Source of the DNA: Cliona cf. orientalis
Taxonomy: Eukaryota; Porifera; Demospongiae; Clionaida; Clionaidae
Length of the DNA stretch: 64,000 nt
Reading direction: 5' to 3'
Assembly (NCBI GenBank): GCA_963930775.1
Contig: OZ005698.1
Coordinates: 1,804,501-1,868,500 of the forward strand
The position numbers and the translations under genes are program-made. Shown in pieces: positions 1 to 64,000 of the stretch. Every line of letters begins with the position of its first letter. Position 1 is the first letter of the stretch. Under the pieces are notes generated by a model. The model had not been told where the DNA came from. It did not search any database and worked only from the letters and a program-made list of their open reading frames with translations.

Positions 1-178
1 CCCCTACAGAGTGCGGTGCTATTTCCAAGTCCTGAGAATCCCCTCTTGGACTTGTCCGATCCTCCTGAGATTCAGAACTTGACTCTGGCGTCTATTCACT
101 CTGAAGCTTTGTCCATGCCAATATCGTCGTATACTGCTGGAAAGGAAGGCACATCTGAAGCTAGAAGTGTAGATCCAG
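1..178 (+). CDS. BCAS3: BCAS3-like gene unit A, antepenultimate exon (5' end outside window)
   Basis: The translation reads through [14 protein letters not shown] and ends at SVDPG, with one leftover base before a GT donor at 179-180. The same sequence forms the end of the larger exons at 11730-12389, 18686-19344 and 27487-28229. There it follows a segment reading [11 protein letters not shown] and RRLWMGPQF, which I recognise from the conserved C-terminal domain of BCAS3. From the family, BCAS3 is a WD40-propeller protein that acts with PHAF1 at the phagophore and in cytoskeletal control of cell movement. The window starts inside this exon, so upstream parts of unit A, perhaps the full gene, lie to the left. 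Confidence 0.75.
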
Positions 179-216
179 GTAAAGCAGAAATGTTGTTATC
201 AGGGGCGGAGAAATAG

Positions 217-800
217 GGGGGGGGCGGGCAGGGGGGGCTTCAGCCCCCCCCCACTTTAGAAACAAGGGGGGCTGAGCCCCCCCATTTTATCACATACCCA
301 TACTATAAAATTACAGCAACATAGTTCTGGGTGTTTGCAAAAGATTGCTCGAGTAAAAATAACTACTAAATCAGTCCAAAAACTGCTGCCAGAATGCATC
401 AGAAACGCTCTCAGAGAGTCGAAATTTCCAAAATTTTCTGGGGGAGCATGCCCCCAGACCCCCCTAGGTGTGCTGTGGGCATATGCCCACAGCCTAACTG
501 CATGTTGTCATAGTACACAGTCAAAGGTCTGAGCCCCCTCACTTTTGCTACCTGTTCTCCGCCCTTGGTTATAGCAACAAATTTTAAGGGGGGAGGCAAA
601 TACAAATTCAAGGGGGGCAGCCCCCATGTAACATATATAGGGAAGGCCAATTTCCAGGGGGGGGGGGGGGCAAAAGCACCCCCTGGCCCTCTCCACCCCC
701 AAATAAACCCTGAGTTATACATGTAGCTGCAAGACATTAATTGGGGTGCGTGAGATGCATGGTAGACTGCACTCCAGTTAGGATCCTGCATCTAGTTTGT
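217..800. repeat. G/C-run dispersed repeat in BCAS3 unit A intron
   Basis: The segment starts with long G runs followed by complementary C runs, then a self-complementary block near 440-500 (CATGCCCCCAGACC and its flanks) and further G runs near 590-670. Related G/C-run sequence occurs at 27120-27390, 28260-28400, 53690-53770 and 58460-58540. It looks like a dispersed non-autonomous element family. I see no coding potential; the open frames overlapping it are low-complexity products. Confidence 0.5.
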
Positions 801-2410
801 TGGCCCATGATCTCTTCCTATCATTGGCCTACCCTATACCCCTCTTGTATCTGATAATTTGCCTTCCTTGCTAGGCAATGGACAAGGAATACAAAATTAA
901 TACAGGTACATAATTGTACAAGAACTTAAAAACTGGGGAGTCTAGGGGAATCACTCCAATTACATTATCTACCACTAAAGAGGACATGAGTTATCTGAGT
1001 GAGTGAATAGTGCCTGCTCAGCAGACCTTTGACTGTAAAACACTAGAGCTCTCTCGAACACAAAACCCTTGGCGGCGCGTTGCATGGCATTAGCTACATG
1101 CTTCAACAGTTGCATGCAGAAAAGGGGGTAGCTAAAGGGCTGTAGGCTGCCGGGGCGAGAGGATTGGGGATGAGGCTAATGCACAAAAGTGTTAGTCAAG
1201 GTCCAATGGCTCACAGGAGTAACAACCCTGGTATGTTGTATCGAACTCCACACTGACATTTGGCACACTGAGACTGGACAATATTGCATGTCCAATAGTA
1301 TCGCAATTCACTCGGGTTCAAGCACTGTAATGCCATGCATGTATACAAGCCAGAGAGTCAAAAAGTACCACAAGAATACACATGGCAATTAGCAGCTAAG
1401 CCTTAGAGTTGAAAAGAAGCCACAGTCATCCCACGATCGTCAAAAGGTCACCAGTGGACTGAGGGGTGGGATTGATGCAACCGCGCATGCACTGAGGGTT
1501 AATAGACATACATACCGTATATTGCACATAACACGTTAAGTCGTACTAATCGCTAGCTCGGGCAAAGTCAAGAAGCTTAGAATCGGCAAGTGACGCCAAA
1601 ACTGGCAGAACAAAGCGTTTTCGGAGAAATCCACACAAATCATGCGTTTGGAACTCCATAAGGAACCTTACTACACCGCAAATTGGACTCGCAAACGAGG
1701 TATGTAACAGCTAGCGTGATAACAGACAGACAGACACACAGACCCTCGCACAGACCAACTACCGTAACCCTCGCACATGCGCCAAGGGTTAACCAGCTCC
1801 AGGGGACTGCCCAGGGAGTTTTCCTTTTAGATCCAGGCTCTATTTTACATGCTGTGACTGCTGTCCAGTGCTGCAAAGTACAGTTATCACAACTGTCAGG
1901 AATATTTCTTAAAAACATGATGTATGTACATGTATGCCATATGATATATGATAGCATCCCCAGTTACTGCCCATGGAATTACTACTGTTCTCTGTCCACT
2001 CTCAGTGTGTGTGTGTGAGACCACTACAGTATAAGGCTATATGTATGAACTGGAGGACATATGATCAGATAGCGCCTCCTGCTATAGCGCTAGCTATATA
2101 CATGTAGACTACAAATTAATAGGTATGTGTAGGAGAACATGAGAATGAGGAATCACTCCAATTACATTATAGCTACCACTATAGGGAGGATATGAGTGAG
2201 TGAACTGTGCCTGCTCAGCAGAGCATACCTTTGGCTGTAAACAAGGGGACTACCCAGGGAGTTTTCCTTTCAGGGGCCCTGTTTTTGCATATGCATGCAG
2301 TTCAGTGTTGCAAAATTGCAAATTTGTGCAAAGAAGTTGCTATAGCTTTTCCTGCTAGCAAGGTAGCTGAGGTGCACTACACTTTCAAGTTGCTGAATTA
2401 TTAATGCAAA
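801..2410. other. Intron of BCAS3 unit A; upstream region of nested CARD-like gene
   Basis: No gene is recognised here. A block of about 90 bases containing GGGACTGCCCAGGGAG and TGCTGCAAAG occurs twice, near 1797-1890 and 2245-2340. It is also found just before each CARD-like exon in the other units (near 13370, 20270, 28730 and 30300). Its conservation at a fixed distance from the start codon suggests a promoter or 5' UTR of the nested gene. That is inference. Confidence 0.4.
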
Positions 2411-2682
2411 ATGACTAAAATCACTAAAGAGTATCAAACTCTAATTCGTTGTACTGCGGATCTCCAACTAGGCGTGAAGATGGACCTAATCTCTCTTGGA
2501 GCTGAACTGGTGTCTGCAGAACTGATAACTCCAGAGCAATATCATGAGACTAGAAATCTTCACGTATCACGTGAAATGCGTGCTGCTAACCTAGTTGAAT
2601 TTGTCCAACTCAAAGTGCGACAGGACCCAGAGTGTTTCCATGTCTTTGTCGATATCCTGAAGAATACCATTATCAGTAACAA
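2411..2682 (+). CDS. Nested CARD-like gene, copy A, exon 1
   Basis: An ATG starts a 90-residue death-fold-like segment. It shows ELITPEQYHET, a following helix, then RAANLVEFVQLKV and DPECFHVFVDILKN. This spacing of a loop after helix 3, an RAxxLV helix and a final FxxFxxxL helix is typical of CARD domains, which assemble innate-immune and cell-death complexes. The family call rests on pattern only. The exon stops after AAC AA with GT at 2683 and joins in phase to the exon at 3180 (AA+A gives Lys). It lies inside a BCAS3 intron on the same strand. The donor here (GTAGCT) is weaker than GTATGT in copies B, C and D, so splicing of this copy is less sure. Confidence 0.6.
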
Positions 2683-3179
2683 GTAGCTATGTGCATATAG
2701 AAGTATCCAGATGCTGTGCATGTTGTTGCATGGTGATAATGGCAGCTATATATTATACAAGTGTATGTATTAGAGCTATCATGGCTTTTTTCCTCCCAAT
2801 ATCCTTGTCCCTAGGCGCAGGGCTCTACATGATATGCATAGATTGTGAATTACTACAGAATCTACCTCCAAATTCATACAGTGTTTAGCATGATAATAAG
2901 ATTTATAGTCACAGGGCAAAATCTTCATAGATAATTGAGTGACTTTTCCAGCTTGAAATGAATCATAGCTGTTAAAGGGTAGTATCTTCTTTACAATAAT
3001 TAAATTTTTATAGTTTTATGGAAATCAATATTCAGAGTTTCCAACCATACATAGCACATAGTGGAAATTAATGAAGTTTCATGGATTTCCTGATCCTAGA
3101 AATGTTGAATGTCAAATTTAAGATATTTATTTCTCACTAGCCACGTACAAAAGAATGACTATATGTGTGTATGTAATAG

Positions 3180-3354
3180 ATGTCTTGTGGACAAGCTAGT
3201 ACAGACCTACAGTGTGGTGCAGAGGTTATCTGCTAACAACCTCAAGGTGCCTGCTTCAGATGATCTGAAAGGCAGTTGGCAAAGGCAGGCAGCTGATCCA
3301 GCTCAGATGAGTCTGGATACTGACTTTGTTTTTTTTTTTGCCTTTTATAAGTAA
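3180..3354 (+). CDS. Nested CARD-like gene, copy A, exon 2
   Basis: The acceptor TAATAG precedes ATGTCTTGTGGA. Read in the phase set by exon 1 it gives CLVDKLVQTYSVV, then SANNLKVPAS and DPAQMSLDTDF. The frame then enters a T-run that encodes a short Phe-rich tail and stops at 3352-3354. The tail differs between copies because the T-run length differs, so the C terminus is unstable. No known domain is recognised in this exon; it is predicted to follow directly after the CARD-like fold. Confidence 0.5.
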
Positions 3355-3378
3355 TTTTATCTAGGGAAATTTTCGTTC

Positions 3379-4405
3379 GGAACTAGGGGAAACGGAAAAC
3401 TGAAGCGGAAATTGGAAACGGAAAAGCTGAAATTGGGAAATGGTCGTCAACATTCGTTGCGCTAATGACACCTTTTGCGCATGCGCGATCTGCTTGGGGC
3501 TAAGAAATGGCATTGCCAGCGTCTTTCAGCTTAGCCTGACAGCTGGATACAAGATTCCTGGCTCGATCTATGCTTGAGGATTAGGTTATACTAATAGTGA
3601 CGAGAGGTAGAGGTCTAGTTCACTGTTGGCTGCTAGCATGCACAGCGCACCACCTCCTATGGATGAATAGTTAATACCACAAAGACTCCCGTATCGCACC
3701 CAGACTCTGGGCGAGAGTATACGATGCTGAATGCTAGACCAGGCAGTAAAATTTTGAAGTTGGTGAAGGAAGTCCAGAGTGACAAACTAAATATCAGTAC
3801 TCAGTGGCTTAGAGGTGATTATGGCCCTTGTTCAAGGTCAAGTGGCTCAAAATCTATTACCGTGCTAAGCAGCAAAAGTCTATCAAGTAAAGAATCACAC
3901 TAGCCAATAGCTACTAGTCTAACTACTTCAGACTTGGTACAGTAACTGTTGATGAGCCCGAGGGCTCACAAAGTAGCTGTACAGTCTGTACTCTAGAATC
4001 ACAAATGGACATCAGTGGAGTACTTACTGAATCAGCGATCCTGATATCAGTATAGGAGTTCAGTATATAGTAACATAGCCTTGTCGCCAGGTCCCTAGGG
4101 ACGAGGCTAGTAGTAACATTAACTAAACTTTTGCTACAATTACATGGTACTATTATCATGGCCCTCAGACAACAATGATCACCGATAATACATTAATTTT
4201 ATTAAATTAATGTCACTTGGATGTTTTACAAGGTCTTCACACTAGGTACAGGGAACGAATAATACATCAATCTTCATTAAATTTCCTATGCATGGCCAGA
4301 TATCAGCTCAATGTATGCTCAATACCGTTTATACTTCTGACGACCACCACCAAATTTCAGCTTTTCTTTCCGCTTCAGTTTTTCGTTTCCGTTTTCGTAG
4401 TCGCA
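3379..4405. mobile_element. Inverted-repeat element between two copies of CARD exon 2
   Basis: The ends are imperfect inverted repeats of about 60 bp rich in GGAAAC and GCTGAAATT: 3379-3450 on the left, complementary to about 4335-4400 on the right. No transposase is seen inside. It separates two copies of the exon-2 region (2918-3360 and 4405-4800), so the insertion is tied to a local duplication. Target-site duplication is not clear. Confidence 0.5.
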
Positions 4406-4629
4406 GGGTAAAGTCTTCATAGATAAAATTAATGACTTTTCCGGCTTGAAATGAGTATGTAGTATCTTCTGTAGAATAATTGCCCAAATCAGTATTCAGA
4501 GTTTCCAGCAATACACAGCACATTTTCATGGATTTCCTGACCCTACAAATGTTGAATGTCAAATTTTTGAGATATTTGTCTTTCACTAGCCACATGCAAA
4601 ACAATAACTTGTATGATTGTATGTAATAG

Positions 4630-4993
4630 ATGTCTTGTGGAGAAGCTAGTACAGACCTACAGTGTGGTGGAGGGGTTATCTGCCAACAACCTCAAGGTGC
4701 CTGCTTCCCATATCCTCAATGGTGGTTGGCAAAGGCAGGAGGCTGATCCAGCTCAGATGAGTCTGGATACTGACTTGTTTTTTTTTTTGCCTTTTATAAG
4801 GAGTTTTATGCATAGCGTCAATACCAACTCATGCCAAACAATAATTAGTTTTGTAAACAGTGGTTGCTATGAATCCATAGAACGCTTAGTAGTTGCTAGG
4901 GGAAAGGAATGTAATCTACTGGCAGACTATATAGCCACGTGCATGTGTGCAGTGTGGACTCTAGTCAGTGTATGTCGAAATATGTGTAGCTGA
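4630..4993 (+). pseudogene. Duplicated CARD-gene exon 2 (second copy in unit A)
   Basis: It has the same acceptor context and translation as the exon at 3180 (CLVEKLVQTYSVVEGL, then PASHILNGGWQRQ). It lacks a neighbouring CARD exon of its own. After the T-run a different frame stays open to 4993, giving an unrelated tail, probably by chance. It could serve as an alternative terminal exon for copy A or be a non-functional duplicate. Confidence 0.45.
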
Positions 4994-5655
4994 AGTTTGT
5001 GATTTGCAGCTATGCAGAATGGACGGTGACACTGACAGTATAAGGTCTTCCACCCCTCAACAACATTACAATATCAAGAGGGTATTAACTTCATGACGGC
5101 CCTCCTCCACACTCTTTATTGATATCCCCTAGAACCTCAGATCTAATCTGAGTAGTTTGGCGAAAGTGCTTGGGGGAAGCACGGTAATGCCCCACCCTCT
5201 TGCGGGGGTTGGGACATTACCTTTTCTGGTGGCATGCTAATTAATCCCACCATTTGGCCTTCCCCCAGGAGCACTGATCACGTTGGTATTGAACCAATGG
5301 AGACTCGATTTAAAGTTTGTGAACGGGTGGGTGAGTCAATGTTGCTGATGACGTGCCCGGCCTGTCACTGACAAGCGGTGGTGGCGCTGGTCCCCTGGTC
5401 TGCTCCATTGCTGCTTCATTTCGCTCTTCTTTAATTTCTGACTGTTATCTTGCACAGCACTGTCTTATAGGGGGTCGATCTTATGCGGGCCAGCGCCCCC
5501 GCCTTTTGTACTGCGCATGCTCAATGCATGCTGCTACCTGATGATGTAACCACGCATGCTGCGCATGCCCATTCCTAGGCCTCCGAAGTTAACCTCACTT
5601 AAACGCAACATTAATTTTAGCTAAACATCATTGATAGTGGTACCAGTTTAGCTTA
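4994..5655. other. Unit A-specific insert, no gene seen
   Basis: Comparison with units B and D shows that about 5083-5628 is extra sequence in unit A. It contains a local inverted pair (GCTTGGGGGAAGC near 5169 and GCCTTCCCCCAGGAGC near 5260). No coding region is recognised. Confidence 0.4.
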
Positions 5656-6480
5656 GCATAAGCCGCCATATATCGGCATGTACGTAATACCGGCACCGCC
5701 AGTGCCAATCTAGTTTACGACGTATTTTACGGGATTATACGGACATTGCTGAAGCGTTTACGGACCTGAAACTTTCAATGGCCATTGCACATCAAGGAAA
5801 GTAAACAGGAAGAAAAGGATGATATTACTGGCAAGAAGGCGTGGCGAAGAACCTCTATACCAAGTTCGATCAAAATCAGATGAAGTATCTGGCGTCTACA
5901 GGGAGAAACAGCTCATGGCGGCTTTACCGTGGCCTAGCAAGAGCTAGAAAGATTATTATTCCGTCATAGTTGCTCTTAAGGTGAAGGCTGATGCCTAGAA
6001 CACATCCAAGTCCTTCATGAATTTATTGTACCGTTGAAACGGCTCTAGTATCGATTTTACGTGTAGTATCAACACATTCACGGCTGCCGTTCGAAGACGA
6101 TGCAAGCGAACGATATGAGAAGAGAGATATAGTGAGAGGACATCCTGAAGTATCTGGGGATATTTTTTCTATAATTTTCTGGAAAGTAAGGCAGCAGTAA
6201 AAGGCTCAAGAAGGCCCAGGTGCCGATAAATGGCGCATTCGCCATTATGGAAAAAGATAGGTGTGCCGATAATACGTACCGGTTGCCGATAAATGGTATT
6301 GTGATGTCTGCGCATTAGCGCTTATAGCTCATTGATTACTAGGGCCTACCTCTCTGGATTCTAGCTAATGAAAGCCTACGTCAAGGGCTTTCTTTCAGTG
6401 CAAAAACCAAGTTCATACGTCATTCCTGGCGGGAGTTACAAATCGGGAAAATTTGCATGCCGATAAATGGCGGCTTACGC
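5656..6480. mobile_element. 825-bp TA-flanked MITE in unit A
   Basis: The left end reads GCATAAGCCGCC and the right end is complementary to GCGTAAGCCGCC. TA flanks both ends (5654-5655 and 6481-6482). Unit D has the uninterrupted site (AGCTTATACAGCTTTC near 31643), which supports insertion with TA duplication. Short CGATAAATGG motifs recur inside. No open reading frame of note is seen. The TA duplication fits a Tc1/mariner-like or similar mobiliser. Confidence 0.75.
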
Positions 6481-6678
6481 TACAGCTTTCACTGACCTTT
6501 GCTGTGGTTTGTGGTTGCTTCTCTAGTATCTAGTCCAGGACCAGTATGTACCATACCAGTTACTGGAAACATACACATGCATGTACTTAAAATCTGCTGA
6601 ATCTAGCAAGCTGCAGTTGATAAGTGTGTGTACTGGTATATGACTTGCAAAGCACCACCCTATCTATATTATGTCCAG

Positions 6679-6759
6679 GAGTGGCCAACCGTGAGATGGC
6701 AATGTTTGATGAGCATGAACCTCCTGCCAGGAGATATTCAGCAACCATGCACAAAGGAG
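6679..6759 (+). CDS. BCAS3: BCAS3-like unit A, 81-nt penultimate exon
   Basis: This is an 81-base phase 1-1 exon between CCAG and a GTTAAC donor. It translates as GVANREMAMFDEHEPPARRY followed by SATMHKG when joined to the leftover G of the exon ending at 178. It also joins in frame to the last exon at 6967. The corresponding sequence is damaged in unit B (near 15236-15309, acceptor lost), interrupted in unit D (near 31972-32090) and missing in unit C. Because it is symmetric, its loss does not shift the frame. Confidence 0.6.
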
Positions 6760-6966
6760 GTTAACCCACAGAATGTGCGATGTTAACAAGGATGTGTTCC
6801 ATAACCACCCTATATCACTGGCTTCTGATGATTGGCAAGAGTTTACTTTTAGTTCAATCGTATTCTTTCATTACTAGCTACCCAGTATCGAGGGACATAG
6901 ACCCCAAAGCCCTTGCCAATAATATTATTCGCAAAAACCACTTCCTTGTTTTCTTTACATGTGCAG

Positions 6967-7151
6967 GAGTTGTTGAGGTGTATGGATCATGGAAGAAGGT
7001 AGCCCCTCGACTGGAGAGCTCAGTGTTTGAGTCAGAGGTGGAGAAACAGCTGGAGGAGGCCATGACTGACCACGACTCGCACACCATCACCGTGGTAACC
7101 AGCGGAGGAAATTCAACAAAGACTGGCTTCTACCCTCTCGATGAGGATTGA
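6967..7151 (+). CDS. BCAS3: BCAS3-like unit A, last exon
   Basis: After GTGCAG the exon reads GVVEVYGSWKKVAPRLE, then EKQLEEAMTDHDSHTITVV, and ends FYPLDED-stop at 7149-7151. BCAS3 proteins have a similar EVCGSW segment followed by an acidic helical stretch shortly before the C terminus. The exon recurs at 15521, 24417 and 32275. Phases match the preceding exons, so unit A has an intact 3' gene end. Confidence 0.75.
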
Positions 7152-7566
7152 CACACGTCATTTATTAGTTATTCATCTATAATTATTTTAAGCATTGCTT
7201 AGATCTGGCAGTCATTATCATAAAGATTAATAATTGTTATCACCTTGTAACTGATTGTTCAATGTTTATTATTGCAGTATTCAACCATGTATTTGATTTT
7301 CATGCAACAATCCATTGCTTGCTAGCGAGCTAGCTAAAGAGTTGTGCATGTGCAATCAAGGCAAGTTCTGTTCTAATTATTGGTTACGAAAATAATATTG
7401 AATTTCTCGAAGTTGTGCACAAAGCAACCAGATCTGGAGGTAAGTGAAGAGGATTGCTCGATATTAAATTAAAAACCTAGCTAACGACCATACAAAGTGA
7501 TAATGAACGAGAACTCGTAATGAAATACTTAATATCTATATCTCCCCAGCTTTCCTCTCATGATGA
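7152..7566. other. Junction between BCAS3 units A and B
   Basis: The segment runs from the stop codon of unit A to the first copied exon of unit B, and includes CAACCAGATCTGGAGGTAAG near 7428. It repeats at 15706-16090, partly at 24602-24790, and at 32456-33340. The last of these is interrupted by two MITEs. It marks the breakpoint of the tandem duplication. No WD40-coding exon is seen here. Confidence 0.5.
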
Positions 7567-9990
7567 ATGGAATTTCTTGACTGGCTGACAGGTTCAGACA
7601 GCACAGAGACTTACTCCTCTGCTAAGCCTCCTGACTTCTTTGGGGTGCAGGACCCTAACCCTCCTCCAAAACTCGAACCTCAGGCTCCCCACTCCCCTGT
7701 CCGTACCACCAGCGTGGGACTATCAAGGGGGAACCGTGAAATTTCCTCCCTGACCCCTCTAGAGTCTCGTATGAAAGACCTCATACTCAACGTATACAGC
7801 AATAAGTGGATTGGTGAAGAGAAATTTGATACTTGTGAGACAACTGATCACAGCTTTATACCAGCACTCGACGAGCAACATAAACGCTTACACATTCTTC
7901 CTTCAACAGAGAGCCAGGAAGCCTGGAAGCTAAATCTTCACAGTGGAAAACAAGAAGATTTGAGTGTAGAACTAGCAAGCGACGAAGAGGAAGAGTCACA
8001 AACACTTGGTATTGGTACACTTTTTTCAGCTTTTCCATCGAGTCTAGCGAGGGTTAGTCCAGTCGGTAGAGAGTCTAAGTCAAAACTGGATTCGAGTGTT
8101 CCTGCTCACATCAGACGGCCAGAGCTACCCAGTCGAGCAACTGGAGGTGTGCCAAAGCTGCCTATGGAATTGGAACTGGACCTAGGTGGGGTGGAACGGG
8201 AATTGATTTCCAGGTCGACTCCTGAAGGAAGTTCTGATCCCGATACTGACCTTGCTCAAGTCGTAACTGATTCATCATCTAATTTGCTGACGAAGCAACA
8301 GCTGCCCACTTTACATCAGAAAGCAGCCACAACTCCTTTCAAAGACCAATTCCCTTCCAAGATGTCAGACACACACAGCATTGCTTCATCTGGGTCCTTT
8401 ATCGACGACCAGATGACCTCTGTACCCTTCTTCTCTGCGGACGATCGCAATATAAATTTTAACCCTACCGACTCTGAAGTGCCCCAAGTGGTCCCCTCCC
8501 TACACCGGGATGATGTACCTTATGCAAGCTTCTACACTTCGGCAAGAGATGCTGGTACACCAAACGTACCTTCTGCCCTTCGCCCCAGTAGCAGTGCCGC
8601 TCCCTATGGACCGAGTGTCGGTGTAGATGATCCAAATTTTGACTTTAGCATGCTGTATAGCTTCACCGATTCGTCATACAACAAATCGAGGATGACTAGC
8701 GATTCTGGTAAGCCACCTAGATCCAAAGTGGTAGCAGATAGCTTTGGAGTGTCAATGAACGCATATCAGTCGTCTCGTTCCAAGATAAATAGACCTGCAG
8801 AGCCAGTTCACGTACATCATCATGTACCCACGAAAAAGGCAGCGTCGGTCGGAGATGAATATGAGAAAGCACTTCAGTTTCACAAGCCAAGGTTTGTGTC
8901 GGAATCTGATGAATATCCAACAGACGAAACAAAGGAAACTAGCATAAACAGTGGGGATGTCGATAGCAGTGGTGGAGGGGAGAGAGAACGAGAGGGAGAG
9001 GGAGAGAGAGCAGAAGAAGAGGAAGAGAGGAATAGCATGACTCCTGTCTGATGCCAACAGCGATGAGGATAATATTTCGAAAGAGGCCACACCTGTACCA
9101 GAGCTGGCCTCCACACTGAACCAAGAGCTGGCCCCTGTTGCTGATAGTGAATGGACTGATTACTCCCACTCTGGAATGACTAGCGACCAAGTACACACAG
9201 AAAGCTTTCAAAGTGGGCCAGACAAAATTGCTGAATCTCCACAACTGCAGCCACAACTAACTTCACCTGACAATGCCGATTCATTGGAATTCGACCACAG
9301 TGATAGAGGGGATGTCCCTGCTCATTATTGTGAAAACCTACCCACTGGGAAAGAAACAGAAGAACCTCAGCCTTCTAAGAATTCTATCCAACATGGAGAA
9401 AAGGAGGAAGAAAGTGTCCAACCATTGAGCTTGGATGCTCCAACCTATAGAGTTTCGAGATTGGACTCCGATATTGAAACACACTCTGTAGTATCAGTTC
9501 AAGAGTTGACGGAAATGCTCTCGAGTGAACATAGCATGCCCCCTCAAAGCCTCAGTGATCAGCCTCCGCTCTCTAGCGTTTCTGGAAAGATACCGTTTTC
9601 TTTACCTCTCATCCATCCTCACACTGCCACACAGGAAGGCTCCGCCCAGACCACACCCACCAGTACATCCCTACCATCCCACCCCACACCACAACAGACT
9701 CCCAGTGTAGCAGCCAAACCGTGGACTCCTACATCGTTGAAACACACCCCACCTCCTCTCCCTTCCCTTCAAGTCGCCTCGAAACTACCCCAACATCTCC
9801 AGCTCTCTCCCAAGTTGCCCCCAAAGGGTGCCTCTCCTTTGCCCACAGAGCACACTAGGGAGAGCTCTTCCCACTCTGAAATTTCCGAAGGCTCCTCTTT
9901 ATTGATGCAGTGGAGTAAAAATCTTACGAACTGCTGGATAAAAGCAGAATGTCTGTGTCTCTGGAAGAAAGGCGATCAAGTGGTGATCAG
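7567..9990 (+). pseudogene. BCAS3: BCAS3-like unit B, long disordered exon with a frameshift
   Basis: An open frame from the ATG at 7567 encodes 494 residues of Ser/Pro/Asp-rich, mostly disordered sequence (SSLTPLESRMKDLIL, then ASDEEEESQTLG and FIDDQMTSVPFFSADD). It stops at 9049-9051 just after a GA-rich tract. The sense text resumes in another frame from 9041 (LLSDANSDEDN) and stays open to about 9990 with Pro/Ser/Thr-rich sequence, so a one-base indel at about 9041-9048 is likely. A TGA lies directly before the ATG. An acceptor CTGACAG inside the first codons may instead begin the exon. The GATCAG|GTAATT donor at 9990 is not in phase with the next exon, so this unit may not splice properly. 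Units C and D lack about 1.65 kb of it (about 8490-10143). Confidence 0.55.
8982..9030 (+). repeat. GA-rich microsatellite within coding frame
   Basis: An impure GAGAGA/GAAGAG tract encodes Glu/Arg-rich sequence immediately before the frame break of the unit B exon. Slippage near such tracts is common. Confidence 0.7.
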
Positions 9991-10257
9991 GTAATTATTC
10001 ATTATATAAACCATGCACATCTATGTACATGCAATTGTTTGATGCACGTATATACACGTAGTTATTATCTAAAAATTGTTGAAGAGCTAAAAATTTGTGT
10101 ACTTTATTTAAGTGCTCAACATGAAAGTGATATCCCTACAGTGTACATGTATGTATATGTACATGCATGTACTTTTACCTCAAAGCTAAACTTACACACC
10201 CATATGCGCATTGTTTTAATTTCTGTTGTCCGATTATTCCTCTGTCTTCCTGTATAG

Positions 10258-10420
10258 ATTCGCCTGAAAAGACTGCTAGCTACTCCCTCTATGTGGTTGG
10301 CAGTAATGGAGTGCTGACAGAGCATGTTCTTCAGCCTCAGAAGCTTTCCTCTGCTGCTGATGGAGAGGACGCCCCCATAGAGCTAACCAGGTTCCCTAAG
10401 ACAGCGTGGAGGCTGATGGG
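10258..10420 (+). CDS. BCAS3: BCAS3-like unit B, exon SPEKTASYSLYV
   Basis: The exon follows TGTATAG and ends ATGGG before GTACGTCAG. It reads SPEKTASYSLYVVGSNGVLT, then EHVLQPQ and ELTRFPKTAWRLMG. This matches the part of BCAS3 just after the propeller, where a VxxxxGHLxEYxLxP strand pattern is seen. Identical 163-base exons occur at 17871 and 25662. The donor joins in phase to the next exon (GG+G). Confidence 0.7.
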
Positions 10421-10510
10421 GTACGTCAGTACACACACACACACACACATACATACACACTGATCACATCGAGCTACGTAACCAGATTCCTGATATGTTA
10501 GGCAACGTGG

Positions 10511-10584
10511 GCCGAGGTAGCTCAGTCTGGGAGAGCGTTAGACTGAAGATCTAAAGGTCCCTGGTTCGATCCCGGGTCTCGGCA
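10511..10584 (+). tRNA. tRNA-Phe (GAA) in BCAS3 unit B intron
   Basis: The sequence starts GCCGAGGTAGCTCAG, has the anticodon arm AGACTGAAGATCT (GAA), and a T arm with GGTTCGATCCC. The acceptor stem GCCGAGG pairs with TCTCGGC and A73 is encoded. This is the classic eukaryotic tRNA-Phe sequence, and both internal pol III boxes look intact. No intron is present. It lies in the intron after the exon ending at 10420, on the same strand. Confidence 0.95.
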
Positions 10585-10645
10585 TCACTTTCTTCTGTTT
10601 TTTGGCATCATAATAATAATAATACTATTTTTGTAGAGCTACATA

Positions 10646-11100
10646 CCGTATGGCGGGTAATTTTCATGGGGTGCTAATTTTCGTTATTTTCGTGGCTGAC
10701 TTGGCAGTCACGAAGTTTTCCCACCCACGAAAATTAATGCCTACAGTGTTATTATGGTACAATGTGAGTCTATGATGATGGGCATGGCCACAAATATCGT
10801 GGCAGTGCAGCCAATACTTTCCAGTATAGCAAGCAATAGTAACCACTGTCATCCAGCTGATAACATCTTTGACACTGATAATTTCTTCTATCTCATGCTA
10901 TTTGTCCAAGTCTCTGTAGGTATGGCTTAGTGACAAAGAAGATCGCGAGCGCTTGTATCGATTACATTATCGTTAGTGCAGCAGTGCCACGCCCCTGGAC
11001 TGGTTGCTGTCACAAAATTTAAAACCACGAAAATTAATTTTGAGGGCCTTTTTGGACTTTCCACGAAAATTAGTCCCCACGAAAATTACCCGCCATACGG
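10646..11100. mobile_element. 455-bp TA-flanked MITE in unit B intron
   Basis: The ends CCGTATGGCGGGTAATTTTC and its complement are flanked by TA (10644-10645, 11101-11102). Several ACGAAAATTA motifs lie inside. The equivalent introns at 18200-18400 and 25983-26190 lack it, so it inserted after duplication of the units. Confidence 0.8.
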
Positions 11101-11265
11101 TATGACATTGTATGATATGCACATACAGCTACATATGACATGTGTCTTCCCCATCTGACTGGCAAATAATTATTAATTTTGAACTAACAATCAATTTGCT
11201 GCTATAGATCAAATTGATACACGTGTATGTGCATTTAACTCTTAGTGACGTAATAATATCTACAG

Positions 11266-11360
11266 GAATCCACTAACTGGTTCAATTGCCCTCCCACTGG
11301 CGGAGGATAACCCTCTCATCACAGCAAACAATGACTACAAACTGTTTATAGAAAGGAGAA
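11266..11360 (+). CDS. BCAS3: BCAS3-like unit B, exon NPLTGSIALPLAED
   Basis: A 95-base exon between CTACAG and GTAAGT encodes NPLTGSIALPLAEDNPLIT and then DYKLFIERR. It is in phase with both neighbours. BCAS3 proteins have a PLxxNxPLL-type stretch at this place, ahead of the conserved C-terminal domain. Copies lie at 18415 and 26196. Confidence 0.7.
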
Positions 11361-11729
11361 GTAAGTCAAAGTGTGTATCTTACATGTACATACATGTATA
11401 TACTATAATACAGTTAAGTCAGACACTCTGGCTAATCTTGCCATAGTACTTGTGCTGTATATTTTTCTATAGCTCTGTTTGTACAGTATTATTACACACT
11501 GCACAGGGATTCCCCCAGAACAGAATCCAAACCGGTGCTTAATGATATTCATGGGCTTTTAATTAAGTTATGGCTTTAAACTCCACCCATTTCTTTGATG
11601 TTTATCCAATTAGCCCAAAGTCAAACGGGTGGCCCACCCTGATTCAGGTATGCTGGAGGAAACACTGCTGCATATAGTAAGATATTGAAGCTCTGACCTC
11701 TTTCCCTCTCTCTCTCATATTTTCTACAG

Positions 11730-12389
11730 AGGAAGAGCTCTCCAAGCCTCGCTCCGCTGCCCCCTCCTCTGAGCGTGAGTGGCTCTCTCAGGTCGAGATC
11801 CTCACCTATGCCCCTCCCAGCCGCCGGCTCTGGGTGGAACCACAGTTCTCCTTCAAAGCCTACTCCCCATCCTCCTCCTCCTCCTCTGTCAGCCCCTCTA
11901 GCGACCCTTCCTCCGCTTCATCCGCTAATGCCCTCTCCTCTGCTACCCTTCTCCACACCCCCAGCCCTCCCAATACTGTCATATACTCTAGTAGCCTCAG
12001 CTCACCACCGACAGGCAGTGGTGGTGCTACGTATAGCAGTAGCCATCATCGTCACCCTTTGCCTCATCATCACGGTTCGTTTATGACTGGAGTTCAATCG
12101 TCTCTGAGTCAGAATAGCCTGGATAATGGTGGAAGTGGTGGTAATGTTGGTGGAAGGCTTGGTTCTGGCTCTGTCGTAACGAGGGTGGAGGCTGGAGGAG
12201 GTGAGGGGGTTCCCCTACAGAGTGCGGTGCTGTTTCCAAGTCCTGAGAATCCCCTATTGGACTTGTCCGATCCTCCTGAGATTCAGAACTTGACTCTGGC
12301 ATCTATTCACTCTGAAGCTTTGTCCATGCCAACATCGTCGTATTCTGCTGGAAAGGAAGGCACGTCTGAAGCAGGAAGTGTAGATCCAG
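11730..12389 (+). CDS. BCAS3: BCAS3-like unit B, exon with BCAS3 C-terminal domain
   Basis: After CTACAG the exon reads [20 protein letters not shown], then [20 protein letters not shown] and FKAYSP. This is the diagnostic BCAS3 domain core (family: [26 protein letters not shown]). A Ser/Pro-rich linker, a His/Gly-rich stretch and the [14 protein letters not shown] motif follow. The exon ends at a phase-1 donor at 12390. In unit B every frame from 10258 through 12389 and into the last exon at 15521 is open and in phase. The penultimate 81-nt exon is lost without disturbing the frame. Confidence 0.8.
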
Positions 12390-13513
12390 GTAAAGCAAAA
12401 ATAATATTTCTGTAATTTCTAGGCTATGGTCCTTCGTGTAGTAGTAATAATATGGGGATTTATAGGATAACTTGGCTATACAAGTTATAGTTGCAAGACC
12501 TTAATTGGGGTGCATGAGATGCATGGTAGAATGCACCCCCATTAGGGTCCAGCAACTAGTTTGTTGGCCCATGATCCCTTCCCATCATTGGCCTACCCTA
12601 ACCCTTGGGTATCTGACAATTTGCCTACTAAACTTCACTATTTGGCAGAGACTGTTTTTATCAGTAAGGAAAACGCTGTTTCCTTGCTGAAAATGTGCAA
12701 GGGTGCTCCAATTTGTGTTTTCTCGTGATCAACCACACACACTCGAACTAACATTCCTGCACTTGCTCATAGATGGCTACATGTACACATACATTGTGTC
12801 GTGTACATTCTACCATATCATGTACGCAGTGTCTAGAGTGCCGGTAAATTTATATACAAATTTATATTACCATATGCAGGAGGGGGCGGGGACTAGGGCT
12901 ACGTAAGAGTACAGTATTTTATATGGACTTACCGGCACTATAACGCTTAAATTGCGGTGCCGGTACTGGCACTGTAGACACAGCATATCATGTATTATAT
13001 GCCCACAACTGTCCATGGATATTCTACAAGTTAAAATGCATACATACATGTACCATATGCCATTATAGATATTTGTTAGCATTCCCAATTACTGCCCATG
13101 GACTACTCAGCAGCTGCTGTTGCTGTCCACCTTGTGTGCAGGCATAGAACTTTTAAAAAAAGTGAGAAAAGGAGAGTGGGAGCCTGAGCTGGGAAGGAGG
13201 TTAGTGTGTGTGTGTCTTCAATGTGTTTTATGAGACCACTACAGTATAAGGATATGAACCTAGTAGACTAATATGGGGATTCATGATAATTGGGAGGTCT
13301 ATAAGAGGAATCCATATTACAATAGGTACCACTTAAGGGATCTGGATTGTGTAAGGGTGCTCCCTCAGCAGATCTTTGGCTGTAAACAGGGTGACTACCC
13401 AGGGAATGCTGCAAGGTTGCAAATTTGTGGAAAGAAGTTGCTATAGCTTTTCCTGGGAGCAAGCTAGCTGAGAGGTGCACTACACTTTCAAGTTGCTAAA
13501 TTATTAGTGCAAA
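12390..13513. other. Intron of unit B upstream of nested gene, no other gene seen
   Basis: The segment corresponds to 179-2410 of unit A but is shorter. It includes a G/C-poor imperfect inverted pair near 12838-12965 (GTGCCGGTA motifs) and the conserved block ahead of the CARD-like start codon. No independent gene is recognised. Confidence 0.35.
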
Positions 13514-13782
13514 ATGACTAAAATCACTAAAGAGTATCGAACTCTAGTTCGTTGTACTGCGGATCTTGAACTAGGCGTAAAGATGGAGCTAATATCTCTT
13601 GGAGCTAAACTAGTATCTGCAGAACTGATAACTCCAGAGCAATATCATGAGACTAGAAATCTTTGCATATCACGTGAAGTGCGTGCTGCTAACCTAGTTG
13701 AATTTGTCCAAGTCAAAGTGCAACAGGACCCTGAGTGTTTCCATGTATTTATCGATGTCCTGAAGAATACCAGTATTTACAA
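13514..13782 (+). CDS. Nested CARD-like gene, copy B, exon 1
   Basis: The ATG begins MTKITKEYRTLVRCTADLEL, followed by LISLGAKLVSAELITPEQYH, REVRAANLVEFVQVKV and ECFHVFIDVLKN. It has the same CARD-like pattern as copy A. The exon ends AC AA before a strong GTATGT donor at 13783, in phase with the exon at 14281. With that exon the predicted protein is about 150 residues: a single death-fold domain and a short tail with no enzyme domain. It lies within the BCAS3 unit B intron on the same strand, so it needs its own promoter or arises as an alternative transcript. Confidence 0.65.
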
Positions 13783-14280
13783 GTATGTACATGTATCTAT
13801 AGAAGTACCCAGATGCTGTGCATGTTGTTGCATGGTGATAATGGCAGCTATATATATTTATATAACTATTGTGGCTTTTTCTCCCAGTATCCTTGTCCCT
13901 AGAGAGCCTAGGCACCACAGGGCTCTACATGATACCCCGGTATGTATAGATTGTGAATTACTACAGAATCTACCTCCAAATTCATACAGGGTTTAGCATG
14001 ATAATAAGATTTATAGTCATAGGGCAAAGTAACAACTTTTCCAGCTTGACGTAGCTGTTAAAGGGTAGTATCTTCTGTACAATAATAAAACTTTTACAGT
14101 TACCAAAATCAATATTCAGAGTTTCCAGCCAATCTGGCATACATATCAAGCACAATTGAATTTAGTGGAATGGATTTTCATTGATTTCCTAACCCTAGAA
14201 ACAGTGTTGAATGTCAATTTTTTAAGATATTTGTCCCACTAGCCAATGTAAAAGAGTAACTACACCTATGTATGTAATAG

Positions 14281-14482
14281 ATGTCTTTTGGAGAAGCTAG
14301 TACAGACCTACAGTGTGGTGGAGGGGTTATCTGCTAACAACCTCAAGGTGCCTGCTTCCCATATCCTCAATGGTGGTTGGCAAAGGCAGGCGGCTGATCC
14401 AGCTCAGATGAGTCTGGATACTAACTTTGTTTTTTTTTTGCCTTATATAAGAAGTTTTGACTGCAAATATGGAAAATCATAG
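14281..14482 (+). CDS. Nested CARD-like gene, copy B, exon 2
   Basis: The exon follows TAATAG and reads CLLEKLVQTYSVVEGLSANN, then LKVPASHILNGGWQRQAADP. After the T-run it ends in an Arg/Ser/Lys-containing tail, with the stop at 14480-14482. The frame matches exon 1. Confidence 0.55.
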
Positions 14483-14629
14483 CATGTACATACATGTCTC
14501 ATGTGCTCCTGGGAAAACCAACTACACAATGATGATATCATGACCTCATACACACTGTGGTTACTATGAATTCATAGAACGCTTAATAGTTGCTAGGGGA
14601 AAGGAATTTAATCTACTGGCAGACTAGTG

Positions 14630-14686
14630 TAGTCTCGTGCCCAGGCCCCACCCTCTTTTTGGGGGTGGGGTCTGGGCACGAGACTA
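14630..14686. mobile_element. 57-bp hairpin MITE, TAGTCTCG family
   Basis: A near-perfect palindrome starts TAGTCTCGTGCCCAGGCCCC and ends with its complement. Unit A lacks it at the matching place (near 4930). Relatives with TAG[TC]CTCG ends are at 14856, 28099 and 33124. Confidence 0.75.
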
Positions 14687-14855
14687 CATGCAGTGTGGGA
14701 TCTAGTTAGTGTATGTTGAAGTATATACATGTAGTTAAGTTTGTGATTTGCAGCCATGCAGAATGGACTGTGACACTGACAGTATAAGGTCTTGAGCTTC
14801 CACCCCTCAACAACATTACAATATCAAGAGGGGATGATAGTAGTACCAGTTTAGC

Positions 14856-15124
14856 TAGCCTCGTACCCAGGCCCTTTAAGAGGAGGAGGAGAAAGGGCCT
14901 GGTACACATTGCACGCGCATGCACCGGGGGACCCCAGAAAATGTGGGGGTAATTGGATACTATTGTATACTCTCCGTTTATCATCCATAGAACTGTACAT
15001 CATGCAGAACCCACAAACGATCACTATGGTAATGCAACCAGTCTCTATGGAGACCCCAGCGCATGCATGCGCAGTGTGTACCAGGCCCTTTCTCCTCCAC
15101 TTGAAGGGCCTGGGTACGAGGCTA
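14856..15124. mobile_element. 269-bp MITE, TAGCCTCG ends
   Basis: The ends TAGCCTCGTACCCAGGCCCT and its complement are flanked by AGTTTAGC (14848-14855 and 15126-15133), an 8-bp target-site duplication with one extra base at the right. An eight-base duplication fits hAT-like or MULE-like insertion. It interrupts the intron relative to unit D. Confidence 0.75.
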
Positions 15125-15235
15125 CAGTTTAGCTTACCTGTGCTGTGGTTTGTAGTTGCTTCTTGTAGCTAGTCCAGTATGTACCATACCAGTTACAGCT
15201 ATTCTACTAGAAACATACACATGCATGTACTTAAC

Positions 15236-15309
15236 ATGAGATAGCAATGTTTGATGAGCATGAACCTCCTGCCAGGAGATATTCAGCAACCATACACAAA
15301 GGAGGTTAA
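15236..15309 (+). pseudogene. Decayed 81-nt penultimate BCAS3 exon in unit B
   Basis: The DNA keeps the segment encoding MFDEHEPPARRYSAT, but the 5' part with the acceptor AG and the GVANR codons is gone. The exon can no longer be spliced in, although the reading frame of the gene is preserved because the exon is symmetric. Confidence 0.6.
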
Positions 15310-15520
15310 CCCATAGAATGTGCGATATTAACAAGCATGCGTTCCATAACCACCCTTTATCACTGGCTTCTAATGATTGACAAGCTAAGAGTTCATTTTT
15401 ACTTCAATCGTATTCTTTCCTTACTAGCTACCTAGTGTCGAGTGACATAAACACCAAAGCCCTTGCCAATAATAATAATTTATCGCAAAAACCACTTCCT
15501 TGTTTTCTTTCCATGTGCAG

Positions 15521-15705
15521 GAGTTGTTGAGGTGTATGGATCATGGAAGAAGGTGGCCCCTCGACTGGAGAGCTCAGTGTTTGAGTCAGAGGTGGAGAAA
15601 CAGCTGGAGGAGGCCATGACTGACCACGACTCACACACCATCACCGTGGTAACCAGCGGAGGAAACTCAACAAAGACCGGCTTCTACCCTCTCGATGAGG
15701 ATTGA
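15521..15705 (+). CDS. BCAS3: BCAS3-like unit B, last exon
   Basis: The exon follows GTGCAG and encodes GVVEVYGSWKKVAPRLE through FYPLDED-stop without change from unit A. It is in phase with the donor at 12389. Confidence 0.7.
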
Positions 15706-16099
15706 CACACGTCGACGTCGTTTGTTAGCTATTCGTCTATAATTATTTTAAGCAGTGCATAGATATGGCAATCATTATCATAATGGTTAATAATTGTTAT
15801 CACCTTGCAACTGATTGTTCAATGTTTATTATTGCAGTATTCAACCATGTATATCATGCAACAAGCCATTGCTAGCTACGTAGCTAATTGTGCACGTGCG
15901 ATCAAGGCAAGTTCTATTCTAATTATTGGTTACGAAAATAATATTGAATTTCTCGAAGTTGTGCACAAAGCAACCAGATCTGGAGGTAAGTGAAGAGGAT
16001 TGCTCGATATTAAATTAAAAACCTAGCTAACGGCCACATAAAGTGATAATGAATGAGAACTCGTAATGAAATACTTAATATCTATATCTCCCCAGCTTA

Positions 16100-16570
16100 G
16101 GGGGCTTGTCCAAAGTCCTTGTGGAAAAATTAACGTCATTATGACGTTGGGGGGGGGAGGGGGTCTTGGCCCATGACGTTTTACAACTGCACTGTCAGCG
16201 CTGCAGACTTGAGCTTTAGTTGTGATTATGCATTCTTGTGGTTGAATAAGTCTAGACACACCTCCAGCAGTGTCAAAATTTGCATTTTAGTGACAGCTGT
16301 GTCAAGCACTATGTAGCTAAAAGTGTACATGTCAAGCAAGAAACTGTCAAAGAAGCAAGGTATGCAATGAATCCATGAAGACATAGCTAGCACTGTAGAA
16401 TACAAGGGAATACCGAATGTGTAGGCTAAATGGAGCAGAATCAGAGTTGCAGTGTTGAATCTATGCTGAAATGCTGTGACGTTAAGAGAGGGGGGGGGGG
16501 GGGGGGGGGGGGTAAAAAGTTAACGTCATAATGACGTTAATTTTTCCACAAGGACTTTGGACAAGCCCCC
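16100..16570. mobile_element. 471-bp MITE with TTA duplication (PIF/Harbinger-like)
   Basis: The ends GGGGGCTTGTCCAAAGTCC and its complement are flanked by TTA (16097-16099, 16571-16573). A three-base TWA-type duplication is typical of PIF/Harbinger elements. It lies just upstream of the first unit C exon, where units A/B and E have the uninterrupted site. A long G-run is present inside. Confidence 0.8.
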
Positions 16571-16585
16571 TTACTCTCACAATGA

Positions 16586-17743
16586 ATGGAATTTCTTGAC
16601 TGGCTGACAGGTTCTGACAGCACAGAGACTTACTCCTCTGCTAAGCCTCCTGACTTCTTTGGGGTGCAGGGCCCTAACCCTCCTCCAAAACTCGGACCTC
16701 AGGCCCCCCACTCCCCTGTCCGTACCACCAGCATAGGGCTATCAAGGGGGAACCGTGAAATTTCCTCCCTGACCCCTCTAGAGTCTCGTATGAAAGACCT
16801 CATACTCAACGTATACAGCAATAAGTGGATTGGTGAAGAGAAATTTGATACTTATGAGACAACTGATCATAGTTTGATACCAGCACTCGACGAGCAGCAT
16901 AAACGCTTAGGGGGCTTGTCCAAAGTCCGTGTGGAAAAATTAACGTCATTATGACGTTAACTTTTTACCCCCCTCCCCCCCCTCCTCTTAGTGTCACAGC
17001 AGTTCGGTTAGCCACGCCCCTTTTTGCGAGTCCCGCCCACTTTTCTAGCAATACAATTGCCTAACGTCATGGACTAAGACCCCCTCCCCCCCTAACGTCA
17101 TAATGACGCTAATTTTTCCACAAGGACTTTGGACAAGCCCCCTTACACATTCTTCCTTCAACGGAGAGCCAGGAATCCTGGAAGCTAAATCTTCATAGTG
17201 GAAAACAAGAAGATTTGAGTGTTGAGCTAGCAAGTGACGAAGAGGAAGAGTCACAAACACTTGGTATTGGTACACTTATTCCAGCTTTTCCTTTGAGTCT
17301 AGCGAGGGTTAGTCCAGTTGGTAGAGAGTCTAAGTCAAATCTGGATTCGAGTGTTCCTGCTCATATCAGACGGCCAGAGCTACCCAGTCGAGCAACTGAA
17401 GGGGCGCCAAAGCTGCCTGTGGAATTGGAACTGGACCTAGGTAGTGTGGAACATGGATTGATTTCCAGATCGACTCCAGAAGAAAGTTCTGATTCTGATA
17501 CTGATCGTAACTAATCCATTACCGGTATCTAATTTGCTGACAAAGCAACAGCTGCCCACTTTACATAAGAAAGCAGCCACAACTCCTTTCAAAGACCAAT
17601 TCCCTTCCAAGATGTCGGACACACACAGCATCGCTTCATTTGGGTCCTTTATTGACGATAAAATGACCTCTGTACCCTTCTTCTCTGCAGATGATCGTAA
17701 TATCAACTTCAACCCCCCAACTCCGAAGTGCCCCAAGTGGTAC
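16586..17743 (+). pseudogene. BCAS3: BCAS3-like unit C, first copied exon, interrupted
   Basis: The sequence is homologous to 7567-8490 of unit B but is split by a MITE at 16910-17142, which ends the frame at 16954. After the insertion the frame resumes (SVELASDEEEESQTLG) and stops at 17514. A third frame holds QLPTLHKKAATTPFKDQF up to 17743. A base is also lost near 17712. The exon is not translatable as a whole. Confidence 0.65.
16910..17142. mobile_element. 233-bp MITE inserted in BCAS3 exon, TTA duplication
   Basis: It has the same GGGGGCTTGTCC ends as the element at 16100, flanked by TTA (16907-16909, 17143-17145). Unit B shows the empty site at the matching codons (AAACGCTTACACATTC near 7885). 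It is a shorter deletion derivative of the 471-bp copy 340 bp away. Confidence 0.85.
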
Positions 17744-17870
17744 GTAAATGTATGTACATGTACATCTACTTGTACCTCAAAGCTATAGACTTACACACCC
17801 AGACACAATCATGTGCACAATGGCCATTCTTTTAACTATCTGCTCTTCTATATTAATTTTATTCCCCTAG

Positions 17871-18033
17871 ATTCGCCTGAAAAGATTGCTAGCTACTCTC
17901 TCTATGTGGTTGGCAGCAATGGAGTGCTGACAGAGCATATTCTTCAGCCTCAGAAGCTCTCCTGTGCTGCTGATGGAGAGGACGCCCCCGTAGAGCTAAC
18001 CAGGTTCCCTAAGACGGCATGGAGGCTAATGGG
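17871..18033 (+). pseudogene. BCAS3: BCAS3-like unit C, exon SPEKIASYSLYV
   Basis: A 163-base exon, open and with intact splice borders (CCCTAG and GTACGT). It reads SPEKIASYSLYVVGSNGVLT. It is classed as a pseudogene exon because neighbouring unit C exons carry a frameshift and a stop. Confidence 0.6.
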
Positions 18034-18125
18034 GTACGTCAGTATACACACACACATACATACGTACACACTGATCACATCGAGCTACGTAACCAGATTC
18101 CTTATAATTATGTTAGGTAATGTGA

Positions 18126-18199
18126 GCCGAGATAGCTCAGTCTGGGAGAGCGTTAGACTAAAGATCTAAAGGTCCCTGGTTCGATCCCGGGTCTCGGCA
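18126..18199 (+). tRNA. tRNA-Phe-derived gene with AAA anticodon, unit C
   Basis: The sequence is the same as the unit B tRNA except G7-area and anticodon changes: GCCGAGATAGCTCAG at the 5' end and AGACTAAAGATCT in the anticodon arm, so GAA has become AAA. The acceptor change improves pairing (A7 with T66). The fold and pol III boxes remain intact. An A34 tRNA-Phe is unusual in eukaryotes. It may be a decaying copy, or a functional one read through A34 editing to inosine, which would be hazardous for Phe/Leu decoding. Confidence 0.8.
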
Positions 18200-18414
18200 T
18201 CACATTCTTCTGTTTTTTTTTTGGCATCATAGTAATTATTGTAGAGCTACATGTACATATGTACATTGTATACCGGGGTATACGCACATACCGTATGTAC
18301 TGATTATGAGTTTAGATTTTGCTAAACTTTAAACTAACAATCAATTTGCCACTATAGATTAAATTGATGCATGTGTATGTGCATTTAACTCTCAGTGACA
18401 TATTCTATCAACAG

Positions 18415-18509
18415 GAATCCACTAACTGGTTCAATTGCCCTCCCACTTGCGGAGGATAACCCTCTCATCACAGCAAATAATGACTACAAAGTGTTCTTAG
18501 AGAAGAGAA
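18415..18509 (+). pseudogene. BCAS3: BCAS3-like unit C, exon NPLTGSIALPLAED
   Basis: A 95-base copy of the unit B exon, open, ending LEKR, with CAACAG and GTAAGT borders. Confidence 0.6.
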
Positions 18510-18685
18510 GTAAGTCAGCGATCATGAAAGTGTGTATCTTATATGTATACCATAATAATTATGGTGAAGTCAGACTAGTACTTGAGAATTTTCTATAGCT
18601 CTGTTTGTACAATGTATTAATTTATTACATACTGCACATAGTAAGATATTGAAGCTCTGGCCTCTCTCTCCCATATCTTCTACAG

Positions 18686-19344
18686 AGGGGGAGCTCTCCA
18701 AGCCTCGCTCCGCTGCCCCATCCTCTGAGCGTGAGTGGCTCTCTCAGGTCGAGATCCTCACCTACGCCCCTCCCAGCCACTGGCTCTAGATGGGACCACA
18801 GTTCTCCTTCAAAGCCTACTCCCCATCCTCCTCCTCCTCCTCAGTCAGTCCCTCTAGCGACCATTCCTCCGCTTCATCCGCTAATGCCCTCTCCTCTGCT
18901 ACCCTTCTCCACACCCCCAGCCCTCCCAATACTGTCATATACTCTAGTAGCCTCAGCTCACCACCGACAGGCAGTGGTGGTGCTACATATAGCAGTAGCC
19001 ATCATCGTCACCCTTTGCCTCATCATCACGGTTCGTTTATGACTGGAGTTCAGTCGTCTCTGAGTCAGAATAGCCTGGATAATGGTGGAAGTGGTGATAA
19101 TGTTGGTGGAAGGCTTGGCTCTGGCTCTATCGTAACGAGGGTGGAGGCTGGAGGAGGTGAGGGGTTCCCCTACAGAGTGCTGTGCTGTTTCCAAGTCCTG
19201 AGAATCCCCTCCTGGACTTGTCCGATCCTCCTGAGATTCAGAATTTGACTCTGGCGTCTATTCACTCTGAAACTTTGTCCATGCCAACATCGTCCTATTC
19301 TGCTGGAAAGGAAGGCACATCTGAAGCTGGAAGTGTAGACCCAG
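18686..19344 (+). pseudogene. BCAS3: BCAS3-like unit C, C-terminal domain exon with stop and frameshift
   Basis: The conserved RRLW segment is changed to HWL followed by an in-frame TAG at 18787-18789, where unit B has the Trp codon. A single G is lost near 19166 (GGTGAGGGG run), which shifts the frame before the [14 protein letters not shown] segment. Two independent lesions make this copy a pseudogene. Confidence 0.75.
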
Positions 19345-19760
19345 GTAAAGTAGAAATTTGTGTTGGGCATATTATTAGTTTTATCCCTCTGCATGTATAC
19401 ACAAGGATTTGAAGAGTCAGTTTTTTGTTATTGTCCTCATAAAATTATCATATCTAGGTGATATCTAGGTGTCAGAGGCTAGTAAGGAAAATGCTATGTG
19501 TGTGTCCGTTTTTTCCTGAAAATGTGTATCCATAGCTGCTCCAACCTCATAATCATTAATCACACCCACTCAAGCTAACATTTCTGCAAATGCTCATACT
19601 TATTACTTGTACATGTACGTCCCTAGGTCACTCCTGATTTTTAAATCGGGATATAAGACTAGGTACATGTACATGTCACTATGCTGTATAGTATAGCTTG
19701 TCCTAATATGCATTGCGCAATGTCATGCATGTATTGAATACTATGACGTGTACAAGTATA

Positions 19761-20185
19761 CCTTATTTATTCGAATAGTAGCCGCGGCTACTATTAATTT
19801 CAGCCTTACTGGAGTGCGGCTACTAATCGAGGGCGGCTCTTATTCGAGGACGGCTGTTATTTATTTCAGAGGGATACCTTTGCGCCGATCAGGTGGTATC
19901 TTGTTGTTATAGACAGGTTTTTCAGGACTACTTTTCGAATAGACGAGTTATTATGATCGAAAAACAGCAGCAGAACCAAGCCAGGGACGTCTTCTATTAT
20001 GCTTTGGCCTCGAACTGACGATCGTTTATGGCGTGCGAATGTGGCCACACCCACTTAATTGTGTTCACGCATGCGTACGGCTACTATTCGAGGGCGGCTA
20101 CTATTTCTTTGGTGGACCTCCAGGTGCGGCTACTATTCGAGGGCGGCTACTATTCGGGGTGCGGCTTCTATTCGAATAAATACGG
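19761..20185. mobile_element. 425-bp TA-flanked MITE, CGAATAGTAGCCGC family
   Basis: The ends CCTTATTTATTCGAATAG and the complement of CCGTATTTATTCGAATAG are flanked by TA (19759-19760, 20186-20187). GCGGCTACTATTCGAGG recurs inside. The ends of the element at 45436-55650 belong to the same broad family. Confidence 0.75.
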
Positions 20186-20455
20186 TATGTACATGTAGGA
20201 GGATTAGAATCCAATGGACCACATTCATAATTAGCTAGTGAGTGCCTAAACAGCCATGACAGACCAGCTGTAAACAGCTCCCAGGGGACTACCCAGGGAG
20301 TTTTTCCTTCTACTATTTCGCAAACATGCAGTTCTGCAGTGCTGCAAAGTTAAAAGTTATATTATATGTACAAAGAGTTGCTATAGCTTCATCTGCAAGC
20401 AAGCTAGCTCAGTGAGAGGCTTACTACACTTTCAAGATTGAATTATTAGTGCAAA

Positions 20456-20715
20456 ATGACTAAAGAATATCGAACTCTAGTTCGTTGTACTGCTGATCTG
20501 GAACTAGGCATGAAGATGGAGCTAATCTCTCTTGGAGCTAAACTAGTATCTGCAGAACTGATAACTCCAGAGCAATATCATGAGACTAGAAATCTTTGCA
20601 TATCATGGGAAAAACGTGCTGCTGACCTAATTGAATTTGTCCAAGTCAAAGTGCGACAGGATCCAGAGTGTTTCCATGTCTTTGTCGATATCCTGAAGAA
20701 TACCAGTATTAACAA
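20456..20715 (+). CDS. Nested CARD-like gene, copy C, exon 1
   Basis: The start reads MTKEYRTLVRCTADLELGMK (two residues, IT, shorter than copy B), then ELITPEQYHETRNL, KRAADLIEFVQVKV and ECFHVFVDILKN. The frame is intact and the GTATGT donor at 20716 is strong. The second exon is at 21207. Charged surface positions differ between copies (SREVR versus SWEKR). Confidence 0.6.
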
Positions 20716-21206
20716 GTATGTACATGTAGAAATACCCAGATGCTGTGCATGTTGTTGCATGGTGATAATGGCAGCTATATAAGCTATCATGGCTTTTTTC
20801 CTCGTAATATCCTTGTCCCTACAGAGCCTAGACACAAGGCTATACATGATACCCCTGTATATGTATAGATTGTGTGCATGAATTACTACCTGAGAATCTA
20901 CCTCCAAATTCAATGACATACATGATGATAATAAGATTTATATATATAGTCACAGGGCAAAGTCTTCATAGATTAATGACTTTTCCAGCTTGAAATGAAT
21001 CATAGTTGTTAAAGGGTAGTATCTTCTGTTGCTGAAATTAATATTTAGAGTTTCCAGCCATACACAGCACATTGAATTTTTATTGAATTTAGTGGAATGA
21101 ATTTTCATGGTTTCCTGACCCTAGAAATGTTAAATGTCAAATTTTTAAGATATTTGTCTCTCACTAGCCACATGCAAACGAATGACTACATGTATGGATG
21201 TAATAG

Positions 21207-21402
21207 ATGTCTTGTGGAGAAGCTAGTACAGACCTACAGTGTGGTGCAGGGGTTATCTGCTAACAACCTCAAGGTGCCTGCTTCCAATATCCTCAATGGT
21301 GGTTGGCAAAGACAGGCAGCTGATCCAGCTCAGATGAGTCTGGATACTGACTTGTTTTTTTTTCCCTTTTATAAGAAATTTTGCCAAGTTTCTAGGAATT
21401 GA
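21207..21402 (+). CDS. Nested CARD-like gene, copy C, exon 2
   Basis: The exon reads CLVEKLVQTYSVVQGLSANN, then PASNILNGGWQRQAADPAQM. It ends after the T-run with a KKFCQVSRN tail and a stop at 21402. The phase matches exon 1. Confidence 0.5.
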
Positions 21403-21459
21403 ACACAAGAATGTATAATATTAGCTTTCCTCCATGAATATCATTAAGGCCCTGTCTGC

Positions 21460-21880
21460 TAATGAGATTCATAGCACAGAATGCAATAATAATAACTAGA
21501 GCTCTGTAGACCACATGCACATTATGCAATCTATAGATTTACTTTCAGTGCATGGCTATAATTTTGTGAACTTGAGAGAAATAATGGAAATGCTGCTTAG
21601 TTGTCCCGGTGACACTTGAAACAGCGCTCTCTGCGCCATGCACCCAGACCTAGCCCAGACTATATAGGAGGACATGAACTATAAACCCATATTTAATAAT
21701 ATAGCTATCTTACATAATAATTGGTTCCATGGGCTCCAGATTTCAGTCACTATAGACGTCACAAGCATTATTTAGAACATTGATGATCCTTACCAGTCAT
21801 ACACTTGGCCACTTAGTTATGCACATGAGCAGAAAGCGCAGTGGGCATGCATCAAGTAATCACATTCCTGAGCAATTGCA
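21460..21880 (-). repeat. Dispersed repeat, inverted relative to 29500-29880
   Basis: The segment containing CCCGGTGACACTTGAA, CCATATTTAATAATATAGC and CTATAGACGTCACAAGC is the approximate complement of sequence inside the element at 29207-30171. It is an older, partly eroded copy in the opposite direction within unit C. No gene is seen. Confidence 0.5.
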
Positions 21881-22962
21881 CGCGCATCTTGTCCAACCCC
21901 TAGAAGTAGAAAAACCTTTCTAGAACCCATCACTAAACAGCTGTACATTGAATTGGTACCTTTCAGCGGGAGTAGCTACAATACTGGGGCGGATACGGCA
22001 CTAAACTGCTGAGTCGGCACATTTCTCATGCATCAATCATATTCCTGAGCAATTGCGCACGCATCTTGTCCAACCCCCCTGTGTAGCACACCTTCCAAAG
22101 CAAGAGTGTAACCAGCCTCTTCTGGCAGTGGCAGGAATAGATACAGAAGAGGTTGTTATTTGTCTTTTCCAGATCCTATTAAGATGGAATTATTGCATAG
22201 GCGGTGGAAGCACATGTGTGAGGGGTAGCTACAGTAGTTGATTTGTGTGAGTGTGTCCCTGCACGACCACACTAACTGCTACATACACAGTTTGTACATT
22301 GAAAAGAAGGTGCTGTTAGACTTTTTATGCTCTCATTTAAGCCCCTCATGCAATACCACTACATTATCAATGATTATTTTTCAATAATTATTGGGTATGC
22401 AGCAGCCAGTCTTTGCTTGTTGATGATCTCTCGACAATTGATCAAAGGGACAGTTACCACTTTAATTATTTCAAGAATATTACATACAGGATTTTTTGTT
22501 AGGGGGGGGAACTATATGTCGGTGCACGCCCCCCCCCCCCCCCCCCCCCCCCGAATAAAGAATTGCATCTTATAGGCATAGCTATTTTGATCACAAATTA
22601 GTGCTGATAGATTGTGATTGACAAATACATACCCACTAAGTAAGTGTGAAATTAGATTAACTTTCCCAAATAGTGCACAGACTCGATATTAGACATTTTC
22701 AAAGTCAAACCGACAAATCACTCTTTAACCTTAATTTAAACCTTGGTATTTGTTTATTTAGTATTGTATATTATACTAAAATTTCTCAATATTTTAGGGG
22801 GGGAAACTGGTCACTGGGGGGGGGGGGGGGGAATCCCAGGGCACCCCCCCTCTAAATGAAACACTGTATTACTATGTAGATTTAGCGATAGTTCTTATAA
22901 CTCGACTGATTCATCACTGGTCACAGTAGGCTGTCATGATTAGGCCAAGCAAAGTTAATTAA
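21881..22962. other. Unit C-specific non-coding stretch with G/C runs
   Basis: It includes a C-run at about 22530-22552 and G-runs near 22797 and 22817. I recognise no gene. The corresponding sequence is absent from units A, B and D, so it is inserted material. Confidence 0.35.
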
Positions 22963-23467
22963 TAGTTTCTCAGGCCCGCCCGCATCAAATTTTGAGAAAG
23001 CAAGACTTTTTTTATTTATTTTTCACGTGAGCAGTCACGTGCTAATTAATTTAATTAACAGACAAAAATTGGAATATACACGGTAAAGAGTTCATGAAAC
23101 TAACTGTTTTCTGGCATCTCGAAAGAGTTTGGTTGACATCTCACAACTGAAGTCTCCGTGAAAATGGTATTTAGCCAGCAACTAGCTAGCTATTTTCTTC
23201 AATCTGGTGCAGGCTAAATCTTGTCATCTTGCAAGGTTAGTACGACTGATGAAACTTTTCTCTACTAAATAGAAAGCTAAACTTAATTGTTAGGCTAGAT
23301 ATTCTCTCTGGTTGGACTTCAATACTTGTATTTCAGCACTAGCTTGTATATCAACCACGTGCAGTGCTAGCGAAAATGGGCGTGGTCATTATCGCCACGC
23401 CCATTTTTCATTAAAATAAAAAGCCGCCTCCCGCATGGGTTTTGAAATTTGAAAGCCTGAGAAACTA
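22963..23467. mobile_element. 505-bp MITE with TAGTTTCTCAGGC ends
   Basis: TAGTTTCTCAGGC at the left and its complement at the right bound the element. Imperfect TTAATTAA/GTAATTAA flanks suggest an 8-bp duplication, as in hAT elements. A local palindrome near 23372-23405 (GGGCGTGG/CCACGCCC) is inside. Confidence 0.6.
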
Positions 23468-23822
23468 GTAATTAAGTTTGTTTGGCCTTACGGTACTATG
23501 AAAAAATAATGGTTACAGTAGCTATGGTGATTTATCATGCATGTACCTATGCCATATTATGGACCCTTGGTATCGTAAATGCCATAGCTGCCTACACCTA
23601 TAAGACTATTATACTTAAACACTATTAATAGTTGAAAATGTGAGGGAGCTGTATCAATTAATACCGTGAGATCCAAAAGATTAATGAGTGAATAGGTCTC
23701 GTATTTATTTTTTTATTGCCTGTCTTAAAAGTAGCACTCCATAAATTTATCATACTTACTATACCTTAAATGAGAAAGTTGAGTGGTTTTACACAATGGA
23801 AGATCAGCTTGCTTTAATACTG
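23468..23822. other. Short gene-free interval
   Basis: This is AT-rich sequence between two MITEs in the unit C intron. I see no gene or repeat structure. Confidence 0.3.
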
Positions 23823-24232
23823 ATTACCTCTAATTTAACGGACACCAGAAAAATAATTATTTTGGCCAATGTCCACTATAATTAGAGCACACGAAAATAG
23901 TTGGCGTTCGAAGTGTCCGATGAATTAGAATACGCTTTCACGCATGCGCATTCGGTCAAATGGATGTGCGATCGAGCAGCTACAGAGATTGAGAAAATGA
24001 GACGGTACCTGGAGCTCCCTAGCCTGTCCATGGTAGGAAAGAGAACAACTCGCCTCCTTCATACACTGATATGGGTATAGGTAGCGTGCTAGCACGAGCT
24101 GTCCGCATTAGAACAATGACGTCCCGATAATTAGAACAAAAAAACTTTATTGACTGTCCGGTGTAATTAGAGGTAAAAATAATACGAAATGGTGTCCGGA
24201 TATTTAGAGGTGTCTGTTAAATTAGAGGCAAT
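23823..24232. mobile_element. 410-bp MITE, CCTCTAATTTAACRGACACC ends
   Basis: The left end CCTCTAATTTAACGGACACC is complementary, with few mismatches, to the right end GGTGTCTGTTAAATTAGAGG. Internal copies of the ATTAGAG motif are present. No reading frame is seen. Confidence 0.7.
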
Positions 24233-24416
24233 ACGGTAATAATATTAATATTCATAAGCATGGTTCATAAGTGAGTGTCTTAAAACAACCATTTGCAACT
24301 GACGTCTGTCCAGAATTCATTTAAAATTCTTTCACTTTAATTCTCATGCACCCCAAGGATCCTTCGATATTAATAATTATCTCAAACCACCTTCCTTGTT
24401 TTGTTCCCATGTGCAG

Positions 24417-24601
24417 GAGTTGTTGAGGTATATGGATCGTGGAAGAAGGTAGCCCCTCGACTGGAGAGCTCAGTGTTTGACTCAGAGGTGGAGAAACAGC
24501 TGGAGGAGGCCATGACTGACCACGACTCACACACCATCACCGTGGTAACTAGCGGAGGAAACTCAACAAAGACTGGCTTCTACCCTCTTGATGAGGACTG
24601 A
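24417..24601 (+). pseudogene. BCAS3: BCAS3-like unit C, last exon
   Basis: The open copy encodes GVVEVYGSWKKVAPRLE to FYPLDED-stop with GTGCAG before it. It belongs to a unit that is broken elsewhere. Confidence 0.6.
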
Positions 24602-24791
24602 CACACATCGTTTAGTAGCTATTCTTCTATAATTATTTTAAGCAATGCTTAGATCTGGCAGTCATTATCATAATGGTTAATAATTATTATCACCTTGCAA
24701 CTGATTGTTCAATGTTTATTATTGCAGTATTCAACCATGCATGTACATAATAATATGTATTTCAGCTCGAATAGTTGTGCACGTGCGATCA

Positions 24792-25531
24792 GGCCCAAAC
24801 CCTCCTCCAAAGCTCAAACCTCAGGCCCCCCACTCCCCTGTCCATACCACCAGCGTGGGACTATCAAGGGGGAACCGTGAAATTTCCTCCCTGACCCCTC
24901 TAGAGTCTCGTATGAAAGACCTCATACTCGACGTATACAGTAATAAGTGGATCGGTGAAGAGAAATTTGATACTAGTGAGACAACTGATCATAGTTTGAT
25001 ACCAGCGCTAGCACTCGATGAGCAGCATAAACGCTTACACATTCTTCCTTCAACAGAGAGCCAGGAAGCCTGGAAGCTAGCTTAATCTTCACAGTGGAAA
25101 ACAAGATTTGAGTGTTGAGCTAGCAAGTGACGAAGAGGAAGAGTCACAAACACTTGGTATTGGTGCACTTCTTCCAGCTTTTCCGTCAAGTCTAGTGAGG
25201 ATTAATTAGTCCAGTGGGTAGGGAGTCTAAGTCAAAACTGGATTCGAGTGTTCCTGCTCATATCAGACGGCCAGAGCTACCCAGTCGAGCAACTGGAGGT
25301 GTGCCAAAACTGCCTGTGGAATTGGAACTGGACCTAGGTAGTGCAGAACAGGAATTGATTTCTAGGTCAACTCCAGAAGGAAGTTCTGATCCTGATATTC
25401 TTTCAAGATGTCGGACACACACAGCATCACTTCATCTGGGTCGTTTATCGACGACCAAATAACCTCTGTACCCTTCTTCTCTGCGGATGATCGCAATATT
25501 AACTTCAATCCTTCTGACTCTGAAGTGGTAC
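24792..25531 (+). pseudogene. BCAS3: BCAS3-like unit D, first copied exon, truncated
   Basis: Homology starts at GPNPPPKL, so the TDSTETYSS part is lost. An in-frame stop follows ESQEAWKLA at 25083-25085. A frame change near 25200 and a deletion around 25400 (the QQLPTLH to PFKDQF part is missing) follow. The expected donor GTAAAT is ATAATT here. The exon is not functional. Confidence 0.65.
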
Positions 25532-25661
25532 ATAATTGTATGTACATGTACATGTATTTGAACCTCAAAGTTATAGACTTACACACCCACACACAATCAT
25601 GCACACAATGGCCAATTTTAACTACAATATCTGCTCTTCTGTATTAATTTTATTCCCCTAG

Positions 25662-25824
25662 ATTTGCCTGAAAAGACTGCTAGCTACTCCCTCTATGTGG
25701 TTGGCAGCAATGAAGTGCTATCAGAGCATGTTCTTCAGCCTCAGAGGCTCTCCTCTGCTGCTGATGGAGAGGACGCCCCCATAGAGCTAACCAGGTTCCC
25801 TAAGACGGCGTGGAGGCTGATGGG
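25662..25824 (+). pseudogene. BCAS3: BCAS3-like unit D, exon LPEKTASYSLYV
   Basis: A 163-base exon, open, with intact CCCTAG and GTACGT borders. It reads PEKTASYSLYVVGSNEVLSE. Confidence 0.6.
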
Positions 25825-25908
25825 GTACGTCAGTACACACACACACATACATACACACTGATAACATTGAGCTATGTTACCAGATTCCTGATATGTTAGG
25901 CAACGTGG

Positions 25909-25982
25909 GCTGAGGTAGCTCAGTCTGGGAAAGCGTTAGACTGAAGATCTAAAGGTCCCTGGTTCGATCCCGGGTCTCGGCA
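25909..25982 (+). tRNA. tRNA-Phe (GAA) copy in unit D, probably impaired
   Basis: It has the same anticodon arm (ACTGAAGATCT) and T arm as the unit B gene. The D stem is changed from GAGAGC to GAAAGC, which breaks a pair, and the acceptor has T3, which gives a G-U pair. It may be a decaying copy. Confidence 0.75.
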
Positions 25983-26195
25983 TCACTTCCTTCTGCTTTT
26001 TGGCATCATAATAATAATACTATTACTGTAGAGCTATTATACATGTATATATATGCACATGCACATACGTACATGTGTCTTCCCCAGTCAACTGACTTAA
26101 GATTTTGCTAGCAAATTTGAACTCTTTGCTGCTATAGATCAAATTGATGCATGTATATGTGCATTTAACTCTCAGTGACATAATAATATCTACAG

Positions 26196-26290
26196 GAATC
26201 CACTGACTGGTTCAATTGCCCTTCCACTAGCAGAGGATAACCCTCTCATCACAGCAAATAGTGACTACAAACTGTTCTTAGAGAAGAGAA
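26196..26290 (+). pseudogene. BCAS3: BCAS3-like unit D, exon NPLTGSIALPLAED
   Basis: A 95-base exon, open, with a GTACGT donor. Confidence 0.6.
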
Positions 26291-26407
26291 GTACGTAAGT
26301 CAGCAATCATGAAAGTGTGTATCTTATATGTATACCATAATAATTATGGTGAAGTCAGAGATCTCTGGCTAATCTTGCCATAATACTTGTGTAATGTTCT
26401 ACAGTAT

Positions 26408-27025
26408 ACTTACAAATGCTATATTTGTATATCTCCCTCTGATATATAAATATGACACTGATTTAGCTAAATATCTGCCGGATTTATTATATATCTACGT
26501 CACATTTATAAATTTATATATCACAGCCAGATATATAAATATGGGGCAGATTTATATACCTGAAGCGGATTTACATATATAGGCCTGTTTATACACTATC
26601 TGATGCAGATATATAAACATGGGACAGATTTAGCTATAAGCTTATGAAGATTTTGCATGGTGGGTGTGGCCTAATTAATCTGCCACACCCACCTTAACGC
26701 CATACATACACATACACACAGTAGTATGATATTATAACTGTTGCAGTCCCCACGCAGAACTACTTGTACCACGCCCACCCTGACTCTACCCTTTTGCAAA
26801 CTGCCAGATTTATATATCCCACCCATATTTATAAATATGACCCATGTATATAAATCAGAGGCATGTTTGTAAATATGGCACTGATATATAAATCAGGCCT
26901 ATATTTATAAATCTAAGTCAGATATATTATATCAACCCCATATATATAAATCAGGCAGATATTTAGCTAAATCAGTGCCACATTTATCTATCAGAGGGAG
27001 ATATACAAATGCAGCATTTGTAAGT
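26408..27025. mobile_element. 618-bp AT-rich inverted-repeat element
   Basis: The left end ACTTACAAATGC and the following TATCTCCCTCTGATA are matched in inverse at the right (GAGGGAGATATACAAATGC). Motifs such as ATATATAAAT recur through both arms. It lies in an intron of unit D only. Target-site duplication is unclear. Confidence 0.65.
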
Positions 27026-27425
27026 GTTTTTGACACACTTGGCACCCCATAGTACAGCTCTGTTTGTACAATGTATTAATTTACATGTACATGGATGAAC
27101 AGGGTTTTATACAGGATTTTTCTTCAGAGGGGGGAAATCATGGCGTGCGACAATATACTCAAACTAGGGGGGTCTGGGGGCATGCTCCCCCAGGAAGATT
27201 TTTGAAATTAGGACCTCTGAGACTGCTTCTGGTGGCTCAAGTTCTGAGACTACTTTCACAAGCAAAAAGATTGATCATTGGACAAAAGTTACAAGTATTA
27301 TTATGATAGTTGGCAAATTTCAGGGGGGGGGGGGGAATGCCAGTCAGGGGGGGATATCCCCTGGTTCCCCCACCCCCTCTAAATAAATCACTGCACAGTA
27401 TTACACACTGCACAGAGTAAATTGA

Positions 27426-28229
<804 letters not shown>

Positions 28230-29200
28230 GTAAAGCAGAATTGTTTTATGCAGCAAATTTTAAGTTGGGGGGGGGGGGGACAAATACAAATTCAAGGGGG
28301 GCAGCCCCCATATATTATATATAGGGAAGGCCAATTTCCAAGGGGGGGGGGCAAAAGCACCCCCTGGCCCTCCCCCCCACCCCCCCCCCCCCCCCCCCCC
28401 CATGTAGTTGTAAGATGCTGGTAGACTCTGCACCTCAGTTAGGGTCCTGCATCTAGTTTGTTGGCCCATGATCCCTTCCCATCATTGGCCTACCCTACCC
28501 CTCTTGTATACATGTATCTGACAATTTGCCTTCCTCACTAGGCAATATGGCCAAGGAATACAAAATTACTACAGGTACATGTACAAGAACATGAGAATTG
28601 GGGAGTCTAGGGGTATCACTCAATTACATTATCTACCTCTAAAAAAAGAGGGCATGGGTGGTCTGAGTGAGTAAACAGTGCCTGCTCAGCAGACCTTTGG
28701 CTGTAAAAACAGTTCCAGGGGGACTGACTGCCTGCCCAGGAAGTTGTCCTTTTGGATCCAGGCTCTGTTTTGCAAGCTGTGACTGCTATCTGGTGCTGCA
28801 AAGTTATATACCACAACTATCAGGAATATTCCTTAAAAATTAAATATGATGTATATATATATGTACATGTACATGTATGCCATATGTGATATATGATAGC
28901 ATCCCCAGTTACTGCCCATGGACTAACTGCTGTTTTTGTCCACTCTCAGTGTGTGTGAGAGACCACTACAGTATAAGGCTGGAGGGCATGATCGATATCA
29001 GATATGCCTCCCACTAGCTACATTTGGTATATATTACTATGGTAATAACATCTTATATCAATAAGACCGTTCTCCAGTAGAGCATCCATAGTCAAGTCAT
29101 GTTCAAAAAGTAACAAAACAGAGCTACCCTAGCCCACAATCATAGTATTTAATCAGTGTCCAGCAGTTAGAGCTTGGTGGAAATCATCTATAAGGTATAT
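28230..29200. other. Unit D intron, non-coding, with G/C runs
   Basis: It is equivalent to 179-2100 of unit A, including the G/C-run repeat at 28260-28400 and the first copy of the conserved block (near 28690-28830). No gene is seen. Confidence 0.4.
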
Positions 29201-29206
29201 GTAGAC

Positions 29207-30171
29207 CATGGGCGGATCTAGGGTAGTTCACAGGGTGCCTGTGAACCCCCCCCCCCCCTCCAGCCTTCACTGATTACCCCGCGCGCATGCGCAAGGGGTA
29301 AAGTAATCGGTCGTGTCGTCGTCGTTGTTGTTAGCACAAAAATCGCCATATCTCGAGATATAGGTGTCTAAGCGACTCTTAAGCACAACGAATCAATCGA
29401 ATTCGGCGAAAAACTGGCTTCAGTGTGCGTCAAATCGAGGGATACGGTCCACGAGCGTCACAAATAGTGCCTTTTTGTTGGCCACCGTGGCCACGCCTAT
29501 CGACAGTGCCCACAATGCATATGCATACCACTTTCTGCTCATGCGCACAACTAACGTATGACTGGTAAAGATCGTCAATGTTCTAAATAATGCTCGTGAT
29601 GTCTATAGTGACTGAAATCTGAAGCCCAATCAAAATGTAAGATAGCTATACTACTATTAATATGTATAGAAATTCATATCTTCCTAGTGTGGGCTAGGTT
29701 TGGGTGCAGAGAGTGCTTTTTCAAATATCACCGGGACCCCCAAGTAGCTACAACTAAGCAGCATTTCCATTAGCTATTTCTTTGAAATTCACAAAATTGT
29801 AGCCATTCACCGAAAGTAAGTCTATAGATTGCGCAATGTGCGCGCGGGGTACGTGCTCTACAGAGCTCTAGTTTAGAAAGGCAAAGGACTTGCCGCTATA
29901 ATATTCTTACTTATGAACCCAAGGCTTCAAACCAGTGAACTATACTACATATCTGATAAACATTCTGTACTAAATCAGACTAAAACAACCTGAAAAGTTA
30001 AGTTTTCATGGTTCTCTAGCAGTTTGTCACCATGCAGTACATGCAGGACGTGCAGTAGTACTTGCTGCCCGTTTGTGGGCGTGGTTTTTCCGAAAACGGG
30101 CGTGGTCCCCATTAGCGCGCATGCGCACCCAAACGGTGAACCTCCCCCCAGGAAATCCTGGATCCGCCCCT
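29207..30171. mobile_element. 0.97-kb element, CATGGGCGGATC...GATCCGCCCCTG ends
   Basis: The terminal motif GGGCGGATC with its complement GATCCGCCC is common in hAT-type MITEs. GTAGAC occurs at both borders (29201-29206 and 30173-30177 region). Unit A has the uninterrupted sequence ATGTAGACTACAAATTAATA near 2102, which defines the insertion point. The duplication looks 5-6 bp, so hAT assignment is tentative. Part of it recurs inverted at 21460-21880. Confidence 0.65.
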
Positions 30172-30465
30172 GTAGACTACAAATTAATAGAGAACATGAG
30201 AATTGGGAATCACTCCAATTACATTAGGTACCACTGAAGAGGATGTGAGTGATCTGAGTGAGTGAACAGTGCCTGCTCAGCAGACCTTTTGCTATAAACA
30301 GGGGACTGCCCAAGGAGTTTTCCTTTCAGATGCCCTGTTTTGCATGCATGCAGTTTAGTGCTGCAAAGTTGCAAATTTGTGCAAAGAAGTCGCTATAGCT
30401 TTTCCCACAATCAAGCTAGCTGAGAAGTGCACTACACTTTCAAGTTGCTGAATTATTAGTACAAA

Positions 30466-30734
30466 ATGACTAAAACTACTAAAGAGTATCAAACTCTAGT
30501 TCGTTGTACTGTGGATCTCGAACTAGCTATGAAGATGGAGCTAATCTCTCTTGGAGCTGAACTGGTATCTGCAGAACTGATAACTCCAGAGCAATATCAT
30601 GAGGCTAGAAATCTTCACATACCACTTAGCGTGCGTGCTGCTAACCTAGTTTATTTTATCCAAATCAAAGTGCAGCAGGACCCAGAGTGTTTCCATGTCT
30701 TTGTTGATGTCCTGAAGAATACCAGTATTAACAA
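30466..30734 (+). pseudogene. Nested CARD-like gene, copy D, exon 1
   Basis: The open exon reads MTKTTKEYQTLVRCTVDLEL, then ELITPEQYHEARNLHIP and RAANLVYFIQIKV. The donor is intact. It joins in phase to the exon at 31229, which contains an early stop, so this copy would give a shortened protein with a complete CARD-like domain. Confidence 0.55.
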
Positions 30735-31228
30735 GTATGTACATGTAGAAGTACCCAGATGCCGTGCATGTTGTTGCGTGGTGATAATGGCAGCTATATA
30801 TATTTATATAACTATTGTGGCTTTTTCTCCCAGTATCCTTGTCCCTAGAGAGCGTAGGCACCACAGGGCTCTACATGATATGCATAGATTGTGAATTACT
30901 ACAGAATCTACCTCCAAATTCATACAGGGTTTAGCATGATGATAATAAGATTTGTAGTCACAGGGCAAAGTCTTCATAGATCAATGACTTTTCCAGCTTG
31001 AAATAAATCGTAGCTGTTAAAGGGTACAGTATCTTCTGTAAATTTTTACAGTTTTGCCAAAATCAATATTCAGAGTTTTTAGCCATGCATAGCACAATTG
31101 AATTTAGTGGAAAGAATTTTCATGGATTTCCTGACCCTATAGAAATGCTGAATGTCAATTTTTTAAGATATTTGTCTCTCACTAGCCACATGCAAAAGAA
31201 TGACTACATGTATGTATGTATGTAATAG

Positions 31229-31307
31229 ATCTCTTGTGGAGAAGCTAGTACTGACCTACAGTGTGGTGGAGGGGTTATCTGCTAACAACCTCAAGGTGCC
31301 TGCTTAA
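31229..31307 (+). pseudogene. Nested CARD-like gene, copy D, exon 2 with early stop
   Basis: The exon reads SLVEKLVLTYSVVEGLSANN and KVPA, then TAA at 31305-31307, created by a small insertion (CTTAAGTC) relative to the other copies. Homology continues to about 31390. Confidence 0.55.
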
Positions 31308-32274
31308 GTCCCATATCCTCAATGGTGGTTGGCAAAGGCAGGCGGCTGATCCAGCTCAGATGAGTCTAAATACTGACTTTGTTTTTTTTTTTGCCTTTTA
31401 TAAGGAGTTTTGTGGCCCTCACACAATCATTTGAATTGTACTACAGTGGTTGCTGTGAATCCATAGAATGCTTAGTAGTTGCTAGGGGAAAGGAATGTAA
31501 TCTATAGTGGCAGACTAGCCACGTGCATGTGTACATGTAACTGAAGTTTATGATTTGCAGCCATGCAGAATGGACCGTGACAGTATAAGGTCTTCCACCC
31601 CTCAACAACATTAGAGGGGATGGATGATAGTAGTACCAGTTTAGCTTATACAGCTTTCACTGACCTGTGCTGTTGTTTGTGGTTGCTTCTCTATAGCTAG
31701 TCCAGTGTGTACCATACCAGTTATAGCTATTCTACTGGAAACATACACATGCATGTACTTAAGATCTGCTGAATCTAGCAAGCTGCTGCTGATAAATGTG
31801 TGCACTGGTATATTATTATGACTTACAAAGCACCACACTATCTATATTATGTGTGTCCAAGTATAAAAACAATTATTATTGAAGAATGAAATAGGGATAA
31901 TAAATTTTATTCTACTGACTCTAGATCTATGATAATAATATTAATATGCGTGTCCAGGAGTGGCACTGTGTGTCCAACCATGAGATGGCAATATTAATTT
32001 TGATGAGCATGAACCTCCTAGGAGATATATTATATTATTCCGCAACCATAATATTATTCATGCACAAATGAGGTTAACCAACAGAATGTGATGTTAACAA
32101 GTATGTGTTCTGTAACCACCCTTTATCACTGGCTTCTGATCATTGACAAGAGTTCATCTTTAGTTCAATCATATTCTTTCATTTACTAGCTACCCAATAT
32201 AGACCCCAAAGCCCTTGCCAATAATGTTAATAATTTATCGCAAAAGCCACTTCCGTGTTTCTTCCCATGTGCAG

Positions 32275-32455
32275 GAGTAGTTGAGGTGTATCGATCATGG
32301 AAGAAGGTAGCCCCTCGACTGGAGAGCTCAGTGTTTGAGTCAGAGGTGGAGAAACAGCTGGAGGAGGCCATGAGTGACCACGACTCACACACCATCACCG
32401 TGGTAACCAGCGGAGGAATTCAACAAAGACCGGCTTCTACCCTCTCGATGAGGAT
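32275..32455 (+). pseudogene. BCAS3: BCAS3-like unit D, last exon, frameshifted
   Basis: The copy opens GVVEVYRSWKKVAPRLE, but a base is lost in GGAGGAATTC near 32416. The final FYPLDED segment is therefore out of frame. Confidence 0.65.
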
Positions 32456-32734
32456 TGATACACGTCGTTTGTTAGCTATTCTTCTATAATTATTTTAAGC
32501 AGTGCTTAGATCTGGCAGTCATTATCATAATGGTTAATATTGTTATCACCTTGCAACTGATTGTTCAATGTTTATAATTGCAGTATTCAGCCATGTATTT
32601 CGTAATTAATTTTCATGCAACTAGCTAGAATAATACTAATAGTTGTGCACGTGCGATGAAGGCAAGTTCTATTCTAATTATTGCTTACGAAAATATAATT
32701 TCTCGAAGTTGTGCATGCACAAAGCAACCAGATC

Positions 32735-33108
32735 CAGAGGAGGTAGGACACGCTTGACCTTTGGCTAATAGTTCACTAATTAAATTGCTAGTATAGGCTT
32801 TTGTGAAGGATTTTGGAGAATATCGATATCGTTGTGATTCGAACTCAGCGCTATTGATTTAGTGGGGTAGCCCCTCTTAGTTAGCACTGTAGAGCAATTT
32901 TTAGGTCCTTGGAATATTAATCAAAGCGGCTAATTGACATTCCAAAGACCTAAAAATTGCTCTTTAGTGCTAACTAAGAGGGGCTCCCCCACTAACTCAA
33001 TAGCGCTGAGTTCGAAAATCACAACGATATCCTCTTCACGAAAGCCTATAATAGCAATTTAATTAGTGAAACTATTAGCCAAAGGTCAAGCGTGTCCTAC
33101 CTCCTCTG
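32735..33108. mobile_element. 374-bp palindromic MITE with 9-bp duplication
   Basis: The element is almost one perfect palindrome. The ends are CAGAGGAGGTAGGACACGC and its complement, and AACCAGATC flanks both sides (32726-32734, 33109-33117). The uninterrupted site AACCAGATCTGGAGG is present near 7429 and 15970. A 9-bp duplication fits MULE-type elements. Both arms contain GAGTTCGAAT/ATTCGAACTC, which resembles a pol III B box. Confidence 0.9.
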
Positions 33109-33123
33109 AACCAGATCGGGAGG

Positions 33124-33198
33124 TAGTCTCGCTAGCCACACCCTTCAATCTCAAGAGAAAGAAATTCCTCGGATTGTGGGGTGTGGCTTGCGAGACTA
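33124..33198. mobile_element. 75-bp hairpin MITE, TAGTCTCG family
   Basis: TAGTCTCGCTAGCCACACCC and its complement form the ends, flanked by ATCGGGAGG and ATCTGGAGG, a 9-bp duplication with one mismatch. It is inserted 16 bp from the palindromic element. Confidence 0.8.
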
Positions 33199-33343
33199 AT
33201 CTGGAGGTAAGTGAAGAGGATTGCTCGATAATTACAACCTAGCTAACGGCCACATAAAGTGATAATGAACGAGAACTCGTATTATGAAATACTTACTTAT
33301 CTATATCTCCCCAGCTTTCCTCTCATGATGAATGGAATTTCAG

Positions 33344-33511
33344 GTTCTGACAGCACAGAGACTTACTCCTCTGCTAAGCCTCCTGCTTTCCTTAGGGTGC
33401 AGGGCCCTAACCCTCCTCCAAAGCTCGAACCTCAGGCCCCCCACTCCCCTATCCACACCACCAGCGTGGGACTATCGAGGGGGAACCGTGAAATTTCCTC
33501 CCTGACCCTAC
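33344..33511 (+). pseudogene. BCAS3: BCAS3-like unit E, exon stub
   Basis: The stub reads SDSTETYSSAKPPAFL to REISSLT, then is cut by the element at 33514. Homology to the other units resumes for only a few bases after 34116 and ends. This is the right breakpoint of the array. A small deletion places an acceptor-like TTTCAG directly before GTTCTGAC. Confidence 0.65.
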
Positions 33512-33513
33512 TA

Positions 33514-34115
33514 CAGTAGAACTTCCGAATAACCGACACCTTGGGAGCAGGCTTTTTGTCCTTTATATGGAGGTTGTCCCTTTATAGAAGCGGAGACAAT
33601 TTACATACTAATATATAATTATATAGTCTACACATTATGATAGCTATATATATAGCTAGTTAGCGTTTGCAGAGGTGACTGGAGAAAGAATCAACAGGAA
33701 AGCAGGATATGAGCTGGATTTGAGTCTACTCAATTTAAGTAGCTACTGTGTATAAACTTGAATTGTATCATGCATTGATGCATTGCCCAGACCTTCAAGA
33801 GAGCACCCCTCCTACAAAGGGGGAAGGGCCTGGCTAGGTACAGGGGAGGTATAGGCTATATAGGCATCATGATTACGTCACTGGCCGCGAAAAGGGGTGT
33901 GGCTTCCTGGCCGTCCGCTATTTAGAAGTAAAATTATACTGAGATGTTCAATCGGGTCCGAACAATCCATCCGTTATAGAGAATTGAGAGGTTGTCCGCT
34001 CCTCGGAGGTTCGTAATGTACTAAGTCTATGGCAAATTCAATCCGTTCCATAGCGGTTGTCCGTTATATAGTGGGTGGTCGCTCCTGGGAGGGTCCGTTA
34101 TGAGAAGTTCCACTG
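33514..34115. mobile_element. 602-bp pogo/Tigger-like MITE
   Basis: The left end CAGTAGAACTTCCGAATAAC and the right end GAGAAGTTCCACTG are inverted relatives, flanked by TA (33512-33513, 34116-34117). The CAGTRGAAC start with TA duplication is typical of pogo/Tigger elements. The inner sequence repeats GGTTGTCC/GTCCGTTAT motifs. Confidence 0.75.
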
Positions 34116-34117
34116 TA

Positions 34118-35564
34118 GAGTAAGCGATCAAATATCGGCCACAACGTATATTCGGACGATCATACCTCAAAAACAAGAAGAGCTGTGATCATCGCTCTTG
34201 CGCCAGAATGTAGGCCAGGCCAAGTGCTAGTTGCGTACCAATCGCGAACTAACCACGCCCAAAACTGTTGGATTTACAGCAGGAAATGTATCAGCGTCCG
34301 ATTATAGCAAAACACACTGTTAAAAATGGTGTGTTGTTCAACACACTAAATTTTGTGGTCAGATTTCACTAGTGTGTTGTATAACACACTTGTGTTCCAC
34401 TGACACACGAAGTGTGTTGCTGGACACACATGTTCACTCAGTACATAGGAAGTGTGCTATCTGACACACTTTAATAGTAGGTGTGCAAAATTGCACACTT
34501 GTATGTGTGTTGTGATACACTCACAGGGGTGTTGGTATGGCAATGGGGGCGGGGCTACCACTATCATTACGTCATTGGGTTAATTACGCATGCGCATATT
34601 GATTAGCTCTGTGGCAGCTGCTCTCCAGTTTGAATCTTTGGGCAGCTCTCCATGGCTCTCTGACCGTGAAATGGTGACTTCTAACTGCATAAGTGAGTTT
34701 AGTAAGTGGTTAAGATAATATTTATGTGCAGCATAAGTGGTTTATTCCCTCTTCTACTCCAAATAAGTACCACCAGTCTTTTAGGAAGTGTAGCTAGTTG
34801 CATGCTAAACTTGCCATCTTTTTCGGTCACTGTCTCTGGACTGGCCTCCCTTTTAGAGTTTACTTACATGCAGGGGGTGGTATTCTAGACTAAAATATGC
34901 TTACAATCCGTTATTGCCCAGATTAATGGCCATAAGAAGCATGGAGCAATCGTTTCAATACCTGAATGAAAAATGTTCTCTCAACCTTCTCTACTTACTG
35001 CCCTCGAGAGAGTGTTTGTGCATTGTACAGTGCCTCCAACCTGCAGAATTGTCTATCAGTGTAAAGGTCATGCAATATCAGTGTTTTTGAAGGTCCATCA
35101 GTGGAACAGTAGATCAATATAATATAACTATACAATGCACAAGTATGTTTGATGTCACACTACATGCTATGTACATGGTGTAATCTAGTACAGTGCGCAT
35201 GCGCAGATGAAAGCACCACCATTATGGAGTAGACCACACCCCTCACTGCAGGCCAAGAGCAGCTGCTCAAACTCACCATGTAATGGCGACATTGTCACAC
35301 TGTTCGAACGTCGAATCTACCACCACACCATGACAAAGAGCAGACATCATCTCTCGCTTTGTTCGGTTTACCATTCTACTATCCATGGGCTATCAATTTC
35401 CGTGAATATGGGATTCCGGTGCGTGGTCCGTTTTTCAATCAGTATTTCCGGGAAAACACGGACGAATCCGGGTAGTTGGAGGCACTGATTGTGGTAGATT
35501 CTGTATGTATCGGTTCCTTAGATGACATCATTATCGTGAATTATTATAGTACATCATTTGTACT
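34118..35564. other. Intergenic region with ACACAC/GTGTGT repeat cluster
   Basis: From about 34310 to 34530 short motifs of GTGTGTTG and CAACACAC type alternate in both directions (ACACACTAAATTTTG, GAAGTGTGTTGCTGG), suggesting a decayed inverted-repeat element. The remainder to 35564 shows no gene I can support. A short open frame at 35207-35488 has no recognised domain. Confidence 0.4.
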
Positions 35565-37515
35565 TATGCCAGTGATGGTAGTGTTTTCAGTGATGACAGT
35601 GTTTCCAGTGATTGTAGTGTTTTCAGTGTTTCCAGTGATGACAGTGTTTTCAGTGATTCCATGGCAGTGATGGCAGTGATGGTAGTGTTTTCAGTGATTC
35701 AAGTGATGACAGTGTTTTCAGTGATGACAGTGTTTTCAGTGATTCCATGGCAGTGATGGCAGTGTTTCCAGTGATGGTAGTGTTTTCAGTGATTCAAGTG
35801 ATGACAGTGTTTTCAGTGATTCCAGTGATGACCGTGTTTTCAGTGATTCTAGTGATGGCAGTGTTTCCAGTGATGGTAGTGTTTTCAATGATTCCAGTGT
35901 TTTCAGTGTTTCCAGTGATGGCAGTGTTTTCAGTGATTCTAGTGATGGCAGTGTTTCCAGTGATTGTAGTGTTTTCAGTGATGCCAGTGATGGCAGTGTT
36001 TCCAGTGATTGTAGTGTTTTCAGTGATTCCAGTGTTTTCAGTGTTTCTAGTGATGGCATGTAGCGTTTCCAGTGATGGTAGTGTTTTCAGTGATTCCAGT
36101 GTTTTCAGTGTTTCCAGTGATGGCAGTGTTTTCAGTGATTCTAGTGATGGCAGTGTTTCCAGTGATTGTAGTGTTTTCAGTGATTCCAGTGTTTTCAGTG
36201 TTTCCAGTGATGATAGTGTTTTCAGTGATGCCAGTGATGCCAGTGTTTCCAGTGATGACAGTGTTTTCAGTGATGGCAGTGTTTCCAGTGATGGTAGTGT
36301 TTTAAGTGTTTCCAGTGTTTCCAGTGATGACAGTGTTTTCAGTGATGCCAGTGATGGCAGTGTTTCCAGTGATTATAGTGTTTTCAATGATTCCAGTGAT
36401 GACAGTGTTTTCAGTGATTCCAGTGTTTTCAGTGATGCCAGTGATGGCAGTGTTTCCAGTGATTGTAGTGTTTTCAGTGATTCCAGTGTTTTCAGTGTTT
36501 CTAGTGATGGCATGTAGCATTTCCAGTGATGGTAGTGTTTTCAGTGATTCCAGTGTTTTCAGTGATTCCAGTGATGACCGTGTTTTCAGTGATTCTAGTG
36601 ATGGCAGTGTTTCCAGTGATGGTAGTGTTTTCAGTGATTCCAGTGTTTTCAGTGTTTCCAGTGATGATAGTGTTTTCAGTGATGCCAGTGATGCCAGTGT
36701 TTCCAGTGATTGTAGTGTTTTCAGTGATTCCAGTGATGATAGTGTTTTCAGTGACTCCAGTGTTTTCAGTGTTTCTAGTGATAGCAGTGTTTCCAGTGAT
36801 GGTAGTGTTTTCAGTGATTCCAGTGTTTTCAGTGTTTTCAGTGATGGCAGTGTTTCCAGTGATGGTAGTGTTTTAAGTGTTTCCAGTGTTTCCAGTGATG
36901 ACAGTGTTTTCAGTGATGCCAGTGATGGCAGTGTTTCCAGTGATTATAGTGTTTTCAATGATTCCAGTGATGACAGTGTTTTCAGTGATTCCAGTGTTTT
37001 CAGTGTTTCTAGTGATGGCAGTGTTTCCAGTGATGGTAGTGTTTTCAGTGATTCCAGTGATGACAGTGTTTTCAGTGATTCTAGTGATAGCAGTGTTTCC
37101 AATGATGGTAGTGTTTTCAGTGATTCCAGTGTTTTCAGTATTTTCAGTGATTCCAGTGTTTTCAGTGTTTCTAGTGATGGCAGTGTTTCCAGTGATGGTA
37201 GTGTTTTCAGTGATTCCAGTGTTTTCAGTGTTTCCAGTGATGATAGTGTTTTCAATGATGCCAGTGATGGTAGTGTTTCCAGTGATTGTAGTGTTTTCAG
37301 TGATTCCAGTGTTTTCAGTGTTTCCAGTGATGACAGTGTTTCCAGTGATTGTACGTAGTGTTTTCAGTGATGCCAGTGATGACAGTGTTTCCAGTGATGA
37401 TAGTGTTTCCAGTGTTTCCAGTGATGGTAGTGTTTTCAGTGATTCCAGTGCCGAGTTCAGTGTTTCCAGTGATGACAGTGTTTTCAGTGATGGTAGTGTT
37501 TCCAGTGATTGTAGT
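35565..37515. repeat. 2-kb minisatellite with 9-bp period
   Basis: The region is built from 9-base words of form AGTGWTNNN (AGTGTTTTC, AGTGATTCC, AGTGATGGC, AGTGTTTCC, AGTGATGAC). Because the period is a multiple of three and stop codons are rare, long frames stay open on both strands. One is Ser/Asp-rich ([16 protein letters not shown]), others are Val/Phe- or Thr/Leu/Glu-rich. Higher-order repetition is visible: ATGGCATGTAGC recurs at 36052 and 36507. No start context, splice site or conserved flank points to a real gene. Confidence 0.85.
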
Positions 37516-38544
37516 GTTCTCAACATCATGCATGCAATGGTAAAGAATAGTTGATCATGTCTATATGATATTGTATGTATTCAGGGTTCCATCCAAGTAT
37601 CTTGGGATTGAAGACTAAGTGGGCATATGGCAGTTTCATGCACTAATCCCCCCCCCCCCCCAATTAATTAAAATGAATTTTTGGGTGTCGTTGAGGTATT
37701 AAAATTGGCTTTGATCACTTGTATAATAATATACTGCAGCAAAATACACCCTCCCCTCTCCCCCTCCATCTCTCTCTCCTTTCCCTATAATCCTTTGGAA
37801 GGAGTGGGTGGGAGGGACTGAGTGTTTTGGGGTTCCCCCATGCATGCATCCCTTACCCTGTTCAAACACTAGTATATATTATCTACCAGTTTTATAGATC
37901 CTAAGACAGTGAAGGTTGAGGCTTGGGACCTAGCTAAGCCACACTCAACTTGATGTTTCGTGTGATCAATCACTCTTGCATACACCTGATGCTAGCTTAA
38001 ATGTGCACACCTTACCTGCACTACTCTAGGTTAATTTACTACACACTTACGCATAATCAATAGTGGTACCAACACAGAAAGCCATGAAAGGTGCTCCGGC
38101 ATGTTAGAGAGGTAAATTTATTCGCTCCAGTGTTTATATTATTAATTATTACTTTCACATATGCATGTCATGTTGAGAATGACCTTTAATTTGCATGCTT
38201 CAAGCATGTGCATATCTAAAGGAAATCTGGCATGGTGATAATAATTTATTATTAAACTTTTATTCACTCCGTTAATTGTTGATAATAAGTACCTGATTGC
38301 ATGAATATTATCATACAATAACGGAGATTTGATTCTTATCACATGCACATTGCACAGCTGTGTAATTATTATTATGCGACAAGTGCAGCATTGCTGTGTA
38401 CGTGTTTTCAGCTAAAAATTCTGCCCTTCCAGACCAAATTTTATACCAATTTACCTGGAGTACACACAAAATGCTCATCCTCACACACTCAGAAGTCATC
38501 AATACCATTGTCTACTGTTTACACCACTCTGTGCAGTTACCCAT
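37516..38544. other. Gene-free interval
   Basis: This is AT-rich sequence with a short C-run at about 37650. No coding region, RNA or repeat structure is recognised. Confidence 0.3.
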
Positions 38545-38601
38545 TTAAGATCCGGAATATTTTTTTCCAGATTCTGTAAAAATTTACACTTTAGTGAACC
38601 G

Positions 38602-39005
38602 AGAGTAGCTTAGGATCTAAGCTACCTTCCGCTTAGGAGCTAAGTCACTAGTATCTAAGCCACCCTCCGCTTAGGATCTAAGCCAACCTCGGCATAGGAT
38701 CTAAGCTACCTTCCGCTTAGGAGCTAAGCATCTAAGCCAACCTCAGCTTAGGATCTAAGACAACCTTGGATTAGAATCTAAACCAACCTCAGCTGCTTAG
38801 GATCTAAGCCACTAGTATCTAAGATAACCTTGGCTTAGAATCTAAGCCAACCTCAGCTTAGGATTAGTAAGCCAATCTCAGCTTAGTATCTAAGCCACTC
38901 TCTGCTTAATAGCCATTCTCAGCTTAGCATTTAAGCCAGTGCCATCAGCTTAGGGTCTAAGCCAATCATGACTTGGGAAATACAGCTGAGGATCTAAGCC
39001 ACCAC
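38602..39005. repeat. Left cluster of CTTAG palindromes
   Basis: At least a dozen copies of GCTTAGGATCTAAGCC-type words occur at irregular spacing. The words pair with each other and with the right cluster. Confidence 0.85.
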
Positions 39006-40580
39006 TAATGTTCGCACAATAGTACACCCCACCCTTTTTAGGTACCAAATCCAGATTAGTACCTTTATTCTTGTGTCTATATTCATAATCTAGAGTGGTG
39101 TATACAGTGGACATGGCATTGGTGACTTGTGTGTGTGTGTATTCTGAGAATTTTCCATGTGTGTACACATGCATGTCTGCACATTCACCGTAATCCTACA
39201 ATTTTCGCTCTCAATTCTTAATACAACATTCCTGAAGTTCCAAATTTGATCAGTACCTTTATTTTAATGTTCATCACCATATTTCTGAGTTTCGTCGACT
39301 GGCGATGTGGTTGAGGCATGTTCTGTACATGTGAGTATGAGAATTTCCTGTGCACACACATTCACGGTAATTGGTGCAATTTTCATGTTCTCAATTCCAC
39401 ATACAACATCTCTGGAGTACCAGACTTGATCAGTACTTTTATTCATGTGTCTATAATCATAATCTAGAGTGGTGTAAACAGTGGATAGGATTAGTGACTT
39501 TTGTGTGTGTGAGGATGTGTGCACTTCGACATATCAATCGATACAGTATACACATCTTGGAGCTTTAATTTTGGTCTCACTTGTACACTCCATACTTTCT
39601 AAGTGCCAAAACCAGATCAGTACCTTTATTTTGATGTCTACATTCATTATCTGGAGTGGTGTAAACAGTGGACATGGTATTGGTGACTTCTGTGTGTGTG
39701 AGGATGAGCATTTTGTGTGTACTTCATGTCAGTCGATACTGTGCATCTTGTAGCTTTGTTGGTCTCATTTAATTGTACACCCCACACTTTCTAGTTACCA
39801 TGACCAGACCAGTACCTTTGTTCTTGTGTCTATATTCATAATCTAGAGTGGTGTATACAGTGGACATGGCATTGGTGACTTCTGTGTGTGTGTGTGTGTA
39901 ATCTAAGAATTTTCCATGTGTGTATATACACACATGCATTCACAATAATCCTACAATTTTTGTAGCTTTTTAGCTCTCAATTCTTCACACAACATCCCTG
40001 AGGTTCCAAACTTGATCAGTACTTTTAATTTAATGTTCATCATCATAATTCTGAGTTTCGTCGACTGGTGATGTAATTGAGGCATGTTCTCTACACATGT
40101 GAGTATATGAGAATTTCCTATGCACATGCATTCCCAGTATTTAGTACATTGTCAAATTTTATAGCTTTTTAGCTCTCAATTCCACATACAACATCTCTGG
40201 AATACCAGACTTGTTAAGTACCTTTGTTCTTATGTCTATAACCATAATCTAGAGTGGTGTAAAAAGTAGACATGGCATTGGTGACTTCTGTGTGTGTGAG
40301 GATGAGCATTTTGTGTGTACTTCATATTAATCGGTACTGTACATATATTGTAGCTTTTTGGTGTCACTTGTACACCCCACACTTTCTAGGTACCAAAACC
40401 ATACCAGTACATTTGTTCTTGTATCTATAACCTTAATCTAGAATGGTGTAAACAGTAGGCATGGCATTGGTGACTTCTGTGTGTGTGAGGATGAGCATTT
40501 GTGTACGTACTTCATGTTTACTGTACGCATAATATTGTAGCTTTCTTAGTCTCATTTGTACACCCCACATTTTTACTTTA
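39006..40580 (+). repeat. Left arm tandem repeats (two alternating unit types)
   Basis: Units of roughly 190-230 bp contain GTGGTGTAAACAGTGGACAT, GGTGACTTCTGTGTGTGTG and CAGTACCTTTGTTCTTGTG. A second type contains GAGTTTCGTCGACTGGCGAT and GAGGCATGTTC. The short frames in this region are products of the repeat. Confidence 0.8.
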
Positions 40581-40673
40581 CCTCTGTGTGTGCTTACATG
40601 TTGTGCTAAACAGGCTGTGAGAGAGCTAGGATGTTTCCAAGCTATGAAGTGCGTGCATGTGTGTGTGCATGTT

Positions 40674-40780
<107 letters not shown>

Positions 40781-40787
40781 CGTGAGT

Positions 40788-40812
40788 GGGTTTGGGTTTG
40801 GGTTTGGGTTTG
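40788..40812 (+). repeat. Four GGGTTT repeats next to the TG tract
   Basis: GGGTTT is repeated four times. It resembles, but is not, the TTAGGG animal telomere repeat, and it could form a G-quadruplex. Confidence 0.7.
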
Positions 40813-41224
40813 AATTAAGGTATATGTACACACATAATAACCTCCTTTCACACTCATATCATATGCATGTATATTATATGGCATGTGTTATGCACATGCA
40901 CATGTAATTTTGTCTATAGATACACTACATGTGTACATGTACACATGTATACATACTTACATGATCATGTAAATGATCAATGCCATCTAATTAACACCTA
41001 ACCAAAAGGGATAGGTAGAAGTAACAGATTAGGAAAATGAACTAGCCATAATAATAGTAGAAATTGCATGTATGGTGGTACTGAGCTAGTGATTGGTAGT
41101 AGTTTTCCTCTCTGCAGTACTTCATAATTCCAGGGAGCATATGCCCCCCTTAATACTATGATTGTGATATTATGGTCACCAAGAGTAAACATTGGTGCAC
41201 ACACAGTTTACACACACACACAGT

Positions 41225-43930
41225 TTAAGCGTCTTATAATTAGGTGAAGTGCATCTACTAGTAGTAAAACCACATAATGTATAGATACTCAATCACCACA
41301 GTCGACCACATCGCTAGTTAACGAAAGTCAGAAATATGATTATAACATCAAATCAATGGTACTGATCAAGTTTGGAACTTCAGGGATGTTATATGAAGAT
41401 TTTAGAGCTGAAATGCTATAAAAATTGTACCGATTAATGATGTATGCACTTAATACGGAAACTTAGAATACACACGCAGAGTAAGTTACCAATACCATGC
41501 ACACTGTTTACACCACTCCAGATAATGAATATAGACATCAAAATAAAGGTACTGGTCTGGTTTTGATACTTGGAAAGTGTGGGGTGTACAAATGAGACCA
41601 AAAAAGCTACAAGATGTGTACAGTATCGACTGACATGAACTATACACAAAATGCTAATCCTCACACACACAGAAGTCACCAATACCATGTCCACTGTTTA
41701 CACCACTCCAGATTATGATTATAGACACAAGAACAAAGGTACTGATCTGATTTTGGTGCCCAGAAAGTGTTGGGTGTACAAATTAGACCAAAAAGCTACA
41801 AGATGTGTACAGTATCGATTAATAATATGAATTAAGTACCACAAAACGCTCATCCTCAAACACACTCAGATGTACAGAACATGCCTCAACCACATCGCCA
41901 GTTGACGAAATTAGGAAATATGATTGTTAACTTTAAGATAAAGGTACTGTTCAAGTGTGGAAATTTAGAGATGATATGTGATGAATTAAGAGCTAAAAAG
42001 CTATGAAAGTTGTACCTTGGTTACTGTGAATGTGTGTATACACACATGGAAAATTCTTAGAATACACACGCAGAGTAAGTCACCAATGTCATGTCCACTG
42101 TTTACACCATTCTAAATTAAGGTTATAGACACAAGAACAACTGTACTGGTATGGTTTTGGTACCTAGAAAGTGTGGGGTGTGCAATTAAGTGAGACCAAA
42201 AAGCTACAATATGGGTACAGTATCGATTGACATGAAGTACACACAAAATGCTCATCCTCACACACACAGAAGTCACCAATGCCATGCCTACTGTTTACAC
42301 CACTCTAGATTATGGTTACAGACACAAGAACAAAGGTACTGATCAAGTCTGGTACTCCAGAGATATTGCATGTGGAATTGAGAGCTAAAAATCTCTAAAA
42401 ATTGCACCGATTACCGTGAATGCATATATATGCACAGGATATTCTCATACTCACATATGCAGAACATGCCTCAACCACATCGCCAGTCGACGAAACTCTG
42501 AAATATGATTGTTAACATTGAGATAAAGTTACTGATCAAATTTGGAACTTCAGGGATATCGTGTGAAGAATTTAGAGCTAAAAAGCAAGAAATGTAGCTG
42601 CATGATTGCATGGGGAATTCTTAGAATACATACAAAGAAGTCACCAGTACTATGTCCACTGTTTATACCACTCTAGATTATGAATATAGACACAAGAACA
42701 AAGGTACTGGTCTGGCTTTGGCACTTAGAAAGTATGGAGTGTACAAATGAGACCAAGAAAGCTACAAGATGTGTACAGTTACTGTATCGATTAACATGAA
42801 GTACACATAAAATGCTCATCCTCACACACACAGAAGTCACCAATACCATATGCACTGTTTACACCACTCTAGATTATGGTTATAGATACAAGAACAAATG
42901 TACTGGTCTGCTTTTGGTACCTAGAAAAAGTGGGGTGTACAAATGAGACCAAGAAAACTACAAGATGTGTAAAGTACCGATTGACACGATGCCATGTCTA
43001 CTGTTTACACCATTCTAGATTATAAATATAGACACAAAAACAAATGTACTGATCTGATTTTGGTACCTAGAAAAAGTGGGGTGTACAAATGAGACCAAGA
43101 AAGCTACAAGATGTGTACAGTATCGATTAAGTAAACATGAAGTACGTACACAAATGCTCATCCTCACACACACAGAAGTCACCAATGCCATGCCTACTGT
43201 TTACACCATTCTAGATTAAGGTTATAGATACAAGAACAAATGTACTGGTATGGTTTTGGTACCTAGAAAGTGTGGGGTGTACAAGTGACACCAAAAAGCT
43301 ACAATATATGTACAGTACCGATTAATAAGAAATACACACAAAATGCTCATCCTCACACACACAGAAGTCACCAATGCTATATCGACCGTTTACACTACTC
43401 TAGATTATGAATATAGACATAAGAACAAAGGTAGTGGTCAGGTCTGGTACTCCAGAGATGTTGTATGTGGAATTGAGCGCTAAAAAATTATGAAAATTTT
43501 ATCGATTGCCATAAATAATACATGCATGTGCACATGTAGGAATTCTCATACTCGCATATGCAGAACATGCCTCAACCACATCGCCAGTCGACGAAACTCA
43601 GAAGTATGATTGTTAACATTAAGACAAAGGTACTGTTCAAGTTTGGAACTTCAGAGATGATGTGTGAAGAATTGAGGGCTAAAAAGCTATGAAAATTGTA
43701 CTGATTACTGTGAATGTATGTACGCACATGGAAATTTAGAATACACACACACACACAGAAGTCACCAATGCCATGCCTACTGTTTACACCACTCTAGATT
43801 ATGAATATAGACACAAGAACAAAGATACTGGTCTAATTTTGGTACCTAGAAAGTGTTGGGTGTATAAATGAGACCAAAAAAGCTACCGTAACAAGGTGTG
43901 TACTAGCTGTACTGGACTGATTTCAAGAAA
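41225..43930 (-). repeat. Right arm tandem repeats, inverted to the left arm
   Basis: The same two unit types as the left arm occur in opposite orientation (for example CACACACAGAAGTCACCAAT and CATCGCCAGTCGACGAAACT). There are about a dozen units, more than on the left. Confidence 0.8.
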
Positions 43931-44454
43931 GGGGATTAAATTATTAAAATTCATCAAAATAATTATGTGTATGTTTAATACAACATAACTTGAAAATATC
44001 ATAATATTATTATTATCATAATAAATGCAAAAAAAATGGATTGATACAAGATGAAGCTGATTTGTGACAAAATGTGACCAGCTCTGAGAAAAGGAACCAT
44101 TTGGAATTCATGTTTGTCGTATGTAGCTCATAATAGTGTGTAGGGAATAATAATAAGCTGTATCCGCTGTATGTTGGGGTCAATACCCTGATACAAGTAT
44201 ATTTACTATACTACATTTGTAGAAAGCAAGTTGGTCATTGTCATGATAAAATTGGTCGTGTTTCATACTCAATCTACTACTGCGAATGGTCCCTTTTCTC
44301 ATAGCAGGTCACAAATTGTCTCACAAACACGAATAATAATAGTTTAATGGTCTTGGTGGTGGGCTGCTGACCACGTGGCTTGTATCTCAAGTTGGCTAGT
44401 GGTTATGCTCAAGTAGTTTGTGGCCTATAAGGTAAGCTATTGTGCCAACATTAG

Positions 44455-45275
44455 TGGTGGCTTAGATCCTAAGCTATAATTCCTAAGTCATGATTGGCTT
44501 AGATCCTATTGATTGCGCTGGCTTGATGGCGGCTTAGATCCTAAGCTGATGGCACTGGCTTAGATTCTAAGCTCAAAATAGCGCTAAGTGGAGAGTGGCT
44601 CAGATCCTTTGGCTTAGATTCTAAGCCAAGGGTGGCTTAGATCCTAAGCTGATGGCACTGGCTTAGATTCTAAGCTGAAAGTGGCTAAGCGGAGAGTGGC
44701 TTAGATCCTAAGCCAAGTGTGGCTTAGATATACTAGTGGCTTAGATCCTAAGCTGATGATACTGGCTTAGATTCTAAGCTAAGCGGAGGTTGGCTTAGAT
44801 CCTAAGCCGAGGGTGGCTTAGATCCTAAGCTGATGGTACTGGCTTAGATTCTAAGCTAAGCGGAGGTTGGCTTAGATCCTAAGCCGAGGGTGGCTTAGAT
44901 ACTAGTGGCTTAGATCCTAAGCTGATGGTACTGGCTTAGATTCTAAGCTAAGCAGAAGTTGGCTTAGATTCTAAGCCGAGGGTGGCTTAGATACTAGTGG
45001 CTTAGATCCTAAGCTGATGGTACTGGCTTAGATTCTAAGCTCAGCGGAGGTTGGCTTAGATCTTAAGCCGAGGGTGGCTTAGATCCTAAGCTGATGGTAC
45101 TGGCTTAGATTCTAAGCTAAGCAGAAGTTGGCTTAGATCCTAAGCCGAGGGTGGCTTAGATACTAGTGGCTTAGATCCTAAGCTGATGGTACTGGCTTAG
45201 ATTCTAAGCTAAGTGGAGGTTGGCTTAGATCCTAAGCCGAGGGTGGCTTAGATCCTAAGCCACCCTCGGTTCTTT
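44455..45275. repeat. Right cluster of CTTAG palindromes
   Basis: Copies of GGCTTAGATCCTAAGC are arranged in a partly regular higher-order repeat of about 95-130 bp (GATGGTACTGGCTTAGATTC recurs). Confidence 0.85.
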
Positions 45276-45984
45276 AAAGTGTAAATTTTTACAGAATCCG
45301 GAAAAAAAATATTCCGGATCTTAATATTCTCGGGTTAAAAAGTGGGTACCAGCTGATTGATCAACACTTTATCAGTCCATAATAATGTAGTTCAGGCGTT
45401 GTGACAAATATCGATTTACTCGTGTTGAACAGCTACCGTATACGTAATCGCTCGATCAGACGCCGCGGCTACAACTCATCGCCTGAGTTTGTGCGGCGAC
45501 AATTCGAGAGCGACGTTTATTAATACCAGTAGCTGCCAGAGAGGCAATCCTTAGAGAAATGGTCGATTGACACCACTCATCTGGTCATTCAGAACTTAGT
45601 GTAAAATAGGCTTTTTAACCTAGAGTTACTCTAGGGACAATTTTAAGTGACTCCAACCTTGAGTTACTCTAGGGACAATTTTACACCACTCCAACCTTGA
45701 TCTACTCTAGGCAAAGATTTAAACTTTCACAAATGGTGTAAAATCCCGAATATATAATGCTAGCAATTAGTATTTTATATGGGAAAATTTTACACCAGTT
45801 TGGATGTCCACTTAAAATGCTGATGGGTAGAAGTGAGAATCTATACTATGGCAAAGTTTTACACCACTTCAGGAACTCAGAGGACAAGTGGTGTAAATTC
45901 ACCCCATAATATAAGCAGAACATAGCTACAGATCCAGCATAGTTTTACAGGTGACCTATGACCTCACTTAAAATTTTGCCTATT

Positions 45985-46391
45985 TAATAGCTACATACAA
46001 TAATCAGGTAGACATTTACACAGCTAGCTAGCTCTTGCATGTAGCTATACAGCAATAATCAGGTAGACATTTACACAGCTAGCTAGCTCTTGCATGTAGC
46101 TATACAGCATTCCCTGGCAACGACCTTTGTCCTTAGCCCAATTAGACGATCTTTGACCTTAAGTACCTTATCAAGTTCTGTAACATCAATGACAGCATAA
46201 TGAGAGGTGAGCAAACAATAAGTAATAAACTCTAAAATATTATAAACTTAGCATAGATAGATATTGAATAAATAAATAATCACGTACACGATCACATAAA
46301 GTTTAATAGCGTGATACAATTGGGAGACCTTTGATCTTAAGTAGTAACATTAATGATAATTTTAAATCGAAGGGGTGAGCAATTCAACTAA
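45985..46391. repeat. Short direct duplication and 3' flank of transposase gene
   Basis: A 56-bp unit containing CAATAATCAGGTAGACATTT is present twice in tandem (about 45999-46108). The rest up to the stop codon at 46392 is AT-rich and non-coding. Confidence 0.7.
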
Positions 46392-49300
46392 CTAGTCAAT
46401 AAACTCTAAATCATCATCATCGAGAGTTGTTTCAATGGTTTCATTATCAACTGGAAAAAAAATTCCGTATTTTCCATTGACGACGTTGTAGGTAGCAATT
46501 ATTCCTTCGTACCACTCTGTATGGTCATCAACATCGAATAACATCTTAACTCTCCTTCCAATTGCACCTGGATCACGGCTAGGAACTAAGCTCAGAGTGG
46601 TATTGCCCACTTCCACAGCCCTTCTTTTTTCAGAAGAACCTGAGTTGCCGTTTGAGGTCATTCTTCTTTTTCTTGATCTAACTTGAGGTGAAACGTGACT
46701 ATCTGTGGTAATGGGTTCACTTTCACCATTGTTTGAAGATGAAGGTGCAAAATTCGATAATTTATCTGGTGGTCCAAACTGTGCAGTTTTGTCAGGGGCC
46801 AGTACCTTCTGTCTTTGTTTTTGCTTCCTTTGTGCATCTGCCAGCCGTGCCTCTTCACTACGGGAACGATAAGATAGACTTATGTTTTGCTCTGCTGCAA
46901 TATACTTTAAGCATGCTACTTTATCCAGTTTATAAACCTTCATCATGGCCAGCTTTAAGCTTCCTGGATTGTCACACTTGCAGTCCTTGTTCTTTCTTTC
47001 AACAGCATTGGTTGTAGTAGGACATTTGTTCCAGACAGCTGCATCCATAGATGTGAATACCTTGGACAACATTTTTAGATGTTCACACCTTGCCCACCAC
47101 TGTGCCCAGTGTTTCGCAATTGTCCAATCACACTCTTTGTCTACCATATCTATTTCTTCGTTTGTTAGCTTCAATGTTTGTACCTTCTTAGAAAGTTCAT
47201 TTAAGGATCTAACACCACACAATGCTTCAAAACATGCTACAACATTAACAGCTGTGGTCAACTTTGGAATAATATAGCATATTTTTAAGAAAATGTCCTT
47301 TTCCTCCTTTCGTTTGGCCACTCTGTCAGCAACTCGCTGACAAGAGCGATTCCAATGAACAGAACATCCTTTTAATAAATTGTCGGCTACAGTTTTGCCT
47401 ACTGCTTGTCTGAGACCATTAGTCTCAGCATCACTCCAGTCAGTTAATACGCCAAGGAGGGTAGAACCAGGTAGAAAATTTTCATTGATACTTGAGCATT
47501 TTGCAAATATCTTTTTAAATGCTAGTGCATATGCTTCAGAAGTTTGCCTGTTTAACCTTACTCGTGCTATGACCATCCATTCCATAGATACCGAGTTAAA
47601 CGCAACAGCATTAAATAGATAGGGATAATCACTTAGCTCATCATAGGTAATATCACATTGTATAAATTCCGCTTCAGATGCAATTTTTGCCATCAGGGGT
47701 GACATTGTAAATATGTATCTTATACCCTCTTCAATTCCTGCGGACACTAAATATGGTCGTCCTTGCTTTTGATATTTTTTTAATTTATCTTGATCATCAC
47801 CACTTATCTTATCGTCATCACTGTCTATGGCATCAGCAACTCTTTCGAAATCAAATGGAGACCAACCTTTGTCAATGAGACCCTTCTTTATCTTTGTCCT
47901 CCTTACTTCTTGTGATACTTTTCCCACATGACTACTTGCATCATCAGCTGCAGACGGTAAAAATCCTATTCCTTGACCTCGTACTATGTCTGATGTTGTT
48001 AATGATGGATTAGCAGAAACTGCAGCTGAAATTTTTTGCCTGACACACTGAGATATCTTAGTAGAACTATGTAGAGGATGGTTGTGCAGATTATCACTTG
48101 AACCTTTCTGACCACGTACCAGTCCTCCGATCCAACGCCTGTTATCTGATGGTTCTTTAGGATGAATATAAACAAATTCAACTGGACAATCTGTACTTTT
48201 TTCAAGATTCATATCATGGTCAGGACACTTTCTCCTATCTCTTATTGGAACTACATACTTGCAACCCTCTTGAGGACACTGTTTTATCCCTGAGCAAGGT
48301 GTTGATCGGTAATATACATCTTCCTTTTTACCATCAATATCAGCAGTTATAAGTCTGGGTTTGTTCAGTTGACCTTTAGATAGCTGAATGTCTTTCCATA
48401 GAAAGTGAGGATCATCGCAGTTTTGTTCCAGCTTTGTTATGTCAGATATATAATACAATTGCTGTTGACGCTTTGAGGAAAATGCACCCGGAAAATGAAA
48501 ATCTCTTTTTGTCTTGGAGATAATCCAGTTTTCAGATTCTGACAAACATTTACGTACTACAGAGAGCATATGACTGCCCTTACCTTCTCTTATTTTTTTC
48601 TCTGTCCTGCTTGTACCAGGTACTGCACCATAAGGAGACATTGCAGGTGCACTAACATGCTTGCTTTGGTGTACTGGTAACAGGAGTTCTTTATCGTCAG
48701 AATTTGCCAATTCTCTACCTTCAGGAAGAGGAGAGTATACACCATGAACAGCATAGGTTCCATTTGTTTTAATCATGGATTTCAGTTCAAATTTGATGAG
48801 TGATTTCACATGGCACTGCTTAATAAATTGTCTCCAGAAATTTATATCTTTCCCACAGTGATTGCCATATGATAGGGCTTTTTTATCATGCATATCAGTC
48901 CAGGGAATATTCGATCCTCGTATCCACTCAGCTATCTTCACTTCCCCTTTGCACCCTACCACATCAAGGGCATCAATAAGAACCTTCAGTTCCGGTTTGT
49001 GGTCAGATACATTTGTGTTATTTTTACAAACGTCACAACAGTCACCTAGAGATGTCGGTTTAGTGTCTTCTTCTCCAAATATGTTGACAATCAGGCGGCG
49101 CCGACACTTACCACTTAAATGTGCATATATGTATTTCCATGACTCTGAAAATCCTGATAAAATTCTGTCACACCTTTCCTTGTTCGATAGGTTATTCAAA
49201 ACCCAAGCATTGGCATGTGATACATCACCTTTCCTGAAAAGGATGGTTGCCCAGGACTGCTTACCATCCCTTCCTGCTCTTCCCATTTCCTGAACCCAGG

Positions 49301-50378
49301 ATAACATATTTTCCGGTACACCATTGCGAACTATGTGCCTAATATCTGGTTTGTTAATACCCATCCCAAAGGCTTTCGTGGCAACAATAACTTTAACATC
49401 ATCAGATTTCCATCTCACATATGATTCATGCCTTGATGGGCCATCAAGTTCCCCATGATATCCAACTGCCTCAATCCCTAATTCTGCTAAAGAGCTAATA
49501 ATTGGACCGATATCTGAGATAAAATCAGTATAGATGATTGCAGATGAGGTACCGATGATATCTGCAGCTCTACGAGCAAACTGCATTGCTGGTGGTGTAC
49601 ATTTATTTGGTGAAGGGAGCTCCTCTACGCTCAGATAGATGTTGGGTCGATTCACTGATGCCTTAACTACACGAGGATGTCTCAGTAAATCTTTCATATT
49701 CTCTACAGTATCGGGCTTCGCTGTAGCGGTCAGGGCCATTATTGGAACATCAGGAAAGTCGTACTTGAGCTTCTTGAGATCTCTGTATGCATTTCTAAAA
49801 TCAGCCCACTCACAATATAGGTGTGCTTCATCAACTGCAATCAGGCTTAACTGCTTCCTGCTGGCTAACAACTGTATTTTAGACAGATTGCCTGGTTTTG
49901 TTATCCATTCTGGTGTGACAAAAATAAGGGACACCTTAGAGTTCGGTTCAAATACACGTTTCTCAATGGTTTTATCAAACTGGGCTGAGCCTAAATAAAC
50001 TGAAGAAATTCCCATTTCATTAAGTTTGTCTACTTGATCCTGCATTAGACTTATTGTTGGTGTGATAATAATTCCTTTCTTATTCTCATGAACAGGAGGA
50101 AACTGGAAACAAAGGCTTTTGCCACTTCCTGTAGGATATACAACTAATGTGTCTTTTCCCTGTAGGGTTGCGTCTATGACCTCCCTTTGGAATCGCTTAA
50201 ATGATGTTAATTTAAATCGCTCAGCCAGTGTAGCTATCAAGGTTGCATTTTGAAGAGAATCATCCAACGAAGGTGAGCTAAATATAGCATCGTCCCTATC
50301 ATCAAACTCAAATTGAGAATTTTGACTCTCTGTGTGGTCCATATGCTCTGTACTTTGATCTGCAGACTTTATTTCCAT
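46392..50378 (-). CDS. RecQ helicase-MULE transposase-Tudor-like fusion protein
   Basis: A single uninterrupted frame of 1328 codons. Residues about 50-400 form a RecQ-type SF2 helicase: TGSGKS at about 83-88, DEAH at about 181-184, then MALTATA and QEMGRAGRDGK at about 361-371. A RecQ-style cysteine cluster (GDCCDVCKNN, about 444) and a winged-helix-like stretch follow. A second zinc-binding-like segment (QCPQEGCKYVV then CPDHD) lies at about 700-722. A MULE transposase core follows, with CDITYDE at about 907, GVLTDWSD at about 977, GCSVHW at about 1003 and TTNAVERKN at about 1122 as the likely Asp-Asp-Glu triad and CxxH motif. A basic linker (RSRKRRM) leads to a Tudor/agenet-like end (GRRVKMLFDVDDHTEWYEGI) at about 1273-1328. 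Role inferred: excision and insertion of the surrounding transposon, with the helicase perhaps opening ends or aiding repair. The start Met is the first in frame; TATAATATAAG lies upstream. Confidence 0.85.
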   Translation of the reverse strand: MEIKSADQSTEHMDHTESQNSQFEFDDRDDAIFSSPSLDDSLQNATLIATLAERFKLTSFKRFQREVIDATLQGKDTLVVYPTGSGKSLCFQFPPVHENKKGIIITPTISLMQDQVDKLNEMGISSVYLGSAQFDKTIEKRVFEPNSKVSLIFVTPEWITKPGNLSKIQLLASRKQLSLIAVDEAHLYCEWADFRNAYRDLKKLKYDFPDVPIMALTATAKPDTVENMKDLLRHPRVVKASVNRPNIYLSVEELPSPNKCTPPAMQFARRAADIIGTSSAIIYTDFISDIGPIISSLAELGIEAVGYHGELDGPSRHESYVRWKSDDVKVIVATKAFGMGINKPDIRHIVRNGVPENMLSWVQEMGRAGRDGKQSWATILFRKGDVSHANAWVLNNLSNKERCDRILSGFSESWKYIYAHLSGKCRRRLIVNIFGEEDTKPTSLGDCCDVCKNNTNVSDHKPELKVLIDALDVVGCKGEVKIAEWIRGSNIPWTDMHDKKALSYGNHCGKDINFWRQFIKQCHVKSLIKFELKSMIKTNGTYAVHGVYSPLPEGRELANSDDKELLLPVHQSKHVSAPAMSPYGAVPGTSRTEKKIREGKGSHMLSVVRKCLSESENWIISKTKRDFHFPGAFSSKRQQQLYYISDITKLEQNCDDPHFLWKDIQLSKGQLNKPRLITADIDGKKEDVYYRSTPCSGIKQCPQEGCKYVVPIRDRRKCPDHDMNLEKSTDCPVEFVYIHPKEPSDNRRWIGGLVRGQKGSSDNLHNHPLHSSTKISQCVRQKISAAVSANPSLTTSDIVRGQGIGFLPSAADDASSHVGKVSQEVRRTKIKKGLIDKGWSPFDFERVADAIDSDDDKISGDDQDKLKKYQKQGRPYLVSAGIEEGIRYIFTMSPLMAKIASEAEFIQCDITYDELSDYPYLFNAVAFNSVSMEWMVIARVRLNRQTSEAYALAFKKIFAKCSSINENFLPGSTLLGVLTDWSDAETNGLRQAVGKTVADNLLKGCSVHWNRSCQRVADRVAKRKEEKDIFLKICYIIPKLTTAVNVVACFEALCGVRSLNELSKKVQTLKLTNEEIDMVDKECDWTIAKHWAQWWARCEHLKMLSKVFTSMDAAVWNKCPTTTNAVERKNKDCKCDNPGSLKLAMMKVYKLDKVACLKYIAAEQNISLSYRSRSEEARLADAQRKQKQRQKVLAPDKTAQFGPPDKLSNFAPSSSNNGESEPITTDSHVSPQVRSRKRRMTSNGNSGSSEKRRAVEVGNTTLSLVPSRDPGAIGRRVKMLFDVDDHTEWYEGIIATYNVVNGKYGIFFPVDNETIETTLDDDDLEFID

Positions 50379-51449
50379 TTCCTATAATATAAGCATCACA
50401 TGTAATTACCTTTACCTGTGACTCTATTAAACGACATGCTTTGTATCAGCTTTGCTAATTTGTGAGTTGCAAAAAGAAAAAAAAACGTATATAGTTATTC
50501 GTTGATCATGAGGGTAGAGCCTTAAGGCAATTTTGTAAAAATTATTATATATATGTAACACTCTAAGCAATTTCTCATTCTATAGAGCAAAAGATGTGGG
50601 CAGTAACTGCTATGGTAGCTGCTCTATGACAGCTACTCAAGTATTATTATTATTATTGTTACCATTATTATTATGATGATGATGATTGTGAGCCTTATCA
50701 TTCTTATTCTTACTATTGATATTAGGTACAGCAGTAATGGTAATTATTTCTAATGGTATATTACTATAGACTAAGCAGCCAATTATTTATTTCCCCAATT
50801 TGTAGCTCCCACCAGCAGTAACGTAGTCTCTATTACACCAAATATTGCCGCCCGGAAGTTTTTGATCTTATATCTCCTGCCAGAGGGTCATAAAGTTCTG
50901 GATAAAATTCTACAGTGTTTCTGCATGTCCTCCCTGCATATCTCTTGTCAGCTAACAAGCTCCTATGATTTTTGAGCTCTGATTTTCAGTGCTTTCTACT
51001 TTTAATTTCCATCTCTTTTGGTATAGGCCTTTTTCACTATGCCTAATGGCTGGTTTCTTGCCCCATTCCTTCCTGTTTACTTCCTTTCGCCCAAAAGAAG
51101 GCTGAGTAATTAATCTTCAGGTCCGTGGCACACTTCAATAAGATTCGGACACTATACAATCGGATAATCCCATAATTCATAATAATTCGTAGTAAATGAC
51201 TATATCGATAATAGGTACGGATTGGTTATTATGCTACTTATATAGATTATGGCTATTTATTACAGGACATTTAACCAGCAAAATAATATTGTGATGCGAG
51301 AGGGAATGGAAAATGAAATTCACTTGGGGGCAATATTGAGATTGTACCTCTCAATTATTTCACTCAGATGTACAATTATTTCATGTATATGCACCTTCGA
51401 GGAAACAGAGTTCACACTAATTGTCACACTGGTCAATCTGAGATGAGAC
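50379..51449. other. Interval between the two transposon genes
   Basis: AT-rich sequence with ATT/ATG trinucleotide tracts near 50640-50690. It is probably the promoter and 5' region of the helicase-transposase gene. I recognise no further gene. Confidence 0.35.
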
Positions 51450-51844
51450 ACTACAGTATATTATGTCCCCGGTAGCAATTTACTTTTCTGTGGTTATGAG
51501 GCAATTATGGTGTAATCTATGATGAAACCTATAATAACATAGAACCATCTATACATAAAACCCACTGCTCTTCTGAACCACATAAACCCCATAAAGTTTA
51601 ATTACCCATGCAGTGTTCTCTCCAGAATTTGCAGTGATGCATTGGGGGGGGGGGGGGGGGTAGTTTGGATAGCTACATACATTTTTGACAATCATGTTTT
51701 GCCATTCTAGTCAGTAATTAATTATATTTTACTAATAGTTTTAGTCATCCACAATCTAACAGAGGGCATAATACTATTACTGCAACAGTGCAGTACCTCA
51801 CTAAATAGCATAGCGTCAATGCTGTATTTACTGAATTTTCATAC

Positions 51845-51984
51845 CTTAACACTATGACGTCTTCGTCGTGGGTGCTTGTGCCACTGATCATTACAGACAG
51901 TACACCTGGCTGATGAACACTCTTCACAATAAAACTTCGCTGGTTCACCACAGGAGGTACAGGTATCAGTATCCACTATGCTCT
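51845..51984 (-). CDS. Ubiquitin-like/B-box-like protein, exon 2
   Basis: After CTCTCAG the exon reads ESIVDTDTCTSCGEPAKFYC, then EECSSARCTVCNDQWHKHPR and RRRHSVK. The C-x2-C, C-x2-C, C-x2-C and His pattern resembles a B-box-type zinc finger. The frame joins exon 1 in phase (G+AG) over a 83-base intron. It ends at GTTAAG before GTATGA, which gives a stop two codons on if unspliced; the possible downstream acceptors also lead quickly to stops. The total protein is therefore about 150 residues. Confidence 0.6.
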
Positions 51985-52067
51985 CTGAGAGTAAAGTATA
52001 ATATGTACAATTGGAGTAAGATGTTTAGATACAGTCATTACGCAAGCACCACAATTGCACCATTTAC

Positions 52068-52374
52068 CAGTATCAGAGATGTCGTCCTTTCCACCACCCA
52101 AACCTTTGATTAACAACTGAATACATGTCCCATTTTCTATGGAATAACGTTGGAGGGGTGTTTGTGGTTGAAGCAGTTGACCTCCAAGTGATAGCATCTG
52201 ATGGCTTGGTGGTATGCCATATAATTTGTGAATACTTGAAAATACTTCACTACACAACGTCTTTTCACCAATTTCCATACTAAGGTGCTTGACTTTTTCT
52301 CCTGGCCCTTTGACTATAAGGTCAACCTGTTTAGTCGCTTTTGATCCTTGGTGTTTCAACCTGTCAATGTTCAT
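52068..52374 (-). CDS. Ubiquitin-like/B-box-like protein, exon 1
   Basis: The ATG begins MNIDRLKHQGSKATKQVDLI. Residues about 16-88 show a ubiquitin-like fold pattern: a beta strand (VDLIVKGPG), EKVKHLSMEIGEKTLCSEVF, a helix with SIHKLYGIPPSHQMLSLGGQ, a QTPLQRYSIENGTCIQLLIK segment and a GLGGG end. The IPPSHQMLSLGGQLL part corresponds to the ubiquitin IPPDQQxLxFxGxxL motif. The GG-type end followed by more sequence recalls ubiquitin-fusion precursors. Within the transposon it lies upstream of the helicase gene on the same strand. It could modify host ubiquitin or SUMO signalling; that is inference. Confidence 0.65.
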
Positions 52375-52572
52375 AATAAAAATATTATGGTTTTATATCA
52401 ATGCATGGCTCTGTGTTTAATGATTAGGTTTGCATACATGATCATTAATAATTAAATATTTGCCTCTAAAAGTAATAATCAGATGCTGATTCACAGAGAT
52501 GAAATTGATAGCACAGCAGAGTTCCATAACTTCTGCTTAATGCAGCGACTGTCATGGTAATTAATTTAATGC

Positions 52573-52760
52573 AGGCGCTGATCCAGAAATTTTGCATGGA
52601 AGGTGGCTGATGGGGTGGCTACCCATAGTAAACTATACTGATGGAGGGGGGTGGCTGGTTAATAATGGTGAATGTCTCCCATACTACTCTGCATAAAAGA
52701 ACTAGTGAAGGGGGTGGCTAGCCACCCCATCCACCCCCCCCCCCCCCCCGATCAGCCCCT
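52573..52760. mobile_element. Small MITE, GGCGCTGATCCAG...GATCAGCCCCTG
   Basis: The ends are inverted relatives of the hAT-like GGGGCTGATC motif, with repeats of GGTGGCTA inside and a C-run. It lies inside the large transposon. Confidence 0.5.
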
Positions 52761-53145
52761 GTAATGTGTATATGCATGAATGCATATTAATATTACAATA
52801 GTCTCATGGGTCAGCCCCCTTCACCCATGAGAATAGCGCAGGCCAGCTTAATTTATATGCGGGATCATTACAAGGGAACATGCACATGAAGTTCGATCAA
52901 CCATACTTGTCGGAGCCTGAAAGCCTATATAACATGCAGCTCGTAAGGTATTCGCTGGATACATGTGTTACATAATCTACATAATCTACATAATATTAAT
53001 TTTCAAGTCTCAGAATGGCTCCCTAGCTTTGATTAGCTACCTCATAAATTATGGAACAATATAACAATATATATATTCAGTATACATTATACCATAATTG
53101 GCTCATAACCACAGAAAAGTAACTTGATTGCTACTGGGATATAAC

Positions 53146-54084
53146 TGCATGTGTGTGATGTAAATCCTTGTGGGGCGTGTATTCACTTGTAATCAGTGCA
53201 AGCGCATGCGCAATAATTAAATTTTGCAATTTGCCTGGCTCTATATAGCTGCTCCATGCCGGTCTTCTTGGTCCCTGGACTTTCAGGATAACATGTGCAC
53301 TCTTGGCTACCTTCCCTACCTCTAATCACTCTCTATATATTCCTTACACGTTCTGCTATATATACCTGCTGTAGCTATTCTCCTTCATCTTGTTCTCCCA
53401 CATAAAGGTGATATAATATGCGCTGTGTAGTACGCTATTCTTACTTTCCTTACATAATTATTTGCATTCTTAATTCTTCCAAGGCTCTGGTTCTAGCTCC
53501 TTGCTGCTATTTTATTATATCTAAATCCTTTCCCCTAATTTTTCTCAGCCTGCAGTTTATCCATGGGGGTAGCTAGCTTTTTGTGGCATTTAATTATAAT
53601 TTAATTTATTAATATTTGTTTTGTTGAGCAAACTATATTATATTATGGTACAACACATCCCATTACTATTATAGATCAGTGGAGTAGGAACCGGGGGGGG
53701 GCGGGGGGGGGGGCCACTCCCCCCCCCCCCCCAGTATTTCAGAAGGGGGGTCTGGCCCCCCCCCAATAATCAGGCCTAATACATAACCATGAATTCTTCC
53801 AATTCATCATGCATGACTTTCTTCACAAAAGTCTGGATTAAACTACTAGAATATTACCTTAAAAAAGATATATTCAATAATAGTTATTGCGATCACAAAA
53901 TTCAGTAATCAAAGCCACACCCACAACCTGTATCGGTGGCCCCTGCAACACGCAATTGCTTCCTACTCCACTGTAGATGATTACAATATGAGCCCCCTCC
54001 CAAATTTCTTAATGTTAACCCTTGAGGGATCACTACTGTAGCTAACATCATAATATTGTGCTACTGAAAGTAAATCGTCTTGAG
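53146..54084. other. Gene-free interval with G/C-run repeat
   Basis: AT-rich sequence. A G/C-run element at about 53680-53770 (GGAACCGGGGGGGG, then CCCCCCAGTATTTC) is related to the repeat at 217-800. No gene is recognised. Confidence 0.35.
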
Positions 54085-54372
54085 TCACCCACTGGCTAAC
54101 CTTATCTTGCGAGATACCCGTGCAAGACTCTGATGCCGTCTCACCACCACCATCATCACCACAAGCATTCCAAAGATGGTGGTCATTGCAGAGTAGGGGT
54201 GTCGATAATCCAGAAGGTAGAACGATTTGGGAGCAAAAAGGATGTTTGTCCGATCATACTGAGGAGATACTCGTGGGAGGTGTGCTTCTAAAGAAGCAGG
54301 TGAATGGCTGAGGTCACCTCCCAGTAGCAGGATCAGCAAGAAACACTTCCAAAGGTTCCAACACATAGCCAC
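54085..54372 (-). CDS. Possible small membrane protein near right terminal repeat
   Basis: A 95-codon frame begins MAMCWNLWKCFLLILLLGG, which looks like a signal peptide or membrane segment. A second hydrophobic stretch (AMTTIFGMLVVMMVVV) follows at about residues 62-77, then a basic end. An overlapping frame (54314-54499) encodes unrelated sequence. Both start close to the right inverted repeat on the same strand as the other transposon genes. Neither is recognised, and either could be chance. Confidence 0.2.
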   Translation of the reverse strand: MAMCWNLWKCFLLILLLGGDLSHSPASLEAHLPRVSPQYDRTNILFAPKSFYLLDYRHPYSAMTTIFGMLVVMMVVVRRHQSLARVSRKIRLASG

Positions 54373-55138
54373 CAGACAAAATCAAGTCAACTGTGCCCGC
54401 CAAACGAGGGTCAAAGGTAGCTTGAATGGTGTAATGGCGGTTCTTTCTGTTGGCGGTTCTCGCTATTGGCGGTTCTCGCAGGATATTGCGCATGCGCAAA
54501 AACTCCGTATCTACTGTGCAAAAAAATGCAGCATCAATTTTGCATGCGCGTGCGAGTACGTACGTGCACAGCGCAGCGTGGGGTCAAAGTTCACCTATGC
54601 ATTTTCGTGTAATATAAGACTTTTACTATTCAAGGTAAAATTTCACCTCATTATAATCCTTATATTATATATAGGCAAAATTTTAAGTGAGGTCATAGGT
54701 CACTGGTAAAACTACGCTGGATCTGTATGTCAGTCTGCTTATATTATGGGGTGAATTTACACCACTTGTCCTCTGAGTTCCTGAAGTGGTGTAAAATTTT
54801 GCCATAGTATAGATTCTCACTTCTATCCATCAGCATTTTAAGTGGACATCCAAACTGGTGTAAAATTTTCCCATATAAATTACCAATTGCTAACATTATA
54901 TATTCGGGATTTTACACCATTTGTGAAAGTTTAAATCTTTGCCTAGAGTAGATCAAGGTTGGAGTGGTGTAAAATTGTCCCTAGAGTAACTCAAGGTTGG
55001 AGTCACTTAAAATTGTCCCTAGAGTAACTCTAGGTTAAAAAACCTATTTTACACTATTTTATGTAGGACCCACTCATCTAGGAGATTCTGGCCGCTTTGC
55101 TGACGTAGAAGATGATTAGAACTTGTTTTAGACTGTTT

Positions 55139-55472
55139 CATAGTTGCCAAGTGTCCCGGTTTGGCCGGGACAGTCCCGGAATTTGGCCCTATGTCCCGGT
55201 TGTGTCCCGGTTTACCTGATTTTGCAGCATTGTCCCGGAATCCAGCTCGATTGTACAAATGGAGGTGTGGCACAAGCATAAACTCAGTATATTATCGAAT
55301 TTCAGTCCGTATATCTCGATGTTTAGTGGGTGTGGCAGTACACGATCGTCCGAAAGTGGGTGTGGTCGACCAAAAGTGGGCGTGGTCCGTAAATTTTCGC
55401 GCGCGCTTCGCGCGCGTTAATACTATTTTCTACTTTGTCCCGGCTTCTCTTCTTATACACTTGGCAACTATG
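55139..55472. mobile_element. 334-bp MITE with CATAGTTGCCAAGTGT ends
   Basis: The exact 16-base ends are inverted (CATAGTTGCCAAGTGT and ACACTTGGCAACTATG). TGTCCCGG words recur inside. It is inserted in the right part of the outer TA-flanked element, just outside the large transposon. Confidence 0.75.
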
Positions 55473-55909
55473 CTGTTTATCGTGTACCTGCCATCGAGAA
55501 CGAGTCGCGAGGCATGTCCACGTGCTGCGTGCTTCTCGAATAGTAGGCGTGGCGCGGCTACTATTCGATTCGAGAGCGGTGACTATTTCGTTCATCACTT
55601 CCGGAGGTGCGGCGACTAATCGAGAGCGGCGTCTGATCGAGCGAATACGGTACTTGCGATTGTGTGCCCTGAAATAAGCCAGCTAATTGAGAGTATAATC
55701 ACGTAATACCTCTAAGTCAGTGATAAAACACATCTGAATTGATATCAATGATTAATGGGGGGAGGGGGGGATACAGTGTGTGAAAATTGTCACGCCCACA
55801 TCTCCCGCAAACAAAATGAAACCCTGCATATATTTTTCCTGGTAACTATGCATAATTTTACATAATAATGAACACCACTGGTGTTAAACTCTCGGCGCTG
55901 TCAGATTTA

Positions 55910-57540
55910 TAGTAATATTATACGCAGTGTCTACTGAGCCGGTACCGGAACTCGACTTGACTACCTTAAAGAGCCGGCATAGACAAATGCGCATGCGCAC
56001 TTGCGGCCTGCGCGAGATGAAAAGGGTTACGTCATTGGGTCCCACCCCCTTCACGCAGCTCAGCGCATTGCAGTACATGTCACAAATTGTACCCTGAACC
56101 ACTCAGAGTATTATAAACAACACCACCAAATAAAGCACACCACATCATCAACAAAGGAAGTCAGAGCTAGAGAAGGTTGGATACCATGTGTCTATCTGTT
56201 TTGCCATGGCTTGAGTGATACAACATGGATATTCACGCCAGGAGGGAGTTTCCAGAGCCTGTACGTGCACTCATCTTACTAAGGTTAGTGGGGGTAGGTG
56301 GAGGTGCAGATAATTTCTACAGTAGCAGTGTCATCAGTTTTTGCAAATTGTATGCCTAGTTAAACAATTACATGAATCAATGATGGCAGTGTAATGTACT
56401 TGAATAGCTACATCCAAGTGTTGGGGTAATTTCGTATGCGGGGCAACTTTATATCCTCGTTATTTCTGCTACATAACGCGTGTAATCGCTGCGCTTCCAG
56501 GCATCCTATATAGCTACCAATAGCTACTAGGTATACCGCCGGCTTATTTCATAGATGCTCGCATTGTGGAACAGGGGATACAAGGATACGGAATTGCCCC
56601 GCATACGAAATTACCCCTGTTTACCTACATGTACTTGAATACATCCAAGTACCATTGCTGACCACTTTAGGTATATACTCTTGAGTTGGGTTATAATTGT
56701 ACACATCTTCATGAATGTGTACGTGTATGTGTGCATACGTGTACCTTACATTTTGTTATTTTAGTATAATTGGCTATTCAGAATATTTGTCCTTAATAAA
56801 CAGTTATGTTACTTTAATGCACCTTCCATAAACAATCACTGAAGTTTATATTATGAAATTCCTCTTCACGCAGGACATGTTTGGCAAAGAGTGAACATCA
56901 AAGTGACTATTTTCTATCCAAAACTGTTTTTACCTTATTTTGTGTATCTGTATGGATATTCTCGTTTCCGCTAACAATATATTTCCAGACTGGGATTTTT
57001 GACGATCATTGCTAGTCACAGTTACCTTTGCATGTGATGAGAGCAACTCATCAAGGTCATCACCCCATAGGTACCGTTCCTTTGAAATTTCTTGACACAG
57101 TGACATGCCAGTAATTATAACTACCTATCCAATCCAGCAATCAGTATAAATTTATTAAAGTATGGTAAGTTCCACGTTTAATAACAGTGTACTAAATGTG
57201 TGCACAGGGAGAGCTGGATATTGGTGTGCAGGATGCACTGCAGAAACAACGTGTAGGCCAAGGGAAGAAGTCGTAACTTGGCGGTGGCAACAGCGCTAGT
57301 AGCCTCGTACCCGGCTTAACCCTTCTCGGATTGGCTGGCTAGTGGGCCATGGGCCAACGATGCGCTGCGCCACGTGAAGCGGGTGGGACCTAATGACGTA
57401 ACCGTTTAAACTTAGTCCGGTCAGGTTGCAAGTGCGCATGCGCATTTGTCTATGCCGGCTCTTTAAGGTAGTCAAATCGAGTTCCGGTACCGGCTCAGTA
57501 GACACTGCGAATATTATACTACGCAGGTAGCTATAAAGAT
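55910..57540. mobile_element. 1.6-kb inverted-repeat element
   Basis: The left arm (55910-56066: GCAGTGTCTACTGAGCCGGT, CATAGACAAATGCGCATGCG) is repeated in inverse at 57340-57535. The interior has no recognised gene and holds a second nested hairpin element at 56423-56617. Confidence 0.65.
56423..56617. mobile_element. 195-bp hairpin MITE nested in the 1.6-kb element
   Basis: GGGGTAATTTCGTATGCGGG and the inverse CCCGCATACGAAATTACCCC form the ends. The flanking ACTTGAATA...CATCCAAGT sequences on both sides are related. Confidence 0.75.
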
Positions 57541-57654
57541 GATCGTATAATATTATTAGGCTGTGTCTAAAATTTAGCACTTCGAGTACCGGCAAACTAG
57601 CCTGCTAAAAAGCTTAGAAAATTTTCGAAAGTGGAAGAAAAAAAACAAACAAAC

Positions 57655-57750
57655 CAAAGATCCAGCAGGATTTGAACCCGTGACCACCGCTCCACCATCA
57701 CCAGCCCTAGTCCGCTCAGCCAACCCAGATCAACGCTGCTGGATGCCGTT
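57655..57750 (-). ncRNA. tRNA-like sequence with pol III A and B box motifs (possible SINE head)
   Basis: On the minus strand TTGGCTGAGCGGACTAGG resembles a tRNA A box and GGGTTCAAATCC a B box, about 45 bases apart as in long-variable-arm tRNAs. ATCCAGCAG and CTGCTGGAT flank it and can pair. A clear cloverleaf is not evident, so this is a tRNA pseudogene or SINE head rather than a working tRNA. Confidence 0.35.
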
Positions 57751-58455
57751 TTGCCAACTTTATACACCTTCATCTATATGTCCCCTGACCCCGCCTTTGT
57801 AGCCCTCGCGCATGCGTATAACTATTAGGCCTATGCCGTATATAGCGCGACACACCCAGCATTCTATTTATACGAAACGTTAGCTGCCCGATCGGAGAAG
57901 TCAAGAAACTTAGAATCAGCAAATGACTCCAAAACTAGCAAGCAAAGCGTTCTCTACGAAATCCACACAAATCATGAGTTTGGAACGCCATAAGGAACCT
58001 TATAACATCGCAATTTGGACTAGCAAACAAAGTATGTAGCAGTTTTTAGTAGCGTGGTAACAGACAGACACACACACACCGTGGCACACACACACACACA
58101 CATGAACGACTACCGTGCGCCGATGGTTAATTATAAGCCACATGACAACCCACAGCTACTCGGTCAATCATATTAAACATTATTAAGCCTCAATAGTTGT
58201 CTCTAGTCTAGATCCGTCCCCTGCAGGTAGGGGTAGGCCGGCATATTAGGTGTCACAGTATATAATTTTAAGAATTTGATAATTATACTAGCATTATAGG
58301 CATCAACTGTATAAACTAAAGTCACTGTGGTGTTTTAAATGATAAGGTGGCCTTTTTGCAAAAAAAATTAATGATATTATAATTATTATACCAAGGGCTT
58401 ATCGAGCTACAGCTCGATACATGCATCCTTGATTGTACTGACATCGTTTATAATG
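57751..58455. other. Gene-free interval sharing sequence with 1540-1790
   Basis: Around 57890-58120 the sequence (AAGTCAAGAAACTTAGAATC, CAAATCATGAGTTTGGAACG) matches 1565-1780 of unit A, including the ACAGACAGA tract, so it is a dispersed repeat. No gene is seen. Confidence 0.45.
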
Positions 58456-58972
58456 GAAAAATCCGGGGGCCCGGGGGGGGGGGGGGGGGGGGGGGGCTTC
58501 AGTCCCCCTAGCCTCCCACCCCCCCCCCCCCCCCCCCCCCCACACTGGATCATGGATCAGCTAGTTTGTACCGGGTATAGGGACTATAATAGACGTTTTA
58601 CTATAGGTAAAACAATGTTAACCCTGGAGCGGCCTGCTAGCATGCAGGCGGTGATGGGGCTGGGCGCATGCGCAATTCTGGAGGCATACTGGTAGCACGT
58701 GATTGCCTTAGCTGCCATGCTGGTTTGTTGGCTGCCTGAATTGCCTATGCAGAAGCAGCATTGGATTGTCAACTTCCCCACCCCGATACCCTCCCTGTAT
58801 TTGCCAGACTTGGAAAGGTAGAACCAGGTACTGTATACGATTTCTACCAATAAGGCGGGACGGTGATAGGGCTGATAGCATGGGGTATTCCCCATCATCA
58901 CAGGAGTATTGAAAATGGCAATAATTATTGTACCAGCAATTTGCAAATGGGTAAACCCCCTGCGCACGCAGA

Positions 58973-59232
58973 AGCACATGCATGCAGCATGCAGCACATG
59001 CATGCGACATGCAGCACATGCATGCGACATGCAGCACAGGCAGTGGCACATGCAGCAGCACCTGCAGTGGCACAAGCAGCACACGCAGCACATGCAGCAC
59101 ATGCATGCAGCATATGGCACATGCATGCAGCATATGGCATATGCAGCAGCACATGCACTTGCAGCGGCACAAGCAGCACATGCAGCACAAGCAGCAGCAC
59201 ATGCAGTGATACATGCAGCAGCACATATAGCA
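58973..59232 (+). repeat. GCA/CATGCA-rich minisatellite
   Basis: Repeats of GCAGCACATGCA, GCATGCGACATGCAGC and AGCAGCACAAGC leave several frames open (Cys/Met- or Ala/His-rich) on both strands. No gene signal is seen beyond that. Confidence 0.8.
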
Positions 59233-59622
59233 GCAAGTGGGAGGGCATGACCCTCCCACAGCAGCGAAGCCCAGCCCTATCACCATTTACCAAATACAAC
59301 CAATCGGTGTACAGATTGGTGTTGCATTAGATAATAGCGAACAGGAGTTAATAATATATTATTATAGCAACTCATCTGTAACTATAATAATTATTAATTA
59401 TTATTATGGTGTTGTATACACATCTCCTATCTTGAGCTCCAATATGATATTTATTATGACAGTTACTGTACTTTTCTTGCATATCTGACTACTGCTGATT
59501 AATTGCACCATGGTTGCACGAAAATACACGCACACAAATTGACATAACCAATTTTCTATCGCTCGATCTGGCAGCTCTACCACGTGGCAAGTTCAACAGT
59601 AAGTGAACTATACTAGCAATTA

Positions 59623-59783
59623 AGAATAGTTTCACTGTTCAGCAAACTCTGACAATGGCTATTGAGACTTTTTTTTTTATTTATTTATAATAATTTTTGT
59701 ACAATGTTGTACATAAATTATTATAAATAAAAAAAAAGTCTCAATAGCCATTGTCAGAGTTTGCTGAACAGTGAAACTATTCT
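59623..59783. mobile_element. 161-bp near-perfect hairpin MITE
   Basis: AGAATAGTTTCACTGTTCAG to its complement at the right, with arms of about 70 bases and very few mismatches, so recent. A run of T and A lies near the centre. Confidence 0.85.
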
Positions 59784-59981
59784 ATTTATTTTCTAAGTTA
59801 CCTGACTGTTTTCTATTAATGGAAAGCTGAAGCACTGGTTGATTCAACTAGGCATGGTTCCGTGACTCAAGCCACCAATCATCGGTTGTTTCTTTGCTGG
59901 TTTGTTTTTACTGTGCAACTCTCTTTCAGTTTAGAACTATTATTGCTAGGTTAGAACAGTTGTTGCTATGAACGTACACTA

Positions 59982-60367
59982 CACAGGAAAAAATCTCCAC
60001 AACACAACTGTTGCATTACTTAATTCACAATCATTTTGGGAACGTTGTAAACTCTTCACAACGGTTGTAATTCCAAAATGCATCAAATTACAACAAAAGC
60101 ACAACATTAGGGTAGTTAATGAATCATTATTAATGGTTATTAGTAGTTTATACCTAATTTCACAACCGTTGCACAACAGGTTCACAACTGTTGTGTTCAA
60201 TAACACAATGCTTTTGCAACGACCCAACATTTAGGCTAAAACACAACCGTTGCAAGCGGTACAATCTTTGTCGTACCTTGATGTTGTGAAAGTATTGTGA
60301 TTAGACCTAATTCACAACAAATTACAAGGAATCTGCAACAGTTGTGTTATGAAGATTTTTTCCTGTG
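59982..60367. mobile_element. 386-bp MITE, CACAGGAAAAAATCT ends
   Basis: CACAGGAAAAAATCT and the inverse AGATTTTTTCCTGTG-like end bound the element. ACAACTGTTG/CAACGGTTGTG words occur many times inside in both directions. Confidence 0.7.
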
Positions 60368-60411
60368 CTATATGGTGTGCGTGACTTTTAGCCAATCAGG
60401 TGGGATACATA

Positions 60412-60515
60412 ATAGTTATAGCACGGTTAGCTACCAGGGATTTATGGCGACGTAACCAGCCCTCGGACTCTGATCAGTTTACTGCCATAAATCCCTGGCC
60501 CTGTGCTATGACTAT
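60412..60515. mobile_element. About 100-bp hairpin element
   Basis: TATAGCAC, then CCAGGGATTTATGGC, is matched by GCCATAAATCCCTGG and GTGCTATGA. Confidence 0.65.
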
Positions 60516-60994
60516 AACACAACCAACAAATTGAATGTCATATAATTTATATCCTTTTTTAATCTTTCTCGGATGACAAGTATGTTTAATGTCACAATCA
60601 TGGGATAATGTGGCTACCATGCATGATCATCTATTAACAGTACATGCTCACAAAACATAGAGACATAGCTAGTTCATGCACAAACAGTATCCTACCTGGG
60701 CAAATAGTACCGTGCGCATGCGCAGATTGAAGCGGTTGCCAGGGATATCCAGTAGACCCATAGAATGTCATGCATCCTAGAATCATGTTCCAAGTATCTT
60801 AGGATATCCTCAGTACCTAATTTGCTATCCTAGGTATTGGAACACAGCAACAAGCAGGGATGTGACTTTATACTCTGTTATGACTCCTAGGATATGCAAG
60901 CGATCCTAGAATCATCCTAGGATACATTATTATTATGCAGTTATAGCCTCCAACCTCCCAACGAGTATCCCAGGATTCCAGGGACCATTCCTGG

Positions 60995-61965
60995 GGTATA
61001 GCTATATATATGTACAATATACATAAAGTAAGAGTATATCATCCAACCCCGCTGCATCTGAGTATCTCAGTAGTCCCAGGATACATGGGTGATCCTGGGA
61101 CAATCCTGGCATATATAGGTGTAACATACCAGGGCACATGAAGAGTATATCGTCCAATCCCACTGTGTCTGAGTATCCCAGGAGTCCCGGGATACACGGA
61201 TGATCCTGGGACAATCCTGGCGTATATATATATAATACACCAGGGTACATGAAGTAAGAGTAGCTAGTCGTCAAGCCCACTGCGTTTGAGTATCTCAGGA
61301 GTCCCAGGATACATGGGCGATCCTGGGACAATCCTGGCGTATATATATAATATCAGAATAGTATTCACATGAAGTAAGAGTAGCTATATCGTCCAACCCC
61401 ACTGTGTCTGAGTATCCCAGGAGTCCTGGGATATACGGGCATTCCTGGAACAATGATCCTGGCGTATAATAGGTATAATAATGCCAGGACACATGAAGTA
61501 AGAGTAGCTATATCGTCCAATTCCATTTCGTCTGAGTATCCCAGGAGTCCCGGGATATACACAGGCAATCCTGGGACAATCCTGGGGTATATAGGAATAG
61601 TATACACATGAAGTAAGAGTATATATATCGTCCAACCCCACTGTGTCTGAGTATCCCAGGAGTCCCGGGATACACCGGCAATCCTGGGACAATCCTGCAG
61701 GCCTCTGCAGGCCTGGGCATAATATGCCAGGGCACATGAAGTAATTGTAAGAGTATATTGTCCAACCCCACTGCGTCTGAGTATCCCAGGAGTCCCAAGA
61801 TACACGGGCAATCCTGGGACAATCCTGGGTATATATAGGAATAGTATACACATGAAGTAAGAGTATATATTGTCCAACCCCATTGCGTCTGAGTATCCCA
61901 GGAGTCCCGGGATACACGGTCGATCCTGGGACAATCCATAGATAGTATACGTATATATAATATTT
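60995..61965. repeat. Tandem array of about 118-bp units (eight copies)
   Basis: Each unit contains GATCCTGGGACAATCCTGG, then a TA-rich part, ACATGAAGTAAGAGTA, CGTCCAACCCCACTG and GAGTATCCCAGGAGTCCCGG. Spacing varies from 112 to 129 bp. The minus-strand frames of up to 201 codons (LSQDRPCIPGLLGYSD type) are products of the repeat. Confidence 0.85.
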
Positions 61966-62322
61966 ACCACCCTCTATACCCATGTCTGGGTATACATGTA
62001 TATCCTAGTATACTCCTTGGATATGCAGGTGATCCCACATAAATGTGAACATGCATGATCGGTGATCCTAAATGAACTAAAAGCATAATATATCCTAATT
62101 AGGACATTCTCTATAGTTATGATAATACGTACATAATTATTATTATTATGATCATCGATACAGACATATAAAATTGTTGGAGATTTCAGCACAATACATG
62201 TAAGTGAATGATGTACTATGTAGCTAAATGTATTATAGCATAAGTAATCAAATACGAGGTTAAGATGGACAGATTGGATTCAGGAGTTTAGGAAAGAGTT
62301 ACCCATTGAAGTGCAAAGGTCT
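61966..62322. other. 3' flank of the minus-strand gene
   Basis: AT-rich sequence with no recognised feature between the tandem array and the stop codon of the next gene. Confidence 0.3.
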
Positions 62323-62493
62323 TTACTTAGCTCCAGCAAATGAAGTGCTACCTACATTCTTTCTGGGAGATTTTCTGGTTAGTGGAAGGGGTTGACCACC
62401 ACGCTTCCTGCTATCCAGTGTAGCCCTGGCAATATGCAAAATATCCATTACACTGCCATACTCAAAGTTATAATCAAAGCCGTAAACACCAGA
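62323..62493 (-). CDS. DUF3987-like gene, last exon
   Basis: After CTCAG the frame reads GVYGFDYNFEYGSVMDILHI, then ARATLDSRKRGGQPLPLTRK and ends SFAGAK-stop at 62323-62325. The sequence looks coding. The phase does not match the obvious GTATGT donor of the exon at 62721, so a small exon or another donor may be missing from this model. Confidence 0.45.
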   Translation of the reverse strand, partial: SGVYGFDYNFEYGSVMDILHIARATLDSRKRGGQPLPLTRKSPRKNVGSTSFAGAK

Positions 62494-62720
62494 CTGAGTC
62501 ATTAGTATTAATATGTCTACAAGAAGATTGCGTACGTATACTCAATAAAGAATATGTATATTCGTGATACGTAGAATTAATTTTATCCTAGCTACTAACA
62601 TGATGGATGCTACAGGTACCCTTCATGCAAGGTTACATGTATGCATGCTTATTTACAGATAATAAGGAAGGTATACTTTTCTATAGTATCTATGCACATG
62701 TACAGTAAAGGCAAACATAC

Positions 62721-62851
62721 ATTGTGATATCCTCCATTTCAGCAGCCGCCTGAAATTGCTGGAGTGACACGCCAAACTTTAGAAGCTTCTCTGAAAAAGC
62801 CGTCAGTCCTTCCGAGTCAGAGGGAAGCTCTTCTTTTTCAAATTCGTACAA
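62721..62851 (-). CDS. DUF3987-like gene, internal exon
   Basis: The exon follows TTTTTAG and reads LYEFEKEELPSDSEGLTAFS, then KLLKFGVSLQQFQAAAEMED. It is in phase with the preceding exon (ATG then TTG). Confidence 0.55.
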
Positions 62852-62893
62852 CTAAAAATCAGAGCAGTTAATCAATTAATATACAACACTAAC

Positions 62894-63111
62894 CATAGTG
62901 GTTCCACGTTGTGGCTTGTGTTCAACCACTCTGCCAAGCCCAGCTTCCTGCAGCAGCAAAAATCCACGCACTGCTCCATCTTTATTGCCACGATCTTGAA
63001 ACTTTTTCATTGATAAGAGGGCATTTAGATGAAGCATTTTGCCAGGCAGGAGAAGAGAGTACGCTGCATTAGCGTGGGCCTGACCATCACCACTGGAGTA
63101 CCGTTCCTTTC
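62894..63111 (-). CDS. DUF3987-like gene, internal exon
   Basis: The exon reads KERYSSGDGQAHANAAYSLL, then LPGKMLHLNALLSMKKFQDR and QEAGLGRVVEHKPQRGTTM. The donor is GTTAGT. The phase agrees with the exon at 63178 (G+GA). The content suggests a DNA-binding winged-helix-like region (repeated Leu/Val and basic residues); no firm family match beyond that. Confidence 0.55.
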
Positions 63112-63177
63112 CTACATATTATGCCAAGTGTAAAAGAATATCATTGTCCTCGTAGCATTCACTGTTGGCATACTAAC

Positions 63178-63387
63178 CTGATTTGAAACTCTGAATGGCC
63201 TCCTGTATGTCACCACATCCAGCAAGGAATGCAGCATGCTGCAGGCACAGTTCAATAAAGTCAGTTGCTGCATGTATGGCTTCTGCTGATATGACATCAG
63301 GGATGTTAAGTGGAGTATTCCTATGAAATAATACATGAAGTGTTGCTGCCACACGAAGAATTTGTCCTTTCGACTTGCTGAGCATGC
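63178..63387 (-). CDS. DUF3987-like gene, exon with conserved helical core
   Basis: The exon follows TTTATAG and reads MLSKSKGQILRVAATLHVLF, then ISAEAIHAATDFIELCLQHA and IQEAIQSFKSG. The KxxGQxLRxAxxLHxLF ... ISxExxxxAxxxxExxLxHA arrangement is what I know from the C-terminal part of DUF3987 proteins, which often occur in mobile or phage-like replication genes and also in sponge and cnidarian genomes. The function is not established. Confidence 0.5.
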
Positions 63388-63828
63388 CTATAAAATTGTA
63401 TATCATAACATTATATTGAGGCAGGCATTTATATGGGAGGGTCTGGTATTCTTATACATGATTTTTTTAACCCTCAGTGCATACACACTGAGAGGTACAA
63501 TAGTTGTTCAAGCTAGCTGTGTAGGTATAGCAATAGTTCTTACAACTCAACTGATTCATCAGTTATCAACTATGCTGCTTGGCTTTAGTTTTCTGTGTGT
63601 GTACTACACCTGATGATTTGGCATAGATGTGATATTATTATGTAATAGAGTAATCTGATTGTTATTTTGCATAGAGTGTGCATTCCGTGGCAAGATCTCG
63701 AGGCATTTGTATCATATGACAACTTATATAAATTTAGTATTAATTTTATTAATGTCAGACTTGACCACAGCATTCTAAATAGTTCACCTCTGGTAGCTAC
63801 ATGACCACAAATATGTCATATCACTCAC
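63388..63828. other. Intron of the minus-strand gene
   Basis: AT-rich sequence with no independent gene. Sequence near 63520-63550 (ATAGTTCTTACAACTC) resembles 22885-22905, so a small dispersed repeat may be present. Confidence 0.35.
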
Positions 63829-63862
63829 TGTTACAGTACTTCATCATCAATTCTGGATCACG
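63829..63862 (-). CDS. DUF3987-like gene, 34-nt exon
   Basis: A micro-exon between CTTAG and GTGAGT reads RDPELMMKYCN. Its leftover A joins GC of the next exon to give Ser, in phase. The gene continues beyond the right end of the window or in sequence I did not resolve. Confidence 0.4.
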
Positions 63863-64000
63863 CTAAGAGTGCTACAGGTAGCCTTATTATGTTGCTATAT
63901 AGAATGCTTATCACAAAAATTATACACACTAAAAAAAAGAAGAAAAGAGAGGGGACCCATGGTCATGTTGACTAGAATTCGTCTCCATACCTAGTATCAC

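Follow-up and report, generated by a model that had tools for sequence, protein, structure and literature searches.

A recently mobile transposon whose probably MULE/IS256-like transposase is fused to a RecQ helicase

The window, a stretch of 64,000 nucleotides (G000:C10:1804501-1868500) from a 216.8-Mb genome in 149 contigs, contains a complete DNA transposon with inverted ends at positions 45583-55070 (9488 bp). By BLAST the inverted ends are 404 bp long and 95% identical; without gaps, 45583-45919 pairs with 54734-55070 (337 bp, 97%), and an additional pair of arms lies at 45927-46019 and 54635-54727 (81%). Both termini start with GGTC and are flanked by CACTCATCT. A preliminary description of this DNA had drawn a 9.5-kb unit with inverted ends of about 400 bp, which holds except that its last base is 55070 and not 55069, and a 10-bp duplication, which has to be given up: the boundaries and flanks establish 9 bp, the tenth base being the final base of the GGTC terminus. 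Chance inverted repeats are rejected as an explanation, since these ends recur in two more copies of full length. The features of the locus, with the basis of assignment in brackets where it is not self-evident, are these:

45574-45582, no strand: left target-site duplication, CACTCATCT, 9 bp
45583-45986, plus: left terminal inverted repeat, starting GGTC
45600-45605, plus: left-end subterminal motif TGTAAA
45617-45730, plus: left subterminal units, three of 38 bp, unit 2 being 87% and unit 3 63% like unit 1
46392-50381, minus: exon 3, encoding RecQ helicase, Cys/His region, DDE core and Tudor-like tail; includes the 1328-codon frame and stop
46395-46622, minus: Tudor-like tail, residues 1253-1328 (Pfam matches of relatives; structure model)
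46749-47771, minus: DDE core, residues 870-1210, with D909, D980, C1005xxH1008 and E1127 (fold, alignment)
48078-48308, minus: Cys/His-rich region, residues 691-767, a candidate DNA-binding zinc region (alignment)
48609-49001, minus: RQC-like region, residues 460-590, approximate (relatives; TIGR01389)
49002-50228, minus: RecQ helicase core, residues 51-459 (TIGR00614)
51845-51984, minus: exon 2, predicted, B-box zinc finger (splice model; Pfam zf-B_box 9.8e-7)
52068-52374, minus: exon 1, predicted, ubiquitin-like domain ending LGGG (splice model; Pfam ubiquitin 2.3e-8)
54668-55070, minus: right terminal inverted repeat, starting GGTC
54929-55042, minus: right subterminal units, three of 38 bp
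55048-55053, minus: right-end subterminal motif TGTAAA
55071-55079, no strand: right target-site duplication, CACTCATCT, 9 bp

The ATG frame of 1328 codons at 46392-50378 on the minus strand stands as first read, but the start of the gene does not, as two upstream exons, for a ubiquitin-like domain (Ubl) and a B-box, had been missed. These predicted exons join exon 3 via GT-AG borders with fitting phases, for a predicted product of 1478 residues, and the ubiquitin and B-box Pfam matches in this head are both above their cut-offs. In three relatives (P0006, P0007 and P0016) the alignment has a comparable head continuous in one frame with the helicase; in P0006 and P0016 the B-box-type Pfam matches fall below their cut-offs and ubiquitin is not called, and the putative Ubl part of their heads is our reading of the alignment. 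The model predicts a single spliced gene for the whole multi-domain transposase.

The first half of the long frame belongs by profile to the RecQ family, as the preliminary description had it: TIGR00614 (recQ_fam) matches residues 51-459 at E 3e-103 and 346.1 bits, well above the cut-off of 219.8. The match of TIGR01389 (recQ) extends to residue 549, and Pfam calls RQC in 6 of 12 family members, the window protein not being one of them. Among solved structures, the strongest sequence matches are WRN (1.5e-69), the RecQ entry 1oyw (2.7e-63) and RECQ1 (6.7e-60). The protein shares with these cellular helicases the whole helicase core and the RecQ zinc region, to which relatives add RQC, and ATP-dependent 3'-5' unwinding would be predicted; unlike them, it is joined to a transposase within a mobile element. 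Across 12 aligned proteins, the Cys and His residues of the 691-767 region are invariant. The Tudor-like tail, also seen at first reading, is borne out by matches in relatives to Chromo_MORC2_6th (best 9.2e-7, 29 bits against a cut-off of 27, in P0057) and Tudor_5 (best 6e-5) and by a model with six strands over residues 1253-1317; Pfam leaves the domain uncalled in the window protein itself.

A genome search with the left end, in which 40 of 167 candidates were scored, gave at least 91 matches, including at least three full copies (that of the window on contig C10, the others on C6 and C4) and a related family with an end similarity of 69-73%. Alignment of the three close copies shows 23 differing positions, of which 10 fall within a G-rich run (53702-53721) and 12 of the remaining 13 are transitions, with 6-8 gaps per pair, and the 1329-codon frame is intact in all three. 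Each has its own, different 9-bp duplication, that of the C6 element being ATTTTTGTC once its right end is moved outward by 15 nt, to the position that BLAST likewise gives. Segmental duplication is rejected, as the 500-bp flanks of the copies have no match to each other. The window element is inserted in a repeat, and paralogous empty sites exist: 12 of the 40 listed matches to the joined flanks (646 candidates) cross the junction with 86-90% identity and extend 58-60 bp past it. For element C4_4.3, empty-site matches lie inside the window, at 45443-45512 (81%) and 55626-55649 (24/24), each extending 8 bp past the junction.

We surveyed 15 elements having two ends and found a 9-bp duplication in 13, 8 bp in one and a degraded duplication in one; by script, the 9-bp duplication is exact in 12. 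GGTC stands at all 30 ends, followed by sequence that varies up to about position 15 and then, in 29 of the 30, by TGTAAA (counted as that stretch or its one variant, with one internal match left uncounted). The related family includes elements shortened internally to 883-3351 bp that have the same ends. The preliminary description had suggested recent activity and proposed to look for further copies and empty sites; both exist, and near-identical copies at three sites with their own duplications, the intact frame and the empty sites support recent mobility.

Searching the genome with the whole protein gave at least 46 matches at no fewer than 24 loci (35 of 414 candidates scored), and 22 of the 24 loci found carry both halves, the fusion being present across them at about 40-60% identity; of the other two, one matches in the helicase only and one in the transposase only, both partially. 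For the relatives found, separate genes for the two halves are thereby rejected, and the single fusion first described stands. Between the window element and one at C1:12.45 Mb, synonymous change is saturated and dN is 0.268 for the helicase, 0.388 for RQC, 0.286 for the DDE core, 0.416 for the tail and 0.70-0.84 for the linkers, so the helicase and the DDE core diverge equally slowly. Because nearly all relatives found have both halves, and both are equally constrained, we take the fusion to be old, and since the arrangement has been kept in diverged relatives, it is probably useful for the movement of the transposon.

When a public protein collection was searched with the transposase half, a DEAD or Helicase_C domain was precomputed for 24 of the 29 matches; the search restricts protein length to 0.55-1.75 times that of the query and therefore favours fused proteins, and one match, P0002, shows 100% identity along its aligned part. 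The transposase half by itself, searched a second time, gave 64 proteins, many of which have no helicase domain within their predicted frame; in these, either the helicase is truly absent or an intron lies there. A pattern search for relatives matched 66 stretches in bacterial and archaeal genome contigs and 35 in viral contigs, none of them confirmed as relatives. A distant element at C7:7147299-7154585, with a protein 44% identical, shares the GTTACTCTAGG core of the 38-bp units and the GGTC ends, but TGCATAAA replaces TGTAAA. A duplication was looked for in its flanks and none was seen, which, in an element with the same end plan, counts against the class discussed below.

The DDE core is assigned because its fold, its motif and its relatives support it. 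In a 49-row alignment, D909 is kept in 42 of 43 ungapped rows, D980 in 44 of 45, C1005 in 42 of 44, H1008 in 42 of 43 and E1127 in 32 of 34. The fold is RNase H-like and its best match is ISCth4 of the IS256 family; plain Foldseek puts the P element first, with ISCth4 absent among the 50 listed rows, and absence of a family from such fold tables does not exclude that family. In the window protein Pfam finds no transposase family over its cut-off, the MULE/Mutator transposase profile reaching 13.6 bits against 21. Among the 49 proteins, Pfam MULE matches 7 (best E 0.01) and Transposase_mut 6 (best 0.00021), none over the curated cut-off where one is shown. Profile-profile comparison with nine MULE frames (near-duplicates included) scored 33.8 with an hhalign probability of 14%; a comparison with six MULE frames scored 26.7, against 14.7-25.0 for six shuffles and one reversal, and a second such comparison 23.4, against at most 21.7 for 20 shuffles.

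Two marks of MULEs are present, a C/DxxH motif between the second D and the E and a duplication within 8-11 bp that has the typical length of 9. The transposase looks MULE/IS256-like with weak sequence-profile support, and the MULE-type core of the preliminary description is upheld by the ISCth4 fold match, the DDE and CxxH residues and the 9-bp duplication. We consider it likely, if well short of certain, that this is an autonomous, recently mobile transposon of the MULE (MuDR/IS256) class, with one spliced gene for a Ubl, a B-box, RecQ with RQC, the Cys/His region, a DDE core with CxxH and a Tudor-like tail.

Ordinary MULEs are not known to have a helicase. The element is like MULE/MuDR and IS256 (ISCth4) in its DDE core with CxxH between the second D and the E, its 9-bp duplication and its long inverted ends, and unlike them in the RecQ helicase upstream in the same protein, the Ubl-B-box head, the Tudor-like tail and the weak profile matches. 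Its ends, variable over the first 15 bp or so and then TGTAAA, resemble those of its best fold match: PMC7780238 describes most variation in ISCth4 as falling in the first 14 bp, subterminal TGTAAA as conserved in IS256, and the IS256 family as transposing by copy-out/paste-in. By analogy with ISCth4, the closest in fold and end plan, the helicase might open a single-strand bridge and thereby let the host copy the element out as a circle. We regard this as rather unlikely, since gap repair following cut-and-paste, like other routes, would also account for the internally deleted derivatives that share these ends. A fuller version is about as doubtful: a eukaryotic IS256-like element with its own fork helicase, in which a DDE bridge would be opened by RecQ-RQC, a circle copied out and integrated across 9 bp, with cleavage or conjugation of the Ubl-LGGG head licensing the complex and the Tudor-like tail picking the chromatin target.

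RecQ helicases in DDE transposons are already in print, for KolobokH and for Academ/AcademH, and the novelty of the present one is therefore lower. KolobokH, a fungal Kolobok, likewise combines a transposase of a C/DxxH DDE superfamily with a RecQ helicase, but according to PMC9587614 its helicase lies downstream of the transposase, its duplication is the 4-bp TTAA and its range is fungi only, whereas here the helicase is upstream (N-terminal) and the 9-bp duplications vary in sequence. Kolobok is rejected on the duplication and the reversed order.

A little less probable again than copy-out is that the element belongs to AcademH, the helicase-encoding Academ lineage, which would make the fusion an already named kind. 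AcademH has a helicase, occurs in animals and fungi and makes duplications of 9 or 10 bp (PMC10045372), and a RecQ helicase is mentioned for Academ (PMC3627910); a DNA transposon with RecQ and 9 bp, as here, agrees with this. However, the C/DxxH superfamily lists of PMC9587614 and PMC10045372 omit Academ, and CxxH is nearly invariant in the fused family. A helicase search of the genome (100 of 370 candidates scored) also speaks against it, with at least 118 matches at 82 or more loci: among 82, 23 are of the fused family, 43 lie near a match to DUF6589, 16 are of neither kind and none is of both. All 43 are within 4 kb of the DUF6589 match and on the opposite strand, where 0.3 would be expected by chance. 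DUF6589, taken here to be the Academ transposase, has no match within 6 kb of the fused-family loci and is absent among the 16 Pfam families listed for 12 members at E up to 5. Its profile does slightly exceed its shuffles in comparison with the DDE core, at 22.0 to 18.7, which counts against the MULE class, but over 23 columns only. DUF6589 frames from three loci have no conserved C/DxxH, and right ends were located for two DUF6589 elements. The 43 adjoining RecQ-like loci are probably AcademH-like, and if DUF6589 is the Academ transposase, the genome therefore holds two kinds of RecQ transposon with different gene plans. The preliminary description had raised the question whether the fusion is already a named family, and neither a named family of this architecture nor a MULE-RecQ fusion appears among the matches listed from open-licence PMC literature.

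RecQ helicases are common cellular genes, and 16 of the 82 helicase loci lie away from both transposon types, but a single event in which one transposon copy captured a host RecQ gene is very improbable, contradicted by the same fusion at 22 loci, at about 40-60% identity and with both halves equally constrained. A domesticated host gene that merely resembles a transposon, to which a long intact frame under constraint might point, is the least credible reading of all, given that near-identical elements occupy three unrelated sites, each with inverted ends and a duplication of its own, and that the related family has internally deleted derivatives.

For a MULE/IS256-like transposon, the parts of the protein suggest a division of labour. 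The Cys/His region may bind the subterminal units, and the DDE core would cut and join the ends across the 9-bp stagger. Tethered by the fusion, the RecQ motor could open the ends or displace a strand and aid gap repair or copying of the long element. The Tudor-like tail may steer integration through chromatin, and the Ubl-B-box head may regulate the protein or be cleaved off.

If the MULE assignment stands, at least three superfamilies (Kolobok, Academ and MULE) have combined a DDE transposase with RecQ, in differing gene orders. Large DNA transposons might then be limited by strand separation or repair, with helicase fusion as one solution, an idea that can be tested on the three near-identical intact copies. 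With its Ubl-B-box head and Tudor-like tail, a single transposase would moreover contain both ubiquitin-like and chromatin-reading modules.

Four relatives of the fused helicase-transposase protein (P0054, P0057, P0060 and P0061), found in the public protein collection with the transposase half, form a divergent branch of about 40% identity. Their predicted frames start no earlier than the linker that leads into the transposase; the helicase may truly have been lost, or an intron may intervene. Within the sponge genome, three elements bearing the ends of the related family contain other long frames, which may be cargo or nested elements:

Elements bearing the related family's ends and other long frames (end matches, contig position, frame length)
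L051, C11:8.71 Mb, 931 codons
L052, C1:14.88 Mb, 1217 codons
L049-L050, C7:1.32 Mb, 858 codons

MULEs that Pfam recognises are also present in this genome (58 matches at 58 places), and some of these matches lie inside frames 1000-1308 codons long.

The element itself holds an inverted pair with arms 1.5 kb apart that perhaps marks a smaller insertion nested within it, and repeats lie to either side. Beyond position 260 of the joined flanks used as the query for empty sites, the right flank is a repeat present in high copy, and its copies are mostly 98-100% alike among the matches listed. In the left part of the window, the spacing of three tRNA genes and of two very similar Ser-rich frames suggests that a unit about 7.7 kb long is repeated in tandem.

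Features in the window
10511, 18126 and 25909, three tRNA genes, spaced 7.6-7.8 kb
11681-12415 and 27426-28223, Ser-rich ORFs, about 15.7 kb apart
35657-37580, repetitive stretch with several frames open, encoding VFSDSSV-like repeats
44506-45287, GGCTTAGATCCTAAGC-type units repeated in tandem, a short way before the element's left end
51476-51526 and 53076-53126, inverted pair of 51 nt, 88%
55139-55279, right-flank repeat

RecQ-like helicase matches also occur side by side with DUF6589 matches at no fewer than 43 loci of the genome (for example C1:36807976-36809421 and C14:5858563-5860134). At all 43 the helicase and DUF6589 matches lie on opposite strands; these loci are probably AcademH-like transposons.
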